64,000 nt of DNA from positions 65,342 to 129,341 of the forward strand of contig CAOKAE010000004.1 of NCBI GenBank assembly GCA_948466335.1, written 5' to 3'. The notes below the pieces were generated by a model. The model saw only the letters and a program-made list of their open reading frames with translations, had not been told where the DNA came from and searched no databases. The stretch comes from an uncultured Coriobacteriia bacterium (GTDB lineage: Bacteria > Actinomycetota > Coriobacteriia > Coriobacteriales > QAMH01). The translations under genes and the position numbers were made by a program. Shown in pieces: positions 1 through 64,000 of this stretch. Within the stretch, counting starts at the first letter, position 1. Every line of letters begins with the position of its first letter.

Positions 1-408
1 CTTGCCGAGCAAATCGAGCTTATGAAGTCCACGAGTCCGATCCAGACCGGTGTTATGAAGCGCATCAACGTTCCCGGTACGCCCTTTGAGGGAACGGGCG
101 AAATCACGAGCTACGAGCTCTCGCTCATCTGCGCCGTGCAGTGCCTTGCGCATGTGGACGTAGACCCGCTGCCGTGGATTGGCCATCACGAGCCGACGCC
201 CATCTGCTATGCCGCCGGTTCCAATCTGATTACTGCCGAGACGGGCGTCAACCCGCGCGATACCGCCGAAGACACAAGCCAGAACCGTGACATGGACCTC
301 ACGGACTGCAGGACCATGCTCTACGAGGCTGGCTTCACGCATCTGTGCAAGGGCGACGGCACGCTCGTCGACCTCACGCCCGAATATATCGAGTCGCACA
401 TTCACTAG
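1..408 (+). CDS. Radical SAM protein, BioB/HydE-like C-terminal part (cut by window edge)
   Basis: The frame is open from base 1, so the N-terminal half, where a CX3CX2C cluster motif would lie, is outside the window. About 135 residues remain. They carry a GTPFEG turn and then LAHVDVDPLPWIGHHEP and AGSNLITAETG, a layout resembling the last barrel strands and C-terminal domain of BioB/HydE-type radical SAM enzymes, where the product site is built. No catalytic residue can be checked here. The gene converges on the XRE regulator, with a palindromic repeat between them. Family assignment is by pattern recognition only; another radical SAM subgroup is possible. Confidence 0.5.
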   Translation, partial: LAEQIELMKSTSPIQTGVMKRINVPGTPFEGTGEITSYELSLICAVQCLAHVDVDPLPWIGHHEPTPICYAAGSNLITAETGVNPRDTAEDTSQNRDMDLTDCRTMLYEAGFTHLCKGDGTLVDLTPEYIESHIH

Positions 409-428
409 AGCTGCTGGAACCCGACGTA

Positions 429-467
429 AATGAGACAAAAGTTCGTCCGACGAGCATTTGTCTCATT
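429..467. repeat. GAGACAAA palindrome, copy 1
   Basis: Arms AATGAGACAAA and TTTGTCTCATT are perfectly complementary around a 17-base loop. The element lies between two convergent genes, where it could act as a terminator in both directions. It belongs to the dispersed family also seen at 5852, 10925, 12230, 12285, 21773 and 34529. Confidence 0.85.
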
Positions 468-481
468 GCGCTGGCCAGAGC

Positions 482-1009
482 CTACTCTTCCTTCCAGCGC
501 TTGAGCTCGGGAAGCACGACGCGCATGAGCGAAATGGCCTCGTCGGGCGCGACGTCATTGCCCTGGGCCATCATGGGTGCGCAAAACTCGATCATCTCCT
601 CCATCGTGCAGTCGGTGGCATAGCCGCCGTCCTCGTTCACGCACCACTTGCACCACTCGTCCGAAAGCGTTCCGTCGGCGTTGTGGGCGCGAGTCTCGTC
701 CTGCGCGAGAAACATGCCGCAGCTCTGGCAAAAGGTGCCCTCGGAAGGCATCTCGAGGAGCATGGCCACCGGCACATCGAGGGTGACTGCGATGAGCTTG
801 AGCATGTCGATGCCCGGCTTCGTCTCGCCGCACTCCCAACGCGATACCGCCTGGCGCGTCACGTAGAGCTTGTCGGCGAGCTGCTGCTGGGTAAGTCCGC
901 GCTCTTCACGTAGCTTGGGAAGCAGCTCGTTTACGGGCATACCGAAAGCCGTTTCGCGCAGTTTGGGTGCGGCATCTTGCGTCTCAGCGGTGGATGCGAT
1001 ATCGGTCAT
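482..1009 (-). CDS. XRE-family HTH regulator with C-terminal zinc ribbon
   Basis: This 175-residue protein has a Cro/C1-type helix-turn-helix at about residues 25-80 (LTQQQLADKLYVTRQAVSRW) followed by a putative zinc-ribbon domain with CQSCG, CKWC and a TMEEMIEF tail. The zinc ribbon resembles the domain that often stands alone in small Firmicutes and Actinobacteria proteins. It is probably a DNA-binding regulator whose ribbon binds zinc or senses metal or thiol state; the ligand is unknown. The ATG at 1009 is chosen because a GAGGGG Shine-Dalgarno lies eight bases upstream; a TTG six bases earlier is less likely. It is divergent from the YgbA_NO-type gene, so the 106-base gap probably holds both promoters. 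Confidence 0.85.
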   Translation of the reverse strand: MTDIASTAETQDAAPKLRETAFGMPVNELLPKLREERGLTQQQLADKLYVTRQAVSRWECGETKPGIDMLKLIAVTLDVPVAMLLEMPSEGTFCQSCGMFLAQDETRAHNADGTLSDEWCKWCVNEDGGYATDCTMEEMIEFCAPMMAQGNDVAPDEAISLMRVVLPELKRWKEE

Positions 1010-1115
1010 GGTCAATCCCCTCTCGGATTGCGAATGGATACCTCATTCAAGCACGACCATGAGCGTCCGTAAAGCAACGGGCTGTTGCGCTCATGGCATC
1101 GTCTATACTGGCCTC

Positions 1116-1430
1116 ATGGAGAAAGCAGACAAAGACAGGCGCACGATGGAGGCCATTGGCCGCATTTACTGCAGCGGCAATCACGATGGCATCGAAAAAG
1201 ATGCCGCCGGCATGTGTTCGGAGTGCCGCGAGGCTATCGAGCAAACGCTCGCTCGCGCGGCCTCGTGCCCCCATGGGCATGAGGGCAACTGCCAAGATTG
1301 CGAGACACATTGCCAACGCGGCGAAGCGCAGGCGCGCATCAAGGCCATCATGCGCTACGCCGCCCCGCGCATGGCCTTTCGCCACCCCATCATGGCATTC
1401 GACTACCTGCGCAAGAAGCGGCGCGGCTAA
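1116..1430 (+). CDS. YgbA_NO-type (nitric oxide-responsive) cysteine-rich protein
   Basis: The 104-residue product matches the layout of the 'nitrous oxide-stimulated promoter' family typified by E. coli YgbA: an early IYCSGNH, then MCSECREAIEQT, CPHG, CQDCETHC and a C-terminal MRYAAPRM, HPIMAFDYL block. The cysteines could bind a metal or cluster, but the biochemical role of the family is not settled. In enterobacteria the gene is induced by nitric oxide; whether that holds here is inference. The start at 1116 is chosen because the conserved region begins just after it, although no strong Shine-Dalgarno is visible; an in-frame ATG at 1059 is an alternative. A divergent XRE/zinc-ribbon regulator may control it. 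Confidence 0.8.
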   Translation: MEKADKDRRTMEAIGRIYCSGNHDGIEKDAAGMCSECREAIEQTLARAASCPHGHEGNCQDCETHCQRGEAQARIKAIMRYAAPRMAFRHPIMAFDYLRKKRRG

Positions 1431-1464
1431 TTCCGCGTACGAGATACCAAATCCCGGAGGGTCC

Positions 1465-2157
1465 ATGAAACCAAGCGAGCGCTTCTACAATCTGGCGATG
1501 CCCGTGTGGCAGACCTACTTCGACCATCCCTTCGTAAAGGGAATCGGCGACGACACGCTCGAGAAGGACAAGTTTCGCTACTACATGATCCAGGACCACA
1601 AGTACCTCATGCAGTACGCGAAGGTCTTCGCGCTTGGCCTGGTCAAGACTGCCGACGAGGACGACATGCGCATGTACTCAGACCTCATCAGGGCGACGCT
1701 TGACACCGAGAACGCGGTTCATCAAGCCTACCTGAAGGAGCTTGATGTCACGCCGGAGGCCATTGCTGCGACACCCATGGCCCTCAACAACAAGTCGTAC
1801 ACCGACTACATGATCGCGCAGGCGTCGAAGGGCGGCCTTCCCGAGATTGCGGTCGCGGTGCTCGCATGCTCGTGGAGTTACAAGGTGATTGGCGACCATC
1901 TGAGCGAGATGAACGCGCGCGAGGACAACTCGTTTTACACGCGCTGGATCGACATGTACTCCTCGCCCGAATACCGCCAGGCAAACGACGACATGATCGA
2001 TTTGGTCGACAGGTATTGCAGCGGTTTGGATGAAGCGCATCTCAAACGCCTTGACGACATACTGCTTGATTGCAGTTATTACGAATACCAGTTCTGGGAT
2101 ATGGCATGGTCAAAGGGTGAGACATACACGCCCGTCCCGCATGCAGAATCCCGCTAA
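1465..2157 (+). CDS. tenA: TenA/Thi-4 family protein (aminopyrimidine aminohydrolase-like)
   Basis: A 230-residue all-helical TenA family protein, close to the usual length of about 225. TenA (thiaminase II) salvages thiamine breakdown products by hydrolysing aminopyrimidines. Recognisable blocks are the N-terminal HPFVKGIGDDTL, the FRYYMIQDHKYL segment, a cysteine in AVLACSWSYKVIG at the position of the catalytic Cys, and EYQFWDMAWS near the C-terminus, where the family has its catalytic Glu. GGAGG stands eight bases before ATG 1465. A longer open frame upstream is only the overlap with the YgbA-type gene. It is followed 20 bases later by the flavin reductase-like gene, so the two are probably cotranscribed. 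No other thiamine gene is in the window. Confidence 0.88.
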   Translation: MKPSERFYNLAMPVWQTYFDHPFVKGIGDDTLEKDKFRYYMIQDHKYLMQYAKVFALGLVKTADEDDMRMYSDLIRATLDTENAVHQAYLKELDVTPEAIAATPMALNNKSYTDYMIAQASKGGLPEIAVAVLACSWSYKVIGDHLSEMNAREDNSFYTRWIDMYSSPEYRQANDDMIDLVDRYCSGLDEAHLKRLDDILLDCSYYEYQFWDMAWSKGETYTPVPHAESR

Positions 2158-2177
2158 CCTCCGGAGAAAGGACAGTC

Positions 2178-2735
2178 ATGACCGAGTTCATCACCGCATC
2201 CAAACGCACGATTGATCCGCTCGAGCACGCTTCGAGCATCGTTCCCCAAATCGAGAAGGGCCTGCTCCTCACCACGAAGGCGAATGAGCGCGTCAACACA
2301 ATGACCATCGGCTGGGGTGCGCTCGGTACCGTATGGGGCCGTCCCGCGTTCACGGCCTACATCCGCACGGGTCGCTTCACGCACGACCAGCTCGATGTGA
2401 ACGACGAGTTCACCATCAATGTGCCCGACGCGCAGACCGCACGCAAAATTCTTGGCGTCGCCGGCTCCATAAGCGGGCGCACGACGGACAAGATTGCCGA
2501 GCTCGGCCTCACGCTCGTCGCGCCCGAGATCGTGAGCGTACCCGGCATCAAGGAGCTGCCGCTCACACTGGAATGCCGCACGGTGTATCGTCAGGACCAG
2601 GTGCAGGCCGATATCGCCGAGCCCTATCGCACGAAGTTTTACCCGCAGGATGTCGACAGCTCGAGCTGTGGCGCGAACCGCGATTCGCACACGATGTTCA
2701 TCGGCGAAATCGTCGCCGCCTACGTCATCGAATAA
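2178..2735 (+). CDS. Flavin reductase-like FMN-binding split-barrel protein
   Basis: The 185-residue protein has the split beta-barrel signature of the flavin reductase-like domain: KGLLLTT, then NTMTIGWGALGTVWGRP, a FTAYIRTGRFTHDQL segment and FTINVP. In this fold FMN binds at the dimer interface. Members reduce flavins, donate electrons to partner oxygenases, or act as simple flavoprotein reductases; the substrate cannot be told from sequence. GGAGAAAGGA precedes ATG 2178. It lies 20 bases after tenA and probably forms a two-gene unit with it. A hairpin downstream may end the transcript. Confidence 0.82.
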   Translation: MTEFITASKRTIDPLEHASSIVPQIEKGLLLTTKANERVNTMTIGWGALGTVWGRPAFTAYIRTGRFTHDQLDVNDEFTINVPDAQTARKILGVAGSISGRTTDKIAELGLTLVAPEIVSVPGIKELPLTLECRTVYRQDQVQADIAEPYRTKFYPQDVDSSSCGANRDSHTMFIGEIVAAYVIE

Positions 2736-2749
2736 AACCACGACCTGCA

Positions 2750-2785
2750 AACCAGACAAACCATGTCCAGCACCTTTTGTCTTAT
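2750..2785. repeat. GACAAA palindrome, divergent subtype (copy I)
   Basis: AGACAAA and TTTTGTCT arms surround a loop containing GTCCAGCACC. Read on the minus strand it matches the element at 31180-31216 (ATAAGACAAAAGGTGC, then TTTGTCTGGTT), which defines a subtype related to the GAGACAAA family. A mini-version, TGAGACAACGTCTCA, follows at 2845-2859. Confidence 0.65.
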
Positions 2786-2806
2786 CGAATAGCATCCCAA
2801 AACAAC

Positions 2807-2832
2807 AGCGCCCCCGGAAACCCAGGGGCGCT
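2807..2832. terminator. Strong GC hairpin between convergent genes
   Basis: The stem AGCGCCCC/GGGGCGCT is perfect with a ten-base loop. It lies between the plus-strand flavin reductase-like gene and the minus-strand MFS gene that converges on it. There is no clear U-tract on either side, so function as a terminator is likely from position rather than proven. Confidence 0.55.
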
Positions 2833-2874
2833 AGTCGTTGCGAAATGAGACAACGTCTCAAGCACGCCATCCCA

Positions 2875-4098
2875 TTACTTGAGCTTGCCACGCAGGCCGA
2901 AGATGACGGCCAGCAAACCGAGCGTGAAGCACGGCACGAGCACGTACCAGCCTGCCATCGTGTAGCCGACGGCTGCAATAACGTTGCCCATAAACATCGA
3001 GCCAAGGAACATGCCGACGCTCTGCGCGCAGGCGAGGGCAGCCGTGGCACCCGAGATGAGGTGCGAGGGCACGACTTCGGAACACGAAGCCCAGAGCATT
3101 GCCGCGACACCACCACCGGTGAAGCCATTCAAGATGATGACGATGATGTACACGTACAGGTCGGTAATGGAGAAGACCATCGCGCCAAAGATCACGGCAC
3201 TCACCATGCAGAAGATGAGCACCTTGCGACGCGAATGGATGGCGTCAGAAATCTTGCCGGCAATCGGGCTGAAGCACATGCCCCAGAACGCACCAGCGCT
3301 TACGAGACCCGTGCCAACGATGAGCGGCGCGTTGAGGTTCTCCATGACGTAAGCCGACAGGAAGCCCTGGCTTGCGATGAAGGCACCCTCCTCGATGAAG
3401 AACACGAAGGCGAGAACCCAGACGACCTTGTTGCTGAAGAGCTCCTTGTAGTTGAAGGACACCTCGCCGGACTTCTCTGCCTCGTCGATGTAGGGATCGC
3501 TCGGATCGCGATACACGATGAGGAAGGTCGCGAGCACGACGATGTCGAGGACGAGGAGCATCCACCACACGCTGATGAAAGTACCGGTTGCCTCGGCAAC
3601 GGCACCGTCGATAATCGGCGTGATGGCATTGGCCGTCGCAACCCACGCGCCCCAGATGCCAAGCGGCAGGCCGCGGCGCTCCTTGGGGAACCACGGCGTG
3701 ATGGCCGTGACACCGATGACGCCCATGAGGCCAAAGCCGGCGCCCTGGATGATGCGCGACACCATGAGCACGGCAACATCGCCAGCGAGAATGCCGATAA
3801 TGTTACCGATGATGCCGCAGGCAAGGGCGATGGTCACCGACCAGCGAATGCCCAGGCGGCGCACGAACGACGCTGCCGGGAATGCGATGACCGCACCAAG
3901 GATGTAGAACACGCCGTTGACCCAGCCGAGGATGTCAGGGCCAAAGCCGTAGGCCTGCATGACAAGCGGCGCGACCCACATGGTCTCGCCCATGTTAGCG
4001 GGCATGCAGAAGCCCGCCATGAAGACGACGAACACGACGGCCCAGGCGCGGCCACCCTTCATGTTCCCCGCCTTCGTCGTTTGAATAGCCTCTTCCAT
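2875..4098 (-). CDS. MFS transporter
   Basis: A 407-residue major facilitator superfamily carrier with about 12 hydrophobic helices. The first half carries FPAASFVRRLGIRW, an MFS loop-type segment, and WFPKERRGLPLG, a pattern common in organic-anion and oxalate/formate-like carriers. A charged central loop (about 190-215) separates the halves. ATG 4098 is preferred over the upstream in-frame ATG at 4158 because a GGGGAG Shine-Dalgarno lies about eight bases before it. The substrate is not recognisable. The next gene upstream on the same strand is the large LuxR regulator, which ends in a terminator, so this gene probably has its own promoter in the 4099-4320 gap. Confidence 0.85.
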   Translation of the reverse strand: MEEAIQTTKAGNMKGGRAWAVVFVVFMAGFCMPANMGETMWVAPLVMQAYGFGPDILGWVNGVFYILGAVIAFPAASFVRRLGIRWSVTIALACGIIGNIIGILAGDVAVLMVSRIIQGAGFGLMGVIGVTAITPWFPKERRGLPLGIWGAWVATANAITPIIDGAVAEATGTFISVWWMLLVLDIVVLATFLIVYRDPSDPYIDEAEKSGEVSFNYKELFSNKVVWVLAFVFFIEEGAFIASQGFLSAYVMENLNAPLIVGTGLVSAGAFWGMCFSPIAGKISDAIHSRRKVLIFCMVSAVIFGAMVFSITDLYVYIIVIILNGFTGGGVAAMLWASCSEVVPSHLISGATAALACAQSVGMFLGSMFMGNVIAAVGYTMAGWYVLVPCFTLGLLAVIFGLRGKLK

Positions 4099-4320
4099 TC
4101 CGTATCTCCCCTCACGAATGAACGATGGAAGCTGGCCAAGGCGTCCGCGCGTTGGCACTCGTCATGGCGCCCTTGCGCCTGCCATCCGCATCCCTCTTGG
4201 CCGTCCGGGCCCACGCCCGGAATCCTGCTATCAATCTAAGGAGGGGGACAGGGGAGAAGAAGACCCGCGCAAGGGGTTTTTAGGGGGTGAGAAGGGTGAG
4301 GTGCACGACGGGGCTATGCC

Positions 4321-4342
4321 AAAAAAAACGCCCGATAGGGCC
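4321..4342 (-). terminator. Rho-independent terminator of the LuxR gene
   Basis: On the minus strand a GCCC-TATC-GGGC hairpin is followed by G and eight U residues. It begins at the stop codon of the LuxR-type gene. The remaining gap to the MFS gene (to 4099) shows purine-rich tracts but no ORF. Confidence 0.8.
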
Positions 4343-7107
4343 TATTCCGCACCCTGGTTTTCGACATCACCCGCGTTCGAACTTGCTCGATAGGCCTCCG
4401 AGCGCGTGTGCACGCCGAGCTTCGAGTAGATGTTCTTGAGATGGGTCTTGACGGTGTTCTGCGAGACGTTGAACGAAAGGGCAATCTCGGCACGCGTCAT
4501 GCCGGAGTTGAGCCTCTGGAGAATCTCGCGTTCGCGCTCGGTAAGCGAATAGTAGCCCTGCACGGCACCTTCCCGGAAGGCCATCTTGTCCTTGATCTCC
4601 TCTTCCGTATCGAAGAGCAGCAGCACCGACTTGGCATGGTTGCGCACGGCGTAGGAGCTCTTGCGGGAGGTGGCGAGCTGCAGCAGCAGCTCATGCATGC
4701 AGGTACGCCCCTCGAGGAACACGCTCTTGAAGCCGCCGTGCATGGCGAGCTCGACAGAACGGCTCAGCTCGACCATGGCGCGCGTGTCGTGCCCCATCTC
4801 GGCATGATAGGACGCGCAGAGCACGGCGAGCTGCGTGGCGAAGTAGATGCTGCCCGTCTCGTCGATCACCGGACGCTTGCGCTCGAGCAGGTCGAGACAT
4901 TCCTCGCGCCGGCCCTCGTGCCAGAGCATGCGGGCCTTCGAGAACACGCAGCCGATGGAGCGGAACACGTCGGCATCGTCCATGAAGGCATCGATGACGG
5001 CTTCGCAGGAGCGCGCGGCGGACATCTCGTCAAGCTCGGCGGCAAGTGCCGCCTTGAGGGCGTAGGCGCGCATGTCCATGTTGCGCGGCACGCGCTTGCC
5101 CTCCATCGCGTCCACCGTGTCCGCCGCGATCTCGAGGGCAGCGATTCGGTTGCCTCCCACGCGTCGCAGCCGCGCCCGTGCCATCTGCACATCCACGTAC
5201 ATGTCCAGGTTGGTGTCCGTGGAGACACAGGCAAGGGCCTCCTCGAGGCATTCCTGTGCAGCCTCGAGCTCATGGCGTTCGATGAGGATGGAGGCGCGCA
5301 CGGCAAGCAGCGCACCATACAGCGGCGTTCCCTCCTCGCAGAGGGCAAGACCCCGCCTGACGGTCTTCTCCGCCTCCTCGAAGTCACCGATGTAGAAGTG
5401 ATGCTGGGCAAGCAAGTTGAGGTCGAAGAGCTGGTAGAACGGCGTGTCGCAGTGTTCGGCGAGCGAATAGGCCTTCAAATACATGTCGCGGCCCTCGCGC
5501 ACGCGTCCCAGACGCTCGAGATTCTCGCCGGCCATGTGATTGAGCAGGCAGTTGAACGCAAGGGGAAGCGTCGCCTCCTCGTCCAGAAGCGGCTGGATGA
5601 TTTCGAGCGAGCGGGCGCTGTCGCCTTCGAGTGCCACGCACAGCGCATCGGCGAAGCGATAGGGCTTGTCGCTTGCGGCATCACCTTCGATCAGGCGCGC
5701 CTGATCGAGCCACCACCGCGCCTGTTCCACATCACCCGCCGATATGCAACTCCACACGGCGACCCATGCCAAATAGGGATCTTCCAGGAAGTCCATGGCG
5801 TCCCGTGAAAGGAGGTAGCCGTAAAGTGACAGACCTTCCTGTGACCGGGCGAATGAGACAAATTGGTCAGACACATTTGTCTCATTCGCCCGGTCGGGGC
5901 GCCTCAGGCCCGTCGCGCCCTCGACGCTGCCCTCGAGGTAGAACGGGTCCGTTCCCATGGCAAGGTACTTGCCGTGACGGAGCATGTCATTGTGCTCGCG
6001 ATACCAGTTGCTCGCCCTCATGGCGAGCTTCTGAAGCCATGATAGCTCCCGCGATAGCAGCAAATCGCGCAGGTACGCGTGCAACTGCGGTGCGAGCTCC
6101 CAGGTGTTGGGCTCGGGCGTGGCGGCCACGAAGAGGTTCTTGCGCTCCATGTCCGCGAACCGCGCCGCCGAACCTTTCGTCTCCATGAGCAAGTCGCAAA
6201 GCTCGGCGTTGGCCGTGTCCGTAAGCGACGCGCAGAGCAGGAGCTCCATGTCCGCTTCGGACACGCGCCCCACGAGCTCTCGCTCGAAGAAGCGCCTGCA
6301 GCATGCGCGCAGGACCTCCGATGCCGGCTTGGCGGCCGTCTGGCGGTCGAGCGCATAGCGGACGAAGGAAAGGCCCAGGGGCGTCTGCGCCAGGTCATAG
6401 GAACCGATGGCCTCGATGTCGGCAGCCGTGAGGCCAAGCTGCTCTCTCAGCAGCGCCAGGCGCCGCTCGTCCCAACGTGTGTCCCGCGTGCCGAATTCGA
6501 GCACCTCGCACTCGAGGGCGAGGTCGGACAGGACGGAGGGGATGTACGTGCCCGCGACAATAAGGCGCACGTTATCCGCGATGTATCGATTGAAATAGGC
6601 GATCGTCTCGGCAAGCTCAGTCGATGCGGCCTGCTCGTAGCCATCGAGTATGACGACGGCGTGCCCGACATGCTCGAACGCCGCATCGCCGCAGTTGATG
6701 AGGGTGATGGCAAGGGCCTCGGCATCCGACGGGTCCGCAAGGGATGGGACAACGTCGGAAAAGCGCTCGTCAAACGCGGAGAACGCCTCCAGCAGGCCCC
6801 GCATGAAGCGCAGAGGGGACGCGTCGTTGGCATCGAGGCTCACCCAGAACACGACATCGTCCTCGCGCCGCGCGAGCTCGTCGTACCACTGGGATAGCAG
6901 GGCCGTCTTGCCCGTGCCGGCCGAAGACGCGACGAGGCAGATGTCCCACGCGTCCAGGTCCATGACCAGGGGCGTGATGCGCTCCTCCGGGACCAGGGCG
7001 TATTTGCCCTTCATCCGGGGAGGCTGGAACTTCTTCCTCAGAAACGGGAGGTCACGTCCATGCTCAGCATGCCATGCCGCCTGACCCTGGGACTTCATCT
7101 CGTCCAT
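4342..7107 (-). CDS. MalT-like LuxR-family ATP-dependent regulator with a palindrome-encoded insert
   Basis: This 921-residue regulator has an N-terminal NTPase domain (Walker A SSAGTGKTALL near residue 65, Walker B VVILDGY near 155), a long helical TPR-like middle, and a C-terminal LuxR helix-turn-helix (LTEREREILQRLNSGMTRAE, then VSQNTVKTHLKNIYSKLGV). This is the MalT/LAL layout, in which ligand and ATP drive oligomerisation and promoter activation. ATG 7107 follows GAGGGG; an upstream in-frame ATG at 7155 is weaker. Residues 408-418, NETNVSDQFVS, are encoded by a complete copy of the dispersed palindromic repeat, with no loss of frame. Targets may include the neighbouring MFS or molybdoenzyme pair A, but that is inference from proximity. 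Confidence 0.88.
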   Translation of the reverse strand: MDEMKSQGQAAWHAEHGRDLPFLRKKFQPPRMKGKYALVPEERITPLVMDLDAWDICLVASSAGTGKTALLSQWYDELARREDDVVFWVSLDANDASPLRFMRGLLEAFSAFDERFSDVVPSLADPSDAEALAITLINCGDAAFEHVGHAVVILDGYEQAASTELAETIAYFNRYIADNVRLIVAGTYIPSVLSDLALECEVLEFGTRDTRWDERRLALLREQLGLTAADIEAIGSYDLAQTPLGLSFVRYALDRQTAAKPASEVLRACCRRFFERELVGRVSEADMELLLCASLTDTANAELCDLLMETKGSAARFADMERKNLFVAATPEPNTWELAPQLHAYLRDLLLSRELSWLQKLAMRASNWYREHNDMLRHGKYLAMGTDPFYLEGSVEGATGLRRPDRANETNVSDQFVSFARSQEGLSLYGYLLSRDAMDFLEDPYLAWVAVWSCISAGDVEQARWWLDQARLIEGDAASDKPYRFADALCVALEGDSARSLEIIQPLLDEEATLPLAFNCLLNHMAGENLERLGRVREGRDMYLKAYSLAEHCDTPFYQLFDLNLLAQHHFYIGDFEEAEKTVRRGLALCEEGTPLYGALLAVRASILIERHELEAAQECLEEALACVSTDTNLDMYVDVQMARARLRRVGGNRIAALEIAADTVDAMEGKRVPRNMDMRAYALKAALAAELDEMSAARSCEAVIDAFMDDADVFRSIGCVFSKARMLWHEGRREECLDLLERKRPVIDETGSIYFATQLAVLCASYHAEMGHDTRAMVELSRSVELAMHGGFKSVFLEGRTCMHELLLQLATSRKSSYAVRNHAKSVLLLFDTEEEIKDKMAFREGAVQGYYSLTEREREILQRLNSGMTRAEIALSFNVSQNTVKTHLKNIYSKLGVHTRSEAYRASSNAGDVENQGAE
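5843..5894. repeat. GAGACAAA palindrome inside the LuxR coding sequence, copy 2
   Basis: The core at 5852-5886 is the 35-bp element seen elsewhere. Here the stem is extended on both sides by GACCGGGCG/CGCCCGGTC, so the arms total 21 paired bases. It lies inside the LuxR gene and is translated as NETNVSDQFVS followed by F, in the same frame as the copy inside iorA. Confidence 0.9.
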
Positions 7108-7306
7108 CGGAACCCCTCGATCTTCCGCGTTGACCTGGCGGCGCATAGGCCACATGGCCGCAGTCCACGCACGTGCCCGTGCCGGCGTCTATGGTGCCGT
7201 CGCATGCGGGGCACCGAAACGCCCGTCCGGAGCGCGTCATCTTGAACGTCCGGTCAAACTTGCCGCATCCGTTGCAGCCCGGCCCCTTGCACGGAAAGCA
7301 GTTCAT
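7064..7306 (-). CDS. Small zinc-ribbon protein
   Basis: An 80-residue frame with CKGPGCNGCG, then CPACDGTID and CVDCGHVAYAPPGQ. The paired CxxC motifs indicate a zinc ribbon, with an additional cysteine-rich head. The last 44 bases overlap the start of the downstream LuxR gene in another frame, so the two may be translationally coupled. The C-terminal tail after the ribbon is low-complexity and may simply reflect read-through into LuxR. No partner or substrate can be named. Similar tiny zinc-ribbon genes stand beside other MFS or molybdoenzyme genes in this window (14717, 44355). Confidence 0.55.
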   Translation of the reverse strand: MNCFPCKGPGCNGCGKFDRTFKMTRSGRAFRCPACDGTIDAGTGTCVDCGHVAYAPPGQRGRSRGSDGRDEVPGSGGMAC

Positions 7307-7319
7307 GGCCGAGGCGCCC

Positions 7320-7757
7320 CTAGCCGACCAGATCTTCCAGTTTCAGCCAGTATACTAGCGTCTTCTCGGCAAGCGGGTGATTGAAGTCGACCTTCACGGT
7401 CGAATCGGTGGCCTCGATCACGCGCACCGGAATCGGCATGCCGGAGGCGGGGTTCGTCCACTTGAAGGCGCTACCCACCTCGAGCTCGTCGCCAAACGGG
7501 AACATCGTGCGGGGATAGACCTGCACGCCATCGGGGTCATGGCGGCCGTAGGCCTGGTCGGGCGCCACGGTGACCGTACGCTCCTCGCCCACTTCCATCT
7601 CGCTCAGCACGTCCTCGATGCCCGGAATGACCGCACCTGCGCCCAGGATTATCTTGACCGGATCCCCCGAGGAATGGTCGTCAAAGGGCTCCTCACCCTC
7701 GACGCCGCCACGGTAGTGTACGAACGCGGCCTGGCCAAATCGGCTGTTGTTCTTCAT
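7320..7757 (-). CDS. SlyD-like FKBP-type peptidyl-prolyl isomerase
   Basis: The 145-residue protein shows the SlyD-type FKBP plan: HYRGGVEGEEPFDD, then GAGAVIPGIEDVLSEMEVGE, the DQAYGRHDPDGVQ segment, an insert-in-flap region and DFNHPLAEKTLVYWLKL. DFNHPLAGK-like and AYG motifs are typical of SlyD, which catalyses proline isomerisation and can serve as a folding or metal chaperone. The long histidine/cysteine metal-binding tail of E. coli SlyD is absent. AAGGAG precedes ATG 7757. Two hairpins separate it from molybdoenzyme pair A upstream, so it probably has its own transcript. Confidence 0.9.
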   Translation of the reverse strand: MKNNSRFGQAAFVHYRGGVEGEEPFDDHSSGDPVKIILGAGAVIPGIEDVLSEMEVGEERTVTVAPDQAYGRHDPDGVQVYPRTMFPFGDELEVGSAFKWTNPASGMPIPVRVIEATDSTVKVDFNHPLAEKTLVYWLKLEDLVG

Positions 7758-7792
7758 GGTCGCTCCTTCGAAGACGTCGTCATCACATGGAT

Positions 7793-7864
7793 GAGGGCGG
7801 TCGTGGCTGGAAGACCGCCCTCCGGGAGGGATTGAGGACGGGCGTGAGATTGTCGCCCGTCCTC
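7793..7864 (-). terminator. Tandem hairpins closing molybdoenzyme operon A
   Basis: Two strong stem-loops lie just past the ferredoxin stop codon: GAGGGCGGTC/GACCGCCCTC at 7793-7822 and GAGGACGGGCG/CGCCCGTCCTC at 7834-7864. Neither has a clean U-tract, but the tandem arrangement at an operon end supports a terminator or RNA-stabilising role. Confidence 0.6.
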
Positions 7865-7882
7865 GGAGTCATCGCGCCAGCC

Positions 7883-8389
7883 CTACTCCACGAGGCCCAT
7901 CTCGAAGTGGTCGTCGTCGCTGCGACGATGCGCGGCGGTCGACCAGCTCTCGTTGGCCTCGACTTCGACCTTGGCCCCGCCGACGCCCTCGGAATTGCTC
8001 TTCTTCGTGGGCACGAACTTGCCCTTGGCGGTGAGCGGCTTGTACTGCGGGAACCACAGCACCTGCTTGCTCTTCTGGGTCATCTTCTCGGCGAGCTCCA
8101 CGATGGGGCCGTAGGTGATGACGTTGGCCAGGCAGTGGTGCACGCAGGCCGGCTCGCGGCCCTTCGAGGTGCGCGCGATGCACAGGTCGCACAGATCGGT
8201 GGGGACGGGCACGTAGTTGTAGTCGAACACGCCCGTGCCGTCCTCGATCTCCCACGGCCCTTCCTCGAGCACGCGGATGCCCCACTTGCCCACGGGATAG
8301 TTGTGGGTCTCCTTGCAGGTCACCTCGCAGCTCTGGCAGCCGGAGCAGTACTCGTAATCGATGAGGAGTCCGTATGCTTCCTTGCTCAT
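7883..8389 (-). CDS. 4Fe-4S ferredoxin subunit of molybdoenzyme pair A
   Basis: A 168-residue electron-transfer protein. Cysteines 15, 18, 21 and 25 form a classical CxxCxxCxxxC cluster motif (CSGCQSCEVTC), and a second group appears in DLCDLCIARTSKGREPACVHHC. It is likely the electron donor subunit for the molybdopterin enzyme encoded immediately upstream: the catalytic gene's TAA and this gene's ATG share one base (TAATG), which indicates translational coupling. The last 40 residues are charged and lack cysteines, unlike the shorter partners at 16230 and 48665. No membrane anchor or signal peptide is present, so the pair is probably cytoplasmic. Confidence 0.88.
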   Translation of the reverse strand: MSKEAYGLLIDYEYCSGCQSCEVTCKETHNYPVGKWGIRVLEEGPWEIEDGTGVFDYNYVPVPTDLCDLCIARTSKGREPACVHHCLANVITYGPIVELAEKMTQKSKQVLWFPQYKPLTAKGKFVPTKKSNSEGVGGAKVEVEANESWSTAAHRRSDDDHFEMGLVE

Positions 8390-10752
8390 TACTGATCCTC
8401 CCTCTTGAACTTCGTCCAGACCTCGTCCATGTCGGTGTCGAGGCATTCGTCAATGGGCTTGATGTTGCACAGCAGGCACTTGAACGGTGCGCCAAAACCA
8501 AGCTTGCCAAAGTGGAAGTTGGGCACGAGGTTGTTGACGTTACTGCGCCAGTTGCCGTAGAGGTTGGGCTCGCTGCCGTCTTCCTCGGGGAACCACCAGG
8601 CATGCTGGCAGTGGATGGTGTTCTCGTCCACCGTCTCGGTGAGCTTCGCCTTCTGCTTGCAGCTGCCAAACTGGTTCCAGATCTCGCACCACTGGCCGTC
8701 CGCGATGCCGAGCTTCTTGGCCGTCTTGGGGTTGACCTCGACGATGGGATCGGGATTGAGCTCGCGGCAGAACGGAATCTGGCGGTTTTCGGAGTGGAAG
8801 AAGGCGTAGGGACGTGCGCCCGTGGTGAGCACGAAGGGATAGTCCTTCAGCAGTTCCGGGGTGTTGGCCGGGCTGTACTGCGGCTCGTCGTAGTAGGGCA
8901 GCGGATCGTCGTCGAACTGCTGGAAGATGGTGGAGTAGAGCTCGATGCGTCCCGTGGGGGTGTTGAAGCCCACCTTGCCGTCGGCGCGCAGCTTGCCGCA
9001 CTCGTTCTTGCGATAGGTCACCTCGTCCTGCACGTAGACGGCAGGGGCGACTTCGCGGAACTTGAACTTGTTGGACAGGCGCAGGTGGTTGATGAAGTCC
9101 TCGACGGTGTCGTAGTCGGTCCACCACTGCGGATTGAGCGCCTTGCCGAGCTTGAAGCACGCCTCGGCATCGGTCAGCGCCTCGCCCGTACGGGTGGCCG
9201 CCTGCGAGAAGCCCTTGATGCCCATGGAGGCGCCGTAGTGCGTGAAGGTCGTGCCCTCGCGCTCGGCCGATGCGGCCAGCGGCAGGAACACGTCGCACGA
9301 GGCCTGGGCCGACGGCGTCATGAAGGTGTCGATGGTGAAGCAGAACTCGAGCGACTTGAGGATGGCGTCATGCCAGCGCTTGGGCTCGGCCGAGGTGCAC
9401 GACATGAGGTTGTTGCCGCAGTACATGCCGAACTTGATGGGATAGGGCTCGCCGGTCTCGAGCGTCTGGAGCATGAGGTCGGCGTGCGCGTTCATGATGA
9501 GGTTGCAGTACGCCGGGTACTCTGCCAGGCCGATCATCTCGCTCACCAGGTCGCCGACGCCCTTCTCGAAGCCGAAGCCGACTTCGTTGAGGCCGGAGGT
9601 CACGTCGCCCAGGACGTTGCCGCCGGGCACGTCGACGTTGCCGGTGATGGCCATGAGGTCGAGGATGCACTGGCCGGCCTGCATGCCGTTGGCCTTCTGG
9701 TCGATGGCAAGGCCCCAGGAGATGCACGCGGGCTTGGCCTGCGCGTACATGCGCGACGCCTCCACGATCTTCTCCTCGGGGATGCCACAGATCTCGGCGG
9801 CCTTGGCGGCGGTCATGCCCTTCTCGGGGTCGTTGAGGCGGGCCTTGAGCTCGTCAAAGCCGTAGCACCAGTATTCGACGTACTCGGCATCGTAGAGACC
9901 CTCGTTGATGATGACCGAGAGCATCGCCATGGCCAGCGCCGTATCAGTGCCGGCGCGCAGGCGCAAGTGGATGTCGGCGCGGCTCGCAAGCCAGTTCATG
10001 CGCGGATCCACCATGATGAGGCGCGTGCCACGACGCATCATGTCGATGACGGCATGGCCGAAGAGGCCGTCGCCATTGGACGACAGCGGCATCTTGCCCC
10101 ACATGATGAGGCATTCGGGCAGCTCGTAGGCCGGGTCGTCGAAGCGACCGGGCAGGGCGCAGGCGTAGTCGATTTCGGGGTAGGCCGAGCCGATGATGTA
10201 GCTCGAAGCGGCCAGGCGCGGGATGTAGCAGGCATAGCCCGATTGCGTGTAGCAGTAGTTGGGCGTGCCGAGCATGACCGAACCGTAGGGGTTGAAGGTG
10301 CCGCCCTCGCGGCCGGTGCCGGTGAAGCACACGCAGCTCTCGCGACCGTACTGCTTGGTGATGCGGTCGTAGTTCTCCTTGATGATGGCCACGGCCTCGT
10401 CCCAGGTGCAGCGCTCCCACGCATCGGCATCGCCGCGCTTTTCCGGGTCGCGCTTCATCGGGTAGATGATGCGGGAGGGATTGTACATGTAGTCCATGAG
10501 CGTGAGGCAGCGCACGCAGAGACGACCCTGCGTGACGGGGTGGTTCTCGTCACCCTCGACCTTGACCACGCGGTCCTCGCCGTCGGTGTAAATCTTCAGG
10601 CCGCAGCCGGTGGGATGGCATCCCGGAGCCGACCACGGGGACAGACGCGTGACGGTAAGGCCGTCCTCCTCGTAACGCCAGGGCTTTCCGATGTCGTTGA
10701 CGTCGGAGAGCGTATCCAGTTTCACAACCGGGGCAGCTTTCATTTCTTCCAT
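8389..10752 (-). CDS. Molybdopterin oxidoreductase, catalytic subunit A
   Basis: A 787-residue member of the DMSO reductase superfamily. Cys45, Cys50, Cys79 and Cys82 would hold an N-terminal 4Fe-4S cluster with unusual CX4C then CX2C spacing (CHPTGC, GRLCVRC). The likely molybdenum ligand is Cys175 in SGYACYIPR. Cofactor-binding blocks include DPRMNWLASRAD, RAGTDTALAMAM, NVDVPGGN and the late TTGARPYAFFHSENR. There is no Tat signal, so the enzyme should be cytoplasmic. Together with the coupled ferredoxin subunit it resembles the soluble gut-actinobacterial catechol dehydroxylase type; substrate assignment is hypothesis. Start ATG 10752 follows GGAGAAAGG; a much longer upstream frame has no support. 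It is divergent from ackA. Confidence 0.88.
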   Translation of the reverse strand: MEEMKAAPVVKLDTLSDVNDIGKPWRYEEDGLTVTRLSPWSAPGCHPTGCGLKIYTDGEDRVVKVEGDENHPVTQGRLCVRCLTLMDYMYNPSRIIYPMKRDPEKRGDADAWERCTWDEAVAIIKENYDRITKQYGRESCVCFTGTGREGGTFNPYGSVMLGTPNYCYTQSGYACYIPRLAASSYIIGSAYPEIDYACALPGRFDDPAYELPECLIMWGKMPLSSNGDGLFGHAVIDMMRRGTRLIMVDPRMNWLASRADIHLRLRAGTDTALAMAMLSVIINEGLYDAEYVEYWCYGFDELKARLNDPEKGMTAAKAAEICGIPEEKIVEASRMYAQAKPACISWGLAIDQKANGMQAGQCILDLMAITGNVDVPGGNVLGDVTSGLNEVGFGFEKGVGDLVSEMIGLAEYPAYCNLIMNAHADLMLQTLETGEPYPIKFGMYCGNNLMSCTSAEPKRWHDAILKSLEFCFTIDTFMTPSAQASCDVFLPLAASAEREGTTFTHYGASMGIKGFSQAATRTGEALTDAEACFKLGKALNPQWWTDYDTVEDFINHLRLSNKFKFREVAPAVYVQDEVTYRKNECGKLRADGKVGFNTPTGRIELYSTIFQQFDDDPLPYYDEPQYSPANTPELLKDYPFVLTTGARPYAFFHSENRQIPFCRELNPDPIVEVNPKTAKKLGIADGQWCEIWNQFGSCKQKAKLTETVDENTIHCQHAWWFPEEDGSEPNLYGNWRSNVNNLVPNFHFGKLGFGAPFKCLLCNIKPIDECLDTDMDEVWTKFKREDQ

Positions 10753-10920
10753 GAATGACCGCCTTTCTCCTTCTCTCGTTTGAGTAGCTAATCCGGCGAG
10801 CTGACGAGTTCCCGCCGACAAATGCAGTCTATGAAGCGCCGCGAGCACGTTCATGACACGTCGGGAATGAACTTGGGGGTGAGAGGAGGGGGTGAGAAGT
10901 AGCCCAAAAAGCATTGACCT

Positions 10921-10961
10921 GCAAAATGAGACAAATACCCTGTGCACTTGTCTCATTTTGC
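10921..10961. repeat. GAGACAAA palindrome upstream of ackA, copy 3
   Basis: GCAAAATGAGACAA and TTGTCTCATTTTGC pair perfectly over 14 bases around ATACCCTGTGCAC. The loop is close to that of copy 6 at 21773. A lone half-site, ATGTCTCATT, follows at 10963. It lies in the 263-base divergent gap between molybdoenzyme A and ackA, which must also hold both promoters. Confidence 0.85.
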
Positions 10962-11015
10962 TATGTCTCATTCCGCTACACTACGGTGAAGCCAAAGAAC
11001 CCAAAGAGGACACCG

Positions 11016-12227
11016 ATGCTCGTACTGGTCGTGAATGCCGGAAGCTCTAGCCTGAAATGCCAGATCATCGAGACCGATGACAAGGCATCTCTCATGAAGT
11101 GCCTTGCCGAAAAGGTGGGATCACCCGAAGCGTTCATGAACGTCTCGTTCGCACCGGACTTCGAGAAGACCACGTACAAGGTGGCGGGGCTCACCGTTCC
11201 CCAATGCCTCAAAAAGCTCCTGGACATCCTCGTCGAAGACCCCGAGAGCCCCATCAGCGGCCTCGAGCAAATCGACGCCATCGGCAACCGCGTCGTGGCC
11301 GGCGGCGAGTACTTCAGCAAGGCGACGCTCATCGACGATGACGTGCGCGAAAAGCTCTCGATCGTCGAGGAGCTTGCCCCGCTCCACAACCCACCCGCCG
11401 ACGCCTGCATCGACATGATGCGCGACCTCATGCCCAACACGCCCGAGGTCGCCGTATTCGACACGGCGTTTCACACCACGATGCCGCCCAAGGCGTACAT
11501 GTACCCGCTGCCCATGCGCTATTACGAGGACTACCGCATCCGCCGCTACGGCGCCCACGGCACCAGCCATCGCTACGCGGCCCAGCAGGCCGCCAACCTG
11601 CTTGGGCGGCCGCTCAAGGACCTGGGGCTCATCACCTGCCACCTGGGCAACGGCGGCTCCATCACCGCCGTGAACCACGGCAAGTCCATCGACACCACCA
11701 TGGGCTTCACGCCGCTCGAGGGCCTCATGATGGGCACGCGTTCCGGTTCCATCGATCCGGCCATCATCACCTACATCATGCGCCGCGAGCACATCGACTT
11801 CGACCAGATGGACGCCATCCTCAACCGCGAGAGCGGCGTCCTCGGCATCTCGGGCCTGTCAAGCGACATGCGCGACGTGCTCGACGCCGCGCGCGAGGGC
11901 AACGAGCAGGCCGAGCTGGCCATCGACATGTACGTGTACCGCATCCAGAAGGCCATCGGCGGCTTCTACGCGGCCATGACGCGCACGGACGCCGTCGTCA
12001 TGACGGCGGGCATCGGCGAGAACTCGGCCGAGCTGCGCGAGCGCATCTTTGACGGACTCGCGCACATGGGCATGATCCTGGACAAGGAGCGCAACGACGT
12101 GACGGGCCAGATAGGCGTCAACCGCATCATCTCCATCGACGACAGCCCCATCAAGATCTGCATCGTCACGACCGACGAGGAGATCCGCATCGCCCGCGAA
12201 ACCAACAACCTGGTGGAACAGCTTTAG
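11016..12227 (+). CDS. ackA: Acetate kinase
   Basis: A 403-residue acetate kinase, catalysing reversible transfer between acetyl phosphate/ADP and acetate/ATP in the cytoplasm, a main ATP-yielding step of fermentation. Family motifs are complete: LVVNAGSSSLK at the N-terminus, VFDTAFH, RRYGAHGTSH, HLGNGGSIT, GFTPLEGLMMGTRSG and FTAGIGEN-like MTAGIGENS. ATG 11016 follows AAAGAGGA. No phosphotransacetylase gene adjoins it, which is uncommon but known when pta lies elsewhere. Palindromic repeats stand on both sides (10921 upstream, two copies downstream), so it is probably monocistronic. Confidence 0.97.
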   Translation: MLVLVVNAGSSSLKCQIIETDDKASLMKCLAEKVGSPEAFMNVSFAPDFEKTTYKVAGLTVPQCLKKLLDILVEDPESPISGLEQIDAIGNRVVAGGEYFSKATLIDDDVREKLSIVEELAPLHNPPADACIDMMRDLMPNTPEVAVFDTAFHTTMPPKAYMYPLPMRYYEDYRIRRYGAHGTSHRYAAQQAANLLGRPLKDLGLITCHLGNGGSITAVNHGKSIDTTMGFTPLEGLMMGTRSGSIDPAIITYIMRREHIDFDQMDAILNRESGVLGISGLSSDMRDVLDAAREGNEQAELAIDMYVYRIQKAIGGFYAAMTRTDAVVMTAGIGENSAELRERIFDGLAHMGMILDKERNDVTGQIGVNRIISIDDSPIKICIVTTDEEIRIARETNNLVEQL

Positions 12228-12229
12228 AA

Positions 12230-12264
12230 AATGAGACAAATGTGTCTGACCAATTTGTCTCATT
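12230..12264. repeat. GAGACAAA palindrome, copy 4
   Basis: A 35-bp core with loop GTGTCTGACC, identical in type to the copies inside LuxR and iorA. It begins two bases after the ackA stop codon and could serve as its terminator. Confidence 0.88.
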
Positions 12265-12284
12265 ATTGACAGGCACGAGCAGAA

Positions 12285-12319
12285 AATGAGACAGATGTGT
12301 CTGACCAGTTTGTCTCATT
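12285..12319. repeat. GAGACAAA palindrome, copy 5
   Basis: A second 35-bp core in the same orientation only 20 bases after copy 4. It differs at two positions, and the change in the left arm (GACAGAT) is near-compensated by ACCAGTTT in the right arm. A run of T follows. Tandem placement suggests local duplication or repeated insertion. Confidence 0.88.
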
Positions 12320-12388
12320 TTTCGCCTCGGAAGACTATAATGTCATTATTCGCCGTCTGATATTAATCTGACTGGGAGGCTTGACATC

Positions 12389-13183
12389 ATGGATACCGAG
12401 GCACAGCACCTGAGAAAGCGCGTTGCGATTGTGACGGGAGCCTCGTCCGGTCTCGGGCTCGAATTTGCCCGCCAGATCGACCGCCTCCAACAAGTCGATG
12501 AGATATGGCTCGTCGCGCGCAAGGCCGACGCGCTAGACGATGTCGCCAAGCAGCTCGACACGCCGGCCATACCGGTCGTAGCCGACCTCACGAGCAAAGC
12601 CGATATCGCCGCCATCAAACAGCGCCTGGCAGATTTCGACCCCGACGTGCGCTACCTGGTCAATGCCGCCGGCTTCGGCAAGTTCGGCGACTGGCAGACC
12701 ATCTCGGACGAGGCTGTCGATTCCATGATTGACCTGAACTGCCGCGGGCTCGTCGACATGACACACGCCACGCTGCCCTACATGAGTCGCGGCGCGCACA
12801 TCGTGCAAGTCGCATCCGCGGCTGCCTTCGTCCCGCTTCCACACATGAACGTATATGCGGCCACCAAGGCCTTCGTGCTGCGTTACACGCGCGCGCTGCG
12901 CTGGGAGCTGCACGGTACGGGCATCACCGCGACCGCGCTGTGCCCCACCTGGGTCAAGACCGGCTTCGAGAAGGTCGCCCGCGAGTCCGGCGGCGGCCAC
13001 GATGTGCGCCATCTCCTGGGCGCACAGAAGGCCTCGACCGTCGTGTCACGCGCACTCACCGCGAACAAGCTGCACCTGGCGGTCGCGACGGCCAGCCCGC
13101 AGTCATGCGCCCTGCGCCTCATCGGCAAGGTCGTCCCCAACTGCATCACCATGGCGGGCTGGGACATCATTCGACGCATCTAG
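12389..13183 (+). CDS. Short-chain dehydrogenase/reductase
   Basis: A 264-residue classical SDR with a Rossmann fold: VTGASSGLG cofactor motif near residue 15, NAAGFG near 94, catalytic Ser in VASAAAF and YAATK with the catalytic Tyr and Lys. These enzymes reduce or oxidise carbonyl/alcohol groups with NAD(P). The substrate is not identifiable. A GGGAGG site precedes ATG 12389. It lies 27 bases upstream of an aldehyde dehydrogenase on the same strand, so the pair may act in succession on an alcohol and aldehyde. Confidence 0.9.
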   Translation: MDTEAQHLRKRVAIVTGASSGLGLEFARQIDRLQQVDEIWLVARKADALDDVAKQLDTPAIPVVADLTSKADIAAIKQRLADFDPDVRYLVNAAGFGKFGDWQTISDEAVDSMIDLNCRGLVDMTHATLPYMSRGAHIVQVASAAAFVPLPHMNVYAATKAFVLRYTRALRWELHGTGITATALCPTWVKTGFEKVARESGGGHDVRHLLGAQKASTVVSRALTANKLHLAVATASPQSCALRLIGKVVPNCITMAGWDIIRRI

Positions 13184-13210
13184 GCGCCATCCAAGAGAAG
13201 GGACGAGGCC

Positions 13211-14635
13211 ATGAACCTCTACGAGAAACCCGTGAATTCGGCGGCAGACGTCCAGGGCATCATCGACGACATGCGCGCCTATTTCGAAACCGGCGAGACG
13301 CTGCCCGTCGACTTCAGGATTCGGCAACTCAACCGCCTCGGCGCATACCTGCGGGCCCATGAGCAAGACGTGCTCAACGCGTTGCATGCAGACCTAGGCA
13401 AATCTGCATTCGAGTCCTACGCCACCGAGCTCGGCCTCGTCTATGACGAGATTCGCACCTGCATCAAGCATGTGCGCAAATGGGCGCGCCCCAAACACGT
13501 GCGCACGCCGCTCATGAACTTCCCGGCAACGTCGAAGGTCTACCCGTACCCGTTTGGCGTAGCGGCCGTGCTCTCGCCGTGGAACTACCCCATTCAGCTG
13601 GCGCTCGTGCCGCTGGTCGATGCCATCGCCGCCGGCAACTGCGTCATCATGAAGCCATCGAAAACATCCGTGCATACGAGCGCCTTTATCCGCACGATGT
13701 GCGAGGAGGTCTTCGACTCACGCTTCGTCTTCTGCCTCCACGGCAGCAACGAGATGAACGACTGGCTGCTCGAGGTCACCTTCGACAAGATCATGTTCAC
13801 GGGCAGCCCACGCGTCGGCAAGCTCATCATGAAGCACGCGGCCGACTCCCTCACGAGCGTCACGCTCGAGCTCGGCGGCAAGAGCCCGCTATTCATCGAC
13901 AAGCATGCGAACATCCGCCGCGCGGCGGAGCGCGTCGCCTGGGGCAAGTGCCTCAACTCAGGGCAGACCTGCGTGGCACCCGATTACGCTCTCGTGCACG
14001 AGGACGTGGCTGACGAGTTCGTGAAGCAGCTCGGAAAGTACCTGCACAAGTTCTACGGCACGGACATACTCGCGAGCCCGGACTATCCCCACATGATCAA
14101 CGAGAAGCACTTCGAGGAAGTATGCGCCCTCATCGACAAGCGCCCGCCGAGCAGCCAGATTGCCATCGGCGGCGGACGCATCGCCTCAACGCTGCAAATC
14201 GAGCCCACGGTGCTGACGGGCGTCACCCTCGACGATCCCGTCATGGCCCAGGAAATCTTCGGCCCCATACTCCCCATCATCACCTGGAGCAGCGTCGACG
14301 AGGCCATAGAGGTCACACGCCACTTCGGGCATCCGCTTGCGTGCTACATCTTCTCGGATGATAAAACGTTCCAGCGCACGATTCTCGACCGCGTGCCCAG
14401 TGGCGGTGCCGTCATCAACGACGTGGTCATCCACGTGGCAAACAACCACATGGGCTTTGGCGGCCTGCAGAACTCCGGCATCGGCGCCTACCATGGCAAG
14501 GTGGGCTTCGACTGCTTCACGCACTACAAGTCGACGTCCAAGAAGACGACGCTCTTCGACATCCCGGTGCGCAACCCGCCGTTCAACGAGATGTCGATGC
14601 GCATCCTGAAACTCTTGGTGCCACCACCGCGCTAG
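13211..14635 (+). CDS. Aldehyde dehydrogenase, ALDH3-like
   Basis: A 474-residue NAD(P)-dependent aldehyde dehydrogenase. It has PWNYPIQLALVPL (cofactor-binding loop), KPSKTSVHTS, FTGSPRVGKLI, catalytic Glu in LELGGKSP and catalytic Cys in NSGQTCVAPDY, with EIFGPILPI and NNHMGFGG near the end. The length and GKSP/CVAPDY pattern fit the class 3 group, which oxidises medium-chain or aromatic aldehydes to acids. It is the second gene of a two-gene unit with the SDR (GAAGGGACGAGG before its ATG). The repeat at 14656 follows closely and may end transcription. Confidence 0.93.
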   Translation: MNLYEKPVNSAADVQGIIDDMRAYFETGETLPVDFRIRQLNRLGAYLRAHEQDVLNALHADLGKSAFESYATELGLVYDEIRTCIKHVRKWARPKHVRTPLMNFPATSKVYPYPFGVAAVLSPWNYPIQLALVPLVDAIAAGNCVIMKPSKTSVHTSAFIRTMCEEVFDSRFVFCLHGSNEMNDWLLEVTFDKIMFTGSPRVGKLIMKHAADSLTSVTLELGGKSPLFIDKHANIRRAAERVAWGKCLNSGQTCVAPDYALVHEDVADEFVKQLGKYLHKFYGTDILASPDYPHMINEKHFEEVCALIDKRPPSSQIAIGGGRIASTLQIEPTVLTGVTLDDPVMAQEIFGPILPIITWSSVDEAIEVTRHFGHPLACYIFSDDKTFQRTILDRVPSGGAVINDVVIHVANNHMGFGGLQNSGIGAYHGKVGFDCFTHYKSTSKKTTLFDIPVRNPPFNEMSMRILKLLVPPPR

Positions 14636-14655
14636 ACGCCAAGAGCGCGCAACAA

Positions 14656-14731
14656 AGGGACGGTCCTAACGTTTCGGCATACCGACACGCTAGGACCGTC
14701 CCTGGCAATCCGTCCGTTAGGGCCGTCCCCT
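14656..14731. repeat. GGGACGGTCCTAACG repeat cluster
   Basis: AGGGACGGTCCTAACG at 14656 is answered by CGCTAGGACCGTCCCT at 14688-14703. A third, inverted partial copy (GTCCGTTAGGGCCGTCCCC) runs from 14711. The same family occurs as a perfect palindrome at 21452-21498. The third copy overlaps the 3' end of the small zinc-ribbon gene and supplies its stop codon. Confidence 0.8.
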
Positions 14732-14905
14732 ATCGCCCGGCGGTGCCGGAAGCTTCTTGCCACAGGTCGTGCACACCTCATCTGCCGCATCGTTCTGCGT
14801 GCCGCAGAATATGCAATAGCCAGCCGGCTTCACCTTCGGGTCAAAGGAGGATGGCCCGCATTTGCCGCAGTGGCAACAGTACATGCAGCGCGCCATCGCA
14901 CGCAC
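14717..14905 (-). CDS. Small zinc-ribbon protein after an MFS gene
   Basis: A frame of 62 residues with two cysteine groups, CCHCGKCG and CIFCGT, then CTTCGKKLPAPPG, indicating a zinc ribbon. It opens with GTG directly after the MFS stop codon; an in-frame ATG lies nine bases further. Tight packing suggests translational coupling with the MFS gene. The final residues and the TAA are encoded by the GGGACGG repeat, so the original 3' end may have been replaced by the element. Function unknown. Confidence 0.6.
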   Translation of the reverse strand: MRAMARCMYCCHCGKCGPSSFDPKVKPAGYCIFCGTQNDAADEVCTTCGKKLPAPPGDRGRP

Positions 14906-16132
14906 CTACTCTTCCGCGTCGGGCTTCTTGGCGACAAGCGCCCTCATCGAGTGCACGAGTCCGATGACCGCCACGACGGCCGCGATGACCATGAGCACGG
15001 GGAAGATCGCATCGTAGCCCATGGACGGAATCATCACCATCGAAAGCGAGAACACGTAAGGCCCGAGGAAGGGACCGAGGTTCATCATCGATGTCATGAT
15101 GCCGCTCACGAAGGGCACGCGATCGGGCGGCGTGATGTTGCCCGTCGCATTCTGCGCGGCGGTGAAGAACGCCGATCCGGCAAAGCCTAGGATGAACACA
15201 CCCACGGCATAGACGACCGAACTCGTCGCAATCAGGCACGGAACGAGGCCGATGACGATGAACACGCCAGCCACGCCAAAGAGACGCCCCTTGAAGATAC
15301 GAACGAGGTACGGGAAGAGCACGCCACAGAGAATCGTGCCGATGCCGCAGCAGTTGATGACGAGCGCCGCCTCACCGGGGCCGGCGAGCCCACGCACGTC
15401 GAGGATCGAGGAGGTCACCACCTGCACGGTCACGACGCAGGTCCAGGCTGCCAGCGCGAAGACGGCATAACCGCCGATGGCGCGCGGGATCTTGCCCTTC
15501 TCCTTCACCTCGCCCTTCACCGCGCCGGTCGTCTTGGCCGCGACGACGTCCTTGGACTCGGGCATCCAGACGAGCGCGATGACGAGCGGGATGAAGCCGA
15601 CGAGATAGGCGAGGAAGGAATAGTTCCAGGCAATCTCGGTCAGGTATCCCGCGAGCGTCGTGTAGATGATGTTGAAGACGAACTGGATCGTGATGCCCAG
15701 CCCGAGCAAACGCGAACGCTGCTCACCCTCGCACAGGGCGATGATGGACGCGTTGCCCACCGGGAACATGATACCCAGGCCAATGCCCACGATCACGCGT
15801 GAGAAGATGATGAACCCGTAGTTGGTGATGTCGGGCATGAGGAAGGGAAACGCGCCTCCCACGGACATGATGAGGACGCCGATGATGGCCGCTGGTCTGA
15901 AGCCGATGCGTGGCAGCAACGCTCCCGAGGCGATGCTCACGGGCACCGAGATGACACCGGTGATGCTGTTGGCCAGCATGATGGTCGTGATGTCGGTATC
16001 GGCGAAGTGATGCGCAAACGCCGCGATGGACGGCGTGAGAATGGCAAACTCGCTCATCGTGCAGAAGAGAGCGAGTATGCCGATGGTGTTCATGACACTC
16101 AGTTTTCCTGATTTCATTTTCGGCTGAACCAT
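14906..16132 (-). CDS. MFS transporter flanking molybdoenzyme pair B
   Basis: A 408-residue MFS carrier with 12 predicted helices and a central charged loop (ESKDVVAAKTTGAVKGEVKE). It starts at ATG 16132 with GAGGAGG six bases upstream; the earlier in-frame start at 16192 lies inside a terminator hairpin and is rejected. It lies downstream of ferredoxin/molybdoenzyme pair B on the same strand but behind a strong hairpin, so it may have a separate promoter or partial read-through. It probably carries the substrate or product of the neighbouring enzyme; that link is inferred from position. Confidence 0.85.
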   Translation of the reverse strand: MVQPKMKSGKLSVMNTIGILALFCTMSEFAILTPSIAAFAHHFADTDITTIMLANSITGVISVPVSIASGALLPRIGFRPAAIIGVLIMSVGGAFPFLMPDITNYGFIIFSRVIVGIGLGIMFPVGNASIIALCEGEQRSRLLGLGITIQFVFNIIYTTLAGYLTEIAWNYSFLAYLVGFIPLVIALVWMPESKDVVAAKTTGAVKGEVKEKGKIPRAIGGYAVFALAAWTCVVTVQVVTSSILDVRGLAGPGEAALVINCCGIGTILCGVLFPYLVRIFKGRLFGVAGVFIVIGLVPCLIATSSVVYAVGVFILGFAGSAFFTAAQNATGNITPPDRVPFVSGIMTSMMNLGPFLGPYVFSLSMVMIPSMGYDAIFPVLMVIAAVVAVIGLVHSMRALVAKKPDAEE

Positions 16133-16181
16133 GATTCCTCCTCGATGGTTCCAGACGAGCTCGCGCCGTGACGCAGAAGCA

Positions 16182-16211
16182 CCCCCTCCCATGCACGGGC
16201 ATGGGAGGGGG
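16182..16211 (-). terminator. Hairpin after ferredoxin B
   Basis: CCCCCTCCCATGC and GCATGGGAGGGGG form a perfect 13-base stem with a four-base loop, 18 bases past the ferredoxin stop. There is no long U-tract, yet stem strength and position make a transcription end or attenuation site likely. Confidence 0.7.
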
Positions 16212-16229
16212 CGTCCTTACATGGGAAAC

Positions 16230-16598
16230 CTAAAGCTCGACGTCGACGTCGCAGGGAGCCCACATCACCTGCTTGGGGTTTTGCGCGAACACCTGCGCCA
16301 TCTCCTCGACGGTGCCGAAGCGCATGCAGTCACCCAGACAATTGTGAACGCATGCCGGCTCGCGATGACGCTCCAGGCGCGAGACGCACAGATCGCAGAG
16401 GTCCGTGGGAACGGGGACGTAGTTGAAGTTGAAGTCCCGGCCCTGGTCGCCCTCGTCGTTCTTCTTCCAGGGGCCGTCCTGGTACAGGCGGATGCCCCAC
16501 TTGCCAACGCCGAGGTCGTGCTCTTCCTTGCAGGCCACCTCGCAGCTATGGCATCCCGTGCAATACGTGTAGTCGATGAGTAGCGCGTACTTAGGCAT
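16230..16598 (-). CDS. 4Fe-4S ferredoxin subunit of molybdoenzyme pair B
   Basis: A 122-residue iron-sulfur protein with Cys13, 16, 19 and 23 in YCTGCHSCEVAC and a second set in DLCDLCVSRLERHREPACVHNC. It is homologous in layout to the proteins at 7883 and 48665 and lacks a membrane anchor. Its ATG follows the molybdoenzyme stop codon by one base (TAAGATG), so the two are translationally coupled and likely form one soluble complex, this subunit feeding electrons to the molybdenum site. A longer upstream frame overlapping the catalytic gene is rejected. Confidence 0.9.
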   Translation of the reverse strand: MPKYALLIDYTYCTGCHSCEVACKEEHDLGVGKWGIRLYQDGPWKKNDEGDQGRDFNFNYVPVPTDLCDLCVSRLERHREPACVHNCLGDCMRFGTVEEMAQVFAQNPKQVMWAPCDVDVEL

Positions 16599-16599
16599 C

Positions 16600-19254
16600 T
16601 TACTCCCCTTCCTTCGTCGCCGGATTGATGACGCCATCTTCCATGGCCACCGCGACAGCCGCCGCACCGTAACGACCATCTGCTTCCTTGGCACCCGCAA
16701 TGACCTCGGCATCCGTCGACCTGATGACGTCTTCCACCGCGATGGCGTTCGTATGGGCGTCGTTGAGGCCGAACTCCTCGTAGAAGGCCACAATGTCCAG
16801 ATCTAGGTTCTCGTCGATAGGCTCGACATTGCAGCAGTTGCTCTTGTAGGGAGCACCCAGGCCGAGGTTGTTGTTGTGGTGCTCGGGCACCAGATCGTTG
16901 ATGTTGGACTGGAACACACCGAAGAGGCTCGGCTCGCTGCCGTCCTGCTCCGGGAACCACCAGCCGTGCTCGGCCTCCACATGGCCCGGATCCACCTTCT
17001 GGGTGACGCGGCTCTTGAGCTTGGCCTCGCCGTACTGGTTGTAGATGCGCACCCACTGGCCGTCGGTCACGCCGATCTTCTTGGCGTCGACGGGGTTGAT
17101 CTCGAGCATCGGATTGGGATCGATCTCGCGCAGGATGGCCACCTCGCGGTGCTCCGAGTGGAACGAGGTGAAGCGGCGGGCGCCGGTGGAGAGGATGAAC
17201 GGGTACTTCTTCATGATCTCATCGTGGGCCAGGTCGCGAGCGTGCCACTGCTCGAGCTTCTCCTCGGGAATGAACGGACTGGGCAGCAGCTCCTCCTTGA
17301 GCTGTTCGGCGCGGGCATCGGGAATGCGCGGGCTCTGGTCGGGCTCGTAGTAGTAGGGCAGCGGATCCATGCCGTTGGCGTTGTACTGGGTCGACCACAG
17401 CTCGATGCGGCCGGTGCCGGTGAGGAAGCCCGGCTGACCGTCGGGACGCAACTTGCCCAGCTCGTATTTCCTGTAGTAGACCTTGCGCTTGATCTTGACT
17501 TCCTCGCGCACCTTGAAGAAGTCATGACGTCCCTCGAGGCGGTTCTTGTTGAGGTAGTCGTGATAGTCGGGGTACTTCTCGTAGGCGAAGGTGGCCTTGG
17601 GGTCGTCGGGGAACATCTCGGCCATCTTCTTGGCCAGCAGCGTGTAGATCTCGAGGTCGCACTTGGTCTCGCCCACGTCGATGGCCTTGTTGCCGCAGCC
17701 GGTGGTGATGGACGCGGCGCCGTAGTGGGTGCGGTTCACGCCGTCATGCTCCACGACGGTGGAGATGGGCAGGAACACGTCGCAGCAGCACTGGATCGTC
17801 GGGGTGATCATGATGTCGGTGCCGAAGGCGAAGCCGTCGGGGGCGCCGTAGCTGCGCACCAGGGCATCGTGCCAGCGGGAGGGCTCGGCGGAGTTGGTGG
17901 GGGCCAGCAGGTTGGTGTTGGCAATCCAGCCAAAACGCACGGGGTAGGGATCGTCGGTCTCCATGGTGTCGAGGATGCAGTCTGCCTGGCAGCCGGTAAT
18001 CTGGTTGCAGTACAGCGGGAACATGTCCATGCCGATGCACTCGGCGCGCTCCTCGTCGGTCATCTGGTACCAGCCCTCGGTGATGAACGCGCGGGTGTCG
18101 GTGTTATTCTCGCTCTGGCCGGTGGCGGCGTCGCCCGTGAGGTCCTCGGGCATGGAGAGGTCGGCGATGATGTTGCCGCCGGGCACGTCGAGGTTGCCAC
18201 ACATGGCGATCATGGCCAGCACGCAGTGACCAGCCTGCATGCCGTTGGTGTTCTGGTCGAAGGCAAGACCCCAGGCGATGGCAGCGGGCTTGGCCGCGGC
18301 ATAGGTGCGGGCAAAGGCATAGATATCCTCGACGGGCACCTCGCAGATCTCGGCGGCCTTCTCGGGCGTCATGTTGGCCACGCGCTCGGCAAACTCGTCG
18401 AAGCCATAGGTCCAGCGCTCCACGAAGTCGTGGTCGTAGAGGTCTTCCTTGATGATGATGTTGCATACCGCCATGGCCAGGGCCGCGTCCGTGCCGTTAC
18501 GCACGCGCAACTGCAGCTCACTGCGCGTGGACAGCCAGTTGATGCGCGGGTCGATGGAGATGAGGCGCGCGCCGCGCTTCATGAGGTCGATGATGGCATG
18601 GCCGAAGAAGCCGTCGGGGTTAGACTCCAGCGGCGCCTTGCCCCACACGACCATGAGCTCGGGCACCTGGTACTCCGGATCGTCGTAGCCGCCGGGCAGA
18701 CCGCCAGCGTAATCGAGCTCGGGGTACAGGGCGCCCAGGACCATCTGCGAGCTCATCATGCGCGGCTGGTAGCAAGCGTAGCCGGACTGGGTGTAGGCCA
18801 GGTTGGGGGTGCGGAAGATGGAGAGCTGGAAATCCTGGGACAGCATGCCGTCGCGACCGGTGCCCACGTGGATGGCCATGGTCTTGCGGCCGTATTTACC
18901 GGTAATCTCTGCCCACTTGGTCATGATGAGGTCGATGGCCTCGTCCCAGCTGATGCGCTCCCAGGCGTCGGCCTGACCCAGCTTGTCATGGTCGCGCTTC
19001 ATGGGATAGACCACGCGATGGGGGTTGTAGACGTAGTCCTTCATCGCAATGCACCTGGGGCACAGGCGACCCTTGGTGATGGGGTCGTTCTCGTCGCCCT
19101 CGATGTGGTCCAGGCGACCCTCCTTGTCCACGTACACCTTGATGCCGCACCCGACGGGGTGGCAGCCCGGCGGCGACCACACGCTCGAGCGCACCACCGT
19201 GAACTCGCCGTCCTGGAACTTCCAGGGCTTTCCAAGGTCGTTCTCGAATTCCAT
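16600..19254 (-). CDS. Molybdopterin oxidoreductase, catalytic subunit B
   Basis: An 884-residue DMSO reductase superfamily enzyme. Cluster cysteines are 31, 36, 65 and 68 (CHPVGC, GRLCPRC), with the same CX4C spacing as enzyme A. The probable molybdenum ligand is Cys161 in SGYACYQPR. Other shared blocks are DPRINWLSTRSE, NLDVPGGNII, ADQ-type TDGQWVRIYNQ and STGARRFTSFHSEHRE. It is about 100 residues longer than enzyme A, mainly by internal segments and a C-terminal extension rich in Ala/Glu after residue 815. No Tat signal. GAAAGAGG precedes ATG 19254. Between a carrier upstream and a ferredoxin downstream, it looks like a dedicated substrate-reduction module; catechol-type dehydroxylation is only a hypothesis. 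Confidence 0.88.
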   Translation of the reverse strand: MEFENDLGKPWKFQDGEFTVVRSSVWSPPGCHPVGCGIKVYVDKEGRLDHIEGDENDPITKGRLCPRCIAMKDYVYNPHRVVYPMKRDHDKLGQADAWERISWDEAIDLIMTKWAEITGKYGRKTMAIHVGTGRDGMLSQDFQLSIFRTPNLAYTQSGYACYQPRMMSSQMVLGALYPELDYAGGLPGGYDDPEYQVPELMVVWGKAPLESNPDGFFGHAIIDLMKRGARLISIDPRINWLSTRSELQLRVRNGTDAALAMAVCNIIIKEDLYDHDFVERWTYGFDEFAERVANMTPEKAAEICEVPVEDIYAFARTYAAAKPAAIAWGLAFDQNTNGMQAGHCVLAMIAMCGNLDVPGGNIIADLSMPEDLTGDAATGQSENNTDTRAFITEGWYQMTDEERAECIGMDMFPLYCNQITGCQADCILDTMETDDPYPVRFGWIANTNLLAPTNSAEPSRWHDALVRSYGAPDGFAFGTDIMITPTIQCCCDVFLPISTVVEHDGVNRTHYGAASITTGCGNKAIDVGETKCDLEIYTLLAKKMAEMFPDDPKATFAYEKYPDYHDYLNKNRLEGRHDFFKVREEVKIKRKVYYRKYELGKLRPDGQPGFLTGTGRIELWSTQYNANGMDPLPYYYEPDQSPRIPDARAEQLKEELLPSPFIPEEKLEQWHARDLAHDEIMKKYPFILSTGARRFTSFHSEHREVAILREIDPNPMLEINPVDAKKIGVTDGQWVRIYNQYGEAKLKSRVTQKVDPGHVEAEHGWWFPEQDGSEPSLFGVFQSNINDLVPEHHNNNLGLGAPYKSNCCNVEPIDENLDLDIVAFYEEFGLNDAHTNAIAVEDVIRSTDAEVIAGAKEADGRYGAAAVAVAMEDGVINPATKEGE

Positions 19255-19313
19255 GCTTCTACCTCTTTCCTCTCTCGAAACTTGTCTCGTCTAGTTCATA
19301 TGAACGAACGTTC

Positions 19314-20567
19314 TTACGATTGGACATTCGCCTTCTTGAGGTCACGCGACCTGATGACGATGAGCAACGCGATGGCGCCAATGATGAGCACGGCGCCGAC
19401 GCCGATGAGCAGGCTCGTGCACGCTCCCCAACCGGCGCTCGAGACGATGACGCCCACGAGACCGAAGAGGATGCCGCCAACGCACTGGCCGCAGCTCATG
19501 AGCGAGGAGCTGATGCCGGCAAGCTCGGGACGCGGTGCGATTTCGGCCACCATGGTGAAGAAAATGGCGGGCACGATGCCGTTGGACAGACCGAAGACGA
19601 TGAGCCACGGAATGAACATGTCGCCGTTGATCGTGTAGGCCATGGAGAAGCACACGCCCAGGACGACCGACGCGCCGACGAGCACGCTCAGGCGCAGCAT
19701 GTTGGTGCGCATGAAGTTGAGGGCGACGCCGATGCCGATGCCGCCGATGACCACGGCGATGTTGGCGATGTTCATCATGCCGTTGGCCTCAAGCTGGTCC
19801 ATGCCCATGGTCTGCACCATGTAGAGCGTCTCGAAGTTCATGACGCAGGCGGTGCCCAGCGAGAACGCCGCGAAGGCAATCATCGAAATCCAGCACGAGA
19901 GGCTCTTGAAGCCCTCGGACATCTTGGGCTTGGGGGCGTCGGGATCCTGCTCGTCAAGGTAGGAGACCTTGGGGTCGCGCACGGCGAGAATCCAGATAAC
20001 CGTGACGACGGCCAGCAGCACCACGACGAACCAGAAGACGTTGTGGTAGCTCATCGGGTCGCCCACGTTGAAGAAGAATCCGGACGTGCCCATGATGAAC
20101 ATGGAGCCCAGGGGAACCCACACGGAGAACAGGCCCATGGGGATGCCGCGCTTGGACGGCGGGAACCACTCCGAGATGATGACGGGCACGACCGAGCCGA
20201 TGCAGGCATAGCCCACACCCTCGATGAGCCTGCCAACGACGAGGACGGCAACGTCTGTCGCGAAGGCGCTGATGATGGCGCCGACGACGGCACATAGCAA
20301 GACGATGTCCGTCGCCTTGCGGGCACCGAACTTCATGATGATGCCGGCGACCACGAAAGTCATAATCAGGCCAACGTAGCCGTTAAGCGACATGATGTTG
20401 CCCGCCATGCCCGCATCAATCCCGAGCGCGGGAATGACGAGCGACATGGTTGCGGGAAGCTTGTTGCAGTTAACGGAAATCAAAATGGACGCGATGATGG
20501 CAATGCATGCCACGATCCACGCCCTCCCCGACTTGAAGACCTCTGACCTTTTCTCTTCCACTGTCAT
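19314..20567 (-). CDS. MFS transporter heading molybdoenzyme operon B
   Basis: A 417-residue MFS carrier with 12 helices, including GRLIEGVGYACIGSVVP and EWFPPSKRGIPMG in the first half and a charged central loop (DPKVSYLDEQDPDAPKPK). It is the first gene of a minus-strand unit continuing 59 bases later with the molybdoenzyme and ferredoxin. GGAGGG lies nine bases before ATG 20567. Its placement suggests uptake of the enzyme's substrate or exchange of substrate and product. A TetR-type regulator is divergent across a 218-base gap, the probable control region. Confidence 0.88.
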   Translation of the reverse strand: MTVEEKRSEVFKSGRAWIVACIAIIASILISVNCNKLPATMSLVIPALGIDAGMAGNIMSLNGYVGLIMTFVVAGIIMKFGARKATDIVLLCAVVGAIISAFATDVAVLVVGRLIEGVGYACIGSVVPVIISEWFPPSKRGIPMGLFSVWVPLGSMFIMGTSGFFFNVGDPMSYHNVFWFVVVLLAVVTVIWILAVRDPKVSYLDEQDPDAPKPKMSEGFKSLSCWISMIAFAAFSLGTACVMNFETLYMVQTMGMDQLEANGMMNIANIAVVIGGIGIGVALNFMRTNMLRLSVLVGASVVLGVCFSMAYTINGDMFIPWLIVFGLSNGIVPAIFFTMVAEIAPRPELAGISSSLMSCGQCVGGILFGLVGVIVSSAGWGACTSLLIGVGAVLIIGAIALLIVIRSRDLKKANVQS

Positions 20568-20785
20568 AGGCCAACCCTCCTTCTCGACGAATTGACGCGA
20601 CGGATACTCGCGTTTTGAGATACAGCCAGATTAGGGGGCGAGCCGAGGAGGGCTCAAGGAACGAAATCGGACATGCATGTCATAACAAGGAGAAAGAAGC
20701 GTGACCCGTCTCAATCCATAGTACGTTTTGCAGAAAATGTCCTATACTCGTGCAGGTATGGGGGCTGCAATTCGGGGTGATCGTT

Positions 20786-21415
20786 ATGACAAACCAGTCG
20801 ATGTTCTCGAAGTCATACATGACCAAGCTGCGCATAGCCGAGGCCATGAACCGCCTTTGCGAGAACACGCCCCTCAAGAAAATCCGCATCGAGGATATCG
20901 TGGCCGAATCCGGTGTGAGCCGTTCGAACTTCTATCACAACTTCGATGACAAATACGCCGTCATCACCTGGCTTGGCGAGGTATGCCACGAGAACGGCAT
21001 CTTCCGCATTGGCCGTGATCTCACCTGGTACGAGGGCCACCTCAACACGACGCGCGACATGAACCGCTTCAAGTGCCTCTTCGTGAGCGCCGGTGCTGGC
21101 TCCGACTACGATTCCCCAGTACCGCACTTCGTCAGGAAGCGACAGGACAACTTCCGCGAGACGATACTGGAGTATCAGCATCTCGAGCTCACCGAAGAAC
21201 TCGAGTTCCAGATTTGCGCACTGCCCCATTGCGAGGCGGCCATGACGGGCATGTTCCGCAGGGGCGAGCTCCCCTATGATGTCGAGACATTCTGCCGCCT
21301 CATGGTCAACCTCACGCCCCGCGAGCTCTATCACGCCCTCGAGCATCCCGCCGTTCCGGCACACCTGCGCATCTACTCCGACGAATGCGCCGAAGAGGGT
21401 CTTCGCTGGGTATAG
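20786..21415 (+). CDS. TetR/AcrR-family regulator
   Basis: A 209-residue regulator with an N-terminal TetR helix-turn-helix (LCENTPLKKIRIEDIVAESG, then VSRSNFYHNFDDKYAVI) and a variable ligand-binding part. ATG 20786 is preferred to the upstream ATG at 20750 because the homology begins there. It is transcribed away from the MFS-molybdoenzyme-ferredoxin B operon, so it probably controls that operon in response to the substrate. A TATACT -10-like hexamer is visible at 20743-20748. The ligand is unknown. Confidence 0.88.
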   Translation: MTNQSMFSKSYMTKLRIAEAMNRLCENTPLKKIRIEDIVAESGVSRSNFYHNFDDKYAVITWLGEVCHENGIFRIGRDLTWYEGHLNTTRDMNRFKCLFVSAGAGSDYDSPVPHFVRKRQDNFRETILEYQHLELTEELEFQICALPHCEAAMTGMFRRGELPYDVETFCRLMVNLTPRELYHALEHPAVPAHLRIYSDECAEEGLRWV

Positions 21416-21451
21416 CCCGGCACATACCACCCATCGACAGCAGCAGCAAGG

Positions 21452-21498
21452 GGGACGGTCCTAACGTGATGCTACGAACGTCACGTTAGGACCGTCCC
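21452..21498. repeat. GGGACGGTCCTAACG palindrome
   Basis: Eighteen-base perfect arms (GGGACGGTCCTAACGTGA and its complement) around an 11-base loop, 36 bases after the TetR stop codon. It matches the cluster at 14656-14731 and is followed by CTTTGTC. It could terminate the TetR transcript. Confidence 0.88.
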
Positions 21499-21584
21499 TT
21501 TGTCGCATCAGATTTTTCTTGAGTATGCACTCTTCGAGTCATAGAATATATTTAGGTCAGGTTAATAGAAGGATGGTGATCACC

Positions 21585-21758
21585 ATGGTCGATACATTGG
21601 ATGAGGATGCCCGCAAGGATCTTGAGCGCATCGAGGAAGAGGTAGCAGCCGAGGCGGCAGCTGCGGTCGAAGACTACGACGCAATGGGCGAAGAGGAAGC
21701 TGCCGTGGACGCGGCAGAGACCGCTGCGACGTTCGAAGAAGCAGCCCTCGACAACTAG
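21585..21758 (+). CDS. Small highly acidic protein of unknown function
   Basis: A 57-residue protein, MVDTLDEDARKDLERIEEEV at the start and then alternating Ala/Glu/Asp runs; no aromatic core apart from one Tyr and one Phe, and no cysteine. It is probably helical or disordered. A GAAGGA site lies about ten bases before ATG 21585, while in-frame ATGs at 21519 and 21573 are less well placed. No family is recognised. A GAGACAAA palindrome follows 14 bases after the stop, then tRNA-Leu. Confidence 0.55.
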   Translation: MVDTLDEDARKDLERIEEEVAAEAAAAVEDYDAMGEEEAAVDAAETAATFEEAALDN

Positions 21759-21772
21759 TCCTCTCTATCTAA

Positions 21773-21806
21773 AATGAGACAAATACCCTGTGTATTTGTC
21801 TCATTT
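21773..21806. repeat. GAGACAAA palindrome, copy 6
   Basis: AAATGAGACAAATA and TATTTGTCTCATTT pair around a minimal CCCTG loop, followed by a run of T. It has the CCCTGTG loop type of copy 3. It would make a good terminator for the small acidic gene. Confidence 0.9.
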
Positions 21807-21843
21807 TTATGCTAGTATACGTACCCGCGCAAACGCGCAGCTT

Positions 21844-21929
21844 GCGGGCGTGGCGGAATGGCAGACGCGCTGGCTTCAGGTGCCAGTGGGCTTCGGCCCG
21901 TGAAGGTTCAACTCCTTTCGCCCGCACCA
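21844..21929 (+). tRNA. tRNA-Leu(CAG)
   Basis: Acceptor stem GCGGGCG pairs with CGCCCGC, followed by A and an encoded CCA. The anticodon arm CTGGC-TTCAGGT-GCCAG gives anticodon CAG. A long variable arm (TGGGCTTCGGCCCG) and a TTC-containing T arm complete the class II tRNA. Confidence 0.97.
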
Positions 21930-21940
21930 ATACATAAGAG

Positions 21941-21967
21941 GGCCGGCCCATGTGGTCGGCCTTTTTC
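21941..21967 (+). terminator. Terminator after tRNA-Leu
   Basis: GGCCGGCC and GGTCGGCC form an eight-pair stem (one G-U pair), followed by TTTTT, 12 bases past the tRNA CCA. Confidence 0.85.
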
Positions 21968-22053
21968 GTGTACTTCGACAGTTTTAAGGTCCAAATCCCT
22001 ATAATGTGCTATTGCATCTGTCAAAATGAGCAAGAAACGAGGAGAGAGGCAAG

Positions 22054-23715
22054 ATGCAGGGTCCATTGATCCTAGACCGTTACCGACCCATAGAAGTCAA
22101 AGGCGAAGGTGGCAGCGGCAGAGTCGAGATCTGCTGGGACACGCGCATACAGCGTCGTGTCGCCATCAAGCGCATGCCCGTCTCAAACGCGCAGGCCAAC
22201 GGCGTCGTCCCCGGCCTCTCCGAAGCCCGCACGGGTGCTATGCTCAGCCGCCCCTCCATCGTGAGCGTCTACGACTTCGACAGCGTCGACAACGAGGCGT
22301 TCCTCATCATGGAGGCCATCGAGGGACCCTCCCTCGCGCAGATCATCCACGACACCCCGCCGGGTACCTTTGACCTCGACATCGCGGCGGCCATCATCCT
22401 CGCCGTGGGCGATGCCATCGAGTTCGCCCACGAAAACCAGGTGCTACACCTCGACATCAAGCCCGACAACATCCTCGTGAACCGCAACGGCGCCTGCAAG
22501 GTCAGCGACTTCGGCGTGTCCGAGCTGGCCGACGCGCAGGGCTTCCGCAAGGCAAGCGGCGGTACCATCGGTTATATGCCCCCCGAGCAGATGAACGGTC
22601 ACGTGCTCGACGAGCGCACCGACGAGTTCGCCCTGGCAGCCGTCGCCTACGAGATTCTCACGGGTAAGCGCCCCTTTGCGGCAAAAAGCCTCGACGCCAG
22701 CGCCAAGCTCATCCAGAAGTTCGACGTCGCGGCTCCCTCTTCCATACGGCTCGACCTCGATCCGGGCATCGATAGCGTGCTGTTCACGGCGCTTTCCCCC
22801 GATCCGGACGACCGCTACGACACCGTGGGCGACTTCCTTGCCGCCCTCATGCCCTACCTGGGCAACGCCGCGCAGGGCAGCCGCCGCCTACGTGAGATCG
22901 TCCAGGTGGACGACGAGGTCGTCGAGGAGCAGGTCTACGTTCCCAAGAAGCGCGGCATCCTCGACCACGTCTCGCCAAAGCTCGGCCTCATCCTCGGTCG
23001 CGTCATCGCCGCGGCGCTATGCTGGTGGCTCAGCACCTCGGCGCTGTTCAACGTCACCATGCTCGACACGAATGTCGCCATGCTCATCGCCCTGCTGCCC
23101 GCCGTGGCCGCGGCGGTCAAGCCGCCCTTCGGCGCGCTGCTCGCCATGCTCATCAACGGCGTCTCGCTCTTCCTGTGCACCGCACCCATGCCCGTGCTCG
23201 GCGTTGTCGCCATCGCGGCGGCCATCGCCTGGGTCGTGCTCTTCGGCCGCGAGGGCGTGGCCGACACCAACTGCGCGCTCATCATCTCACCGCTCGGACT
23301 CGTGGGCTTCGCCCCGCTCGCGCCTATGATCGCCGGCTACTGTCTGCCGTTCAAGCGCGCACTGGGCGCCGCCGTCATCCAGGTCGTCCTCATGCTCACC
23401 GTGGGCAAGAACACGGGGCCGGAATTATTGTTCGGTAGCATCACGAGCGTGCCCACCTGGATTATGATATGTGGTTGGATTGTCTCGACCGCGCTCATGT
23501 CGCTGTTCTGCGCGCGCGAGACACGTATACTGTCGATAATCGGTGCAGTCTGCGCGGCAGTCGTTCTGCTCGTGGCGCAGGGTATCGGATTGAGTATTCT
23601 GGCCGGCTTTCTCACCGGCCCGAGCGGCACGTGGACCATCACGACGGTGCTCGCGTGCGTTGCCATGTGTGTCGTCGGCATCCTAGGGTCGTCGGTGCGT
23701 CATAAAGGAGAGTAG
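22054..23715 (+). CDS. Membrane serine/threonine protein kinase
   Basis: A 553-residue protein: an N-terminal Hanks-type kinase domain (glycine loop GEGGSGRVEICWD, VAIK lysine, HLDIKPDNILVN catalytic loop, DFGVSE, and YMPPEQMNGH) followed by a linker and about seven to eight hydrophobic helices from residue 310 to the end. There is no PASTA or other extracellular sensor. The catalytic HRD is HLD, a tolerated change. It starts the kinase-FhaA-FhaB-PP2C-SEDS cluster, and its stop codon is only two bases from the FhaA start, so it is part of one operon. It probably phosphorylates FHA partners or wall-synthesis proteins; the multi-helix C-terminus may sense the membrane or lipid intermediates. 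Confidence 0.88.
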   Translation: MQGPLILDRYRPIEVKGEGGSGRVEICWDTRIQRRVAIKRMPVSNAQANGVVPGLSEARTGAMLSRPSIVSVYDFDSVDNEAFLIMEAIEGPSLAQIIHDTPPGTFDLDIAAAIILAVGDAIEFAHENQVLHLDIKPDNILVNRNGACKVSDFGVSELADAQGFRKASGGTIGYMPPEQMNGHVLDERTDEFALAAVAYEILTGKRPFAAKSLDASAKLIQKFDVAAPSSIRLDLDPGIDSVLFTALSPDPDDRYDTVGDFLAALMPYLGNAAQGSRRLREIVQVDDEVVEEQVYVPKKRGILDHVSPKLGLILGRVIAAALCWWLSTSALFNVTMLDTNVAMLIALLPAVAAAVKPPFGALLAMLINGVSLFLCTAPMPVLGVVAIAAAIAWVVLFGREGVADTNCALIISPLGLVGFAPLAPMIAGYCLPFKRALGAAVIQVVLMLTVGKNTGPELLFGSITSVPTWIMICGWIVSTALMSLFCARETRILSIIGAVCAAVVLLVAQGIGLSILAGFLTGPSGTWTITTVLACVAMCVVGILGSSVRHKGE

Positions 23716-23717
23716 CA

Positions 23718-24713
23718 ATGGGCATTTTTTCGAGGTTCGAGAACAAGGCCGAAGACGTCATCGAAGGTTCGGGCGGCCGCGGACGTGGTGGCATCGAACC
23801 CGTCAAGCTCGCCAAGCGCGCCTGCAAGGAGATGGAGCACGAGAAGATGATCGGCGTCGGGCACGAGTACGCCCCCACGCTCTACAACATTCTCGTGTCT
23901 TCCGAGGAAGATGCCGCGATGAGCGGCTACTACCCCTCGCTCGCGGGCGAAATCGAGACCTATCTCACTGGTCAGGGTGCCCAGCGCGGCCTGGTCTTCG
24001 ACTGCCCGCCCCTCGTGCGCTTCATCGTCGATGACGGCCTGAGGCGCGGCAAGTTCGACATCATCGCCGAGAGCGTGAGCCCCGCCATCATCGCCGAGCT
24101 GCGCCACGAGGAGATGGTGCGCTACGGCATCGAGCCCGATTACGACAACCTCGACGACTTCGATTTCGATCGCTCCCGCGCACACTCCAGGAACCAGCAG
24201 CCCGAGCCCCAGCCGCATGCCGACTTCCCGGCAGACGACGGCTTCGCGGGCGAGCCGTTCGCCGACAACTTCAACGACCCGGCATTTGCCGCGCCCGCAC
24301 CCGCTTCTGCTCCCGAGCCCATAGACGGTCCGCTGCCCTCTTCCGCGGAAGACGCGTTCGCCACCGCGGATGACGCCAACGCCGCTGCCGACCAGCGCAC
24401 GGTCATGCTCAACGAGCCCATGGTCCAGCAACCGCAGGCGGTTCTCTACAACCTCAAGACGCAGCGCGTGTACCAGCTGCGCGATGACCGCACCGTCGTC
24501 GGCCGCGACACCAACTGCGACGTCATCATCGGCGACCCGAGCGTCTCGCGTCACCACGCCGAGGTCCTGCACAACGAGTCCGGCTGGCTCATCCGCGACA
24601 CCGGCTCGACCAACGGCATGGTCGTCAACGGCATCGCCACGACGCAGTCGCGCATCTACGACGGCGACATCATCGACCTCGGCACCACCCAGCTCGAGTT
24701 CCAGGAGGGCTAA
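23718..24713 (+). CDS. fhaA: FhaA-like DUF3662/FHA protein
   Basis: A 331-residue cytoplasmic protein. Residues 1-130 match the FhaA N-terminal domain (MGIFSRFENKAEDVIEG, then EMEHEKMIGVGHEYAPTLYN and FDCPPLVRFIVDD). A Pro/Ala-rich disordered linker follows (about 155-235), and a C-terminal FHA domain has VVGRDTNCDVIIG, PSVSRHHAEV and DTGSTNGMVVNG. FHA domains bind phosphothreonine; in mycobacteria FhaA works with PknB and regulates peptidoglycan synthesis. It lies within an operon with kinase, FhaB, phosphatase and SEDS-transpeptidase. Confidence 0.92.
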   Translation: MGIFSRFENKAEDVIEGSGGRGRGGIEPVKLAKRACKEMEHEKMIGVGHEYAPTLYNILVSSEEDAAMSGYYPSLAGEIETYLTGQGAQRGLVFDCPPLVRFIVDDGLRRGKFDIIAESVSPAIIAELRHEEMVRYGIEPDYDNLDDFDFDRSRAHSRNQQPEPQPHADFPADDGFAGEPFADNFNDPAFAAPAPASAPEPIDGPLPSSAEDAFATADDANAAADQRTVMLNEPMVQQPQAVLYNLKTQRVYQLRDDRTVVGRDTNCDVIIGDPSVSRHHAEVLHNESGWLIRDTGSTNGMVVNGIATTQSRIYDGDIIDLGTTQLEFQEG

Positions 24714-24720
24714 TCCCGGC

Positions 24721-25134
24721 ATGGTCGATCTTCTTCTCCTGGCTGGCCGCCTGCTGCTCGTCGCCTTGCTCTACCTCTTCCTGTTCTTCGTCGTGAAGAC
24801 GGGCGTTGGCCTCGTCCGCGGCCAGAACAAGAAGTCGAAGTCCTGGACGCTCAACGTCGAGAAGGGCCCGCGCACGCTCAAGGGCGTGCGGCTGACCATC
24901 GCCGGCCCCATCGTCATCGGTCGCGCACCGGGCGCCGACATCGTCATTCCCACCGACTACGTATCGGCGCGCCATGCGCGTTTCTCGCTCACGGGCACGA
25001 GCCTTTCGGTCGAGGACCTCAACTCCACCAACGGCACGCTGCTCAACGGGCATCCCGTCACCAAGCCCGTCGCCTGCTCTGAGGGCGACATCGTCACCAT
25101 CGGAAACGTCGATATAAAGATTGGCCGTCAATGA
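24721..25134 (+). CDS. fhaB: FhaB-like membrane-anchored FHA protein
   Basis: A 137-residue protein with one N-terminal transmembrane helix (residues 3-26) followed by a short basic linker and an FHA domain: IVIGRAPGADIVI, YVSARHARF and DLNSTNGTLLNG carry the conserved Gly-Arg, Ser-x-x-His and Asn-Gly residues for phosphothreonine binding. In related actinobacteria this protein (FhaB/FipA) links kinase signalling to division and wall synthesis. Its stop overlaps the start of the PP2C gene by four bases, so translation is coupled. Confidence 0.9.
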   Translation: MVDLLLLAGRLLLVALLYLFLFFVVKTGVGLVRGQNKKSKSWTLNVEKGPRTLKGVRLTIAGPIVIGRAPGADIVIPTDYVSARHARFSLTGTSLSVEDLNSTNGTLLNGHPVTKPVACSEGDIVTIGNVDIKIGRQ

Positions 25135-26381
25135 GTTTCAACTTCACCAAGCCCACCATGCCGCGCTCCTATGCCGCACGCTCCGACGTCGGCAGCGTGC
25201 GCGAGCACAACGAGGACAGCTACCTGGTCAAGACCCCGCTCTTCGTCGTCGCCGACGGCATGGGCGGCCATGAGGCCGGAGAAGTCGCGAGCAGCATCGC
25301 CGTGACCACCATGGAGTCCCATGCTCCCAAGAGCACGAGCCCCGAGGCCTTGGCCGCGGCCGTCATCAAGGCCAACGAGGCCGTCTTGCGCGGTGCCCAG
25401 GACGGCACCGGCAAGCCGGGCATGGGCACGACGCTCACCGCCGCCTTCGTCTTCGAGGACGAGGCGACCATCGCGCAGGTGGGCGACTCGCGCGCGTATC
25501 TGCTCCATGACGGCCAGCTCCAGCGCATCACGCGCGACCACTCCCTCGTGGCCGATCTCATCGAGCAGGGACGCCTCACCGAGGCCGAGGCGCGCTTCCA
25601 TCCGCAGCGCTCGGTCATCACGCGCGCGCTCGGCAGCGACCCCTCCATGCAGCCCGACCTCTACACCCTGCATGTCGAGGAAGGCGATCGTCTGCTCCTG
25701 TGCTCCGATGGCCTGAGCTCCATGATCCCCGATGGTGACATCGAGGCCATCCTGCTCGACAATCCCGTTCCCGCCCAGGCTTGCGACGCGCTGGTCGAAG
25801 AGGCCATCATCGCCGGTGGCCTCGACAACGTCACCGTCATCGTCATCGATCCCCTGGGCGACCCGCCCACCGAGGACGAGGAGGAGGCCCCCGTCGAGGA
25901 ACGCATCGTCGGAGCTCCCGAAGATGACGAAGCCAACGCGCAAGCCATTCCCGCAACCCCCGCCGCGGCCCCCGCTGCGGCTGTCGATGCCGCGACCGCC
26001 AGCGCCCCCGCAACCGCCGCGAGGAAAGGCGGCAAGGGCGGCAAGCACCACAAGCCCAAGCGCAAGGGAAGGATGGCGCCGTTCATCTGGGCGCTCGCCT
26101 TCGTCCTCATACTCGCCGCCGCCGGGTTCGGCTTCTACGCCTTCGCGCAGAACTCCTACTTCATCATCGCCGAGAACGGCATCGTGAGCGTCTACCGCGG
26201 CCTGCCCGGCGAGTTTGCCGGCTTCTCGGTCTCGTGGCTCGAGTCGCAGGCCCCCGACATCGACGTGACCAAGCTCACGCCCATGGTGCAGGGCAACCTG
26301 AAGAGCGGCATCTCCGTCAATTCGCTCGACGAGGCAAACGAGAAGATCTCCGAATTCCGCCAGCAGACCACTAAGGGCTAG
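25131..26381 (+). CDS. pstP: PP2C-family serine/threonine phosphatase
   Basis: A 416-residue PstP-type phosphatase. The catalytic domain (about 10-245) has SDVGSVREHNEDSY, FVVADGMGGHEAGE, MGTTLTAAFV, GDSRAYL, LLLCSDGLSSM and GGLDNVTVIVI, which provide the metal-binding Asp and Gly residues. A Pro/Ala-rich linker is followed by basic residues, one transmembrane helix (about 315-337) and a short extracellular C-terminus. It should reverse phosphorylation by the two kinases of this cluster. It starts in an ATGA overlap with fhaB and ends three bases before the SEDS-transpeptidase start. Confidence 0.93.
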   Translation: MSFNFTKPTMPRSYAARSDVGSVREHNEDSYLVKTPLFVVADGMGGHEAGEVASSIAVTTMESHAPKSTSPEALAAAVIKANEAVLRGAQDGTGKPGMGTTLTAAFVFEDEATIAQVGDSRAYLLHDGQLQRITRDHSLVADLIEQGRLTEAEARFHPQRSVITRALGSDPSMQPDLYTLHVEEGDRLLLCSDGLSSMIPDGDIEAILLDNPVPAQACDALVEEAIIAGGLDNVTVIVIDPLGDPPTEDEEEAPVEERIVGAPEDDEANAQAIPATPAAAPAAAVDAATASAPATAARKGGKGGKHHKPKRKGRMAPFIWALAFVLILAAAGFGFYAFAQNSYFIIAENGIVSVYRGLPGEFAGFSVSWLESQAPDIDVTKLTPMVQGNLKSGISVNSLDEANEKISEFRQQTTKG

Positions 26382-26383
26382 AC

Positions 26384-29155
26384 GTGCGCTCACGCCGGAC
26401 CACAGAGCTATGGCTCCTCATAGCGGCAACGCCCGTATTGTTGCTGCTGTTCCTCATGCTGCTCGTCAACGCGAACACGCCGTTGACGTTCAACTCCTTC
26501 GCCGTGCCCATCGCGCTGGTCGTGAGCTTCTTCGTCGCGCACCTGGCCCTGCGCCGCTTCGCCCCCAACGCCGACCCGGCCCTGCTGCCCATCGCGTTTC
26601 TGCTCTGCGGCATCGGCATCTGCTTCGTCTTGCGCCTGGCGCCCGATAGCGCAGGACGGCAGATCATCTGGCTCTTCGCCGGCATCGCGCTCATGGTCGC
26701 GACCATCATCCTCGTGCCGAGCGTCGAGCGCCTGGGACGCTTCAAGTACACCTGCCTGCTCTTCGGCCTCATCCTGCTGCTCTTGCCCGTCGTACCGTTC
26801 ATCGGCGCCGAGTACAACGGCTCGCGCATCTGGCTGTCGATCTTCGGGCTCTCGTTCCAACCGGGAGAGATCGCGAAGATCCTCATCGTCTTGTTCCTCG
26901 CCGCGTACCTCGCCGACAACCGCGAGCTGCTGAGCGTCCTGCGCCGCAGCCGCTCCGGCCTCAAGTACCCGGACTTCCGCGCGCTCATCCCCCTGCTCGC
27001 CATGTGGATCGTCGCCATGCTCATCGTCATCCTCGAGCGTGATCTCGGCAGCGCCCTGCTGTTCTTCGGCATCTTCCTCGTGATGATCTACGTCTGCACC
27101 GGTAGGCTGTCCTACGTCATCATCGGCGTCGCGCTTGTCGCCATCGGCGGCGTGGCCCTCTACACGCTGTTCCCCCACGTGCAGACGCGTATCGCCATCT
27201 GGCTCGACCCCTTCGCCGACGCGAGCGGTTCGGGCTACCAGCTCGTGCAGTCGCTGTATTCGCTGGCAGACGGCGGGCTCTTTGGCTGCGGCATCGGCCG
27301 TGGCATGCCCACCCTCATCCCCGAGGTGCACAGTGACTTCATCTTCTCGGCCATCGCCGAGGAAATGGGCCTGCTCGGCGCGTCGGGCGTCATTTTCCTG
27401 TTCATGCTCTTCGCCGTGCGCGGCTTCTTGACCGCGGCGCGCGCCAAGTCCGACATGGCCGCCTTCACGGCCGTCGGCCTCACCACCTCCATTTGCCTGC
27501 AGGCCTTCATCATCATCGGCGGCGTCACGGGGTTCATCCCGCTCACGGGCCTCACGCTGCCCTTCATGAGCCAGGGCGGCTCGTCGCTGCTGTCGAGCTT
27601 CATCATCGTCGGCCTGCTGCTGTGCGCCGGTAACGAGGGCACGGGCCTGCAGACCGAGATGACGAGCACCACCACGATCAAGACGCCGGGCGAGACGGGC
27701 GTGCTGGGTCGTACCGCGCTGGGCAAGCGCCTCACCAGGCTCATCACCGTCTTCGCGCTGCTCTTCGCCGCGCTCATCGCCAACCTCACCTTCGTGCAGA
27801 TCGTCCAGGCCGACGACCTGCAGAACCGCAGCGGCAACAACCACACGCTGCAGCGCATCGCCGAGCAGCAGCGCGGCGCCATCGTCACCTCCGACAACGT
27901 CGTGCTCGCCGAGTCCATCCCGCAGGCCAACGGCGTCTACGAACGCGTCTACCCGCAGGGATCGCTCGCGGCCCACGTCGTGGGCTACACCTCGCAGCGC
28001 TTCGGCAGCACCGGCGTCGAGAACACCATGGGTTCGACGCTCGTGGGCGAGGAGCACTTCGAGACGATTGGCGACGCCATCCGCGCCTACGCCGGCGAGA
28101 AACCCCAAGGTAACGACGTGGTGCTCACCATCAACTCGAAGATCCAGCACACGGCCGAAGGCGTGCTCTACGGCCAGAAGGGCGCCTGCGTCGTGCTCGA
28201 CACCGCAACGGGCGCCGTGCTCGCCGAGGCGTCCACGCCCACCTACGACAGCAACAACGTCGAGAGCATCCTGACCGGATCGTCGCTGAGTACGGACGGC
28301 GCGCTCGTCAACCGCGCGACGCAGACCCTCTACGCGCCCGGCTCGACCTTCAAAATCGTCACGCTCGGTGCCGCGCTCGACACGGGCACGGTCACACCCG
28401 ACACGGTCTACAGCGCACCGAGCTCCCTCGACATCGGCAACGCCCCCATCACCAACTACAAGAACCACGCCTACGGTCGCGTCACCGTGGCCGAAGCCAC
28501 CGCGCTGTCGGCCAACACGGCCTTCGCGCAGATCGCCGACGAGCTCGGGGCCAAGAACCTCGTCTCCTACGCCGAGAAGTTCGGCTTCAACAGCGACAAG
28601 GTCGCACTCGACTTCAACCTCGTCACCTCGCTCATGCCCGATCCCAACGAGATGACTCGCTGGGAGACCGCCTGGGCCGGCGACGGCCAGCCCGTCGGCG
28701 AACACGAGAGCCCGGCCGGCCCCCAGGCCACGGTCATGGAGATGGCCGTCTGCATGGCGGCGATCGCGAACAACGGCGTGGCGCTGCATCCCTACGTCAT
28801 CTCCAAGGTGGTCTCGCCCTCCGGCTCGACGACCTTCGAGACCAAGCCGCAGATTATGGGCCAGGCGCTCTCCGAGAAGACCGCCAAGACCGAGCAGGAA
28901 ATCCTCGCCGGCGTCGTGGCCCATGGCACGGGTACGCAGGCTCGCGTTGACGGCGCCGACGTCATCGGCAAGACGGGCACGGCCGAGACAGGCAAGGAGA
29001 TTTCCGATGCCTGGTTCGTCGGCACGGCGCAGGCCAATGGCCGCAGCGTGACCGTGGCCATCGTCATCGAGGAAGGCGACAGCGGCGGCGATGTCGCGGC
29101 GCCCAAGGCCGCGACCGTGTTCCTGTCGGCGCTGAGGGAACTGGGGGCGCTCTAG
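26384..29155 (+). CDS. SEDS glycosyltransferase (FtsW/RodA) fused to class B penicillin-binding transpeptidase
   Basis: A single 923-residue chain. Residues 1-430 are a FtsW/RodA-type polytopic SEDS domain: GSRIWLSIFGLSFQPGEIAK, ERDLGSALLFF, PEVHSDFIFSAIAEEMGLLG and FMSQGGSS. Residues 445-923 begin with one more helix, then the bPBP transpeptidase with APGSTFK (catalytic Ser, SxxK), SANTAF (SxN) and GKTGTAE (KTG). Most actinobacteria encode these as adjacent genes (rodA, pbpA); here no stop or frameshift separates them. It would polymerise and cross-link peptidoglycan in one molecule. GTG is the annotated start, three bases after the phosphatase stop; it is the fifth gene of the kinase/FHA operon. 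Confidence 0.93.
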   Translation: MRSRRTTELWLLIAATPVLLLLFLMLLVNANTPLTFNSFAVPIALVVSFFVAHLALRRFAPNADPALLPIAFLLCGIGICFVLRLAPDSAGRQIIWLFAGIALMVATIILVPSVERLGRFKYTCLLFGLILLLLPVVPFIGAEYNGSRIWLSIFGLSFQPGEIAKILIVLFLAAYLADNRELLSVLRRSRSGLKYPDFRALIPLLAMWIVAMLIVILERDLGSALLFFGIFLVMIYVCTGRLSYVIIGVALVAIGGVALYTLFPHVQTRIAIWLDPFADASGSGYQLVQSLYSLADGGLFGCGIGRGMPTLIPEVHSDFIFSAIAEEMGLLGASGVIFLFMLFAVRGFLTAARAKSDMAAFTAVGLTTSICLQAFIIIGGVTGFIPLTGLTLPFMSQGGSSLLSSFIIVGLLLCAGNEGTGLQTEMTSTTTIKTPGETGVLGRTALGKRLTRLITVFALLFAALIANLTFVQIVQADDLQNRSGNNHTLQRIAEQQRGAIVTSDNVVLAESIPQANGVYERVYPQGSLAAHVVGYTSQRFGSTGVENTMGSTLVGEEHFETIGDAIRAYAGEKPQGNDVVLTINSKIQHTAEGVLYGQKGACVVLDTATGAVLAEASTPTYDSNNVESILTGSSLSTDGALVNRATQTLYAPGSTFKIVTLGAALDTGTVTPDTVYSAPSSLDIGNAPITNYKNHAYGRVTVAEATALSANTAFAQIADELGAKNLVSYAEKFGFNSDKVALDFNLVTSLMPDPNEMTRWETAWAGDGQPVGEHESPAGPQATVMEMAVCMAAIANNGVALHPYVISKVVSPSGSTTFETKPQIMGQALSEKTAKTEQEILAGVVAHGTGTQARVDGADVIGKTGTAETGKEISDAWFVGTAQANGRSVTVAIVIEEGDSGGDVAAPKAATVFLSALRELGAL

Positions 29156-29272
29156 ATATGCAGTCAAGGCGCTTTTTTCGACATTATGCAGATACGGCAT
29201 CATCTAGATTGGTAGAATGCCTGATGGTATGCGAAGCTTGCATTCGCATCACAAGCGACAGGGAGTGTAAAC

Positions 29273-31081
29273 GTGGTTAATCGGACACTGGGGAACCGCT
29301 ATCAAGTTACCGAGAAAATCGGCATGGGCGGCATGGCCGAGGTCTACAAGGCCACCGATTCGACGCTTGGTAGAACTGTCGCCGTCAAGGTGATGCTTCC
29401 GCAATATGCCTCGGACCCCAACTTCGCCGCGCGTTTCAGGCAGGAGGCGCAAGCTGCCGCCAACCTGAGCAGCCCCTACATCGTCAACATCTACGACTGG
29501 GGCCGTGACGGTGACTCCTACTACATCGTCATGGAATACGTGCGCGGCACCGACCTCAAGACCGCCATCCAGCAACGCGGCAACATCCACCCGCGCAAGG
29601 TGGCCGAAATTGGCTCGCAGGTGTGCTCGGCGCTCTCCGTCGCCCACGGCTACGACATCATCCATCGGGACATCAAGTCCGCCAACATCATGGTGCAAGG
29701 CGACGGCAACGTGAAGGTCATGGACTTCGGCATCGCGCAGGCCGGGCATCCCGGCATGACGCAGGACTCATCGGTCCTGGGCACCGCGCACTACGTGAGC
29801 CCCGAGCAGGCACAGGGCAAGAAGCTCACGCCCGCCAGCGACCTCTACTCGCTCGGCATCGTGCTCTACGAGGCCGCAACCGGGCAGTTGCCCTTCGACG
29901 GCCCCGATGTCGTCTCGGTCGCCATGAAGCAGGTGAGCGACCTGCCCGTCCCGCCGCGACAGCTCAACCCCAACATCGACCCGCAGTTCGAGGCCATCAT
30001 CATGACGGCGCTCGAGAAGAACCCGGACGACCGCTTCGCCACCGCCAAGGAAATGCAGCGTGCCATCGACGACTACCTGTCCGGCCGCTCGTCGGCCGAG
30101 ACCCAGGTGCTCAACCACGGCTATGCTGCCGCGGGCGCCGGCGCCTACGGCGTCGACCAGACCACGGTCATGCCCACGCCGGGGCAGACCACCATCATGC
30201 CCGGCGGCGGCAGGCAAGGCGGCATGCAGCCACAGCAGCGCAACAACACGGCGCGCAACATCATCATCGCCCTCGTCGCCATCGTCCTCATCGCCGGCAT
30301 CGGCTTCTTCGTGGCAAACGCAGCCGGCCTCTTTGGCGGCGGCTCGGCCACGGTGCCCAACGTTCAGGGCCAGACCGAGCAGGAAGCGCGCCGGTCGTTG
30401 ACCAACGCCGGTCTCAAGGTCGGCAAGATCAAGCTCGACATCAGCGAAACCGTCGAGAAGGGCAAGGTCATCAGCCAGAATCCCACGCCCAACAGCCACG
30501 TCGAGCCGGGCACGGCCGTCGACCTCGTAATCTCGTCGGGCAAGACGAGCAGCGAACTCGTGACGGTGCCCAACCTCAAGGGGCTCACGGCATCAGAGGC
30601 CGAGCAGCAGCTCGCCGCGCTGGGACTCGTGGGCGAATCCAAGCAGGATAGCAGCGACACCGTCGAAGCCGGCAAGGTTTGCGAGCAGGATCCGGCTGTC
30701 AATTCGCAGGTCGAGGCTGGCTCCAAGGTCACCTATACGGTGTCCACCGGCAAGAAGAAGGAAAACGTCCTCGTGCCGAGCGTGCTGGGCATCGGCGAGG
30801 TTGACGCCGTCTCGACCCTCGAGGGCCGCGGGCTCTCCGTCTCGGTCGACTACGAGTCATCCACCAGCGCCAGCCAGGGCGAGGTCATCAGGCAAAGCAT
30901 CTCCGGCGGCACGGAGGTCGCCAAGGGCTCGAGCATCACGATCACCGTCGCGGTCTCGCCCTACCCCTCCGAGCCCACGACCCCCGACACGCCGGGTGGC
31001 GACGGCGAGGGTAATACCGGCGGTGACACCACCGGCGGCGACGCGAGCGGCGGGGGCGAAGGGGACTCAGCCACCTCCTAG
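29273..31081 (+). CDS. pknB: PknB-type PASTA serine/threonine kinase
   Basis: A 602-residue sensor kinase. Kinase domain residues 8-275 have GMGGMAEVYKA, VAVKVM, HRDIKSANIMV, DFGIAQ and HYVSPEQA, all catalytic residues present. A Gln/Gly-rich linker and one transmembrane helix (about 325-347) follow, then three extracellular PASTA repeats starting near TVPNVQGQTEQEA, TVPNLKGLTASEA and VPSVLGIGEVDA, and a Thr/Gly-rich tail. PASTA domains bind muropeptides or lipid II and control growth and division. Start is GTG with AGGGAG about seven bases upstream. It is separated from the SEDS fusion by 117 bases and probably has its own promoter there. Confidence 0.95.
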   Translation: MVNRTLGNRYQVTEKIGMGGMAEVYKATDSTLGRTVAVKVMLPQYASDPNFAARFRQEAQAAANLSSPYIVNIYDWGRDGDSYYIVMEYVRGTDLKTAIQQRGNIHPRKVAEIGSQVCSALSVAHGYDIIHRDIKSANIMVQGDGNVKVMDFGIAQAGHPGMTQDSSVLGTAHYVSPEQAQGKKLTPASDLYSLGIVLYEAATGQLPFDGPDVVSVAMKQVSDLPVPPRQLNPNIDPQFEAIIMTALEKNPDDRFATAKEMQRAIDDYLSGRSSAETQVLNHGYAAAGAGAYGVDQTTVMPTPGQTTIMPGGGRQGGMQPQQRNNTARNIIIALVAIVLIAGIGFFVANAAGLFGGGSATVPNVQGQTEQEARRSLTNAGLKVGKIKLDISETVEKGKVISQNPTPNSHVEPGTAVDLVISSGKTSSELVTVPNLKGLTASEAEQQLAALGLVGESKQDSSDTVEAGKVCEQDPAVNSQVEAGSKVTYTVSTGKKKENVLVPSVLGIGEVDAVSTLEGRGLSVSVDYESSTSASQGEVIRQSISGGTEVAKGSSITITVAVSPYPSEPTTPDTPGGDGEGNTGGDTTGGDASGGGEGDSATS

Positions 31082-31111
31082 CGCCGAAACGCGCAACATC
31101 CCACAACGAGA

Positions 31112-31135
31112 GAAGCCGCCTCACGGGGCGGCTTC
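31112..31135 (+). terminator. Terminator of pknB
   Basis: GAAGCCGCC and GGCGGCTTC form a nine-pair stem with loop TCACGG-like bases, followed by TT and a pyrimidine-rich stretch, 30 bases past the pknB stop. Confidence 0.8.
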
Positions 31136-31179
31136 TTCATCTCTCGTACTTTCACGTGTCTTGTGCTGCTGACCCGCGG

Positions 31180-31216
31180 AATAAGACAAAAGGTGCCAGG
31201 CGCCTTTTGTCTGGTT
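31180..31216. repeat. GACAAA palindrome, divergent subtype (copy II)
   Basis: AGACAAAAGGTGCC and GGCGCCTTTTGTCT pair with a short loop between convergent pknB and the ModE-like gene. Sequence outside the arms (ATA before, GGTT after) matches the reverse complement of the element at 2750-2785. Confidence 0.75.
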
Positions 31217-31218
31217 GG

Positions 31219-31569
31219 CTAGAAGTCCTTGAAGGTCTCGCGGAAGACCTTGTCGGCGTAGGCCTCGACCTTCTTGTCGTAGACATCGTAGAGCTTGAGG
31301 AATTCCTCGCCATCCTCGGTGAGCTTGGAGCCACGGGCGCCGTAGCGCTCGATGAGCTGGAAGCCCAGGCCTTCCTCGACCTTCTTGATCATGCTCCACG
31401 CCTTGCTGTAGGCCATGTGGATGTTCTTGGCCGTCTTGTTCAACGAGCCGTTCTCTTCGATACCGTGAAGTAGGGTCGCAGCGCCCTTGCCAAACGTCGG
31501 TCCCTTGCGGTCCTCGGTGGCGCTGACCATGAGCTTGACTTGCGCATGCAGATTTTTCTTATCGGCCAT
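31219..31569 (-). CDS. Stand-alone ModE-type winged-helix DNA-binding protein
   Basis: The 116-residue protein matches the ModE N-terminal DNA-binding domain: FGKGAATLLHGIEENGSLNK, then MAYSKAWSMIKKVEE, FQLIERYGARGSKLTEDGEEFL. Full-length ModE has C-terminal molybdate-binding TOBE domains; here they are missing, so the protein is either a constitutive DNA-binding unit or pairs with a separate molybdate sensor. With four molybdoenzyme genes in the window, control of molybdenum cofactor or molybdoenzyme expression is a reasonable guess, not shown. Its upstream gap (31570-31735) contains no further ORF. Confidence 0.85.
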   Translation of the reverse strand: MADKKNLHAQVKLMVSATEDRKGPTFGKGAATLLHGIEENGSLNKTAKNIHMAYSKAWSMIKKVEEGLGFQLIERYGARGSKLTEDGEEFLKLYDVYDKKVEAYADKVFRETFKDF

Positions 31570-31735
31570 GATGAATCCTCTCGGTTAAATGTCCTGTAGA
31601 TTCGCACTGACGAGTTGCCCGATAAATACCTTTAACGCTATCTACATGCATAACAAGATTTTTATCGGATATCAAGATTAAGCTGAGAAAAGGCTATTTG
31701 CGGTGGCGAACGGTAAACCTCTCGTGCACTCGTGT

Positions 31736-33274
31736 TTATCCTATGAAGTCGGTGACCGCGTCCTCGATTGCCGTCGTGTCCCCGTCGATCACGGCGGTGA
31801 ACCGGATGGCCTTGTCGTCGAGCTCGTCGAGCTGCGGGGGCACGGGGCACACGCGCGTCATCTCGTAGACCTTGCGGTTGAGCTGCACGTCGGTGAGGTC
31901 GCGCACCTCGGCGGGAAGCTGCTCGTCCGGTGCGATGCCGGCAAGGCCGCGGTACACGTTGGCGCCGAACTTGGCCCAGTTGGCCGTGGACGCGACGAGC
32001 ATGGGGTTGTCGCCCTTGTGCTGCTCGGCGACCTTCCACGCGACGGCCGTATGGGGATCGAGCAGATAGTCATGGTGCTCGAACACGTCGCGAATGGTCT
32101 GCAGGCAGGCTTCGCTATCGACCGAACCCGCACGGTAGTTCTCCCTGAGCGCGGCGAAGGTCGTCTCGTCGAGCTCGAAGCGACGCTTTTCGCGCAGGTC
32201 ATCCATCCACGTGCGGATGGAGGCGGCATCGCGGCCCGTGAGCTCGAAGAGCTGGCGCTCGAGGTTGCTCGAGACGAGGATGTCCATGGACGGCGATGGG
32301 GTGAGCACGAACGGACGGTCGCTGATGTCGTAGACACCCGTCTCGATGAAGTCGGCGAGCACGCGGTTGGTGTTGCTCGCGCAGACGATATGGTCGATGG
32401 GCACGCCAATCTGCTTGGCATACCAGCAGGCCAGGATGTTGCCGAAGTTACCGGTGGGAACCGTCACGTCAATGGGGTCGCCAGCGGTGACGATGCCGTC
32501 TCTGACCATGGTGGCATAGGCGCTCACGTAATACACGACCTGCGGCAGCAGCCTGCCCCAGTTGATCGAATTTGCCGAGGACAGGGCGATGTTGTGCTCG
32601 TCGAGCAGTTGCTCGTTGAAGCTCGCGTCATCGAACATGCGCTTGACGCTCGTCTGGCAATCGTCGAAGTTTCCGCGCACGCCGTACACGCAGACGTTGT
32701 CGCCCTCCTGGGTTGCCATCTGCTTGAACTGGATGTCGCTCACGCCGCCATCGGGATAGAACACGACGATGGAGATATGATCGCGGTCGGCAAAGCCCTG
32801 CAGGGCCGCCTTGCCGGTATCGCCGCTCGTGGCCACGGCGATGAGGTAGTCGTTGCTTGCACCGCCCGCGCTGCGGCGCTTGTCGACGCAGGCCGAGAAG
32901 AAGACCGGCAGGCACTGCAGCGCCATGTCCTTGAAGGCGCAGGTGGGGCCATGCCACAGCTCGAGCACGTGCATGCCATCGGCCACGGTGACGACCGGGC
33001 AGATATCGGGCGTGTCGAAGTTTTCGCCATAGGCGCGGCCCATGAGCTCGTCGACCTCCGCGTCGTCGAAATCGATGCCGAAGCGCTTGTAGACGAAGGC
33101 CGCGCGTTCGGCATAGGGCATGGCCGCGAGCGCGACGATCTCGTCGAGCGTCATCGTGGGAACCTGTTCGGGCACGAACAAGCCACCGCCCGAGGCGATT
33201 CCCTTGAGAAGCGCCTCACTGAAGGTCAGGGGGTCATGCGTATTGCCACGCGTGTCGATATAGCGGATTTCCAT
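31736..33274 (-). CDS. thrC: Threonine synthase
   Basis: A 512-residue PLP enzyme converting O-phosphohomoserine to threonine. It begins with the typical RYIDTRGN and has GGLFVPEQVP, HGPTCAFKDMALQ with the PLP-binding Lys, ATSGDTGKAAL, QMATQEGDNV, NSINWGRLLPQVVYY and VPTGNFGNILA. Length fits the longer class of threonine synthases. ATG 33274 is chosen because the protein family starts there; a longer frame upstream overlaps the divergent iorA gene. The 126-base gap to iorA carries the divergent promoters. Confidence 0.95.
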   Translation of the reverse strand: MEIRYIDTRGNTHDPLTFSEALLKGIASGGGLFVPEQVPTMTLDEIVALAAMPYAERAAFVYKRFGIDFDDAEVDELMGRAYGENFDTPDICPVVTVADGMHVLELWHGPTCAFKDMALQCLPVFFSACVDKRRSAGGASNDYLIAVATSGDTGKAALQGFADRDHISIVVFYPDGGVSDIQFKQMATQEGDNVCVYGVRGNFDDCQTSVKRMFDDASFNEQLLDEHNIALSSANSINWGRLLPQVVYYVSAYATMVRDGIVTAGDPIDVTVPTGNFGNILACWYAKQIGVPIDHIVCASNTNRVLADFIETGVYDISDRPFVLTPSPSMDILVSSNLERQLFELTGRDAASIRTWMDDLREKRRFELDETTFAALRENYRAGSVDSEACLQTIRDVFEHHDYLLDPHTAVAWKVAEQHKGDNPMLVASTANWAKFGANVYRGLAGIAPDEQLPAEVRDLTDVQLNRKVYEMTRVCPVPPQLDELDDKAIRFTAVIDGDTTAIEDAVTDFIG

Positions 33275-33400
33275 GCAAAGCTCCAAGATAAGGTGAACGT
33301 GGAAGAGATGGTACCATGTATCGCACTGCGCCGAGCCCATGACTCGGCACGCGAACGCCAACGAGAAGCCTGCAGGACAGGCGCGGACGAGGGAGCTGAC

Positions 33401-35329
33401 ATGCCGGTCAAACTGCTCATGGGAAACGAGGCCCTGGGGCTTGGCGCCATACACGCGGGCGTCAACTTCGTGAGCGGGTATCCCGGTACGCCCTCGACCG
33501 AAGTGCTCGAGGCCGTTGCCAAGCATAACGACGGTTCCATCCACGTTGAGTGGTCCACCAACGAGAAAGCCGCCCTCGAGGCGGCGGCGGGTGCGGCCTA
33601 TGCCGGTGCCCGCGCTCTGGTCACGATGAAGCAGGTGGGCCTCAACGTCGCGAGCGACCCGCTCATGACGCTCTCGTACATCGGCGTCGAGGGCGGTCTC
33701 GTCATCGTCGTGGCCGACGACCCCGGCCCCATCTCAAGCCAGACCGAGCAGGACACGCGCAACTTCGCACAGTTCGCCAAGGTACCCCTCTTCGACCCGG
33801 CAAGTCCCGGCGAGGCCTACGCCATGATCCAGGACGCCTTCGAGCTCTCCGAGCGCCACCACACGCCCGTCATCGTGCGTCCCACCACGCGCGTGAGCCA
33901 TGCCTGCGGCACCGTCAAGACGCGCGGCGGCGTGGCCGATTGCGGCGCGGCATTCCAAAACCCCACACTCGACGACGATGACGCGTCCTGGGAGCGCCAC
34001 GTGCCCAGTGGCTTTACGAAGGACACCCAGCGCTGGGTCGTGTTCCCGCGCACGAGCTACCTCAACCACGGCAAGGTCGAGAAGCGCGCGGCGGCCATCG
34101 CCGAAGAGCTCTCCTTCGGCTATCGTCCCAACCGCATTGAGATGAGCGGCATGGGCCATGCAGAGGCCACGTGTGCGTTCGCGGAACGTGGCGACAAGCG
34201 CTTCGAGCTTGGCATCGCCTGCGGCGGCATCTCATACCACTACGTGATGGAGGCCCTCGAGATGTGCGGGCTCGAACTGCCCGTGCTCAAGATCGGTACC
34301 CCCTATCCCTTCCCCGCCAAGCTCGCAACCGAGTTCCTGGAGGCCGTCGACGAGGTGCTGTGCGTCGAGGAGCTTGACCCCATCATCGAGCGCGAACTCA
34401 ACTTCCTCTGCGGCTTCGAGTTCCTGGCAAACACCGTCCACGGCAAGCTCGACGGTTACTTCGGCTATGCCGGAGAGCAGAGCGTCGAGGCCATCTGCGA
34501 CGTGCTCGCAGATGTCGCTGACCTGCACAATGAGACAAATGTGTCTGACCAAATTGTCTCATTACCCAAACCCGAGCTGCCGCCGCGCCCGCCGGTGCTG
34601 TGCGCGGGCTGCCCCCATCGCGCGAGCTTCTACGCCGTCAAGCGCGCCGTGGGCAAGCGCAAGGCCATCTTCTGCGGTGACATCGGCTGCTATACGCTCG
34701 GCAACGCCGCGCCGCTCGACATGGTCGACACCTGCCTGTGCATGGGCGGCGGCATCACCGTGGCCCAGGGCATCGAGACCGTCGATCCGGACACGCTCGC
34801 GTTTGGCTTCGTGGGCGACTCGACCTTCTTCGCCAGCGGCATCACCGGCGTCGTCAACGCCGTCTACAACCAGCACGACATGATCGTGTGCATACTCGAC
34901 AACTCGACGACGGCCATGACCGGTCAGCAGCCGCATCCGGGCACCGGCCGCACGATGATGGGCACCGAGGTGCCGCCACTGAGCATCCCGCGCATCCTCG
35001 AAGCCCTCGGCGTGGATTGCCAGATCGTCGACCCACTCGACTTCGAGGGCGCGGTGCAAGCCGTGCGCGATGCCATCGACAAGACGGGCGTGCGCGCCAT
35101 CATCTTCAAGTCTCCCTGCATCTACCTCGAGCCGCCCGCGCATCCTGCCGTCAAGCTCGACCTTGACGCGTGCATCGACTGCCGCGCGTGCATCAAGCAG
35201 CTCGGCTGCCCGGCCCTCGTGGTCGAAGACGGGCACGTGGCCGTGGACGAATCGCTGTGCTATGGCTGCGAGCTGTGCTGCAAGATCTGCCCCACGGACG
35301 CGTTGCGGGAAGGGGGATCCGATGAGTGA
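33401..35329 (+). CDS. iorA: Indolepyruvate:ferredoxin oxidoreductase, alpha subunit, with palindrome-encoded insert
   Basis: A 642-residue IorA, which oxidatively decarboxylates aryl pyruvates to aryl-CoA with reduction of ferredoxin. The N-terminal half has GNEALGLGAIHAGVNFVSGYPG, the central part GIACGGISYHYV; the TPP region has CAGCPHRASFY, GDIGCYTLG and CMGGGITVAQG; the C-terminus has two 4Fe-4S motifs (CIDCRACIKQLGC, CYGCELCCKICP). Residues 377-387, NETNVSDQIVS, come from a complete palindromic repeat between the two halves, in frame. GAGGGAG precedes ATG 33401. The stop overlaps iorB by eight bases. Confidence 0.95.
   Translation: MPVKLLMGNEALGLGAIHAGVNFVSGYPGTPSTEVLEAVAKHNDGSIHVEWSTNEKAALEAAAGAAYAGARALVTMKQVGLNVASDPLMTLSYIGVEGGLVIVVADDPGPISSQTEQDTRNFAQFAKVPLFDPASPGEAYAMIQDAFELSERHHTPVIVRPTTRVSHACGTVKTRGGVADCGAAFQNPTLDDDDASWERHVPSGFTKDTQRWVVFPRTSYLNHGKVEKRAAAIAEELSFGYRPNRIEMSGMGHAEATCAFAERGDKRFELGIACGGISYHYVMEALEMCGLELPVLKIGTPYPFPAKLATEFLEAVDEVLCVEELDPIIERELNFLCGFEFLANTVHGKLDGYFGYAGEQSVEAICDVLADVADLHNETNVSDQIVSLPKPELPPRPPVLCAGCPHRASFYAVKRAVGKRKAIFCGDIGCYTLGNAAPLDMVDTCLCMGGGITVAQGIETVDPDTLAFGFVGDSTFFASGITGVVNAVYNQHDMIVCILDNSTTAMTGQQPHPGTGRTMMGTEVPPLSIPRILEALGVDCQIVDPLDFEGAVQAVRDAIDKTGVRAIIFKSPCIYLEPPAHPAVKLDLDACIDCRACIKQLGCPALVVEDGHVAVDESLCYGCELCCKICPTDALREGGSDE
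34529..34563. repeat. GAGACAAA palindrome inside iorA, copy 7
   Basis: A 35-bp core with the GTGTCTGACC loop, starting exactly at a codon boundary. It is translated NETNVSDQIVS and then L, the same reading as the copy in the LuxR gene at 5852. One arm base differs (CAAATTG), which turns Phe into Ile. Confidence 0.93.
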
Positions 35330-35909
35330 GCGTTCCGGACTCAACTGCGTCATCTGCGGCGTGGGCGGCCAGGGCAACGTGCTTGCCTCGCGCCTCATCG
35401 CGCAGGTGCTCCTCGCCCGTGACGAGCACGTGAAGACGGCCGAAACCATCGGCATGGCGCAGCGCGGGGGCTCCGTCGCGAGCCACGTGCGCGGCGGCCA
35501 TCCGCAATCCCCGCTCGTTCCCAAAGGATGCGCCGACTGCCTCATCGCCTTCGAGCCCGGCGAGGCCGTGCGTTGCATCGACTACCTCGCACCCGGCGGC
35601 ACCATCGTCGTGAACACGCAGGCAGCCCAACCGCCCGTGGCGGCCCTCCAGGGCATCGACTACGACGGCTCCGAAGCGCTCGCCTACCTGCGCGCACTAC
35701 CCGGCGTGCAGCTCGTCGAGGTCGACGGCGCGTCAATCTGCGAACAGGCAGGCTCGTCCAAGGTGCTCAACATCGCGCTGCTCGCCGCAGCGGTCAAAAG
35801 CGGCGCGCTCGGCATCACGCGCGAGGAGCTCGAGGACGCCATACGCGAGCGCGTACATCCACGCTTCCATGAGATGAACTTACGCGCTATTATGCTTGTG
35901 TCCGAATAA
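35322..35909 (+). CDS. iorB: Indolepyruvate:ferredoxin oxidoreductase, beta subunit
   Basis: A 195-residue gamma-domain protein of the 2-oxoacid:ferredoxin oxidoreductase family. It has GVGGQGNVLASRLIAQVLL, MAQRGGSVASHVRGG and GEAVRCIDYLAPGGTIVVNT. IorB pairs with IorA to form the active enzyme that uses aromatic 2-oxoacids from Trp, Tyr or Phe breakdown. It starts in an eight-base overlap with iorA, so translation is coupled. Confidence 0.95.
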   Translation: MSERSGLNCVICGVGGQGNVLASRLIAQVLLARDEHVKTAETIGMAQRGGSVASHVRGGHPQSPLVPKGCADCLIAFEPGEAVRCIDYLAPGGTIVVNTQAAQPPVAALQGIDYDGSEALAYLRALPGVQLVEVDGASICEQAGSSKVLNIALLAAAVKSGALGITREELEDAIRERVHPRFHEMNLRAIMLVSE

Positions 35910-35930
35910 TAAAACAGAAGGGAGTTTGCC

Positions 35931-36320
35931 ATGACTTTCCTCATTCGCTGGCTGGTTACCGCAATCGCCGTCGCAGCGGCAGTATGGCTCGTTCCCGGCA
36001 TCGAGCTCATCGGCGGTGACTCCGCCTGGATCGGCATCGCCATCTTCGCGCTGATCCTCTCGCTCATCAACATATCCATCAAGCCGATACTGCAGATTCT
36101 CTCGCTGCCCATATCGGTCATCACGCTGGGAATCTTCTACCTCGTCGTCAACACGATCTTGCTGTACCTGGCGGCATGGCTTGCAAACGGGCTGTTTGGC
36201 ATCGGGTTCTGGATCGACGGATTCGGCAGCGCGTTTCTCGCGTCCATCGTCATCTCGATCGTGAGCGCCATCGTCAACTCGATTGTCGGTGCCGACAACC
36301 GTCCCAACGGCGCGTACTAG
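35931..36320 (+). CDS. Phage holin family 4 / small four-helix membrane protein
   Basis: A 129-residue integral membrane protein with four hydrophobic helices and a conserved SLINISIKPILQILSLPIS stretch, followed by TLGIFYLVVNTILLYLAAW. This is the widespread 'phage holin family' membrane protein of Actinobacteria and Firmicutes; despite its name it is usually chromosomal and its role is unknown. AGAAGGGAG precedes its ATG. It follows iorB by 21 bases, so read-through is possible. Confidence 0.85.
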   Translation: MTFLIRWLVTAIAVAAAVWLVPGIELIGGDSAWIGIAIFALILSLINISIKPILQILSLPISVITLGIFYLVVNTILLYLAAWLANGLFGIGFWIDGFGSAFLASIVISIVSAIVNSIVGADNRPNGAY

Positions 36321-36361
36321 CAAGCCCGTCACTTCGACCGGAGGGGCAAACGGTCGTCTTC

Positions 36362-36519
36362 TGTCATTTCGACCGGAGGCGCGTAGCGCCGAAGTGGAGA
36401 AATCTCAGGGGTTATCCCGCAAGTTAAGATCGAGATTTCTCGACTTCACTCACTCCGTTCGTTTCGCTCGAAATGACAGGGGGAGTGCCACTCCGTTCGT
36501 TGCGCTCGAAATGACAGGG
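36362..36519. repeat. TCATTTCGA...TCGAAATGA repeat pair
   Basis: TGTCATTTCGACCGGAGG begins a segment ending in GAGAAATCTC, answered by GAGATTTCTC and ending TCGAAATGACA at 36479, so the whole forms a long imperfect inverted repeat. A third partial copy (CGTTCGTTGCGCTCGAAATG) lies at 36492-36519. The same unit recurs at 53947, 60627 and 61872. Confidence 0.8.
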
Positions 36520-36531
36520 TATAAACTCAGA

Positions 36532-36607
36532 GTTTTTCGGTTAGTATCCGAAAAACTTTTCGTTTATGGGAATTTTCCGGTTAGTAACCGAAAAACTTTT
36601 CTACAAT
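36532..36607 (+). promoter_or_regulatory. Two operator-like palindromes and -10 box of the AAA/DUF4143 gene
   Basis: TTTTTCGGTTAGTATCCGAAAAA (split here as TTTTTCGGTTAG and TATCCGAAAAA) at 36533-36555 and TTTTCCGGTTAG/TAACCGAAAA at 36573-36594 are near-identical palindromes whose centres are exactly 40 bp apart, four helical turns. A TACAAT -10 box follows at 36602-36607, so the second palindrome covers the -35 region. This geometry suggests repressor binding. Confidence 0.6.
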
Positions 36608-36651
36608 ATGAGCATCCACACTAACCACTGCCTGACCTACAGGGGGCCATC

Positions 36652-37863
36652 ATGATTCGTCGCCCGCTCTACATGGACAAGCTCAAGGACTACGCTGCCG
36701 CTGACCTCGTGAAAATCATTGTCGGAGTTCGCCGCTGTGGGAAGTCAACGCTGCTTAAGCAACTTCAAAATGACTTGCGTGAAGCAGGCATTTCCCCAGA
36801 CGAGATGCTCTCGATTGATTTCGAGCTTCCGTCAAATGCGGAGCTCACCGACTCTATCGCCTTCATCAAATATGTCACAAGCAGACTTCATAACGGCAAG
36901 CTTCGCTATCTCTTCGTCGACGAGGCTCAGGAGCTCAACCAGTGGGAAAAGACAATCAATGGCCTTCGAGCTGAATATGGGCTCAACATATTTGTCACCG
37001 GTTCTAACGCCCATCTCTTCGCAGGAGAGGATATGACCTATCTCTCCGGTCGATACGTCAAGATGCCTGTCTACCCTCTCTCCCTGGCGGAATATTGCCA
37101 GTTTTGCGATGTGGATGTGACGGATTCCACCGCCGTGCAGGCCGCCTATGACGACTACGTGCGCGAGGGAGGCTTCCCCGCCATTACCCTTACATCGAGT
37201 AATGCCCTCAAGGAGGCCATGATGGATGGCATCTACGATTCCGTCCTCACGCGCGATGTGATTTTGCGTGGCAAGATTCGCAACGAGGCAGCTTTTCGCC
37301 GTGTTTTAGCATTCGTAATGGAAAACGTCGGCAATCAAACTTCCGCCCTATCTATCGAGCGCACCCTCAAAGGCGGCGGTCATACCGTACGCTCAGAGAC
37401 CATAGATAATTATCTTTCCCTTATGGAAAAGGCGCACTTGCTTTACAAGTGCGAACGCTACGATTTGCGCGGCAAAGAGCGCCTACGCACAAACGGCAAG
37501 TACTATGTCGTGGATACGGGCCTGCGTAATCGCACGATTGGCCTCAAGGACTCGAACCGCGGACATGTCACAGAAAACACCGTCTTTCTCGAGCTCCTGC
37601 GGCGCGATTACGAAGTGAACGTCGGAACGTTTCCCAACGCCGAAATCGATTTCGTCGCCCAAAGGGGAAACGAGAGACTCTACATTCAAGTTTGCGAGAC
37701 GCTCATGGACCCCCAGACTCTTGAACGCGAACTGATGCCCTTCTCGAAGCTTGACGATGCGCATCCGCGCATACTCATCAGCAAAGATAGCGAAGATTAT
37801 GCCCGTGATGGGGTACGCCACATCAACCTTTACGATTTCCTACTCGGGGAGCCGCTGGGCTGA
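36652..37863 (+). CDS. ATP-binding AAA_14/DUF4143 protein
   Basis: A 403-residue protein with an N-terminal AAA domain (Walker A GVRRCGKSTLL near residue 25, Walker B YLFVDEAQEL near 88, sensor VTGSNAHL) and a C-terminal DUF4143 nuclease-like fold with ENTVFLELLRRDYEV, AEIDFVAQRG and IQVCETL, the latter resembling a PD-(D/E)xK arrangement. The family is widespread, often patchily distributed, and of unknown function. Codon use is clearly more A/T-rich than in neighbours, and the gene lies between repeats, which points to horizontal acquisition. Its promoter holds two palindromes. Confidence 0.9.
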   Translation: MIRRPLYMDKLKDYAAADLVKIIVGVRRCGKSTLLKQLQNDLREAGISPDEMLSIDFELPSNAELTDSIAFIKYVTSRLHNGKLRYLFVDEAQELNQWEKTINGLRAEYGLNIFVTGSNAHLFAGEDMTYLSGRYVKMPVYPLSLAEYCQFCDVDVTDSTAVQAAYDDYVREGGFPAITLTSSNALKEAMMDGIYDSVLTRDVILRGKIRNEAAFRRVLAFVMENVGNQTSALSIERTLKGGGHTVRSETIDNYLSLMEKAHLLYKCERYDLRGKERLRTNGKYYVVDTGLRNRTIGLKDSNRGHVTENTVFLELLRRDYEVNVGTFPNAEIDFVAQRGNERLYIQVCETLMDPQTLERELMPFSKLDDAHPRILISKDSEDYARDGVRHINLYDFLLGEPLG

Positions 37864-37876
37864 ATTCCGCAGCTTC

Positions 37877-37948
37877 TCACCCGATCTTCGGGGCGCGGGC
37901 GAGGAAGAAGCGGCAGTTGTGGCAGTTCTCCTTGCGGGCTACGCTGAA
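37877..37948 (-). pseudogene. Duplicated 3' fragment of the cysteine-rich gene at 49981
   Basis: Seventy-two bases match 49981-50052 with one mismatch, covering the last 23 codons (ARKENCHNCRFFLARAPKIG) and the TGA stop. The rest of the gene is missing. Directly beyond it lies CCTGCGTATTTGTCTTGTCT, half of a GAGACAAA-family palindrome, suggesting that the duplication broke at the repeat. Confidence 0.8.
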
Positions 37949-37986
37949 CCCCTGCGTATTTGTCTTGTCTAGCCCTGCTACGCCTC

Positions 37987-39210
37987 TTACGAGTGCGCCG
38001 GTTCCTTGACGAGCATGAGAATCGCCGTTCCGGCTAGGCCCACGATCAGTACAAAGACGCCTGCGGCGATCCATCCACCTTCAAGGATAAACGGCATCAC
38101 AAGGGTGCCGATAAACTGACCGAGGCTTTGCGTCATTACGAGCACGCCCATTGCAATCGGCATAAGGCGCTTATCGGGCACCACAGCCGGGTAAAGGATA
38201 AGATACATCGGCGGTGCACCAAGGCCAATGACGCCGAGCACGCATGCCGCAATCCAAAGCGCTGGGCCACTGTTCGTCAGCAGCACGAAGGCACAAGGGC
38301 CAAGCACCACCATCGACAGTACCATGAGGAATTTGTAGCGCTTTGTCTTATCGGCAATCACTCCAAAGAGCACCGAACTCACAATTGCGATGAGCATCGG
38401 CAATGTGCTCGCAAAGCCGGCCAGCGTCGGGCTCATGCCCTCACCCTGCAAGAACGTGGGGCTAAATGACAGAAACGAAATCAGGACAATATTGAACGTG
38501 AGGAATCCCAGCAGCACGCAGATGACATTACGTGTGAAAAGCTCCCTGATGATTGGCCTGCTCTCAGCGAGCTCCTCCTGGGCCTCCTCATCCACCTCAT
38601 GGGCCGTCTTGCTGCTTATCTTCTCGATAAAACGACCGCCAAACGGCTTCAGATAGATGAAGAGCACAAGGCCGGCGATGAAAACGATGGCGGCGAAAAC
38701 AAACCACGTTCCTGCAAAACCCATGCTCGCATAGAGTCCCGGCGTCATCACACCGCCGAAGAACGAACCGAGCGAAAACCACAGCGACCAAACACCACTG
38801 GCGAAACCAATCTTGTCGGGTCGCACATACTTCCTCAGGACCAGCGGACCGCTCACGCTACAGAACACGAGCGCGACACCCTCAATGGCGCGCGATGCAA
38901 CCAGCATGCTTCCCGATGTTGCAAACATGCCGACGAGCGTGCCGCCGGTCATGACGAGCACAGCAATGACGAGCATGTTCTTGCAGCCGAACCTCCGAGC
39001 GAGAAAACCCGTCGGCAACGAGAGAAAAATGCCCGCCAGCGTGAACACCGACATGAGCATGGATGCCGATGCAAGATCCATGGAGAAGCGCTCCATGATG
39101 GCCGGCATGATGGACGGAATCTTGAATTGACCAAGCGCCACAGCGATGCCAACGATGGTCAGCGCAATCGAAACCGCGATGTAATTCTGATATGTGCGTG
39201 TACCTTTCAC
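37987..39210 (-). CDS. MFS transporter of the transhydroxylase-like locus
   Basis: A 407-residue MFS carrier with 12 helices; LPTGFLARRFGCKN fits the MFS loop 2-3 motif. A charged central loop (KISSKTAHEVDEEAQEELAE) separates the halves. It is the last gene of a minus-strand series athL-athS-SLC13-MFS, but a hairpin at 39237-39282 lies upstream, so expression may be partly independent. Its substrate is unknown; import of an aromatic compound or export of the product would fit the neighbours. Confidence 0.87.
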   Translation of the reverse strand: MKGTRTYQNYIAVSIALTIVGIAVALGQFKIPSIMPAIMERFSMDLASASMLMSVFTLAGIFLSLPTGFLARRFGCKNMLVIAVLVMTGGTLVGMFATSGSMLVASRAIEGVALVFCSVSGPLVLRKYVRPDKIGFASGVWSLWFSLGSFFGGVMTPGLYASMGFAGTWFVFAAIVFIAGLVLFIYLKPFGGRFIEKISSKTAHEVDEEAQEELAESRPIIRELFTRNVICVLLGFLTFNIVLISFLSFSPTFLQGEGMSPTLAGFASTLPMLIAIVSSVLFGVIADKTKRYKFLMVLSMVVLGPCAFVLLTNSGPALWIAACVLGVIGLGAPPMYLILYPAVVPDKRLMPIAMGVLVMTQSLGQFIGTLVMPFILEGGWIAAGVFVLIVGLAGTAILMLVKEPAHS

Positions 39211-39236
39211 GGGGATGCTCCTCGAATAGGAAAAGG

Positions 39237-39282
39237 AGAGGCCCTCCGGCTTGAGCTGGCGCCCAGATGCAGAAAGGCCTCT
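39237..39282 (-). terminator. Hairpin between SLC13 and MFS genes
   Basis: AGAGGCC at 39237 pairs with GGCCTCT at 39276-39282, with an internal GGCTTGAGCTGGCGCC that can pair in part. Its place between two same-strand genes suggests an attenuator or partial terminator. Confidence 0.45.
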
Positions 39283-39313
39283 GTAGCTAATATGTCGCTT
39301 AGCAGCTATCAGG

Positions 39314-40768
39314 CTATATGCCCATGACGCCGCAGATGAACGGAACCCACAGCACCATGACCACGCAGAAAATTACCGCGGGAATGATGCCCGACTTGGC
39401 CATATCGCCAAAGGTAAAGTACCCCTCGCCAAAGGTGATGAGAACCGTTGGATTAACCGGCAGGATGAAGTTACCGGCAACGATGAAGGCCAGAAGCGTG
39501 GTGGGCACAGCTGGCGAGATGCCATACGATGCGCACACGCCAATCATGATGGGCAGGAACAGGCTCAGGATGGCAGCACCCGCCGGGGCAATCGTGTGGA
39601 GCAGGTATACCACCACGACGCAGACGAGCAGGAACATTGTCAAATCGAGACCGGCAACGCCCGTGCTGAGGAACGCATCCGTCACGAATTGTGCCGCGCC
39701 AGTAGCGGCAACGATATCGCCAAGAGACATGACGGAACCCATCATCAGGATGATGGTCCACGGAACTTGCGAAACGTATTCCTTCCACTCCAGCAGATTG
39801 AGACCAGGCAGGAACATGATGGCGAGACCGATGATGGCGACAGTCGTCGTGTTGAGGATCGGCACAAAGCTTCCGATAATCCACAATACCGGCAGCGCGA
39901 CAATCATGAAGAGCGCGCGCTTCTCGAACGTGGTCGACTTGCCAGCATCCTCACCCGCCTTGCGCAGATTGTCATAGCCAACCTGCGCGATGTTCTCAGG
40001 CTTGAGAATCTTCACGATGGAGAACCAGCATAGTGGAATGCAGACGATGGCGACCGGAAGACCGATGATAATCCAGTTGAGGAAGCTGATCGTCTGGCCA
40101 GTCATTTGCTCCATCATACCTAAGGCGAGCATGTTGAACGAACTGCCTGCCGGCGTAACGACACCGCCAATAACGGCACCGACAGGAATGCCAATCATGA
40201 GCGCTTTGCCAAGATTGGACTTTCCTGGCTCGGCGTTGACTGAACGCAAGATGACGAATGCGATGCCAACGAAAAGCACGACGGCGGCAGTATCGGACAT
40301 GACGGTCGACACCGTTGCGGCACCGATCATGAAGACGAGAACGAGCTTCTCGGAACTATCACCCGTCAGCTTGAACAGCTTGTTGATGAGTCGTACCGGC
40401 CAATTCGTCTTCATGAGCAAAGCCGGCAACGCGAAGATGGCGACGATAAACCAGATAACGTTGCTACCAAACGCACCAAACGCTGTCTTCATCGTGGCCG
40501 CTCCCGCCAAGACACATATAACGAGAGCTAGCAGGCCCGTGACGCCTACGGGAAGTACGCCGCATACCCAGAATACGACGGCAAACAGTAGAGCACCGAT
40601 TGACATGATGCCTTCGTGTGAGATGGCATCTGAGCCAGGAATGCAACCAGCGACGATGAGAATAATGATTCCGAGAACAACACCCACACCGCGTTTGTTG
40701 AGGAATCCCTCCTTACTAAAGAACTTTGCAGTCTGATCCTTGGCGACTGCCACCGCTTCTTGAACCAT
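39314..40768 (-). CDS. SLC13/DASS-family anion transporter
   Basis: A 484-residue polytopic carrier of the divalent anion:Na+ symporter (SLC13) group. It has the two-fold SLC13 repeat with SDTAAVVLFVGIAF and TPAGSSFNMLAL in the first half and MSLGDIVAATGAA, PVNPTVLITFG in the second, the SNT-like substrate loops of this family. Members take up dicarboxylates, sulfate or related anions. Here it follows the transhydroxylase-like pair by 91 bases on the same strand, suggesting uptake of a hydroxylated aromatic acid such as gallate; this is hypothesis. ATG 40768 is preceded by AAAGGGG; the earlier in-frame start lies in the intergenic gap. Confidence 0.85.
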   Translation of the reverse strand: MVQEAVAVAKDQTAKFFSKEGFLNKRGVGVVLGIIILIVAGCIPGSDAISHEGIMSIGALLFAVVFWVCGVLPVGVTGLLALVICVLAGAATMKTAFGAFGSNVIWFIVAIFALPALLMKTNWPVRLINKLFKLTGDSSEKLVLVFMIGAATVSTVMSDTAAVVLFVGIAFVILRSVNAEPGKSNLGKALMIGIPVGAVIGGVVTPAGSSFNMLALGMMEQMTGQTISFLNWIIIGLPVAIVCIPLCWFSIVKILKPENIAQVGYDNLRKAGEDAGKSTTFEKRALFMIVALPVLWIIGSFVPILNTTTVAIIGLAIMFLPGLNLLEWKEYVSQVPWTIILMMGSVMSLGDIVAATGAAQFVTDAFLSTGVAGLDLTMFLLVCVVVVYLLHTIAPAGAAILSLFLPIMIGVCASYGISPAVPTTLLAFIVAGNFILPVNPTVLITFGEGYFTFGDMAKSGIIPAVIFCVVMVLWVPFICGVMGI

Positions 40769-40859
40769 GATTATCCCCTTTGGTTTGACACAAGCAGTTT
40801 CCGACCATCTGGGATGCAAGGCTTACATTCTCGCATCCCCAACCCCTCTCTCTCCTTTC

Positions 40860-41684
40860 TCAAAGCGCGTTCCTGTAGAGCTCGAGTGGCCCGGTGTTGC
40901 GATCTTCCTCAGTCGTGGATTCCTCGAACACGCGGGTCATGTATCCGTCTGCCTCCACATAGACACGCCATTGCGCAGCGCTAACTTGGTGGAACCAGAA
41001 ATCTCCGAACTCGTCGGTTTGCGTTACGAGCACCTCTCCGGTGCCAATGTTCTGTGCCGTAACCTTCGCTCCGATAATCACCTCGTCTTCCTCGGGGTCG
41101 ATAACGATTCCTGCAAGGAAGCGCTTGGGCATATTGAGGTAGTAGACGCGCGGTCTATCCAGATCTGCGCGCTCGGGGACAAGAGCCTGCGCCTGAGCAA
41201 TCTCCTCGGCGAACTCCTCCTCGTCACCAAATCTGATAGCTCCGTGAGCACATACGTCCACGCAGTGAGGAATCTGGCCAGCATCAATTAGATGCGCGCA
41301 TCCCGTGCACTTCTGAGGAAGCTCGAGCTCCTCGTTCCAGAAGATTGCTCCGTAGGGGCATGCATTCGCGAGCTTCTCGCAGCCCTTCGCCTTATCCGGA
41401 TCGATGATAACGAGGCCGTCTTCACGCTTGTACACCGCTTCGGGAGCGGCCTTCATGCATGGCGCATCGTCACAGTGCTGGCACATGTGCAAGGTGTAGG
41501 CGACCTTCACCTTGGGCACCTGGCCACGCACCTTCTCCTCGATGCGGTTCCAGAACTGACCGGTATCCGGCTGCGGCTTGGCATAGGGCGACCAGTCGTT
41601 ATCCACGTGTTCGTCCTTGCATGCAATCTGACAATTGCGGCAGCCGCTGCATTTGGATACGTCGAATACGAATACCTTTCCCAT
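40860..41684 (-). CDS. athS: Pyrogallol-phloroglucinol transhydroxylase-like small subunit
   Basis: A 274-residue iron-sulfur subunit. N-terminal cysteines 12, 15, 18 and 22 (CSGCRNCQIAC), then CQHCDDAPC at 68-76, GCEKLANACP and CTGC plus CVDVC. Two positions that bind a fourth cluster in DmsB-type proteins are replaced, leaving enough cysteines for three clusters. The last 80 residues (GIVIDPEEDEVIIGAKVTAQ onward) form a beta-rich, Cna-B/transthyretin-like domain. Length, cluster number and the C-terminal beta domain match the small subunit of Pelobacter acidigallici transhydroxylase. It starts two bases after the large-subunit stop. Confidence 0.85.
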   Translation of the reverse strand: MGKVFVFDVSKCSGCRNCQIACKDEHVDNDWSPYAKPQPDTGQFWNRIEEKVRGQVPKVKVAYTLHMCQHCDDAPCMKAAPEAVYKREDGLVIIDPDKAKGCEKLANACPYGAIFWNEELELPQKCTGCAHLIDAGQIPHCVDVCAHGAIRFGDEEEFAEEIAQAQALVPERADLDRPRVYYLNMPKRFLAGIVIDPEEDEVIIGAKVTAQNIGTGEVLVTQTDEFGDFWFHQVSAAQWRVYVEADGYMTRVFEESTTEEDRNTGPLELYRNAL

Positions 41685-41686
41685 CT

Positions 41687-44302
41687 CTATTCCTCCCCCA
41701 CAAGTCGTGACGAGGCGATCAGACCGCAGTCAGGGTCGTAGGGGCGACCGAATGCCTCGGGGTAGCGCTCGGCGAGCGCGAAGACGTCGACTTTCTCGAT
41801 GTTCACCAAAAAGCCGCTCGTGACCTCTCCGGCAGCATGGCGTGACGTAGTCGCCGTAGGCGCGATCAGGTTGTTCGCACCACCACGGTCAAGGCCTCCC
41901 GTGCCGAGTACGACACCGTCAACGCGAGCGCCGTGATCCTGCGATATGGCGCCGGGCATGATGCGCTCGGTCACGCGCACGCCACCCATGACGGAACCGC
42001 GTTCGTTGTAGATGCGCACGATGTCGCCGCTTTCGAGACCAAGCTTGCCTGCGTCCTTGGGATGCACCCATACAGGCTCGTACTTGTAGCCATCGGGACC
42101 CGTCACCTTGACGTACTCCTCCATCTCGCGGAACCAGGTGACGTCATCGAGGTTTGCGTGCACGCGCCAGCGCGGGTGATTCGATACGAGCAGGAACGGA
42201 TACTTGCGTCCACGCTCGAGATATTGGCGCTCCTCATGTCCTGCACCCTGGTCAATCCAGTGCGGGATGGGGCCGCGTTCCTTGTCATCGGGGAAGTTCT
42301 GGGCAAGTGCCGTCGAATAGTATTCGAGCTTGCCCGATGGTGTGGAAAGCGGATTGGCCTCGGGATCCTCGTAAAAGCCGATGAGGCCAGCTGGCATGTC
42401 CTGCCAGTCTTCCTTCGTGGGGAAGGCGTAGTACTGCTTCTCCTTAAATTCCTCGAAGTCCATCTTCTGGGCAGCGCCCGTGTTCTCGAAGCCGGCCTGT
42501 ATGTACTCCTCGCAGGTCTTGCCGCCCATATAGCGCTCATAGAGGTTTTCGTAGATGCCACCGTACTTCTCGAGCTTCTTGGCGACCTCACCGACCGCCT
42601 CCATGTCGGACATGGATTCCATGCGCGGTTGAATTGCCTGCTGCTCGTAGTAGATGAGTGTCCACTGCCCGTTGTCGTTATCAGTGCCAATGTCCTCGGT
42701 CTCGAACTTCGTATTCGTCGGCAAGATGATGTCGGCGAAGTAGCAATCGTTTTCGAGCCAGGGGTGCTGGATGATGACGAACTCGATGGAAGGGTCACGT
42801 AGGGCATCCTGCATGGCATTGCCGCCGTTCCAGCACGTCTCCCAGCATGGCGAGTCGGACCAGATCATGTGCAGACGCTCGTTGCCCTCAAGCGGGAAGG
42901 TGAATGGGCCGTTGAACTGGTCGGGACGTGGCATGCCAGCGGACAGGTGCCCATACCATTGAATCGGCGGATCCATGATCGCCTCGGGAATCATGGTCTT
43001 GGGAATGAAGCTGTCCGGGAAGCTGCGATACCAGCCGCGATACGCCGGGGACGGATCGGGAATTTCGACCGACGGGGGTAGCGGCGTCACGGTCGGGATG
43101 CCGTAGAGCGTCCACTCCATGAACTTGAACTGGTTAGCGCCCGGCTTGCCCAATCCCTGCATGCCGAGCAAGGCCACCTCAAGACGAGCCGGCTCGTGTG
43201 CGAAGCAGCTGCGGATGTAACTTCCGCCGTTGCAGTGCGCAATCGAAACGGCATGCTGCGCCCAATAGCGTGCAAATGCCTTGATGGTGTAGCTCGGAAC
43301 GCCGCAGATGGCCTCGGCCCACTTGGGGGTCTTGGGAACGCCATCTTCACCGCCCATGACATAGTACTTGAAGTTCTCGAAGCCCACGGCATGGGTATCC
43401 AGGTACTCCTGGTCATACGTGCCTTCCTTAATCCAAGTGTAGGCAATCGCGAGCTGCAACGCGGCATCGGTGTTGGGTAGGACCGGAATCCACTTGTCGG
43501 CATGGACGGCGTTCGTGTAATTCACGTCGGGTGCGATGTGAACCTGCTTGACGCCGATTTCGGTGAACCAGAAGCAGATGCGGCTTGCCATCATGCCGCC
43601 CCAGCCCAAAGGCGTCGTTTCGGGGTCGGCACCCCAGAAGAGCACGGCATCGCCATTTTCCGAGATATCTTTGATGACGTTGTTCTGGAAGGCGTTCTGC
43701 CCCAGCGGGTCCATGCCCCAGATGTGCTTGGCACCCCAGTACCAACCCTCCCAGCTATCGGGCTGACGGGTTTGCAAGGTGTAGCTGCCGATAAGGTCGA
43801 ACATGCGGCTCTGGCAACCATGCGGCGCATGCACCATCTTGGTCTCACCGTGCCCGTCAAGCTCGAGCAGAATGGATGCCGGGCCATACGTCTCTTGCAC
43901 GCGCTTTATCTCTGCGGCAATGATGTCGGTTGCCTCGTCCCAGGAAATGCGCTCGTACTTGCTCGTGCCGCGGTTCTGCGGGTTACGCTCCCCATCCGGG
44001 TCCCAATCCACGCGTTTGAGCGGATACGGAATGCGGTTCTTGGAGTAAACGCGCTTCTTGTAGCACAGAGACAGTGGCGAAATGAGTGTCTTGAAGCCTG
44101 GCTCGAAGGTCTTGCCTCGGGCCTCGATTTTCCAGGCGTTGAGCTCCTCGGGTGTCTGATGCTCGTCGAAGTGCAACGGGCGAATGCGGATAATCTTGTC
44201 GTTTTCCCTATCGACGTCGACCGTACAGGCGTTGCTTCCCAAGCCGAAGCTATCGAAGCCCAGGCCTTTCACGATTGGCGTTCCCGTTACGTCTTGTTCC
44301 AT
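41687..44302 (-). CDS. athL: Pyrogallol-phloroglucinol transhydroxylase-like large subunit
   Basis: An 871-residue DMSO reductase superfamily protein. It lacks the four N-terminal cysteines that hold a 4Fe-4S cluster in most relatives, as in the transhydroxylase large subunit. The active-site region has His151 in DGHGETK and Asp182-Ser183 in PDSWEGWYWG, which correspond by spacing to the His, Asp and Mo-ligand Ser of the Pelobacter enzyme. Cofactor blocks include FWGADPETTPLGW and SDSPCWETCWNGGNAM. The known reaction isomerises pyrogallol to phloroglucinol without net redox change, opening anaerobic degradation of gallate-type phenols. No signal peptide; GGGAGGGA precedes ATG 44302. A related hydroxytransferase or dehydroxylase remains possible. 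Confidence 0.85.
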   Translation of the reverse strand: MEQDVTGTPIVKGLGFDSFGLGSNACTVDVDRENDKIIRIRPLHFDEHQTPEELNAWKIEARGKTFEPGFKTLISPLSLCYKKRVYSKNRIPYPLKRVDWDPDGERNPQNRGTSKYERISWDEATDIIAAEIKRVQETYGPASILLELDGHGETKMVHAPHGCQSRMFDLIGSYTLQTRQPDSWEGWYWGAKHIWGMDPLGQNAFQNNVIKDISENGDAVLFWGADPETTPLGWGGMMASRICFWFTEIGVKQVHIAPDVNYTNAVHADKWIPVLPNTDAALQLAIAYTWIKEGTYDQEYLDTHAVGFENFKYYVMGGEDGVPKTPKWAEAICGVPSYTIKAFARYWAQHAVSIAHCNGGSYIRSCFAHEPARLEVALLGMQGLGKPGANQFKFMEWTLYGIPTVTPLPPSVEIPDPSPAYRGWYRSFPDSFIPKTMIPEAIMDPPIQWYGHLSAGMPRPDQFNGPFTFPLEGNERLHMIWSDSPCWETCWNGGNAMQDALRDPSIEFVIIQHPWLENDCYFADIILPTNTKFETEDIGTDNDNGQWTLIYYEQQAIQPRMESMSDMEAVGEVAKKLEKYGGIYENLYERYMGGKTCEEYIQAGFENTGAAQKMDFEEFKEKQYYAFPTKEDWQDMPAGLIGFYEDPEANPLSTPSGKLEYYSTALAQNFPDDKERGPIPHWIDQGAGHEERQYLERGRKYPFLLVSNHPRWRVHANLDDVTWFREMEEYVKVTGPDGYKYEPVWVHPKDAGKLGLESGDIVRIYNERGSVMGGVRVTERIMPGAISQDHGARVDGVVLGTGGLDRGGANNLIAPTATTSRHAAGEVTSGFLVNIEKVDVFALAERYPEAFGRPYDPDCGLIASSRLVGEE

Positions 44303-44354
44303 CTGGTCTCCCTCCCTCGATTTCTTCTATCGCCCCTACGTTTCACGCTTTGGC

Positions 44355-44546
44355 TCATGCACTCGGAGGCGTCGGCGCGGAGGGCGATGTGGGTACGGAG
44401 GGGACGGCCGGTGCGGCGGGCGCGCCAGGCATCGGCGGAATCGCCGGCATGTCGGGAACCGCTTCTGCTCCACAATTGGGACACTTCGTTGCAGTCGCCT
44501 CAACAACGGCACCACACATCGGACATTCGATGCTTTGCTGATCCAT
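44355..44546 (-). CDS. Small zinc-ribbon protein upstream of athL
   Basis: A 63-residue protein: CPMCGAVVEATATKCPNCGA forms a complete two-CxxC zinc ribbon, followed by a Pro/Ala-rich tail (PAIPPMPGAPAAPAVPSVPT). It is the first gene of the minus-strand athLS operon, 52 bases ahead of athL. ATG 44546 is used because the ribbon begins there; an earlier in-frame ATG at 44567 is possible. It may be a small regulatory or metal-handling protein; no function is known. Confidence 0.7.
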   Translation of the reverse strand: MDQQSIECPMCGAVVEATATKCPNCGAEAVPDMPAIPPMPGAPAAPAVPSVPTSPSAPTPPSA

Positions 44547-44770
44547 GCTCGGTGGTCTGAAACACATGTTCTTTTCCTTTCCTTCAGATAATCTGGCTCA
44601 TTTCTTTTCCGGGGAAAACGCCCGGATACCCCGTCGTATATGGGCCGTGAGCTTGGGGAATGGCAAGAGACTATCAAGCTTGATTTTTTTTCGCGTCGGG
44701 TCGTAGTATTGAAAAAGGGTTGACCTGAACGACTTTGTAAGGGCATCGGTATGACAAGGAGTGCGCAACA

Positions 44771-46297
44771 TTGACCGAGTCATCATCCCCTGCGGACAAG
44801 CCGAAGGGCACGCCGTCTGGCCTTCTCTACACGTACACGCTTGCCGCTATCGGTTTTGGATTCATGATTGGCTGGGACGTCTTCGGACTGTATGCCCCAG
44901 CCCTTCCACTGCTCGCGTTCGTGGACATCACGCAGGCGTTCGTCCTATCGTTTCTCGGCGTTTGTGCAATGTCGATTTCATACGTCGTCTACAGCCATTT
45001 TGCATCGCAGGCGCTCGCACGCTATCGCTTGCTCGCCATCACCGCGACAATCTGTGGCCAGGGCGTCGTCATCTGCGCCGCCATCCACCTGATAGGGCCA
45101 CTTCCCCTCGCGGTCGACATGATCGCGTGGCTCTTGTTTGGGTTTAGCAAGGCCACCATCTGCATGGTCTGGTGCGTCTTTTTGAGCTCGCTTCCCACAC
45201 GACGCACTGGTGTCTCGATTGGCGCCGGCGGCGTCTTGGGGTCTATCGCATTCCTCGCCGTCTCTCTCACGCAGCCTGCTTTGATAACGCTCATCGGCGT
45301 TTCGGCGCTTTGCATCCTGTCTGTTCTGGTCCTCTTCGTGCTCTTCAGAGGTTCCGTAGACGAGGTGCCCCTTGACGACGAAAGCTACCGAAACACTCGG
45401 AGCACGCTCAGCAAATCGGCCGCTCTGTCCTCCGGAGCGCAGGGAGCAATCTACGGATTCATCACGTTTTACGTGTGCCTGTTGGGTTCGCAGACTGCCA
45501 TCATCGTGGGCGCAAGCGGCATCGTGGGTTGCATCTGCGTCGTCATCATCATGTTCATCGCCCCAAAGGCCAGCTTCGACAACGGCATCGTGCAGCGTAT
45601 CTCGCAACCCGTCATCGTCCTCGGCCTCGTCTTGCTGCCCTTCCTCGCCGTCGAACAACGCATCATCTGCGGCATACTCGTCAACGTCGCCCTCGCGTTC
45701 GCGAACATCGCGACCTGGTGTACCGTAGCCGTCGAGAACCGCGAATTCAGGCTCCAGCCCATACTGCGATTTTCCACGAGGCAAGCGCCCCTGTGGATTG
45801 GCTTCATCGTCGGCGCACTCATCACGACCATCTTCGGCTCCTCGCTCAACGAGCCATCTGGCCCGCTTGGCGTCATCGTCATCATACTCGTGGTCTTCCT
45901 TGCCATCGCATTCTCGGTGTACGGGGCCAACGATTCCGAAGCGAAGCGCCAACTCGAGGATCTCATGCTGATGGACGGCGGATCATCCGAAGATGAATTG
46001 AGCCAAGGCAAGGCCGCACGCGCTGCCGCGCCCATCGATGCTGGCTCTGAAGATTCCTTCAACGAGCGTTGCGCTCGCGTGTGCGACGAATTTGGCCTGT
46101 CGCCACGCGAACGAGAAGTCTTCCTCATGCTCGCAAAGGGCAGAAACGCCAAGATTATCCAGGAAGAGCTCTGCGTAAGCGCATCAACTGTCAAAACCCA
46201 CATCTATCGCATCTATCGCAAGATGGGAATCAACTCGCAGCAGCTTCTCATCGACACGATCGACAGACGCAACCCTTCCGAAGGCCTTCCGCGGTAA
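44771..46297 (+). CDS. Twelve-helix membrane LuxR-family regulator
   Basis: A 508-residue regulator with about 12 transmembrane helices (residues 20-400), resembling an MFS carrier body, and a C-terminal LuxR helix-turn-helix (LSPREREVFLMLAKGRNAKI, then SASTVKTHIYRIYRKMGI). This architecture is typical of Eggerthella-type gut actinobacteria, in which such membrane LuxR proteins control adjacent substrate-specific molybdoenzymes. It stands between the athLS operon and molybdoenzyme pair C, so it likely controls one or both. The start is TTG 44771 with AAGGAG nine bases upstream; no ATG fits better. The helix bundle may bind the inducer directly. Confidence 0.9.
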   Translation: MTESSSPADKPKGTPSGLLYTYTLAAIGFGFMIGWDVFGLYAPALPLLAFVDITQAFVLSFLGVCAMSISYVVYSHFASQALARYRLLAITATICGQGVVICAAIHLIGPLPLAVDMIAWLLFGFSKATICMVWCVFLSSLPTRRTGVSIGAGGVLGSIAFLAVSLTQPALITLIGVSALCILSVLVLFVLFRGSVDEVPLDDESYRNTRSTLSKSAALSSGAQGAIYGFITFYVCLLGSQTAIIVGASGIVGCICVVIIMFIAPKASFDNGIVQRISQPVIVLGLVLLPFLAVEQRIICGILVNVALAFANIATWCTVAVENREFRLQPILRFSTRQAPLWIGFIVGALITTIFGSSLNEPSGPLGVIVIILVVFLAIAFSVYGANDSEAKRQLEDLMLMDGGSSEDELSQGKAARAAAPIDAGSEDSFNERCARVCDEFGLSPREREVFLMLAKGRNAKIIQEELCVSASTVKTHIYRIYRKMGINSQQLLIDTIDRRNPSEGLPR

Positions 46298-46315
46298 TCG
46301 GATTATCCGATTACC
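46293..46315 (+). promoter_or_regulatory. Palindrome between the LuxR regulator and molybdoenzyme C
   Basis: GGTAATCGGA and TCCGATTACC are perfect 10-base arms around TTA; the left arm includes the LuxR stop codon. A second inverted pair, CAATCGAA/TTCGATTG, lies at 46357-46388 just before the molybdoenzyme Shine-Dalgarno. Either could be a regulator site; the first may instead be a weak terminator. Confidence 0.5.
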
Positions 46316-46401
46316 AATCGTTTAAACCGAAAACGCCCAGCTCCAGAGCGCCCATACAATCGAAGTGCTAACGATATGCATTCGATTGGGGAGGAGGAGC
46401 C

Positions 46402-48660
46402 ATGGCTCTACCCAAGACAGCGGACAATCCCGAAGGTCGCATCTGGAGATGGGAGGAAGACGGCTACGAGGTCATCCGCAGCAGCGCTCGTTCCGGTCCG
46501 GGATGCCACGACAACTGCGGTGTTCTGCTCTACGTGAAAGACGGCAAGCTCGAGAAAATCGAGGGTGACCCCGAGAATCCCTACAACCAGGGTCGACTGT
46601 GCCCGAGATGCCTGGCCTTCAAGGAGATGCTCTACCACCCCGACCGCTTGCTCTACCCGATGAAACGCGCTCGTGAAGACCGCGGCAAAGATGCCTTCGA
46701 GCGTATCACCTGGGACGAGGCAACGGAAATCATTCTGCGCGAAATGGGCAAGGTCATCGATACCTACGGCGCCGAGTCCATCTGGGTCACGCAGGGCACG
46801 GGTCGCGATATCAACGGATACGGCCCCCTCATGGCACGCTACCTCGGCACACCCAACTATGGCACGGGATTTCTCTCGGGCATCGCATGCTACGCGCCGC
46901 GTCGCTTCAGCACTGCCCTGAAGTCCGGCGGGCTGTTCATCGCCGACTACTCCCAATACATGCCCGACCGCTACGACGACCCACGTTGGGTACGTCCCGA
47001 ATACATCCTCATTTGGGGCAATAACCCTGTCGTCGCCAATTCCGATGGCACCCTCGGCCATTGGGTCGTCGAGTGCATGAAGCGCGGTAGTAAGCTCATC
47101 ACCATCGATCCGAAGCTCACGTGGCTCGCAGGCAAATCCGAGGTCTTCCTGCAGTTGCGTCCCGGCACCGACACGGCGCTCGCCATGGCGCTCTGCAATC
47201 ACATCATCGCGAACAACCTACAAGACCAGGAGTTCTGCGACAATTGGTGCTACGGCTACAATGAGTTTGCCGAACACCTTAAACCATACACGCCCGAATG
47301 GGCCGCCGAGATTTGCGGTGTCGATGCCGAGCTCATCAAGGAGGCGGCCATTAAGATCGGCGAAGCCGAGAACTGCTGCCTGCAGTGGGGCGTCGCTATG
47401 GATCACACCTCCGAGGGCTTCGTAACCGGCATGGCTGCTTACGACCTCATGGCCCTGACAGGCAACTTCGAAAACCCGGGCGGCATGGTAAACGCACCGT
47501 TTGCCTTCGACGTGAACATCCCCTGGTCCGCGGGCGATGATTGGGAGCTTTGCACGCGCGACCTTCCCAACGAGGACAAGAAGATATGCGGAGACTGGCC
47601 AGCCAATAAGGCGATGCACGCAATCAGCCCCGACGATCTTCTTGTCGCCATGGAAACTGGGGAGCCTTACCCCATCAAGGCGATGTGGATGATGCAAAAC
47701 AACGCCCTTGCGTGCATGGGCGCTGCCCCCCAACGCATCATCAAGGCTCTCCAGGAAAACATGGATTTCAACGTCGTCGTCGACCTTTTCCTGACGCCTA
47801 CTGCGCTCGCTTGTGCGGACGTTCTGCTACCAGCAGCAACGTTCGCCGAGCGCATGGGCATCTATGGGCATCAGCCTTACCTCATCGGCACAATCAACCA
47901 GGCCATCGAGCCCCTCGGCGAGGTCAAACCCGACCAGGTCATCATGTACGAAATCGGCAAGAAGTTCGGCCGTGGCGAGGGCATGGACCAATGGGAGACA
48001 GAAGAGGAGTTCTACGACTTCTGCCTGCGCAAATCTGGCTTTGATTACAAGACTCTGCAGGAACGTTCCTGGGCATTCCCCGAATTTGAGTACGAAAAGC
48101 ACAAGAAGGGTCTGCTGCGACCTGACGGTCAGCCTGGCTTCAACACGATGACCGGTCGCTACAACTTTTACAGCCGCGAGATGGTCTTCTTCGGCTTCCC
48201 GCCGTTCCCGACGTACGAGGAACCGCCCGAAAGTCCCGTGTCGGCACCCGAGCTTGCCGAAAAATATCCACTCGTCCTGACCACGGGTGCGCGTCATTGG
48301 GGCTTCTTCCACTCGGAGCATCGCCAGAGTCCGTCCATGCGTAGGCTGCACCCCGAGCCGACAGTGCTTATCCATCCCGAGACAGCCGCGCAATACGGCA
48401 TCGAGGATGGAGATTGGGTCAAGATCGAGAACAACTTCGGTGACTGCAAGCAGAAGGCCAAGCTCACGAAGCGCATCCGCAAGGACACTGTCGCAGCCGA
48501 TCATGCATGGTGGTTCCCCGAGCGCGATCCCGGAGACGGAACCCTGTTTGGCGTCATGGAATCTAACATCAACAGGTTGATTCCCATGCGCCCGGGCAAG
48601 TCAGGACTCGGCGCTTCGTATAAGTCCCAGTTGTGCGCCATCAGCAAAATCGAGGAGTAA
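46402..48660 (+). CDS. Molybdopterin oxidoreductase, catalytic subunit C
   Basis: A 752-residue DMSO reductase superfamily enzyme. Cysteines 35, 39, 67 and 70 (CHDNC, GRLCPRC) should hold a 4Fe-4S cluster with CX3C spacing. The probable molybdenum ligand is Cys163 in SGIACYAPRRFS. Other blocks are DPKLTWLAGKSE, GNFENPGGMVN, LTPTALACADVLLP and TTGARHWGFFHSEHRQ. There is no Tat signal. It is shorter than enzymes A and B and may have a different substrate. GGAGGAGG precedes ATG 46402. Its ferredoxin partner follows after four bases. The layout matches the soluble catechol dehydroxylase type of gut actinobacteria, which is a hypothesis for the substrate class. Confidence 0.9.
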   Translation: MALPKTADNPEGRIWRWEEDGYEVIRSSARSGPGCHDNCGVLLYVKDGKLEKIEGDPENPYNQGRLCPRCLAFKEMLYHPDRLLYPMKRAREDRGKDAFERITWDEATEIILREMGKVIDTYGAESIWVTQGTGRDINGYGPLMARYLGTPNYGTGFLSGIACYAPRRFSTALKSGGLFIADYSQYMPDRYDDPRWVRPEYILIWGNNPVVANSDGTLGHWVVECMKRGSKLITIDPKLTWLAGKSEVFLQLRPGTDTALAMALCNHIIANNLQDQEFCDNWCYGYNEFAEHLKPYTPEWAAEICGVDAELIKEAAIKIGEAENCCLQWGVAMDHTSEGFVTGMAAYDLMALTGNFENPGGMVNAPFAFDVNIPWSAGDDWELCTRDLPNEDKKICGDWPANKAMHAISPDDLLVAMETGEPYPIKAMWMMQNNALACMGAAPQRIIKALQENMDFNVVVDLFLTPTALACADVLLPAATFAERMGIYGHQPYLIGTINQAIEPLGEVKPDQVIMYEIGKKFGRGEGMDQWETEEEFYDFCLRKSGFDYKTLQERSWAFPEFEYEKHKKGLLRPDGQPGFNTMTGRYNFYSREMVFFGFPPFPTYEEPPESPVSAPELAEKYPLVLTTGARHWGFFHSEHRQSPSMRRLHPEPTVLIHPETAAQYGIEDGDWVKIENNFGDCKQKAKLTKRIRKDTVAADHAWWFPERDPGDGTLFGVMESNINRLIPMRPGKSGLGASYKSQLCAISKIEE

Positions 48661-48664
48661 CATC

Positions 48665-48988
48665 ATGCGGAAATATCTCGCCATCGATTACGAATACTGC
48701 AGCGGATGCCACACCTGCGAAATCGCCTGTCAGCAGGAACACGACTTCACGCCAGACCAATATGGCATCGAGCTCAAGCAAATCGGCCCCGACCAGATTA
48801 CCGAGCGTCACTGGCAGTACGAATTCGTTCCCATCCCCACGGAGCGCTGTGACAAGTGCTCGTACAGGCAGACGTTCGGAAAGCCGCCAACGTGTGTCCA
48901 GCACTGCCAGGCCGGTTGCATCTACTACGGAACGCTCGAAGAGCTCGGGGAGAAAATCGACAAGAAGAAAGTCGCTATCTTTTCCTAG
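48665..48988 (+). CDS. 4Fe-4S ferredoxin subunit of molybdoenzyme pair C
   Basis: A 107-residue iron-sulfur protein, with Cys12, 15, 18 and 22 in YCSGCHTCEIAC and a second group in ERCDKCSYRQTFGKPPTCVQHC. It is the shortest of three homologous partners in the window (122 and 168 residues for the others). It begins four bases past the catalytic subunit stop, which suggests one complex and coupled translation. A 43-base perfect palindrome follows. Confidence 0.9.
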   Translation: MRKYLAIDYEYCSGCHTCEIACQQEHDFTPDQYGIELKQIGPDQITERHWQYEFVPIPTERCDKCSYRQTFGKPPTCVQHCQAGCIYYGTLEELGEKIDKKKVAIFS

Positions 48989-49001
48989 CCCTCCCTAATT
49001 T

Positions 49002-49044
49002 GCGGAATGGGGCAAGCGTCTCAAAAACGCTTGCCCCATTCCGC
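49002..49044. terminator. Bidirectional hairpin between pair C and LysR
   Basis: GCGGAATGGGGCAAGCGT and its exact complement form an 18-pair stem with a CTCAAAA loop. The last base is the first base of the LysR stop codon. Placed between two convergent genes, it should terminate both. Confidence 0.85.
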
Positions 49045-49967
49045 TATATGGCACGGGTAATGAAGTCTTCCTTCGTGAAGCCGCTCGTTTCATGCTGAAG
49101 GAAGGCCACGAAATCCAGCAGGCGCCCCGAGCTTCGCGACGTCTTCCACACAGGGCCAGCAAATAGTCGCGTATCCAAATCCTCAATGGGGATGAAAATG
49201 ATATTGCCGCCACCAAACACACGCAGGTGGTCAAGAGCCATCGCGACCGAATTGGTGGCAACGAGCGTTGCCATGAGCGCACCGACGTCACTCACGTCTT
49301 CCATCACCGAAACATCTACACCCGCATTCCTGAGCATGACGGAAATCTGCGCTTGCATGCTCTTTGCCTGGTTAAAGCGCGATGCGATTACATGCTCCGT
49401 TTTCAGATCTTCGATCTTGACCGACTTGCGCGACGCAAGCCGATGTCCTTTAGGCACCGCAAGTTTGTAGGAATCCGAATAGAGAATATTGTGTGAGAAC
49501 TGGTCGCCCTCGAAACCCTTGGCAAAAATCGTGAGCGCTATATCAATCTCGTCATTCATGAGGCAATTTTGCATCTCACCCAGTTCAAGCGTCCGAAACC
49601 GGAACTCGACCTCTGGATGCTTCTGCCTATAGCGCTCGCACAGCGGCGGCAGAAAAGTGCCGTACGAGCCCATGAGAAAGCCAATGCGCAGTATCGAGGA
49701 GATGCCCTCTTTGTAAAGGTCAAGCCGCTCAAGCGCCGTTTCGTAATCGGCCACGATCTTGGATGCGTCCTCCTTGAAGATAAGTCCCTCTTCCGTAAGA
49801 CGCACGGAATGTTTATCGCGAATGAAGAGCTTCGTGGAAAGCTCCTTCTCGAGCTTGGTAATGTGGTCGCTCAGCACGGATTGAGAGATGAAAAAGCCTT
49901 TCGCCGTTTCGGTGAAGTTGAGCTTCTCGGATAGAACAAGAAACTCGTAGAGGGTCTGTATACGCAT
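49044..49967 (-). CDS. LysR-family regulator
   Basis: A 307-residue LysR-type regulator. The N-terminal winged helix-turn-helix has LYEFLVLSEKLNFTETAKGF and FISQSVLSDHITKLEKELS; the effector domain follows with ILRIGFLMGSYGTFLPPL and DEIDIALTIF. ATG 49967 is preceded by GAGGAG; the longer frame upstream belongs to another reading. It converges on molybdoenzyme pair C, so regulation of that locus is possible but not the usual divergent layout. The effector is unknown, perhaps an aromatic compound. Confidence 0.9.
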   Translation of the reverse strand: MRIQTLYEFLVLSEKLNFTETAKGFFISQSVLSDHITKLEKELSTKLFIRDKHSVRLTEEGLIFKEDASKIVADYETALERLDLYKEGISSILRIGFLMGSYGTFLPPLCERYRQKHPEVEFRFRTLELGEMQNCLMNDEIDIALTIFAKGFEGDQFSHNILYSDSYKLAVPKGHRLASRKSVKIEDLKTEHVIASRFNQAKSMQAQISVMLRNAGVDVSVMEDVSDVGALMATLVATNSVAMALDHLRVFGGGNIIFIPIEDLDTRLFAGPVWKTSRSSGRLLDFVAFLQHETSGFTKEDFITRAI

Positions 49968-49980
49968 GGAGCTCCTCTCT

Positions 49981-50214
49981 TCACCCGATCTTCGGGGCGC
50001 GGGCGAGGAAGAAGCGGCAGTTGTGGCAGTTCTCCTTGCGGGCAACGCTGAAGTCCACATCGTAGGCGTCGAGCATTTCCATGGCGCCGGCGCGCTCGTA
50101 CCAGCCGCAATCGCAGATCGTGTTGATGCAGTCACGCGGGCAGATACCCGTGGCGTCGTGCGGGCAGTCCTTCGACATCGCCCCGTGGCAACCCCTATCT
50201 TCCCAGCAACGCAT
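49981..50214 (-). CDS. Cysteine-rich small protein
   Basis: A 77-residue protein with ten cysteines: MRCWEDRGCHG, CPHDATGICPRDC, NTICDCGWY and ENCHNCRFFLARAPKIG. Spacing suggests binding of one or two metal ions or an iron-sulfur cluster. No family is recognised. Its last 23 codons are duplicated as an isolated fragment at 37877, so this is a gene that has taken part in rearrangement. It lies between the LysR and NRAMP genes on the minus strand, 13 and eight bases from them, and could be cotranscribed with either. Confidence 0.65.
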   Translation of the reverse strand: MRCWEDRGCHGAMSKDCPHDATGICPRDCINTICDCGWYERAGAMEMLDAYDVDFSVARKENCHNCRFFLARAPKIG

Positions 50215-50222
50215 CTCTCACC

Positions 50223-51506
50223 TCAAAAGCCGAGCACGGTCATGACCAGACAGCCTATCGTCAGCACGAACACTACCACGATGAGCACCCAGATGAGCAC
50301 GGTGAGCAGGCGGCGGTTGGTGTACGCGCGCATGACGTGGCGGTCGGAGAGGATGAGCACCATGAAGACGAGCAGCACGGGCAGCAGCACGCCGCTCACG
50401 AACTGTGCGATGAGCATGATGCTGATGAGGCTCACGTCGGGGATGAGCGTCACCACGACGCCGATGACGATCATGGCGGTGTAGATGCCGCGAAACGCGG
50501 GGGCGTCGTTCCAGCCCCGGTCCACGCCGCGCTCCCAGCCGAACGCCTCGCAGATGGCGCTCGAGGCCACGAGCGGGACGACACAGGCCGCCAAGAAGCT
50601 CGCCGCGACGAGGCCGACGCCGAAGAGGATCGTGGCGTATTGCCCGGCAATGGGGGTGAGCGCCGTTGCGGCGGCGGCCGCGCTGTCCACGGCGATTCCC
50701 TGCGGATACAAGACGGTGCCCGTCGTGATGATGATGAAGCCCGCGACCGCGCACGCGACGATCGCTCCGCCGATGGCGTCGATGCGCTCGAGGGGGAGCT
50801 CGTCGGGCGTGACGCCCTTGTCCACGACGTTGTTCTGCGTGAGGAAGATCATCCAGGGCGCGATGGTGGTGCCCACGGTGGCAATCACCAGGCTGATGAA
50901 GCTGGGATTGTTCTCGAAGTGGGGAATAACGAGGGACAGGCCCACCTCGCCCCAGTTAGGCTGCGCGAGGAACGCCGCGACGATATAGGTCACGAACACG
51001 CAGCTGATGGCGAGGAACACCTTCTCGACGCGTTTGTAGCTGCCCCCCATGACAAGCAGCCACACGACGACACCGGCAACGGGAACCGCGACGTACTTGC
51101 TCACGCCGAAGAGCTCCATACCGGCGGCGATGCCCGCGAACTCCGAAAGCGTGGCGGCGCCGCTCTCGATGAGCACGGCGATCATGGCCAGCGCGGTCAG
51201 GCGCACGCCAAACTGCTCGCGAATGAGCGATGCGAGGCCCTTGCCCGTCACCGCACCCATGCGCGAGGCGCCCTCCTGCACGATGGCGAGCATCACCATC
51301 ATGATGGGTATGATCCACAGGGTGCCATAGCCGAACTTGGCACCGATGGTCGAATACGTCGAGATACCGCCGGCGTCGTTGCCCGCCATGGCGGCGACCA
51401 CACCGGGGCCGAGCGCCGCGAGCACGATGAGGACGCGATTCCTCTTGCGCGGGGCCACCTTGCCCTGCTGCGATTCCCCGTACTCTGTCAGCCTCTCCTT
51501 CGCCAC
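50223..51506 (-). CDS. NRAMP-related divalent metal transporter (Mg2+-type candidate)
   Basis: A 427-residue NRAMP/SLC11-fold transporter. The canonical helix 1 DPGN metal site is DAGG here (GNDAGGISTYS), and the helix 6 Met of the AxxMPH motif is replaced in TTIAPWMIF. Loss of the Met and Asn ligands is the hallmark of NRAMP-related magnesium transporters, one of which was characterised from Eggerthella lenta. It is therefore more likely to carry Mg2+ than Mn2+ or Fe2+. The MgtE-N/CBS gene lies nine bases upstream, so the two form an operon. Confidence 0.85.
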   Translation of the reverse strand: MAKERLTEYGESQQGKVAPRKRNRVLIVLAALGPGVVAAMAGNDAGGISTYSTIGAKFGYGTLWIIPIMMVMLAIVQEGASRMGAVTGKGLASLIREQFGVRLTALAMIAVLIESGAATLSEFAGIAAGMELFGVSKYVAVPVAGVVVWLLVMGGSYKRVEKVFLAISCVFVTYIVAAFLAQPNWGEVGLSLVIPHFENNPSFISLVIATVGTTIAPWMIFLTQNNVVDKGVTPDELPLERIDAIGGAIVACAVAGFIIITTGTVLYPQGIAVDSAAAAATALTPIAGQYATILFGVGLVAASFLAACVVPLVASSAICEAFGWERGVDRGWNDAPAFRGIYTAMIVIGVVVTLIPDVSLISIMLIAQFVSGVLLPVLLVFMVLILSDRHVMRAYTNRRLLTVLIWVLIVVVFVLTIGCLVMTVLGF

Positions 51507-51515
51507 GGCACCACC

Positions 51516-52853
51516 CTAGCTGTTGAGCATGAAGATGAGCACACCGATGACGATGAGCAGCGCAACGATGATGCCGATGACCCACGGGCTCGAGATGGAG
51601 CGCTGCTGCAGGTCCTCCTCGTGCTCCTCCTCCATGACGTCCATGGCGTCGTCGATGGTGACCACGCCCAGAATGACGCCCTGCTCGTCGACGACGGGAA
51701 GGGCGAGCAGGTCGTACTTGGCGATCATCTGCGCACATTCCTCCTGGTCGAGGTCGGGATGAACGGTGATGAGCTCCTTGGTGCTGATCTCGTCGAGCGG
51801 TGTGTCGGGCTTGGCGATGACGAGAGTGCGCAGACTGAGCACACCCGTGAGCACGTCGTTGTCGGACACGAGGTAGAGATAGTGGATGCTCTCCTGATTC
51901 TCGTCCATCTGGCGTATGGCCTCGACCGCGTCCGCCACGGTCAGGTCATCGTTGACCGTGAGGAAGTCGGTGGTCATGATGCCGCCGGCCGACTCCTCCT
52001 TGTAGCCGAGCAGCGAACGCACCGAGGCCGACTCCTCGACGCCCATGAGACGCAGGAGCTTCTCGGCCTTGTCGTAGGGCAAATCGCCGATGATGTCCGC
52101 GGCGTCATCCGGGTCCATCTCGTTGAGGACGGCGGCGCCACGGGTCGTGGTCATGTCCTCGATGACGTCGGCCTGGAACTCGTCCTCGAGCTCGGCCACC
52201 GCATCTGCCACCTGGCCCGCATCGAGCTTGTCGAAGACCGCTTGGCGATGCTGCGGCTCAAGTTGCTCGATGATGTCGGCGACATCGGCCGGATGCATGT
52301 CATGCAGGCGCTTGTGGCTCACCGAGAGCTTGATCTGCGACATGTCGCGCTCGATGAGCTCCATGTAGTTCCACGCGATGAGGCGTTCCTTGAGCGGATG
52401 GCCAAAGGCGGTGGCGACGGCGTTTACCGCCTTCTCGAGATGCGGGGATATGCCGAAGAGCAACCCGCGGACGCCCGTCTCGGCGCCGAGCAGGCGCAGT
52501 CCCGCCGGGCTGTCGGAAAGCTTGAGGTCGTTGACGCGCACGACCTTCATGCCCTGCGTGTCGACGATCTGCTTGTCGAGCAGGTCGCGGGCGAGCAGCA
52601 CCTCGTCCGGTTGCAGGTAGGAGAACCGGATGTCAGAGGAGGACACGTTGAGACGCACGCAGGTGCCGTCATAGCTTTCCACATACTTGCGCCAGGAGAT
52701 CATGAACGGGGTCTTGCGCGGGCCGATGAAGGCCAGCGAAGTGACGCGGGGAAAGACCTCGCCCGTGGCGATGGCCAAATCGCTGATGGTACCGATCTGC
52801 TCGCCGTCCTTGTCGAAGACGGGCTGCTTGAGAATCTGACGCAGGTAGATCAT
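51516..52853 (-). CDS. PRC-barrel/MgtE-N/CBS protein with a single C-terminal helix
   Basis: A 445-residue protein: an N-terminal PRC-barrel-like part (LKQPVFDKDGEQIGTISDLA), an MgtE N-terminal helical superhelix (LHDMHPADVADIIEQLEPQH, then MDPDDAADIIGDLP), a pair of CBS domains (GGIMTTDFLTVNDD, KELITVHPDLDQEE), and one transmembrane helix at about 420-443. The five-helix MgtE channel domain is missing. In MgtE these cytosolic parts sense Mg2+, so this protein is probably a magnesium-sensing partner for the NRAMP-type transporter in the same operon. The channel may have been replaced by that protein. Confidence 0.85.
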   Translation of the reverse strand: MIYLRQILKQPVFDKDGEQIGTISDLAIATGEVFPRVTSLAFIGPRKTPFMISWRKYVESYDGTCVRLNVSSSDIRFSYLQPDEVLLARDLLDKQIVDTQGMKVVRVNDLKLSDSPAGLRLLGAETGVRGLLFGISPHLEKAVNAVATAFGHPLKERLIAWNYMELIERDMSQIKLSVSHKRLHDMHPADVADIIEQLEPQHRQAVFDKLDAGQVADAVAELEDEFQADVIEDMTTTRGAAVLNEMDPDDAADIIGDLPYDKAEKLLRLMGVEESASVRSLLGYKEESAGGIMTTDFLTVNDDLTVADAVEAIRQMDENQESIHYLYLVSDNDVLTGVLSLRTLVIAKPDTPLDEISTKELITVHPDLDQEECAQMIAKYDLLALPVVDEQGVILGVVTIDDAMDVMEEEHEEDLQQRSISSPWVIGIIVALLIVIGVLIFMLNS

Positions 52854-53041
52854 GCAGGTGGACTCCTCTATTCATACCTGTGCGCCACGCGAAGAGACGA
52901 TGCGGGTGCGACCCGCGCGATGATGCTATGCATGGCGAAACGACGGCCCCACCGGGCCGCCTAGAGGAGGTCCGGAAAGGCTAACTACTGTGAGGTCGGG
53001 GTTTCACAGAGTTCCTTTCTTCTGGACGACAAAAAAGCGTC
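52854..53041 (-). other. Leader region of the Mg-transport operon
   Basis: This 188-base stretch precedes the PRC/MgtE-N gene. On the minus strand it can form CTGTGA/TCACAG, then CGGCCC/GGGCCG hairpins and contains TTTCCGGACCTCCTC. A structured 5' leader is possible. It does not show the recognisable M-box core motifs, so no riboswitch is called. Confidence 0.3.
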
Positions 53042-53136
53042 TGGCGGAGAGCTGGGGATTCGAACCCCAGATAGGGCTATCTAACCCTATACTCGCTTAG
53101 CAGGCGAGCGCCTTCAGCCAACTCGGCCAGCTCTCC
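53042..53136 (-). tRNA. tRNA-Ser(GCT)
   Basis: Read on the minus strand: acceptor GGAGAGC pairs with GCTCTCC, then G and encoded CCA. The anticodon arm CTCGC-CTGCTAA-GCGAG gives anticodon GCT, for AGC/AGU serine. A long variable arm (TATAGGGTTAGATAGCCCTA) makes it class II. Confidence 0.97.
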
Positions 53137-53202
53137 GTGCCAATTCGACGCAAATCGGAATGATAGCACAAACGACGGGTGGTGAAACACAGCGCGTTCG
53201 GG

Positions 53203-53595
53203 CTAGTCGAGCGGATTGCCCGGATGAGCGGCTGCTTGCATGCGGCCCCATGCGACGCGCTTGGCCTCCGGGTCATCAAGGCACGTAGCAAAGCCGGGCA
53301 CGGCGACAAGCGCGTAACCCGTGACGCGCGCGGGCACGTCCGGGGAGAAAGCCTGCGCGTCAAGCTCGAAAGCCGTGCGCAGGGCATCGATGGAGGCGTC
53401 GTCAATGGCGATGACCGCCCAGGGGTCGGTCTCGAAGACGAAGCGCCTGGGCTCGCCCACGTCGGTAAGCTGCACGATGGCGCAACCATCCGCGTAGCCG
53501 AGCGCCCGGGCGGCGGACTGCAGGGCAGAGGCCACCCGCACGTCGACGGGCAAGCTCGCGAGCACGACGAGCGTGGTGTCCTGAGCCTGCGTCAT
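53203..53595 (-). CDS. Hypothetical protein, alpha/beta-like
   Basis: A 130-residue protein with no recognised family. It begins TTLVVLASLPVDVRVASALQ, has alternating hydrophobic strands (WAVIAIDDASIDALR, GYALVAVPGFATCL), and a C-terminal basic helix. It looks soluble and globular, with one cysteine. It is translated downstream of the 83-residue coiled-coil protein, eight bases apart, so they probably share an operon. Codon use fits the genome. Confidence 0.6.
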   Translation of the reverse strand: MTQAQDTTLVVLASLPVDVRVASALQSAARALGYADGCAIVQLTDVGEPRRFVFETDPWAVIAIDDASIDALRTAFELDAQAFSPDVPARVTGYALVAVPGFATCLDDPEAKRVAWGRMQAAAHPGNPLD

Positions 53596-53603
53596 GGGAA
53601 GAG

Positions 53604-53855
53604 CTAAACGGCGGTGACGGTCACGCCCGTATCGGCGTCGTCACGCTCGATGGCGTCTTGCGCCTCGGTGAGCATCTCACGCACGTTGTCGAGCTCCATC
53701 TGGATCTTCTGGAGCTGCATGGCGGTGCGCTCCATCTGGCCGTCGGACGCGAGGTGGTACATGCGGTGCGTCCAGCGCCTCGTGAGGGCGACCGTCTCGT
53801 CAATCTGATTGACCGTATCCTTGAGTTGCTGGGTGTTCACGCCGTTTGCGCACAT
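53604..53855 (-). CDS. Small coiled-coil-type protein
   Basis: An 83-residue protein, mostly helical with heptad-like spacing (TQQLKDTVNQIDETVALTRR, then MQLQKIQMELDNVREMLTEA) and an acidic end. No enzyme motif. It may oligomerise or bind the 130-residue protein encoded eight bases downstream. No family is recognised. Confidence 0.6.
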   Translation of the reverse strand: MCANGVNTQQLKDTVNQIDETVALTRRWTHRMYHLASDGQMERTAMQLQKIQMELDNVREMLTEAQDAIERDDADTGVTVTAV

Positions 53856-53946
53856 GGTTGACCTCCGATTGTGTTCACACGTATTGCGGAATCATAGCAC
53901 GTCCCTTGTCATGTGAGGGGCATGCGGCAAAGGGACGATCCCATTC

Positions 53947-53996
53947 TGTCACTTCGAGCGCAGCGAACGCAGTGAGCGGAGTCGAGAAATCTCGAT
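53947..53996. repeat. TCACTTCGAGCG / GAGAAATCTCG repeat copy
   Basis: TGTCACTTCGAGCGCAGCGA through GTCGAGAAATCTCGAT resembles, in reverse, the right arm of the element at 36362-36479. A preceding AGGGACGATCCCA at 53931 recalls the GGGACGGTCC family. Confidence 0.6.
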
Positions 53997-54067
53997 CTTG
54001 ACCGCGACACCCCCTTTCATTCCGAGCGCGACAGGCAGAACGATGGAGAGCGGCAAAAACCCACCAG

Positions 54068-54221
54068 TTGTGACACATGCCACATACCCTGTTGGCAAAA
54101 ACGGCCATGTTATGACCCATCATGCGGGTCACAACGTGCTCATTCTTGCCAAATGTGGGTCACAAGAACTGCTTTCATGTCAGTCCATGGGTCACAAACC
54201 CCTAATCCTTGTCAGCACTGC
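54068..54221. repeat. GGGTCACAA repeat array
   Basis: GGGTCACAA occurs at 54126, 54157 and 54189, starting units of 31 and 32 bases that share a T-rich middle and a TTG(C/T)CA end. Upstream, in opposite orientation, are TTATGACCC (54110) and TTGTGACA (54068). TTGGCAA at 54093 and CTTGCCAA at 54145 make the left part a 60-base imperfect palindrome. No ORF fits; the rest of 53856-54315 holds nothing else recognisable. Confidence 0.65.
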
Positions 54222-54315
54222 GTTTTCGGTGGGGATGACAGAGGACCCTGCGGTTGCTTGGTCGAAATGACATTTGACATGCTCGGCTGCGGTGGTATTA
54301 TGTTCAGGCTTCATC

Positions 54316-54392
54316 GGGGCATTACCTCAGCTGGATAGAGGGACTGACTACGAATCAGTACGTCAGGGGTTCGAATCCCTTATGCCCCACCA
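54316..54392 (+). tRNA. tRNA-Arg(ACG)
   Basis: Acceptor GGGGCAT pairs with ATGCCCC, then A and CCA. D arm CCTCAGCTGGATAGAGG, anticodon arm ACTGA-CTACGAA-TCAGT giving ACG (read as ICG), and T loop TTCGAAT are all standard. Confidence 0.97.
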
Positions 54393-54400
54393 TGAAACGT

Positions 54401-54436
54401 AAGGGCCAGGAGCTGTAGCTTCTGGCCCTTTTGCTG
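54401..54436 (+). terminator. Terminator after tRNA-Arg
   Basis: AAGGGCCAGGAGC and GCTTCTGGCCCTT pair with one mismatch around TGTA, followed by TTTGCTG, just past the tRNA. Confidence 0.85.
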
Positions 54437-54455
54437 CTAGCACACCCAAGACTTT

Positions 54456-54747
54456 CGTCCAAGCGTATTCATTCAACACCCTGTTCTTGCGAAATCGCCC
54501 AGTACCCTCGCGCTCCTCCTTTACGTACAATGTATCCCTTTTCACGAAGAGAGCTTAACATCTGCTCAACCTGTCTTTTGCTTATATTAAGGCTCTCGGA
54601 TATGGCCTGCGTTAGCTTTGGAATTCTTGTAGATGATCTTCAGAGCAGCTATTTCAGTCTCGTTCAAACCATCAATGACATTACCGACGCCCTTTTCTTC
54701 AGCCGAGGGATGCGCCCTTCGATGTCGTTTTCGGTGTAGAGATGACT
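54456..54747 (-). pseudogene. Decayed C-terminal winged-helix gene fragment
   Basis: On the minus strand one frame reads LNETEIAALKIIYKNSKANAG, and after a one-base shift a second frame continues ISESLNISKRQVEQMLSSLR and then EKGYIVRKGGARGYWAISQE with a stop. Together they make the C-terminal winged helix of AlbA/ATP-binding-type regulators (COG2865-like). A possible original start, MSHLYTENDIEGRIP, is in yet another frame. The remnant lies next to tRNA-Arg, a common integration site. Two shifts show it is dead. Confidence 0.65.
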
Positions 54748-54872
54748 CATCTACACCTCCTCTCTTAACACCTCTCATTTCATCGCCTGGGGAAGATCGA
54801 GGGCACAAGAAGGTACAAGCGAGCAGGGTGCATTATTCCGACTCCCTCAGTCAGAGTGTCGGCTCCAAGAAA

Positions 54873-54909
54873 GCAGTGGGGCCGGAAGCAGAATTTCCGG
54901 CCCCACTGC
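54873..54909. terminator. Hairpin after the first DUF5648 gene
   Basis: GCAGTGGGGCCGGAA pairs with TTCCGGCCCCACTGC around a short loop; TTTAATT follows on the plus side and TTTCTT on the minus side. It likely ends the DUF5648 gene on the minus strand. Confidence 0.8.
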
Positions 54910-54939
54910 TTTAATTCGATTTACGAGAGCATTCGCCCT

Positions 54940-55722
54940 CTAATGGAAGCAAAGCCTGCAAGGCTCGAGACCTCTGGCGCGCGCCGCGTCGATGCTTATG
55001 GGCGTTGTGTTGCTGCGCTTCGTCGAGGAGCAGGATGCGCGATGATATTTAGTACCGGTTTTGGTAATGTACACGGTATCTGACACCGACGGTCCCGATG
55101 ACGAACCAGCGTTGGAAGATCCGCTTGTATCGGGTACGGGAGCGGGGGCAATCGTTCTTCCCTCGCCAATGGCATACCAGCCAATGCCTTCTCCGCGCCA
55201 TCCGATGCTGACGAGTGAGTCGTTCTCGCCCTTAGATGTTGTGTAGTTATGAGAACCCGAATTGTTGCGACGAGCGCTGGGGTCAACATTGGGGTTGAAC
55301 TGGCGATAGAGCGGAATATCCTTACGACTGTCCGAAGAATACCAGCCGATGCCCTCGTCTCTCCACCCGACGCGAACCAGCTCATTGCGCTCCCCAACAT
55401 CCATGGTGTAGTGATGATCAGTACCCGAGTACAGACGATAGACCGGCGTTTCCGACCATGCGGGTGCAACCCAACCGATGCCCTCATAGGTCCAACCCAC
55501 GCTCACAAGGCTGTCCTTCTCTGCCGTATCTGCAGTGTAGAAATGCTCGCCAGAGTTCGGATTGTATACGCGGTGCATCTCCTGGCTACCGGCATCCAGC
55601 GCATGAGCGTTTGTGGAGCTAAGCGAGAGTGCGGCAAACGCCAGCAGAGCAAACGCCAACATGAGCAATGCCATAACGGCGGATCTGGAACAAGTGCGTG
55701 AAAAGCATGATGTATCTCGCAT
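54940..55722 (-). CDS. Secreted DUF5648 protein with Ada-like cysteine C-terminus
   Basis: A 260-residue secreted protein. A signal peptide (about 1-42, hydrophobic ALLMLAFALLAFAAL, ending NAHA) precedes three DUF5648 units: YNPNSGEHFYT, YRLYSGTDHHYT and YRQFNPNVD..SHNYT, each followed by a GW..EGIGW segment. The last 45 residues (VYITKTGTKYHRASCSS, then EPCRLCFH) are a small cysteine module like that of Ada-type or nuclease-linked domains, probably metal-binding. DUF5648 is of unknown function and thought to act outside the cell. It is the first of six adjacent family members. Confidence 0.88.
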   Translation of the reverse strand: MRDTSCFSRTCSRSAVMALLMLAFALLAFAALSLSSTNAHALDAGSQEMHRVYNPNSGEHFYTADTAEKDSLVSVGWTYEGIGWVAPAWSETPVYRLYSGTDHHYTMDVGERNELVRVGWRDEGIGWYSSDSRKDIPLYRQFNPNVDPSARRNNSGSHNYTTSKGENDSLVSIGWRGEGIGWYAIGEGRTIAPAPVPDTSGSSNAGSSSGPSVSDTVYITKTGTKYHRASCSSTKRSNTTPISIDAARARGLEPCRLCFH

Positions 55723-55844
55723 TGGAATGTCCTAACCTCGAGAAAAGATGAACCCATATATTATACTGCGGTTATTTCCACGCTAGTTCCTCGCATTTGC
55801 AGATGCCCACGGAACGTCATGCCATCATCCCCGCCCCAAACGCA

Positions 55845-55868
55845 ACGGGCCGGCATATGCCGGCCCGT
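55845..55868. terminator. Perfect 24-base palindrome after the cyclophilin gene
   Basis: ACGGGCCGGCATATGCCGGC plus CCGT is its own reverse complement. It lies 45 bases past the stop of the DUF5648-cyclophilin gene (minus strand) and may end its transcript. Confidence 0.6.
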
Positions 55869-55912
55869 CTTGTCTTCCCGTGCAGTCGTGCTGCCCGGCT
55901 GTCATGCCAGTG

Positions 55913-56953
55913 CTAGAGCAGCCCGGTCGTGATCGTCTCGATGATGGGACGCTTGTCCTTGTCAATCATTCCGTTGCCGGGATCGTTGCCGGGCTTGCCG
56001 ATTTCGTCGCAGATCTTGTCGACGATCTCGATGCCATCAATGACATACCCGAAGACGGCATAGTGTCCGTCCAGATCCGTCACGTCCTTGTGGCAGATGA
56101 AGAACTGCGAACTCGCGGAGTTGGGATCGGTGGAGCGGGCCATGGAAATCGCGCCGCGCGTATGCGAAAGGGGATTGTCGAACCCATTGTCGGAAAACTC
56201 GCCGATGATGTTCTCGCCGCTACCGCCAGTACCCGTGCCCAGCGGGTCGCCACCCTGCATCATGAAGTCCTTGATGATGCGATGGAAGCCCTTGCCATCG
56301 TAGAAGTCCTTGTTGGCAAGCTTCACGAAGTTCTCGACCGTCTTGGGAGCGGCAGTCGCGTCCAGCGAAACCGTGATGGTGCCGTAGTCCTTCAGGGCGA
56401 TGTCAGCATAGTACTCGGTGCCGTACCAGCTCTCGCCCTCGTACTTCCAGCCCGCGTTCACCAGAATGTCACGCTCGCCGGCGTCCTTGGTGTAATGGTG
56501 GTTATTGGCGAACTCGTTGGGGTTGTAGAGACGATAGAGCGCGACGCGCTTCGTGGGGTTGGAGCACCAGCGCTCGCCCTCGTCAGTCCAGCCCTGCGCC
56601 ACGAGGGCGTCACGCTCGACGGTCGACATCGTGTAGTGATGCTCGCCACCGATTGAATTGTAGAGACGGTAGACCGGATCGCCATCGGTGGTCGCAACCC
56701 AGCCCCTTCCCTCGTCGTCCCAGCCGTTGGCGATGCAGTTGTCGCGCTCGACCTCGCTCGAGGTGTAGAAGTGCTCGCCGCTATTGGGGTTATACAGACG
56801 GAACATGACCTCCGCGCCCGTCTTGCCATTGGCCGCGTACGCCTGCTGTGCCGGCTGCGCGACCATCGCGAGCGCAAGCGCCACCGCGCACGCGCACAGC
56901 GCCGCGAGAAGCGCCTTGGCGATGCTCCAGTGCTTCGACTTCGAAATCTCCAT
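55913..56953 (-). CDS. Secreted DUF5648-cyclophilin peptidyl-prolyl isomerase fusion
   Basis: A 346-residue protein. A signal peptide (ALLAALCACAVALALAMVA, ending QAYA) precedes three DUF5648 units (YNPNSGEHFYTSSEVERD and GEHHYT, NNHHYT), then a C-terminal cyclophilin domain (about 185-346) with GKGFHRIIKDFMMQGGD, SMARSTDPNSASSQFFI and GHYAVFGYV, which contain the catalytic Arg and the conserved Gln and Phe residues. It should isomerise proline bonds of secreted proteins or host proteins at the cell surface. ATG 56953 follows AAGGAGG. Fusion of a folding enzyme to DUF5648 is unusual. Confidence 0.92.
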   Translation of the reverse strand: MEISKSKHWSIAKALLAALCACAVALALAMVAQPAQQAYAANGKTGAEVMFRLYNPNSGEHFYTSSEVERDNCIANGWDDEGRGWVATTDGDPVYRLYNSIGGEHHYTMSTVERDALVAQGWTDEGERWCSNPTKRVALYRLYNPNEFANNHHYTKDAGERDILVNAGWKYEGESWYGTEYYADIALKDYGTITVSLDATAAPKTVENFVKLANKDFYDGKGFHRIIKDFMMQGGDPLGTGTGGSGENIIGEFSDNGFDNPLSHTRGAISMARSTDPNSASSQFFICHKDVTDLDGHYAVFGYVIDGIEIVDKICDEIGKPGNDPGNGMIDKDKRPIIETITTGLL

Positions 56954-56999
56954 GTGTTCCTCCTTCATGCGCTAGGCGCTTGTCTTTCCAGGACGCTCG

Positions 57000-58598
57000 T
57001 TAGCGTCCCTCGATTCCATACCAGGCAATGCCCTCGTCGTTCCAGCCAAGGCCGACGAGATGATTGTGCTCGACCTCGCTGGTCGTGTAGTTGTGGTTGT
57101 TCGCGTACTCGTTGGGGTTGTACTCGCGCATGAGCGGCGTGTATCCGCCCGAGTACCACCTGACGCCCTCGTCAATCCATCCCAAGCTCACGAGGTTGTT
57201 CTTCTCGACGCTCGACATCGTGTAGTGATGCTCGCCGGGCAGGTTGGGATTGTAGAGGCGGTAGACGGGCTGGCCCGCGGACGGGGCAATCCAGCCGATG
57301 CCCTCGTCATTCCACCCGTTGACGATGCAGTTGTCGCGCTCGACGGTGCTCGAGGTGTAGAAGTGCTCGCCGCTGTTGGGGTTGTAGACGCGGTACATCG
57401 TGACGCGCTCTCCCTCCGGCTCCGTGGGCCTGGGGGCCTCCGGGTCATCGGGGATGTAACGGCTGTAGCTATCGGCGATGTTGTTGCGGTCGTTGGCGAT
57501 CTGCGTGGCCGTGAACGTCTTGTCCAGGGCCGCCGAGCGCCACTCGCCCGCGGGCAGCGTCGTGAGCACGCCCTTCGTGGCACCCTTGAAGCTGAAGCCC
57601 GTACCCAGCTTCACCTCTGCGAGGCCATCACACCCGCCGAACATCGTGTAGGCGCCGAGCACCATCCTCGTCACCTTGGACGTGTCGAAGTTCGAGAGGT
57701 CCAGGGAGCGCAGGGCCTTGCAGCCGTAGAACATGCCCTCCATGCTGATGACGTCCGAGGTGTCGAAGTGGGAGACGTCAAGCGCCGAAAGCGACGAGCA
57801 TCCGGCGAACATGCTTCCCATGACCGCGACCTTCGACGTGTCGAACTTGGAGACGTCGAGGGAGCCAAGCGAGACGCACTGCCAGAACATGCTATCCATG
57901 TGCGTCACGCGCGAGGTGTCGAACTTGGAGACGTCAAGGGACGAAAGACGCGGGCAGCTTGCGAACATGCCGGTCATGACCTCGACCTTGGAGGTGTTGA
58001 AGCTGGATATGTTGAGGGACGAGAGCATGGTGCAGGACTCGAACATCGCCTGGGTCTTGATGACGTTCGCGGTGTTGAAGTTCGAGACGTCAAGCGACGG
58101 AAGCGCCGCGCATCCCTTGAACATCATGGTCATGTCGGTGACGTTTGCCGTGTTGAAGTGCTTGACGTCGAGAGAGGCGAGCCTCGTGCAGCCAAGGAAC
58201 ATGCTCTCCATGTTCGTGGCGCGCGAGGTGTCCAGCCCCGACAGGTCCATGGACGTGATGAACGCGCAGTCGGCGAACATGCCCGAAAGGTTCTCGTTTG
58301 CCTTGACGCCCGGCTTGATGACGACGGCCTTGATCGCACTGCGATTGCCGAGCCATGGCGCGCTGTTGTTCGTGTGGTACTCGAGGTTGTCGAGCGTGCC
58401 ACTCGACCCGTTGGTGGGTGCGATCGTGAGCGTGCCCGAGCCGTCGATAGTCCAGGTGCACTCGCCGCTCGTTCCCTTGGCGGGGGCGTCCGCGTGAGCC
58501 GACAGGGCCGCGACGGGCACGAGGGACAACGCCAGCGCGAGCGTGCAGAAGAGCGTGATAATGCCCTTCAACGGCGTGGTCTGCGTCTTGATGGTCAT
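57000..58598 (-). CDS. Secreted BspA-like repeat protein with C-terminal DUF5648
   Basis: A 532-residue secreted protein: signal peptide (about 1-38, ending SAHA), a DUF285/BspA-type region of at least eight repeats of the form MxxMFxxCxxLxxLDVSxFDTSxV (about 90-330), then three DUF5648 units (YNPNSGEHFYTSSTVERD; GEHHYTMSSVEKN; NNHNYTTSEVEH). BspA-type leucine-rich repeats bind host proteins and other bacteria, so this is a probable adhesin. AAGGAGG precedes ATG 58598. No LPXTG sorting signal is seen. Confidence 0.9.
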   Translation of the reverse strand: MTIKTQTTPLKGIITLFCTLALALSLVPVAALSAHADAPAKGTSGECTWTIDGSGTLTIAPTNGSSGTLDNLEYHTNNSAPWLGNRSAIKAVVIKPGVKANENLSGMFADCAFITSMDLSGLDTSRATNMESMFLGCTRLASLDVKHFNTANVTDMTMMFKGCAALPSLDVSNFNTANVIKTQAMFESCTMLSSLNISSFNTSKVEVMTGMFASCPRLSSLDVSKFDTSRVTHMDSMFWQCVSLGSLDVSKFDTSKVAVMGSMFAGCSSLSALDVSHFDTSDVISMEGMFYGCKALRSLDLSNFDTSKVTRMVLGAYTMFGGCDGLAEVKLGTGFSFKGATKGVLTTLPAGEWRSAALDKTFTATQIANDRNNIADSYSRYIPDDPEAPRPTEPEGERVTMYRVYNPNSGEHFYTSSTVERDNCIVNGWNDEGIGWIAPSAGQPVYRLYNPNLPGEHHYTMSSVEKNNLVSLGWIDEGVRWYSGGYTPLMREYNPNEYANNHNYTTSEVEHNHLVGLGWNDEGIAWYGIEGR

Positions 58599-58621
58599 AT
58601 CTTTCCTCCTTGGGCGTACGG

Positions 58622-60370
58622 CTACTCGATGCCGTACCAGCCGATGCCTTCGTCATGCCAGCCCGCGCCGAGCACGTTGTCTCGCTCGACCTCGCTGGTC
58701 GTGTAGTTATGGTTGTTCGCGTAGGCGTTGGGGTTGTACTGGCGGTACAGCGGCGTGCGACCGCCGGAATACCAGCCGATGCCCTCGTCGTTCCAGCCCA
58801 CGCTGATCAGATGATCGCGCTCGACCGTCGAGAGCGTATAGTGATGCTCGCCGCCGTACGAGTTGTAGAGACGATAGACCGGATCGCCTTCGGACGGGGC
58901 GATCCAACCCACGTCCTCGTTGTTCCAGCCGATGCTGATCAGATAGGCGCGCTCATACTCGCTGGCCGTGTAGAAGTGCTCGCCGGAGTTGGGATTGTAC
59001 AGGCGGTACATGACGACGGGCGTTCCCTTGGGATCCGAGGGTTGCGGCCCCTTGTTGCCGCCATCCCCCGAGCCTCCCGTACTCGGCACGATCTTGAACG
59101 AGGTCGAGAGCGCTCCCGTGTAGGTTCCGATACCGGTAACCTTGACCGTCGCGGTGCCCTCGTTGATGTTGTTGGTGTAGACGACCTCGTAGTCCTTGCC
59201 CTGGGTGAGGACCCTGTCATAGTACTTGACCGTGGGCTTGGGCTTGATTTCCGAACCGGTGTACTCGTACTCGGTCTGGGGCAGCGTGACCGAGGTGATC
59301 TCGTCGCTCAGGCCGAAGAAGCTCACCTGGTAGTCCACGGGGTTGGGGATGCCCGTAACGGACACGCGATAGTAGTCGTTCGTGCCGCTGCCGACGCCGA
59401 TGGTGAGGTCCTTGGGGCGGAAGATGACGCAGCCCTTCTGGCCGTAGTTATCGTTATTGACGTAGAAGTCGCCGTCGGAACCCGCCTGCGAGAAGTTCCA
59501 GGTCTTGTTGTCGGAGTTGCGCGTGAGCGTGACCTTCACCTTCGAGGCGTCGAGCTGGGCGTTCGTGGAGAGCGACCAGGCGTCATTGGAGCCGAAGAGC
59601 TCCATGGGCGTGTTCTCGGCCGGCCATGCGACGTTGTTCTGAGGCGCACGCGAGTTGCTGTCGTTGTTCGTGTACATGGCGACATGGCCCTTGAAGCCGC
59701 CCTTGGTAGCGGCGTCGTCCACGACGCCGAAGCCGGTCCTGCCCATATAGGGATTCAGGAGCATGCGACGATGGCTCAGGGTGGAGATGTTGGGCTCGTC
59801 GGAGTCGTCAAGCCATGCGAGAAGCGCCGCGTTTATGTTGCCCGGCTGGGCCGATGCGTAGAGATTGCTGTTGTGCGCGCCTTCGAGCGCCTTGTTGTAG
59901 AGGTCCACGCTCATGCCGGCGGGTTGCGTGGGGTACTTGTTGACCGACCCGTTGGCGGCATTGACGAGCGCGGCGGCCTGGGCTTCGGCCGAATAGTTGT
60001 TGTCGATGACGACGTGCTCGTCGAGACCCGCGACATAGCGAATGAAGTTGAGGGTGGTGAGAGCCTGCGCCAGCGAGACCTGGTTTACCTCTCCCGGCTT
60101 GTAGGGATTCGTGGTCTGGGGAGCGGTGTTGAACTTGGGCGCCTGCTTGAGGTCGATGTTATGGGTGCGATAGTAGTTCTTGATGTCACGCTCGCTACGA
60201 TACGTGACATTGGGGGACCCTTGGCCCTGCGCGACGAGGGCGGCGTCTTCCGTTCCCTGCTCCTGCGGTGCCGCAAGGGCGGCGACGGGCAGGAGGCTTG
60301 TCACGAAGGCAAGCGCGCACACGCACGCGATGATTTTTTTCAGAAACGAGGTCTTTGGTTGTGCGGACAT
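58622..60370 (-). CDS. Secreted CAP-domain protein with C-terminal DUF5648
   Basis: A 582-residue secreted protein: signal peptide (CVCALAFVTSLLPVAALA), a CAP/SCP-type domain (about 85-265, ALTTLNFIRYVAGLDEHVVI, SEAQ-like YSAEAQAAAL, and HRRMLLNPYMGRTGFGVV), a beta-sandwich middle (VTLPQTEYEYTGSEIKPKP), and three DUF5648 units at the C-terminus. CAP domains bind lipids, or act as proteases or adhesins in bacteria. The start follows AAAGGAA. It lies 23 bases upstream of the BspA-like gene on the same strand and may be cotranscribed. Confidence 0.9.
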   Translation of the reverse strand: MSAQPKTSFLKKIIACVCALAFVTSLLPVAALAAPQEQGTEDAALVAQGQGSPNVTYRSERDIKNYYRTHNIDLKQAPKFNTAPQTTNPYKPGEVNQVSLAQALTTLNFIRYVAGLDEHVVIDNNYSAEAQAAALVNAANGSVNKYPTQPAGMSVDLYNKALEGAHNSNLYASAQPGNINAALLAWLDDSDEPNISTLSHRRMLLNPYMGRTGFGVVDDAATKGGFKGHVAMYTNNDSNSRAPQNNVAWPAENTPMELFGSNDAWSLSTNAQLDASKVKVTLTRNSDNKTWNFSQAGSDGDFYVNNDNYGQKGCVIFRPKDLTIGVGSGTNDYYRVSVTGIPNPVDYQVSFFGLSDEITSVTLPQTEYEYTGSEIKPKPTVKYYDRVLTQGKDYEVVYTNNINEGTATVKVTGIGTYTGALSTSFKIVPSTGGSGDGGNKGPQPSDPKGTPVVMYRLYNPNSGEHFYTASEYERAYLISIGWNNEDVGWIAPSEGDPVYRLYNSYGGEHHYTLSTVERDHLISVGWNDEGIGWYSGGRTPLYRQYNPNAYANNHNYTTSEVERDNVLGAGWHDEGIGWYGIE

Positions 60371-60584
60371 CTCAGGTTCCTTTCAAACCGGCACGCGGAG
60401 CCTGTTCCAATATCTTTGGAACATTATACGGACTGGGTGTGACACGCCAAGACAACTCGCCGAAATGACAACTAAATCGGGGTGCGGTACGCAACCGTTT
60501 CCATGGCTTCACAAGCCCTCGACAACTTGCGATTCACCGCACCCGGCCACCCCTGTCATTGCAACCGAAGCGACCGTGGTTGCT

Positions 60585-60672
60585 CCCCGTCATTGCGACC
60601 GGAGGCACCGTGATTGCCGCCCTCCCGTCATTTCGACCGGAGGCGCGTAGCGCCGAAGTGGAGAAATCTCCG
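60585..60672. repeat. TCATTTCGACCGGAGG repeat copies
   Basis: GTCATTTCGACCGGAGGCGC through GCCGAAGTGGAGAAATCTC at 60627-60670 matches 36363-36406 base for base. Two diverged forms precede it (CGTCATTGCGACCGGAGG at 60588; TGTCATTGCAACCGAAGC near 60557). The rest of the 60371-60689 gap shows no gene. Confidence 0.8.
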
Positions 60673-60689
60673 CCGCTGCGAACCGGGCG

Positions 60690-61823
60690 TCACTTTGCCT
60701 TCCAGCAGGCATACAGCTCGTAGGTGCCGCCGCCAGGCGCAAGGTTGCGCACGGTCGCCTTGTCGGCATAGACCACGGCGCCCGTCGGGCTCGTGGCCCA
60801 GCCGTCGAATTCGTAGCCATCGCGCTTGAACAAGCACCGGGGCAGGTCATAGGTCGTGTCGTGGTAGTAGTTCAGCACGTTCATGGTGCCGGTGCCACCA
60901 TTTGCGTAGAAGGCGACGCGATAGTTCGTCTTCGGGGGGTTGGAACTTGACACCTCCCACAGCGCATAGAGCGTGACATCATTGTTGATGGGCGTCGAGG
61001 ACGTGTACTGGAACCCTCCCGTCGATCCCGAGAACCACCCGACGAATTCGTATCCCGAGCGCGAGGCCACGGGATAGTTGCCGATGGAGCTGCCCTTGGT
61101 CACCGTCAGTCTCGTCGTGCCGTTTAGACCGCCACCGTTGGCGTCGAGGGTGACGGTGCATGTCTTGGAGTCGGGGTTCGGCGCCGGATTCGGGTTGTCT
61201 GGCGCGGGGGTCGTGCCACCCGGTGTCGAGCCAGGGTTATCCGGCATCGGGTCGGAAGGATCGGAGGGGTTCGTCGAAGCGCTGGGGTTCACCCCGTACC
61301 AGCTAATGCCCTCGTCGCGCCAGCCCAGCCCCAGCAGGTGGTCGCGCTCGACGGCGCTCGTGGTGTAGTGGTGATTGTTGGCGTACTCGTTGGGGTTGTA
61401 GACGCGGAACAGCGGCACGCCCTGGCCGGGGTCGGAGTACCACCCTATGCCCTCGTCGTTCCAGCCCACGCCCACGAGCATGTCGCGCTCGGCCGCGGAC
61501 AACGTGTAGTGGTGTTCGCCGGCAATCGAATTGTAGAGGCGGTAGACCGCGTCGCCGGAGGTGGGCGCCTTCCATCCCTCGTTCTCGTACTGCCAGCCAC
61601 GACCCACCAGGTCGTTCTTCTCGACCTCGCTGGACGTGTAGAAGTGCTCGCCCGAGTTGGGGTTGTAGAGACGATGCATGACCTCGGATGACGGCGCCGC
61701 AAACGCATGGTTGCCAGCTCCCAGGACGATGACGGAACCCAAGACCGCAACCACCGCGGCGAGCATCAGCACGCGCACGAGGCAGAGAGATGCCGAATGA
61801 TCGTTCCTTTTCACCTGTGCCAT
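60690..61823 (-). CDS. Secreted DUF5648 protein with InlB-type C-terminal repeats
   Basis: A 377-residue secreted protein: signal peptide (VLMLAAVVAVLGSVIVLGAG, ending AFA), three DUF5648 units, a Pro/Ser/Asn-rich linker (TNPSDPSDPMPDNPGSTPGG), and two or more InlB B-type (Listeria-Bacteroides) repeats such as VTLDANGGGLNGTTRL, GYEFVGWFSGSTGG and VAFYANGGTGTMN, DGYEFDGWATSPTGA. InlB-type repeats are surface spacers or adhesion modules. GGAAGG precedes ATG 61823. No sortase motif is present. Confidence 0.9.
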   Translation of the reverse strand: MAQVKRNDHSASLCLVRVLMLAAVVAVLGSVIVLGAGNHAFAAPSSEVMHRLYNPNSGEHFYTSSEVEKNDLVGRGWQYENEGWKAPTSGDAVYRLYNSIAGEHHYTLSAAERDMLVGVGWNDEGIGWYSDPGQGVPLFRVYNPNEYANNHHYTTSAVERDHLLGLGWRDEGISWYGVNPSASTNPSDPSDPMPDNPGSTPGGTTPAPDNPNPAPNPDSKTCTVTLDANGGGLNGTTRLTVTKGSSIGNYPVASRSGYEFVGWFSGSTGGFQYTSSTPINNDVTLYALWEVSSSNPPKTNYRVAFYANGGTGTMNVLNYYHDTTYDLPRCLFKRDGYEFDGWATSPTGAVVYADKATVRNLAPGGGTYELYACWKAK

Positions 61824-61871
61824 GTTCTACCTTCCTTGCCATCCGTTCCCCGTGCCATCACGTCCCCTCTG

Positions 61872-61888
61872 TCATTTCGACCGGAGCC
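61872..61888. repeat. TCATTTCGACCGGAG half-copy
   Basis: GTCATTTCGACCGGAGC alone, the left end of the family at 36362 and 60627. It lies in the 85-base gap between two DUF5648 genes. Confidence 0.6.
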
Positions 61889-61908
61889 GCTGCAAAGGCC
61901 GTGCCAGC

Positions 61909-63999
61909 TTACCTACACGGTGTTCCCGGCTCGGCAGTTCCATCGTAGATGTACTTGGTCGTGGGAATCACCGAGGTGCTGCCGTCAATCTCTCCCGCTT
62001 TGACCATCGCATCCACCTGGGCACGCGTGAGCTTCAGGGAAGCGGAAATCTTATCAGCGTCGCTTGGGTCATACCAGTAGTTTCCAGTGTAATAGTAAAA
62101 CGCCTGCCAATAATCCCCATCGCTTTCATACCGATAGGTGACGCTCGTCGTATGCGTTGTGCCAAGGCGATCGGTATAGGTAACTCCGTGGAGAATGATG
62201 TCAGCGGTAGGATGGTCCGAGAACTTCGCGTCAGGCTGGTATCTCTCGAGACTGTTTACGTATCTGCCATCCACCCACGCATCGGATGCGTAATCGACAG
62301 TGCCATCGCACGCATAGGTGGCATAACCTATGGTCCTGCCACCCCCAAAATAGCCTTCGCGGGCAATATTGATCCACGCGCCATCGCCCACGACCTTGGC
62401 CACGCTTTCGTGAGAGAGTTTTGCGAGCGCGCTATTGGCAAACTCATCCGATTTCGCCGCATATTCGAGGCGCTTGGCCCTAAGGGTGTCGAGGGACAGG
62501 TTGGTTCCGTAGCCCCTATCCGTGCCGTCAAACTTGAAGGTCTTGCTCACGAACTTCGTATAGATGGGATACGTCGACCCTGCGCCCGCTCCACCATAGG
62601 TTTTCGTCACGCCGTTATAGGTCACATTTGAATAGGCGTGGGTGAGCCCGGACGAAACCTCGCAATTAGGCTGAAGTCGTTTGGCGACAGACCCCATCAT
62701 GCCGGGGACGCCAAGTGAGTCGAGCACAAATCCGTAGCAATCGCTGATGAGGAGCGCGTCGCCCTTTTCGTACATGTTCTCGATGTGCTTGTTCAGGCCC
62801 AGCTCTGGATAGGGTGAGGAAGCGAGGGACGGATATCCGGATGCATTTGGCTTGCCCGTATCGAGCACCCTCTTGGGATACAGCGCAATCGAGTTCAATC
62901 CGTCCTGTACGGCATCGAGCTTGTCAAAGAAGCCGGACTTGCCGGAGGCATACGTGCGCAGGAGATAGTCGGGCCTATCTTCAAGAGCGGGGCAGGTCAC
63001 CGTAAGACCCGTATCGTAATTCGTGCCATCGCTATAGCTGGACCCATAGTCGGTTTCCGTATAGCTGTATCCGATGTTCGCCTTAAGTTCGAGTGTCCCG
63101 CCGTCGGTATCGCACCCTGCGTTATAGAACAGGTACCCCTTGTTGGCGATGCGGCGCGTCCCGTCGTTGGTATAGACCACGTCGGCATATGACCAGGGAA
63201 CGGGCTTGATGAGCGCCGTCTCGTCATCTTCCAGATACTTGCTGCTTGAGTCCACGAACTGGAAGCTGTAGGGGTCGGGATTATCAGTCTCAACGAAGAA
63301 GATGTTGTTGAGCTTGCCATTGACGGGCTTGACGACATAGGAATATTGCTTGACCTTCGCAACCACCTTTTCGGATTCCGAGGGCGTCGGCGTGGGACCA
63401 GGGTCCGGCGTCGGGGTTGGGTCCGGCGTGGGATCTGGTGTGGGGACAGGTGTGGGGACAGGTGTGGGGTCCGGCACTGGTTTCGGGTCGGGAGTGACCG
63501 TAGCTTCGGTATTCACGCCGTACCAGGCAATGCCCTCGTCATTCCAGCCGACGCCGATAAGGTGGTCGCGCTCCACCTCGCTCGTGGTGTAGTTATGCGA
63601 ACCGGCGACGGCATTGGGATTGTATTGACGGTGCAGTGCGACACCTTGGGCATCATCGGAATACCAGCCAATACCCTCGTCATCCCAACCCACGTCAATG
63701 AGATGATTTCGCTCCACCTCGCTTGTTGTGTAGTGATGATCGCCGGCGTTGGCATTATAAAGACGAAAGACGGGCGTATTTGAGGTTTCCGGAGCAGTCC
63801 AGCCTACGCCCTCATGATTCCAGCCAACCGATACGAGGTGGTCGCGTTCGAAAGTCGAGGCCGTATAGAAATGCTCTCCGCTGTTCGGGTTGTAGAGGCG
63901 TTGCATTTCGATGTTCGCAGCCGCGTGTGCCTGAGGAACCGCGCTCGACCACACAAGCGTCGGCATAAACGCAATGGTCAGCACAAGCGCCAGTACCAC
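61909..63999 (-). CDS. Secreted DUF5648 protein with transglutaminase-like C-terminus (cut by window edge)
   Basis: The frame runs past the right edge; 696 residues remain. The end of a signal peptide (LALVLTIAFMPTLVWS, ending AHA) precedes three DUF5648 units, then a Pro-Asp/Thr linker (repeated DPTP units) and a 450-residue C-terminal region. There, DCYGFVLDSLGVPG followed about 30 residues later by THAYSNVTYNGVTKTY has the Cys-x-Gly and His spacing of a transglutaminase-like core; a third catalytic residue is not certain. Such enzymes may cross-link or cleave surface proteins. It is the sixth DUF5648 protein in a row. Confidence 0.82.
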   Translation of the reverse strand: MVLALVLTIAFMPTLVWSSAVPQAHAAANIEMQRLYNPNSGEHFYTASTFERDHLVSVGWNHEGVGWTAPETSNTPVFRLYNANAGDHHYTTSEVERNHLIDVGWDDEGIGWYSDDAQGVALHRQYNPNAVAGSHNYTTSEVERDHLIGVGWNDEGIAWYGVNTEATVTPDPKPVPDPTPVPTPVPTPDPTPDPTPTPDPGPTPTPSESEKVVAKVKQYSYVVKPVNGKLNNIFFVETDNPDPYSFQFVDSSSKYLEDDETALIKPVPWSYADVVYTNDGTRRIANKGYLFYNAGCDTDGGTLELKANIGYSYTETDYGSSYSDGTNYDTGLTVTCPALEDRPDYLLRTYASGKSGFFDKLDAVQDGLNSIALYPKRVLDTGKPNASGYPSLASSPYPELGLNKHIENMYEKGDALLISDCYGFVLDSLGVPGMMGSVAKRLQPNCEVSSGLTHAYSNVTYNGVTKTYGGAGAGSTYPIYTKFVSKTFKFDGTDRGYGTNLSLDTLRAKRLEYAAKSDEFANSALAKLSHESVAKVVGDGAWINIAREGYFGGGRTIGYATYACDGTVDYASDAWVDGRYVNSLERYQPDAKFSDHPTADIILHGVTYTDRLGTTHTTSVTYRYESDGDYWQAFYYYTGNYWYDPSDADKISASLKLTRAQVDAMVKAGEIDGSTSVIPTTKYIYDGTAEPGTPCR

Positions 64000-64000
64000 G

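Follow-up and report, generated by a model that had tools for sequence, protein, structure and literature searches.

A translated palindrome in iorA of an uncultured Coriobacteriia bacterium is probably a passenger of a RAYT-linked repeat family whose sites coincide one-way with those of a second family in a sister species

Palindromic repeats that lie within protein-coding genes and are translated are known from Rickettsia as Rickettsia palindromic elements (RPEs), which the translated palindromic insert described here resembles in behaviour only. The short dispersed palindromes of REP/RAYT systems, or REPtrons, are often paired and flank the gene of a Y1/HUH transposase, the REP-associated tyrosine transposase or RAYT (Nunvar 2010, PMC2817692; Bertels and Rainey 2011, PMC3116915; Corneloup 2021, PMC8266576), and our elements share these features. 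The mechanisms of REP dissemination have been called poorly understood, and loop positions are known to matter for cleavage by group 3 RAYT enzymes (Corneloup 2021, PMC8266576). As at the locus reported below, orthologous RAYT loci of related strains can carry different flanking REP classes, an exchange termed 'orthoswitch', after which the old REPs have been proposed to stay and decay (Nunvar 2013, PMC3686654). Finally, intragenic GTAG and CGTC REPs that are translated within open reading frames, at proposed linker or loop sites, have been described together with REP ends that give stop codons and with different REPs in roughly one place of Xanthomonas recB (Di Nocera 2013, PMC3733652), all of which have parallels here.

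The window analysed here is a 64,000-nt stretch of contig CAOKAE010000004.1 from an uncultured Coriobacteriia bacterium (GCA_948466335.1); we refer to this genome as G000 and to that of its sister species as G002. The features of the window are collected in Table 1. The 35-bp family A palindrome of iorA is offset from the gene start by 1128 bases, a multiple of three, and is read from residue 377. The initial annotation had placed its start on a codon boundary, given its translation as NETNVSDQIVS and counted four of the six reading frames of the element as open, and all three statements were confirmed. IorA is intact, with a TIGR03336 score above the cut-off. The insert falls between the POR_N (15-173) and TPP_enzyme_C (427-566) domains, in a stretch that varies in both length and sequence among homologues; these observations support the earlier view of the site as a tolerant inter-domain linker. 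A search of the PDB returned no IorA relative with coverage of the linker. The peptide is absent from all 80 IorA relatives compared, and no orthologue with the peptide but without the DNA repeat was found among them. The element is probably a short mobile palindrome, translated within a flexible linker as a harmless passenger, a case in which a mobile repeat can supply an enzyme with a tolerated extra peptide.

Table 1. Palindromic elements and their host genes within the window (positions count from the first base of the window).
Feature	Position	Strand	Remarks
Diverged A-like palindrome AATGAGACAAAAGTTCGTCCGACGAGCATTTGTCTCATT	429..467	+	
LuxR-family regulator gene, TPR_MalT and GerE domains	4342..7155	-	host of second translated copy
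Family A copy in the LuxR-family (MalT-like) regulator gene	5852..5886	-	translated NETNVSDQFVS
Family B copy, centre ACCCTGTGCA	10925..10957	+	follows TGACCTGC
Family A copy, first of pair 55 bp apart	12230..12264	+	
Family A copy, second of pair	12285..12319	+	single A here in sister
Family C-like hairpin (ACAAAGGGACGGTCCTAACGT...AGGACCGTCCCT)	14649..14707	+	relative of the sister-iorA hairpin; limits approximate
Second family C-like hairpin	21443..21507	+	limits approximate
Family B copy, consensus TGAGACAAATACCCTGTGTATTTGTCTCA	21773..21805	+	
iorA, indolepyruvate:ferredoxin oxidoreductase alpha subunit, 642 aa	33401..35329	+	host gene; TIGR03336, domain matches
Tag-like CTGACCTGCAC	34518..34528	+	same spacing seen beside a subset of single A/B copies
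Family A palindrome AATGAGACAAATGTGTCTGACCAAATTGTCTCATT, in frame in iorA	34529..34563	+	translated NETNVSDQIVS; exact sequence

The sister species encodes an IorA that is 96% identical to the present one. After the shared GCTGACCTG, its gene contains a 69-bp hairpin, GGTGACAGAGGG...CCTGCTGTCACC, which adds 23 codons in frame and is followed by the shared CCCAAACCC; CTGACCTG, from the tag region of iorA, is retained next to a different hairpin. This hairpin is unrelated to family A and sits at the same base, and its peptide is unrelated as well, an indication that what the linker requires is a suitably long open frame and not NETNVSDQIVS. The stem GGGACGGTCCTAA(C/T)GT is the mark of a third dispersed hairpin family (C), represented by three hairpins in the sequence examined of each genome, two of those of G000 lying in the window. 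Site re-use is indicated most clearly by these two unrelated hairpins, which occupy a single base position in the two sisters.

The second translated copy in the window, in the LuxR-family gene, is read from residue 424, and its palindrome is lengthened on either side by GACCGGGCG/CGCCCGGTC. As had been claimed, iorA and LuxR both translate this mobile palindrome in frame, and their peptides are alike save for Ile or Phe (NETNVSDQIVS and NETNVSDQFVS). In the sister, the LuxR gene is split over two contig ends (L202 and L250, contigs C74 and C175 of G002) that flank the A insertion point, and looks as if the palindrome had broken the assembly. Coding copies were tallied over 0.84 Mb of G000, and their host genes are LuxR, iorA, rlmKL and comF. 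The rlmKL copy, which the sister also carries, is in the opposite orientation and reads NETVWSDTSVS. The first copy in comF is read in another phase (MRQFGQTHLSH) and the second, opposite in orientation to those of iorA and LuxR, as NETDWSDTSVS; the comF gene of the sister has a family B copy instead, read as NETNTQGICLI. The comF insert sits in a loop that is variable among homologues and is absent in genome G005. In genome G006, from the same family, the comF loop (L259) contains a different repeated insert, SSSVGIVAPTNKEN twice, which indicates that this loop tolerates insertions. The open reading frames at L111:4539, L116:11900, L162:7721, L116:18516, L118:16964 and L127:1782 were discarded as coding copies, having doubtful frames or lying upstream of the likely true start.

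The shared frame of iorA and LuxR had been proposed to reflect more than chance. This is unsupported, as rlmKL and comF use another orientation or phase and, with four open readings, two genes agree by chance in about one case in four. Equal use of all open frames, mostly in pseudogenes, had been named as the outcome that would count against a selected frame; within the 0.84 Mb several open readings are indeed used, but in genes that appear intact. Although the coding copies are too few for a formal test of frame bias, they give no reason to suppose selection for the peptide. That NETNVSDQ(I/F)VS is itself selected, for instance as a flexible tag or interaction motif, and hence appears in one frame in two unrelated proteins, is scarcely credible. 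Two of the four host genes do have one reading in common, and AAT-GAG-ACA is the phase of most coding copies, but the orientation is opposite in rlmKL and comF, the phase differs in the first comF copy, the sister has a family B peptide in ComF and an unrelated one in IorA, and none of the IorA homologues compared that lack the repeat carries NETNVSDQIVS. Selection for the peptide was rejected on the varied readings and the different insert of the sister's iorA. The peptide coincidence between iorA and LuxR is ordinary, and the case cautions against inferring function from shared inserted peptides.

Palindromes of the form TGAGACA-N10-30-TGTCTCA occur 111 times genome-wide, compared to 0 for a reversed-pattern control, and most of them belong to family A or family B; the window contains 4 copies of the A type with ≤3 mismatches, and shuffles contain 0. 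Family A elements (35 bp, centre GTCTGAC) are often paired, 55 bp apart around a linker, while those of family B (33 bp, centre ACCCTGTGTA) have the same arms and form a strong hairpin, of -12.3 kcal/mol when taken as DNA. G000 has 70 strict A copies and G002 has 21; G001 and four other genomes of the family have none. When 299 genomes of the order Coriobacteriales were searched with the combined A/B pattern, it was confined to the two sister species, the lone other match (G135) having an unrelated centre. The elements are short imperfect palindromes, dispersed in tens to hundreds of copies that for the most part lie outside genes, and those of family A are found chiefly at gene ends and in intergenic DNA. 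The tag CTGACC(T/G)G(C/G) is present on a subset of copies. No GTAG was seen beside the copies whose flanks were listed, which keeps the element out of the GTAG-REP class, and a search of Rfam returned no match for it. Where gene stops are placed relative to an element, their commonest position is the TGA of the element itself (7 among 59 copies in G000, 14 among 50 in the sister), a variant of the known pattern in which GTAG-REPs supply TAG stop codons (Di Nocera 2013, PMC3733652). At two sites, read from the sequences, the element TGA of the sister stands at the codon where G000 has TAA or TAG and neither A nor B. At 31170-31215 of the window lies a hairpin, TGACCCGCGGAATAAGACAAAAGGTGCCAGGCGCCTTTTGTCTGG, with an A/B-like tag, and the sister has a family B copy here. 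A fused element, with AATGAGACAAATACCC joined to GAGACAAATACACAGGGTATTTGTCTCATT, is present at L139:1150 of G002 and may be an intermediate in the insertion of one B into another.

A Y1/HUH transposase gene of G000 is located between two A pairs and adjoins comF (G000:C1:95039-95368, outside the window and on another contig). At the same comF-adjacent locus the sister has a different transposase, between B copies. Both proteins match Y1_Tnp above the cut-off and contain the HFH motif, and the sole NCBIfam match of each is the RAYT model NF047646, with scores of 64.5 and 63.1 bits against a curated cut-off of 80. Both genes terminate on the TGA of an element. The two transposases are 55% identical in protein and 66% in DNA, compared to 91% for the neighbouring comF DNA, and from this difference the sister's gene, RAYT-B, looks imported. 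The related genome G001 has no A/B copies and no Y1 match. A second, weaker Y1_Tnp match is present in both genomes (G000:C1:207993; G002:C3:21029), with no A/B copies nearby. Flanking position and co-occurrence in the two genomes suggest that A is likely mobilised by the RAYT of G000 and B by that of the sister. Since A copies flank a RAYT gene, the iorA element would be an intragenic REP-like element, a kind that is already known. The palindromes might instead be operators or terminators under selection, with a centre that was altered since the binding protein changed, and the position right after stop codons, the strong B hairpin and the conserved arms would agree with this. It is nevertheless distinctly improbable in view of the copies inside coding sequence, the RAYT gene flanked on both sides, the tandem A-linker-A units, the near-identical B copies and the restriction to two species.

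To compare the sites of the two sisters, fuzzy seeds were taken from both genomes and 45 orthologous places were aligned, the A/B pairs coming mostly from regions chosen for being element-rich. Giving the state in G000 first, 10 places are A/A, 12 are B/B (one more is incomplete), six are A/other and six other/B. A in G000 is matched by B in the sister at 10 sites (one more is degenerate), that is, at 10-11 of the 26 comparable A sites, and the reverse was found at 0 sites (10 versus 0, p = 0.002). The coincidence of A and B sites between the sisters is thus one-way. As a control, 199 alignable G000 gene ends without A or B were compared; one has B in the sister, against 10 of the 26 A sites (Fisher p about 7e-10). 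Three more pairs from other regions were A/A, A/A and B/B, with no new swap. Of the 10 informative B/B places, 9 have the copy nearer to the consensus in the sister (p = 0.02), orthologous B copies being near perfect in the sister and mostly decayed in G000. Where A gives way to B at L108:6769 / L129:15203, the CTGACCGGG upstream is retained. Some swap sites (comF, L108:14428) have junctions that do not match a clean exchange from arm to arm, and insertion plus deletion is a further possibility there. In the A/A pair L185:5340 (G002) and L277:7030 (G000), the G002 copy has matching changes in its arms, AACGGGACA...TGTCCCGTT, and the hairpin is kept. Near L137 position 13162 and near L175 position 3300 (G002), A in G000 corresponds to another repeat type in the sister, GTCATTTCGACCGGAG...GAGATTTCTCGAC...GAAATGACA.

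These comparisons suggest that B replaced A in place in the sister lineage, and the near-identity of the B copies against the diversity of the A copies would point to the direction A to B. It might be argued that A and B are independent insertions made after the split at shared hotspots, the same gene-end target, and are not replacements. Many copies do lie at stop codons and would share targets, the element TGA is the commonest stop position in both genomes, and unrelated hairpins occupy some other sites in the two genomes. We regard this as unlikely, however, given how rarely the sister has B at the control gene ends, the ten A/A sites, which imply that many A copies are ancestral, and the locus at which CTGACCGGG is kept and the palindrome changed. 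Swaps by ordinary homologous recombination with B-bearing relatives, in short tracts that included the RAYT-B locus, are a rather improbable source of the pattern. The imported look of RAYT-B would be in keeping with them, but the donors must have borne B at the same positions, which merely shifts the question, and no further B-bearing genome was found among the 299 of the order.

We consider it likely that a RAYT-linked, REP-like palindrome is carried as a translated passenger in the linker and that a site occupied by such a palindrome can subsequently exchange it for another. A copies would have spread chiefly to gene ends and intergenic DNA, where they are now distributed. The few coding insertions that survive would be those in a flexible linker or variable loop, with a net insert that is a multiple of three and an open frame, as relatives show for iorA and comF; for rlmKL and LuxR it is the frame that is shown. 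The varied frames and the unrelated peptide of the sister suggest that the peptide is a passenger without selected function. An occupied site may then switch its occupant, as the family C hairpin after the same CTGACCTG in the sister's iorA and the many A sites that hold B would illustrate. RAYT-B, or the repair of breaks induced by RAYT-B or by the hairpin, would be the likely agent that swaps the hairpin at sites with matching arms. More tentatively, and short of an even chance in our estimation, RAYT/REP systems may in part spread by overwriting hairpins in place: the cognate palindrome of a replaced RAYT allele would convert old sites genome-wide, keeping tag, stop or frame and renewing the consensus repeatedly. 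Paired A/B sites together with different RAYT alleles at one locus amount to a natural experiment on REP spread. The site-by-site exchange between sister species, more interesting than the peptide, is the part worth pursuing.

Compared to described REP/RAYT systems, the elements differ in their tag, CTGACC(T/G)G(C/G) on a subset with no GTAG/GGAG seen, in the arms TGAGACA/TGTCTCA that are common to two families with different centres, and in their host, a member of the Coriobacteriia. Loop-dependent cleavage, as in group 3 RAYTs, would suit families with common arms and different centres. In relation to the intragenic REPs of Di Nocera 2013 (PMC3733652), the stop codon comes from TGA and not TAG, and in iorA the unrelated hairpins of the two sister species stand at exactly the same base. 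The overall pattern fits an orthoswitch in which new repeats would have overwritten old ones in place. It differs from the model of Nunvar 2013 (PMC3686654), in which orthoswitches are thought to arise via mutation of flanking REPs and old REPs decay: here the RAYT itself looks replaced, and the sister has B in the very place of many old A sites, a pattern that suggests in-place replacement.
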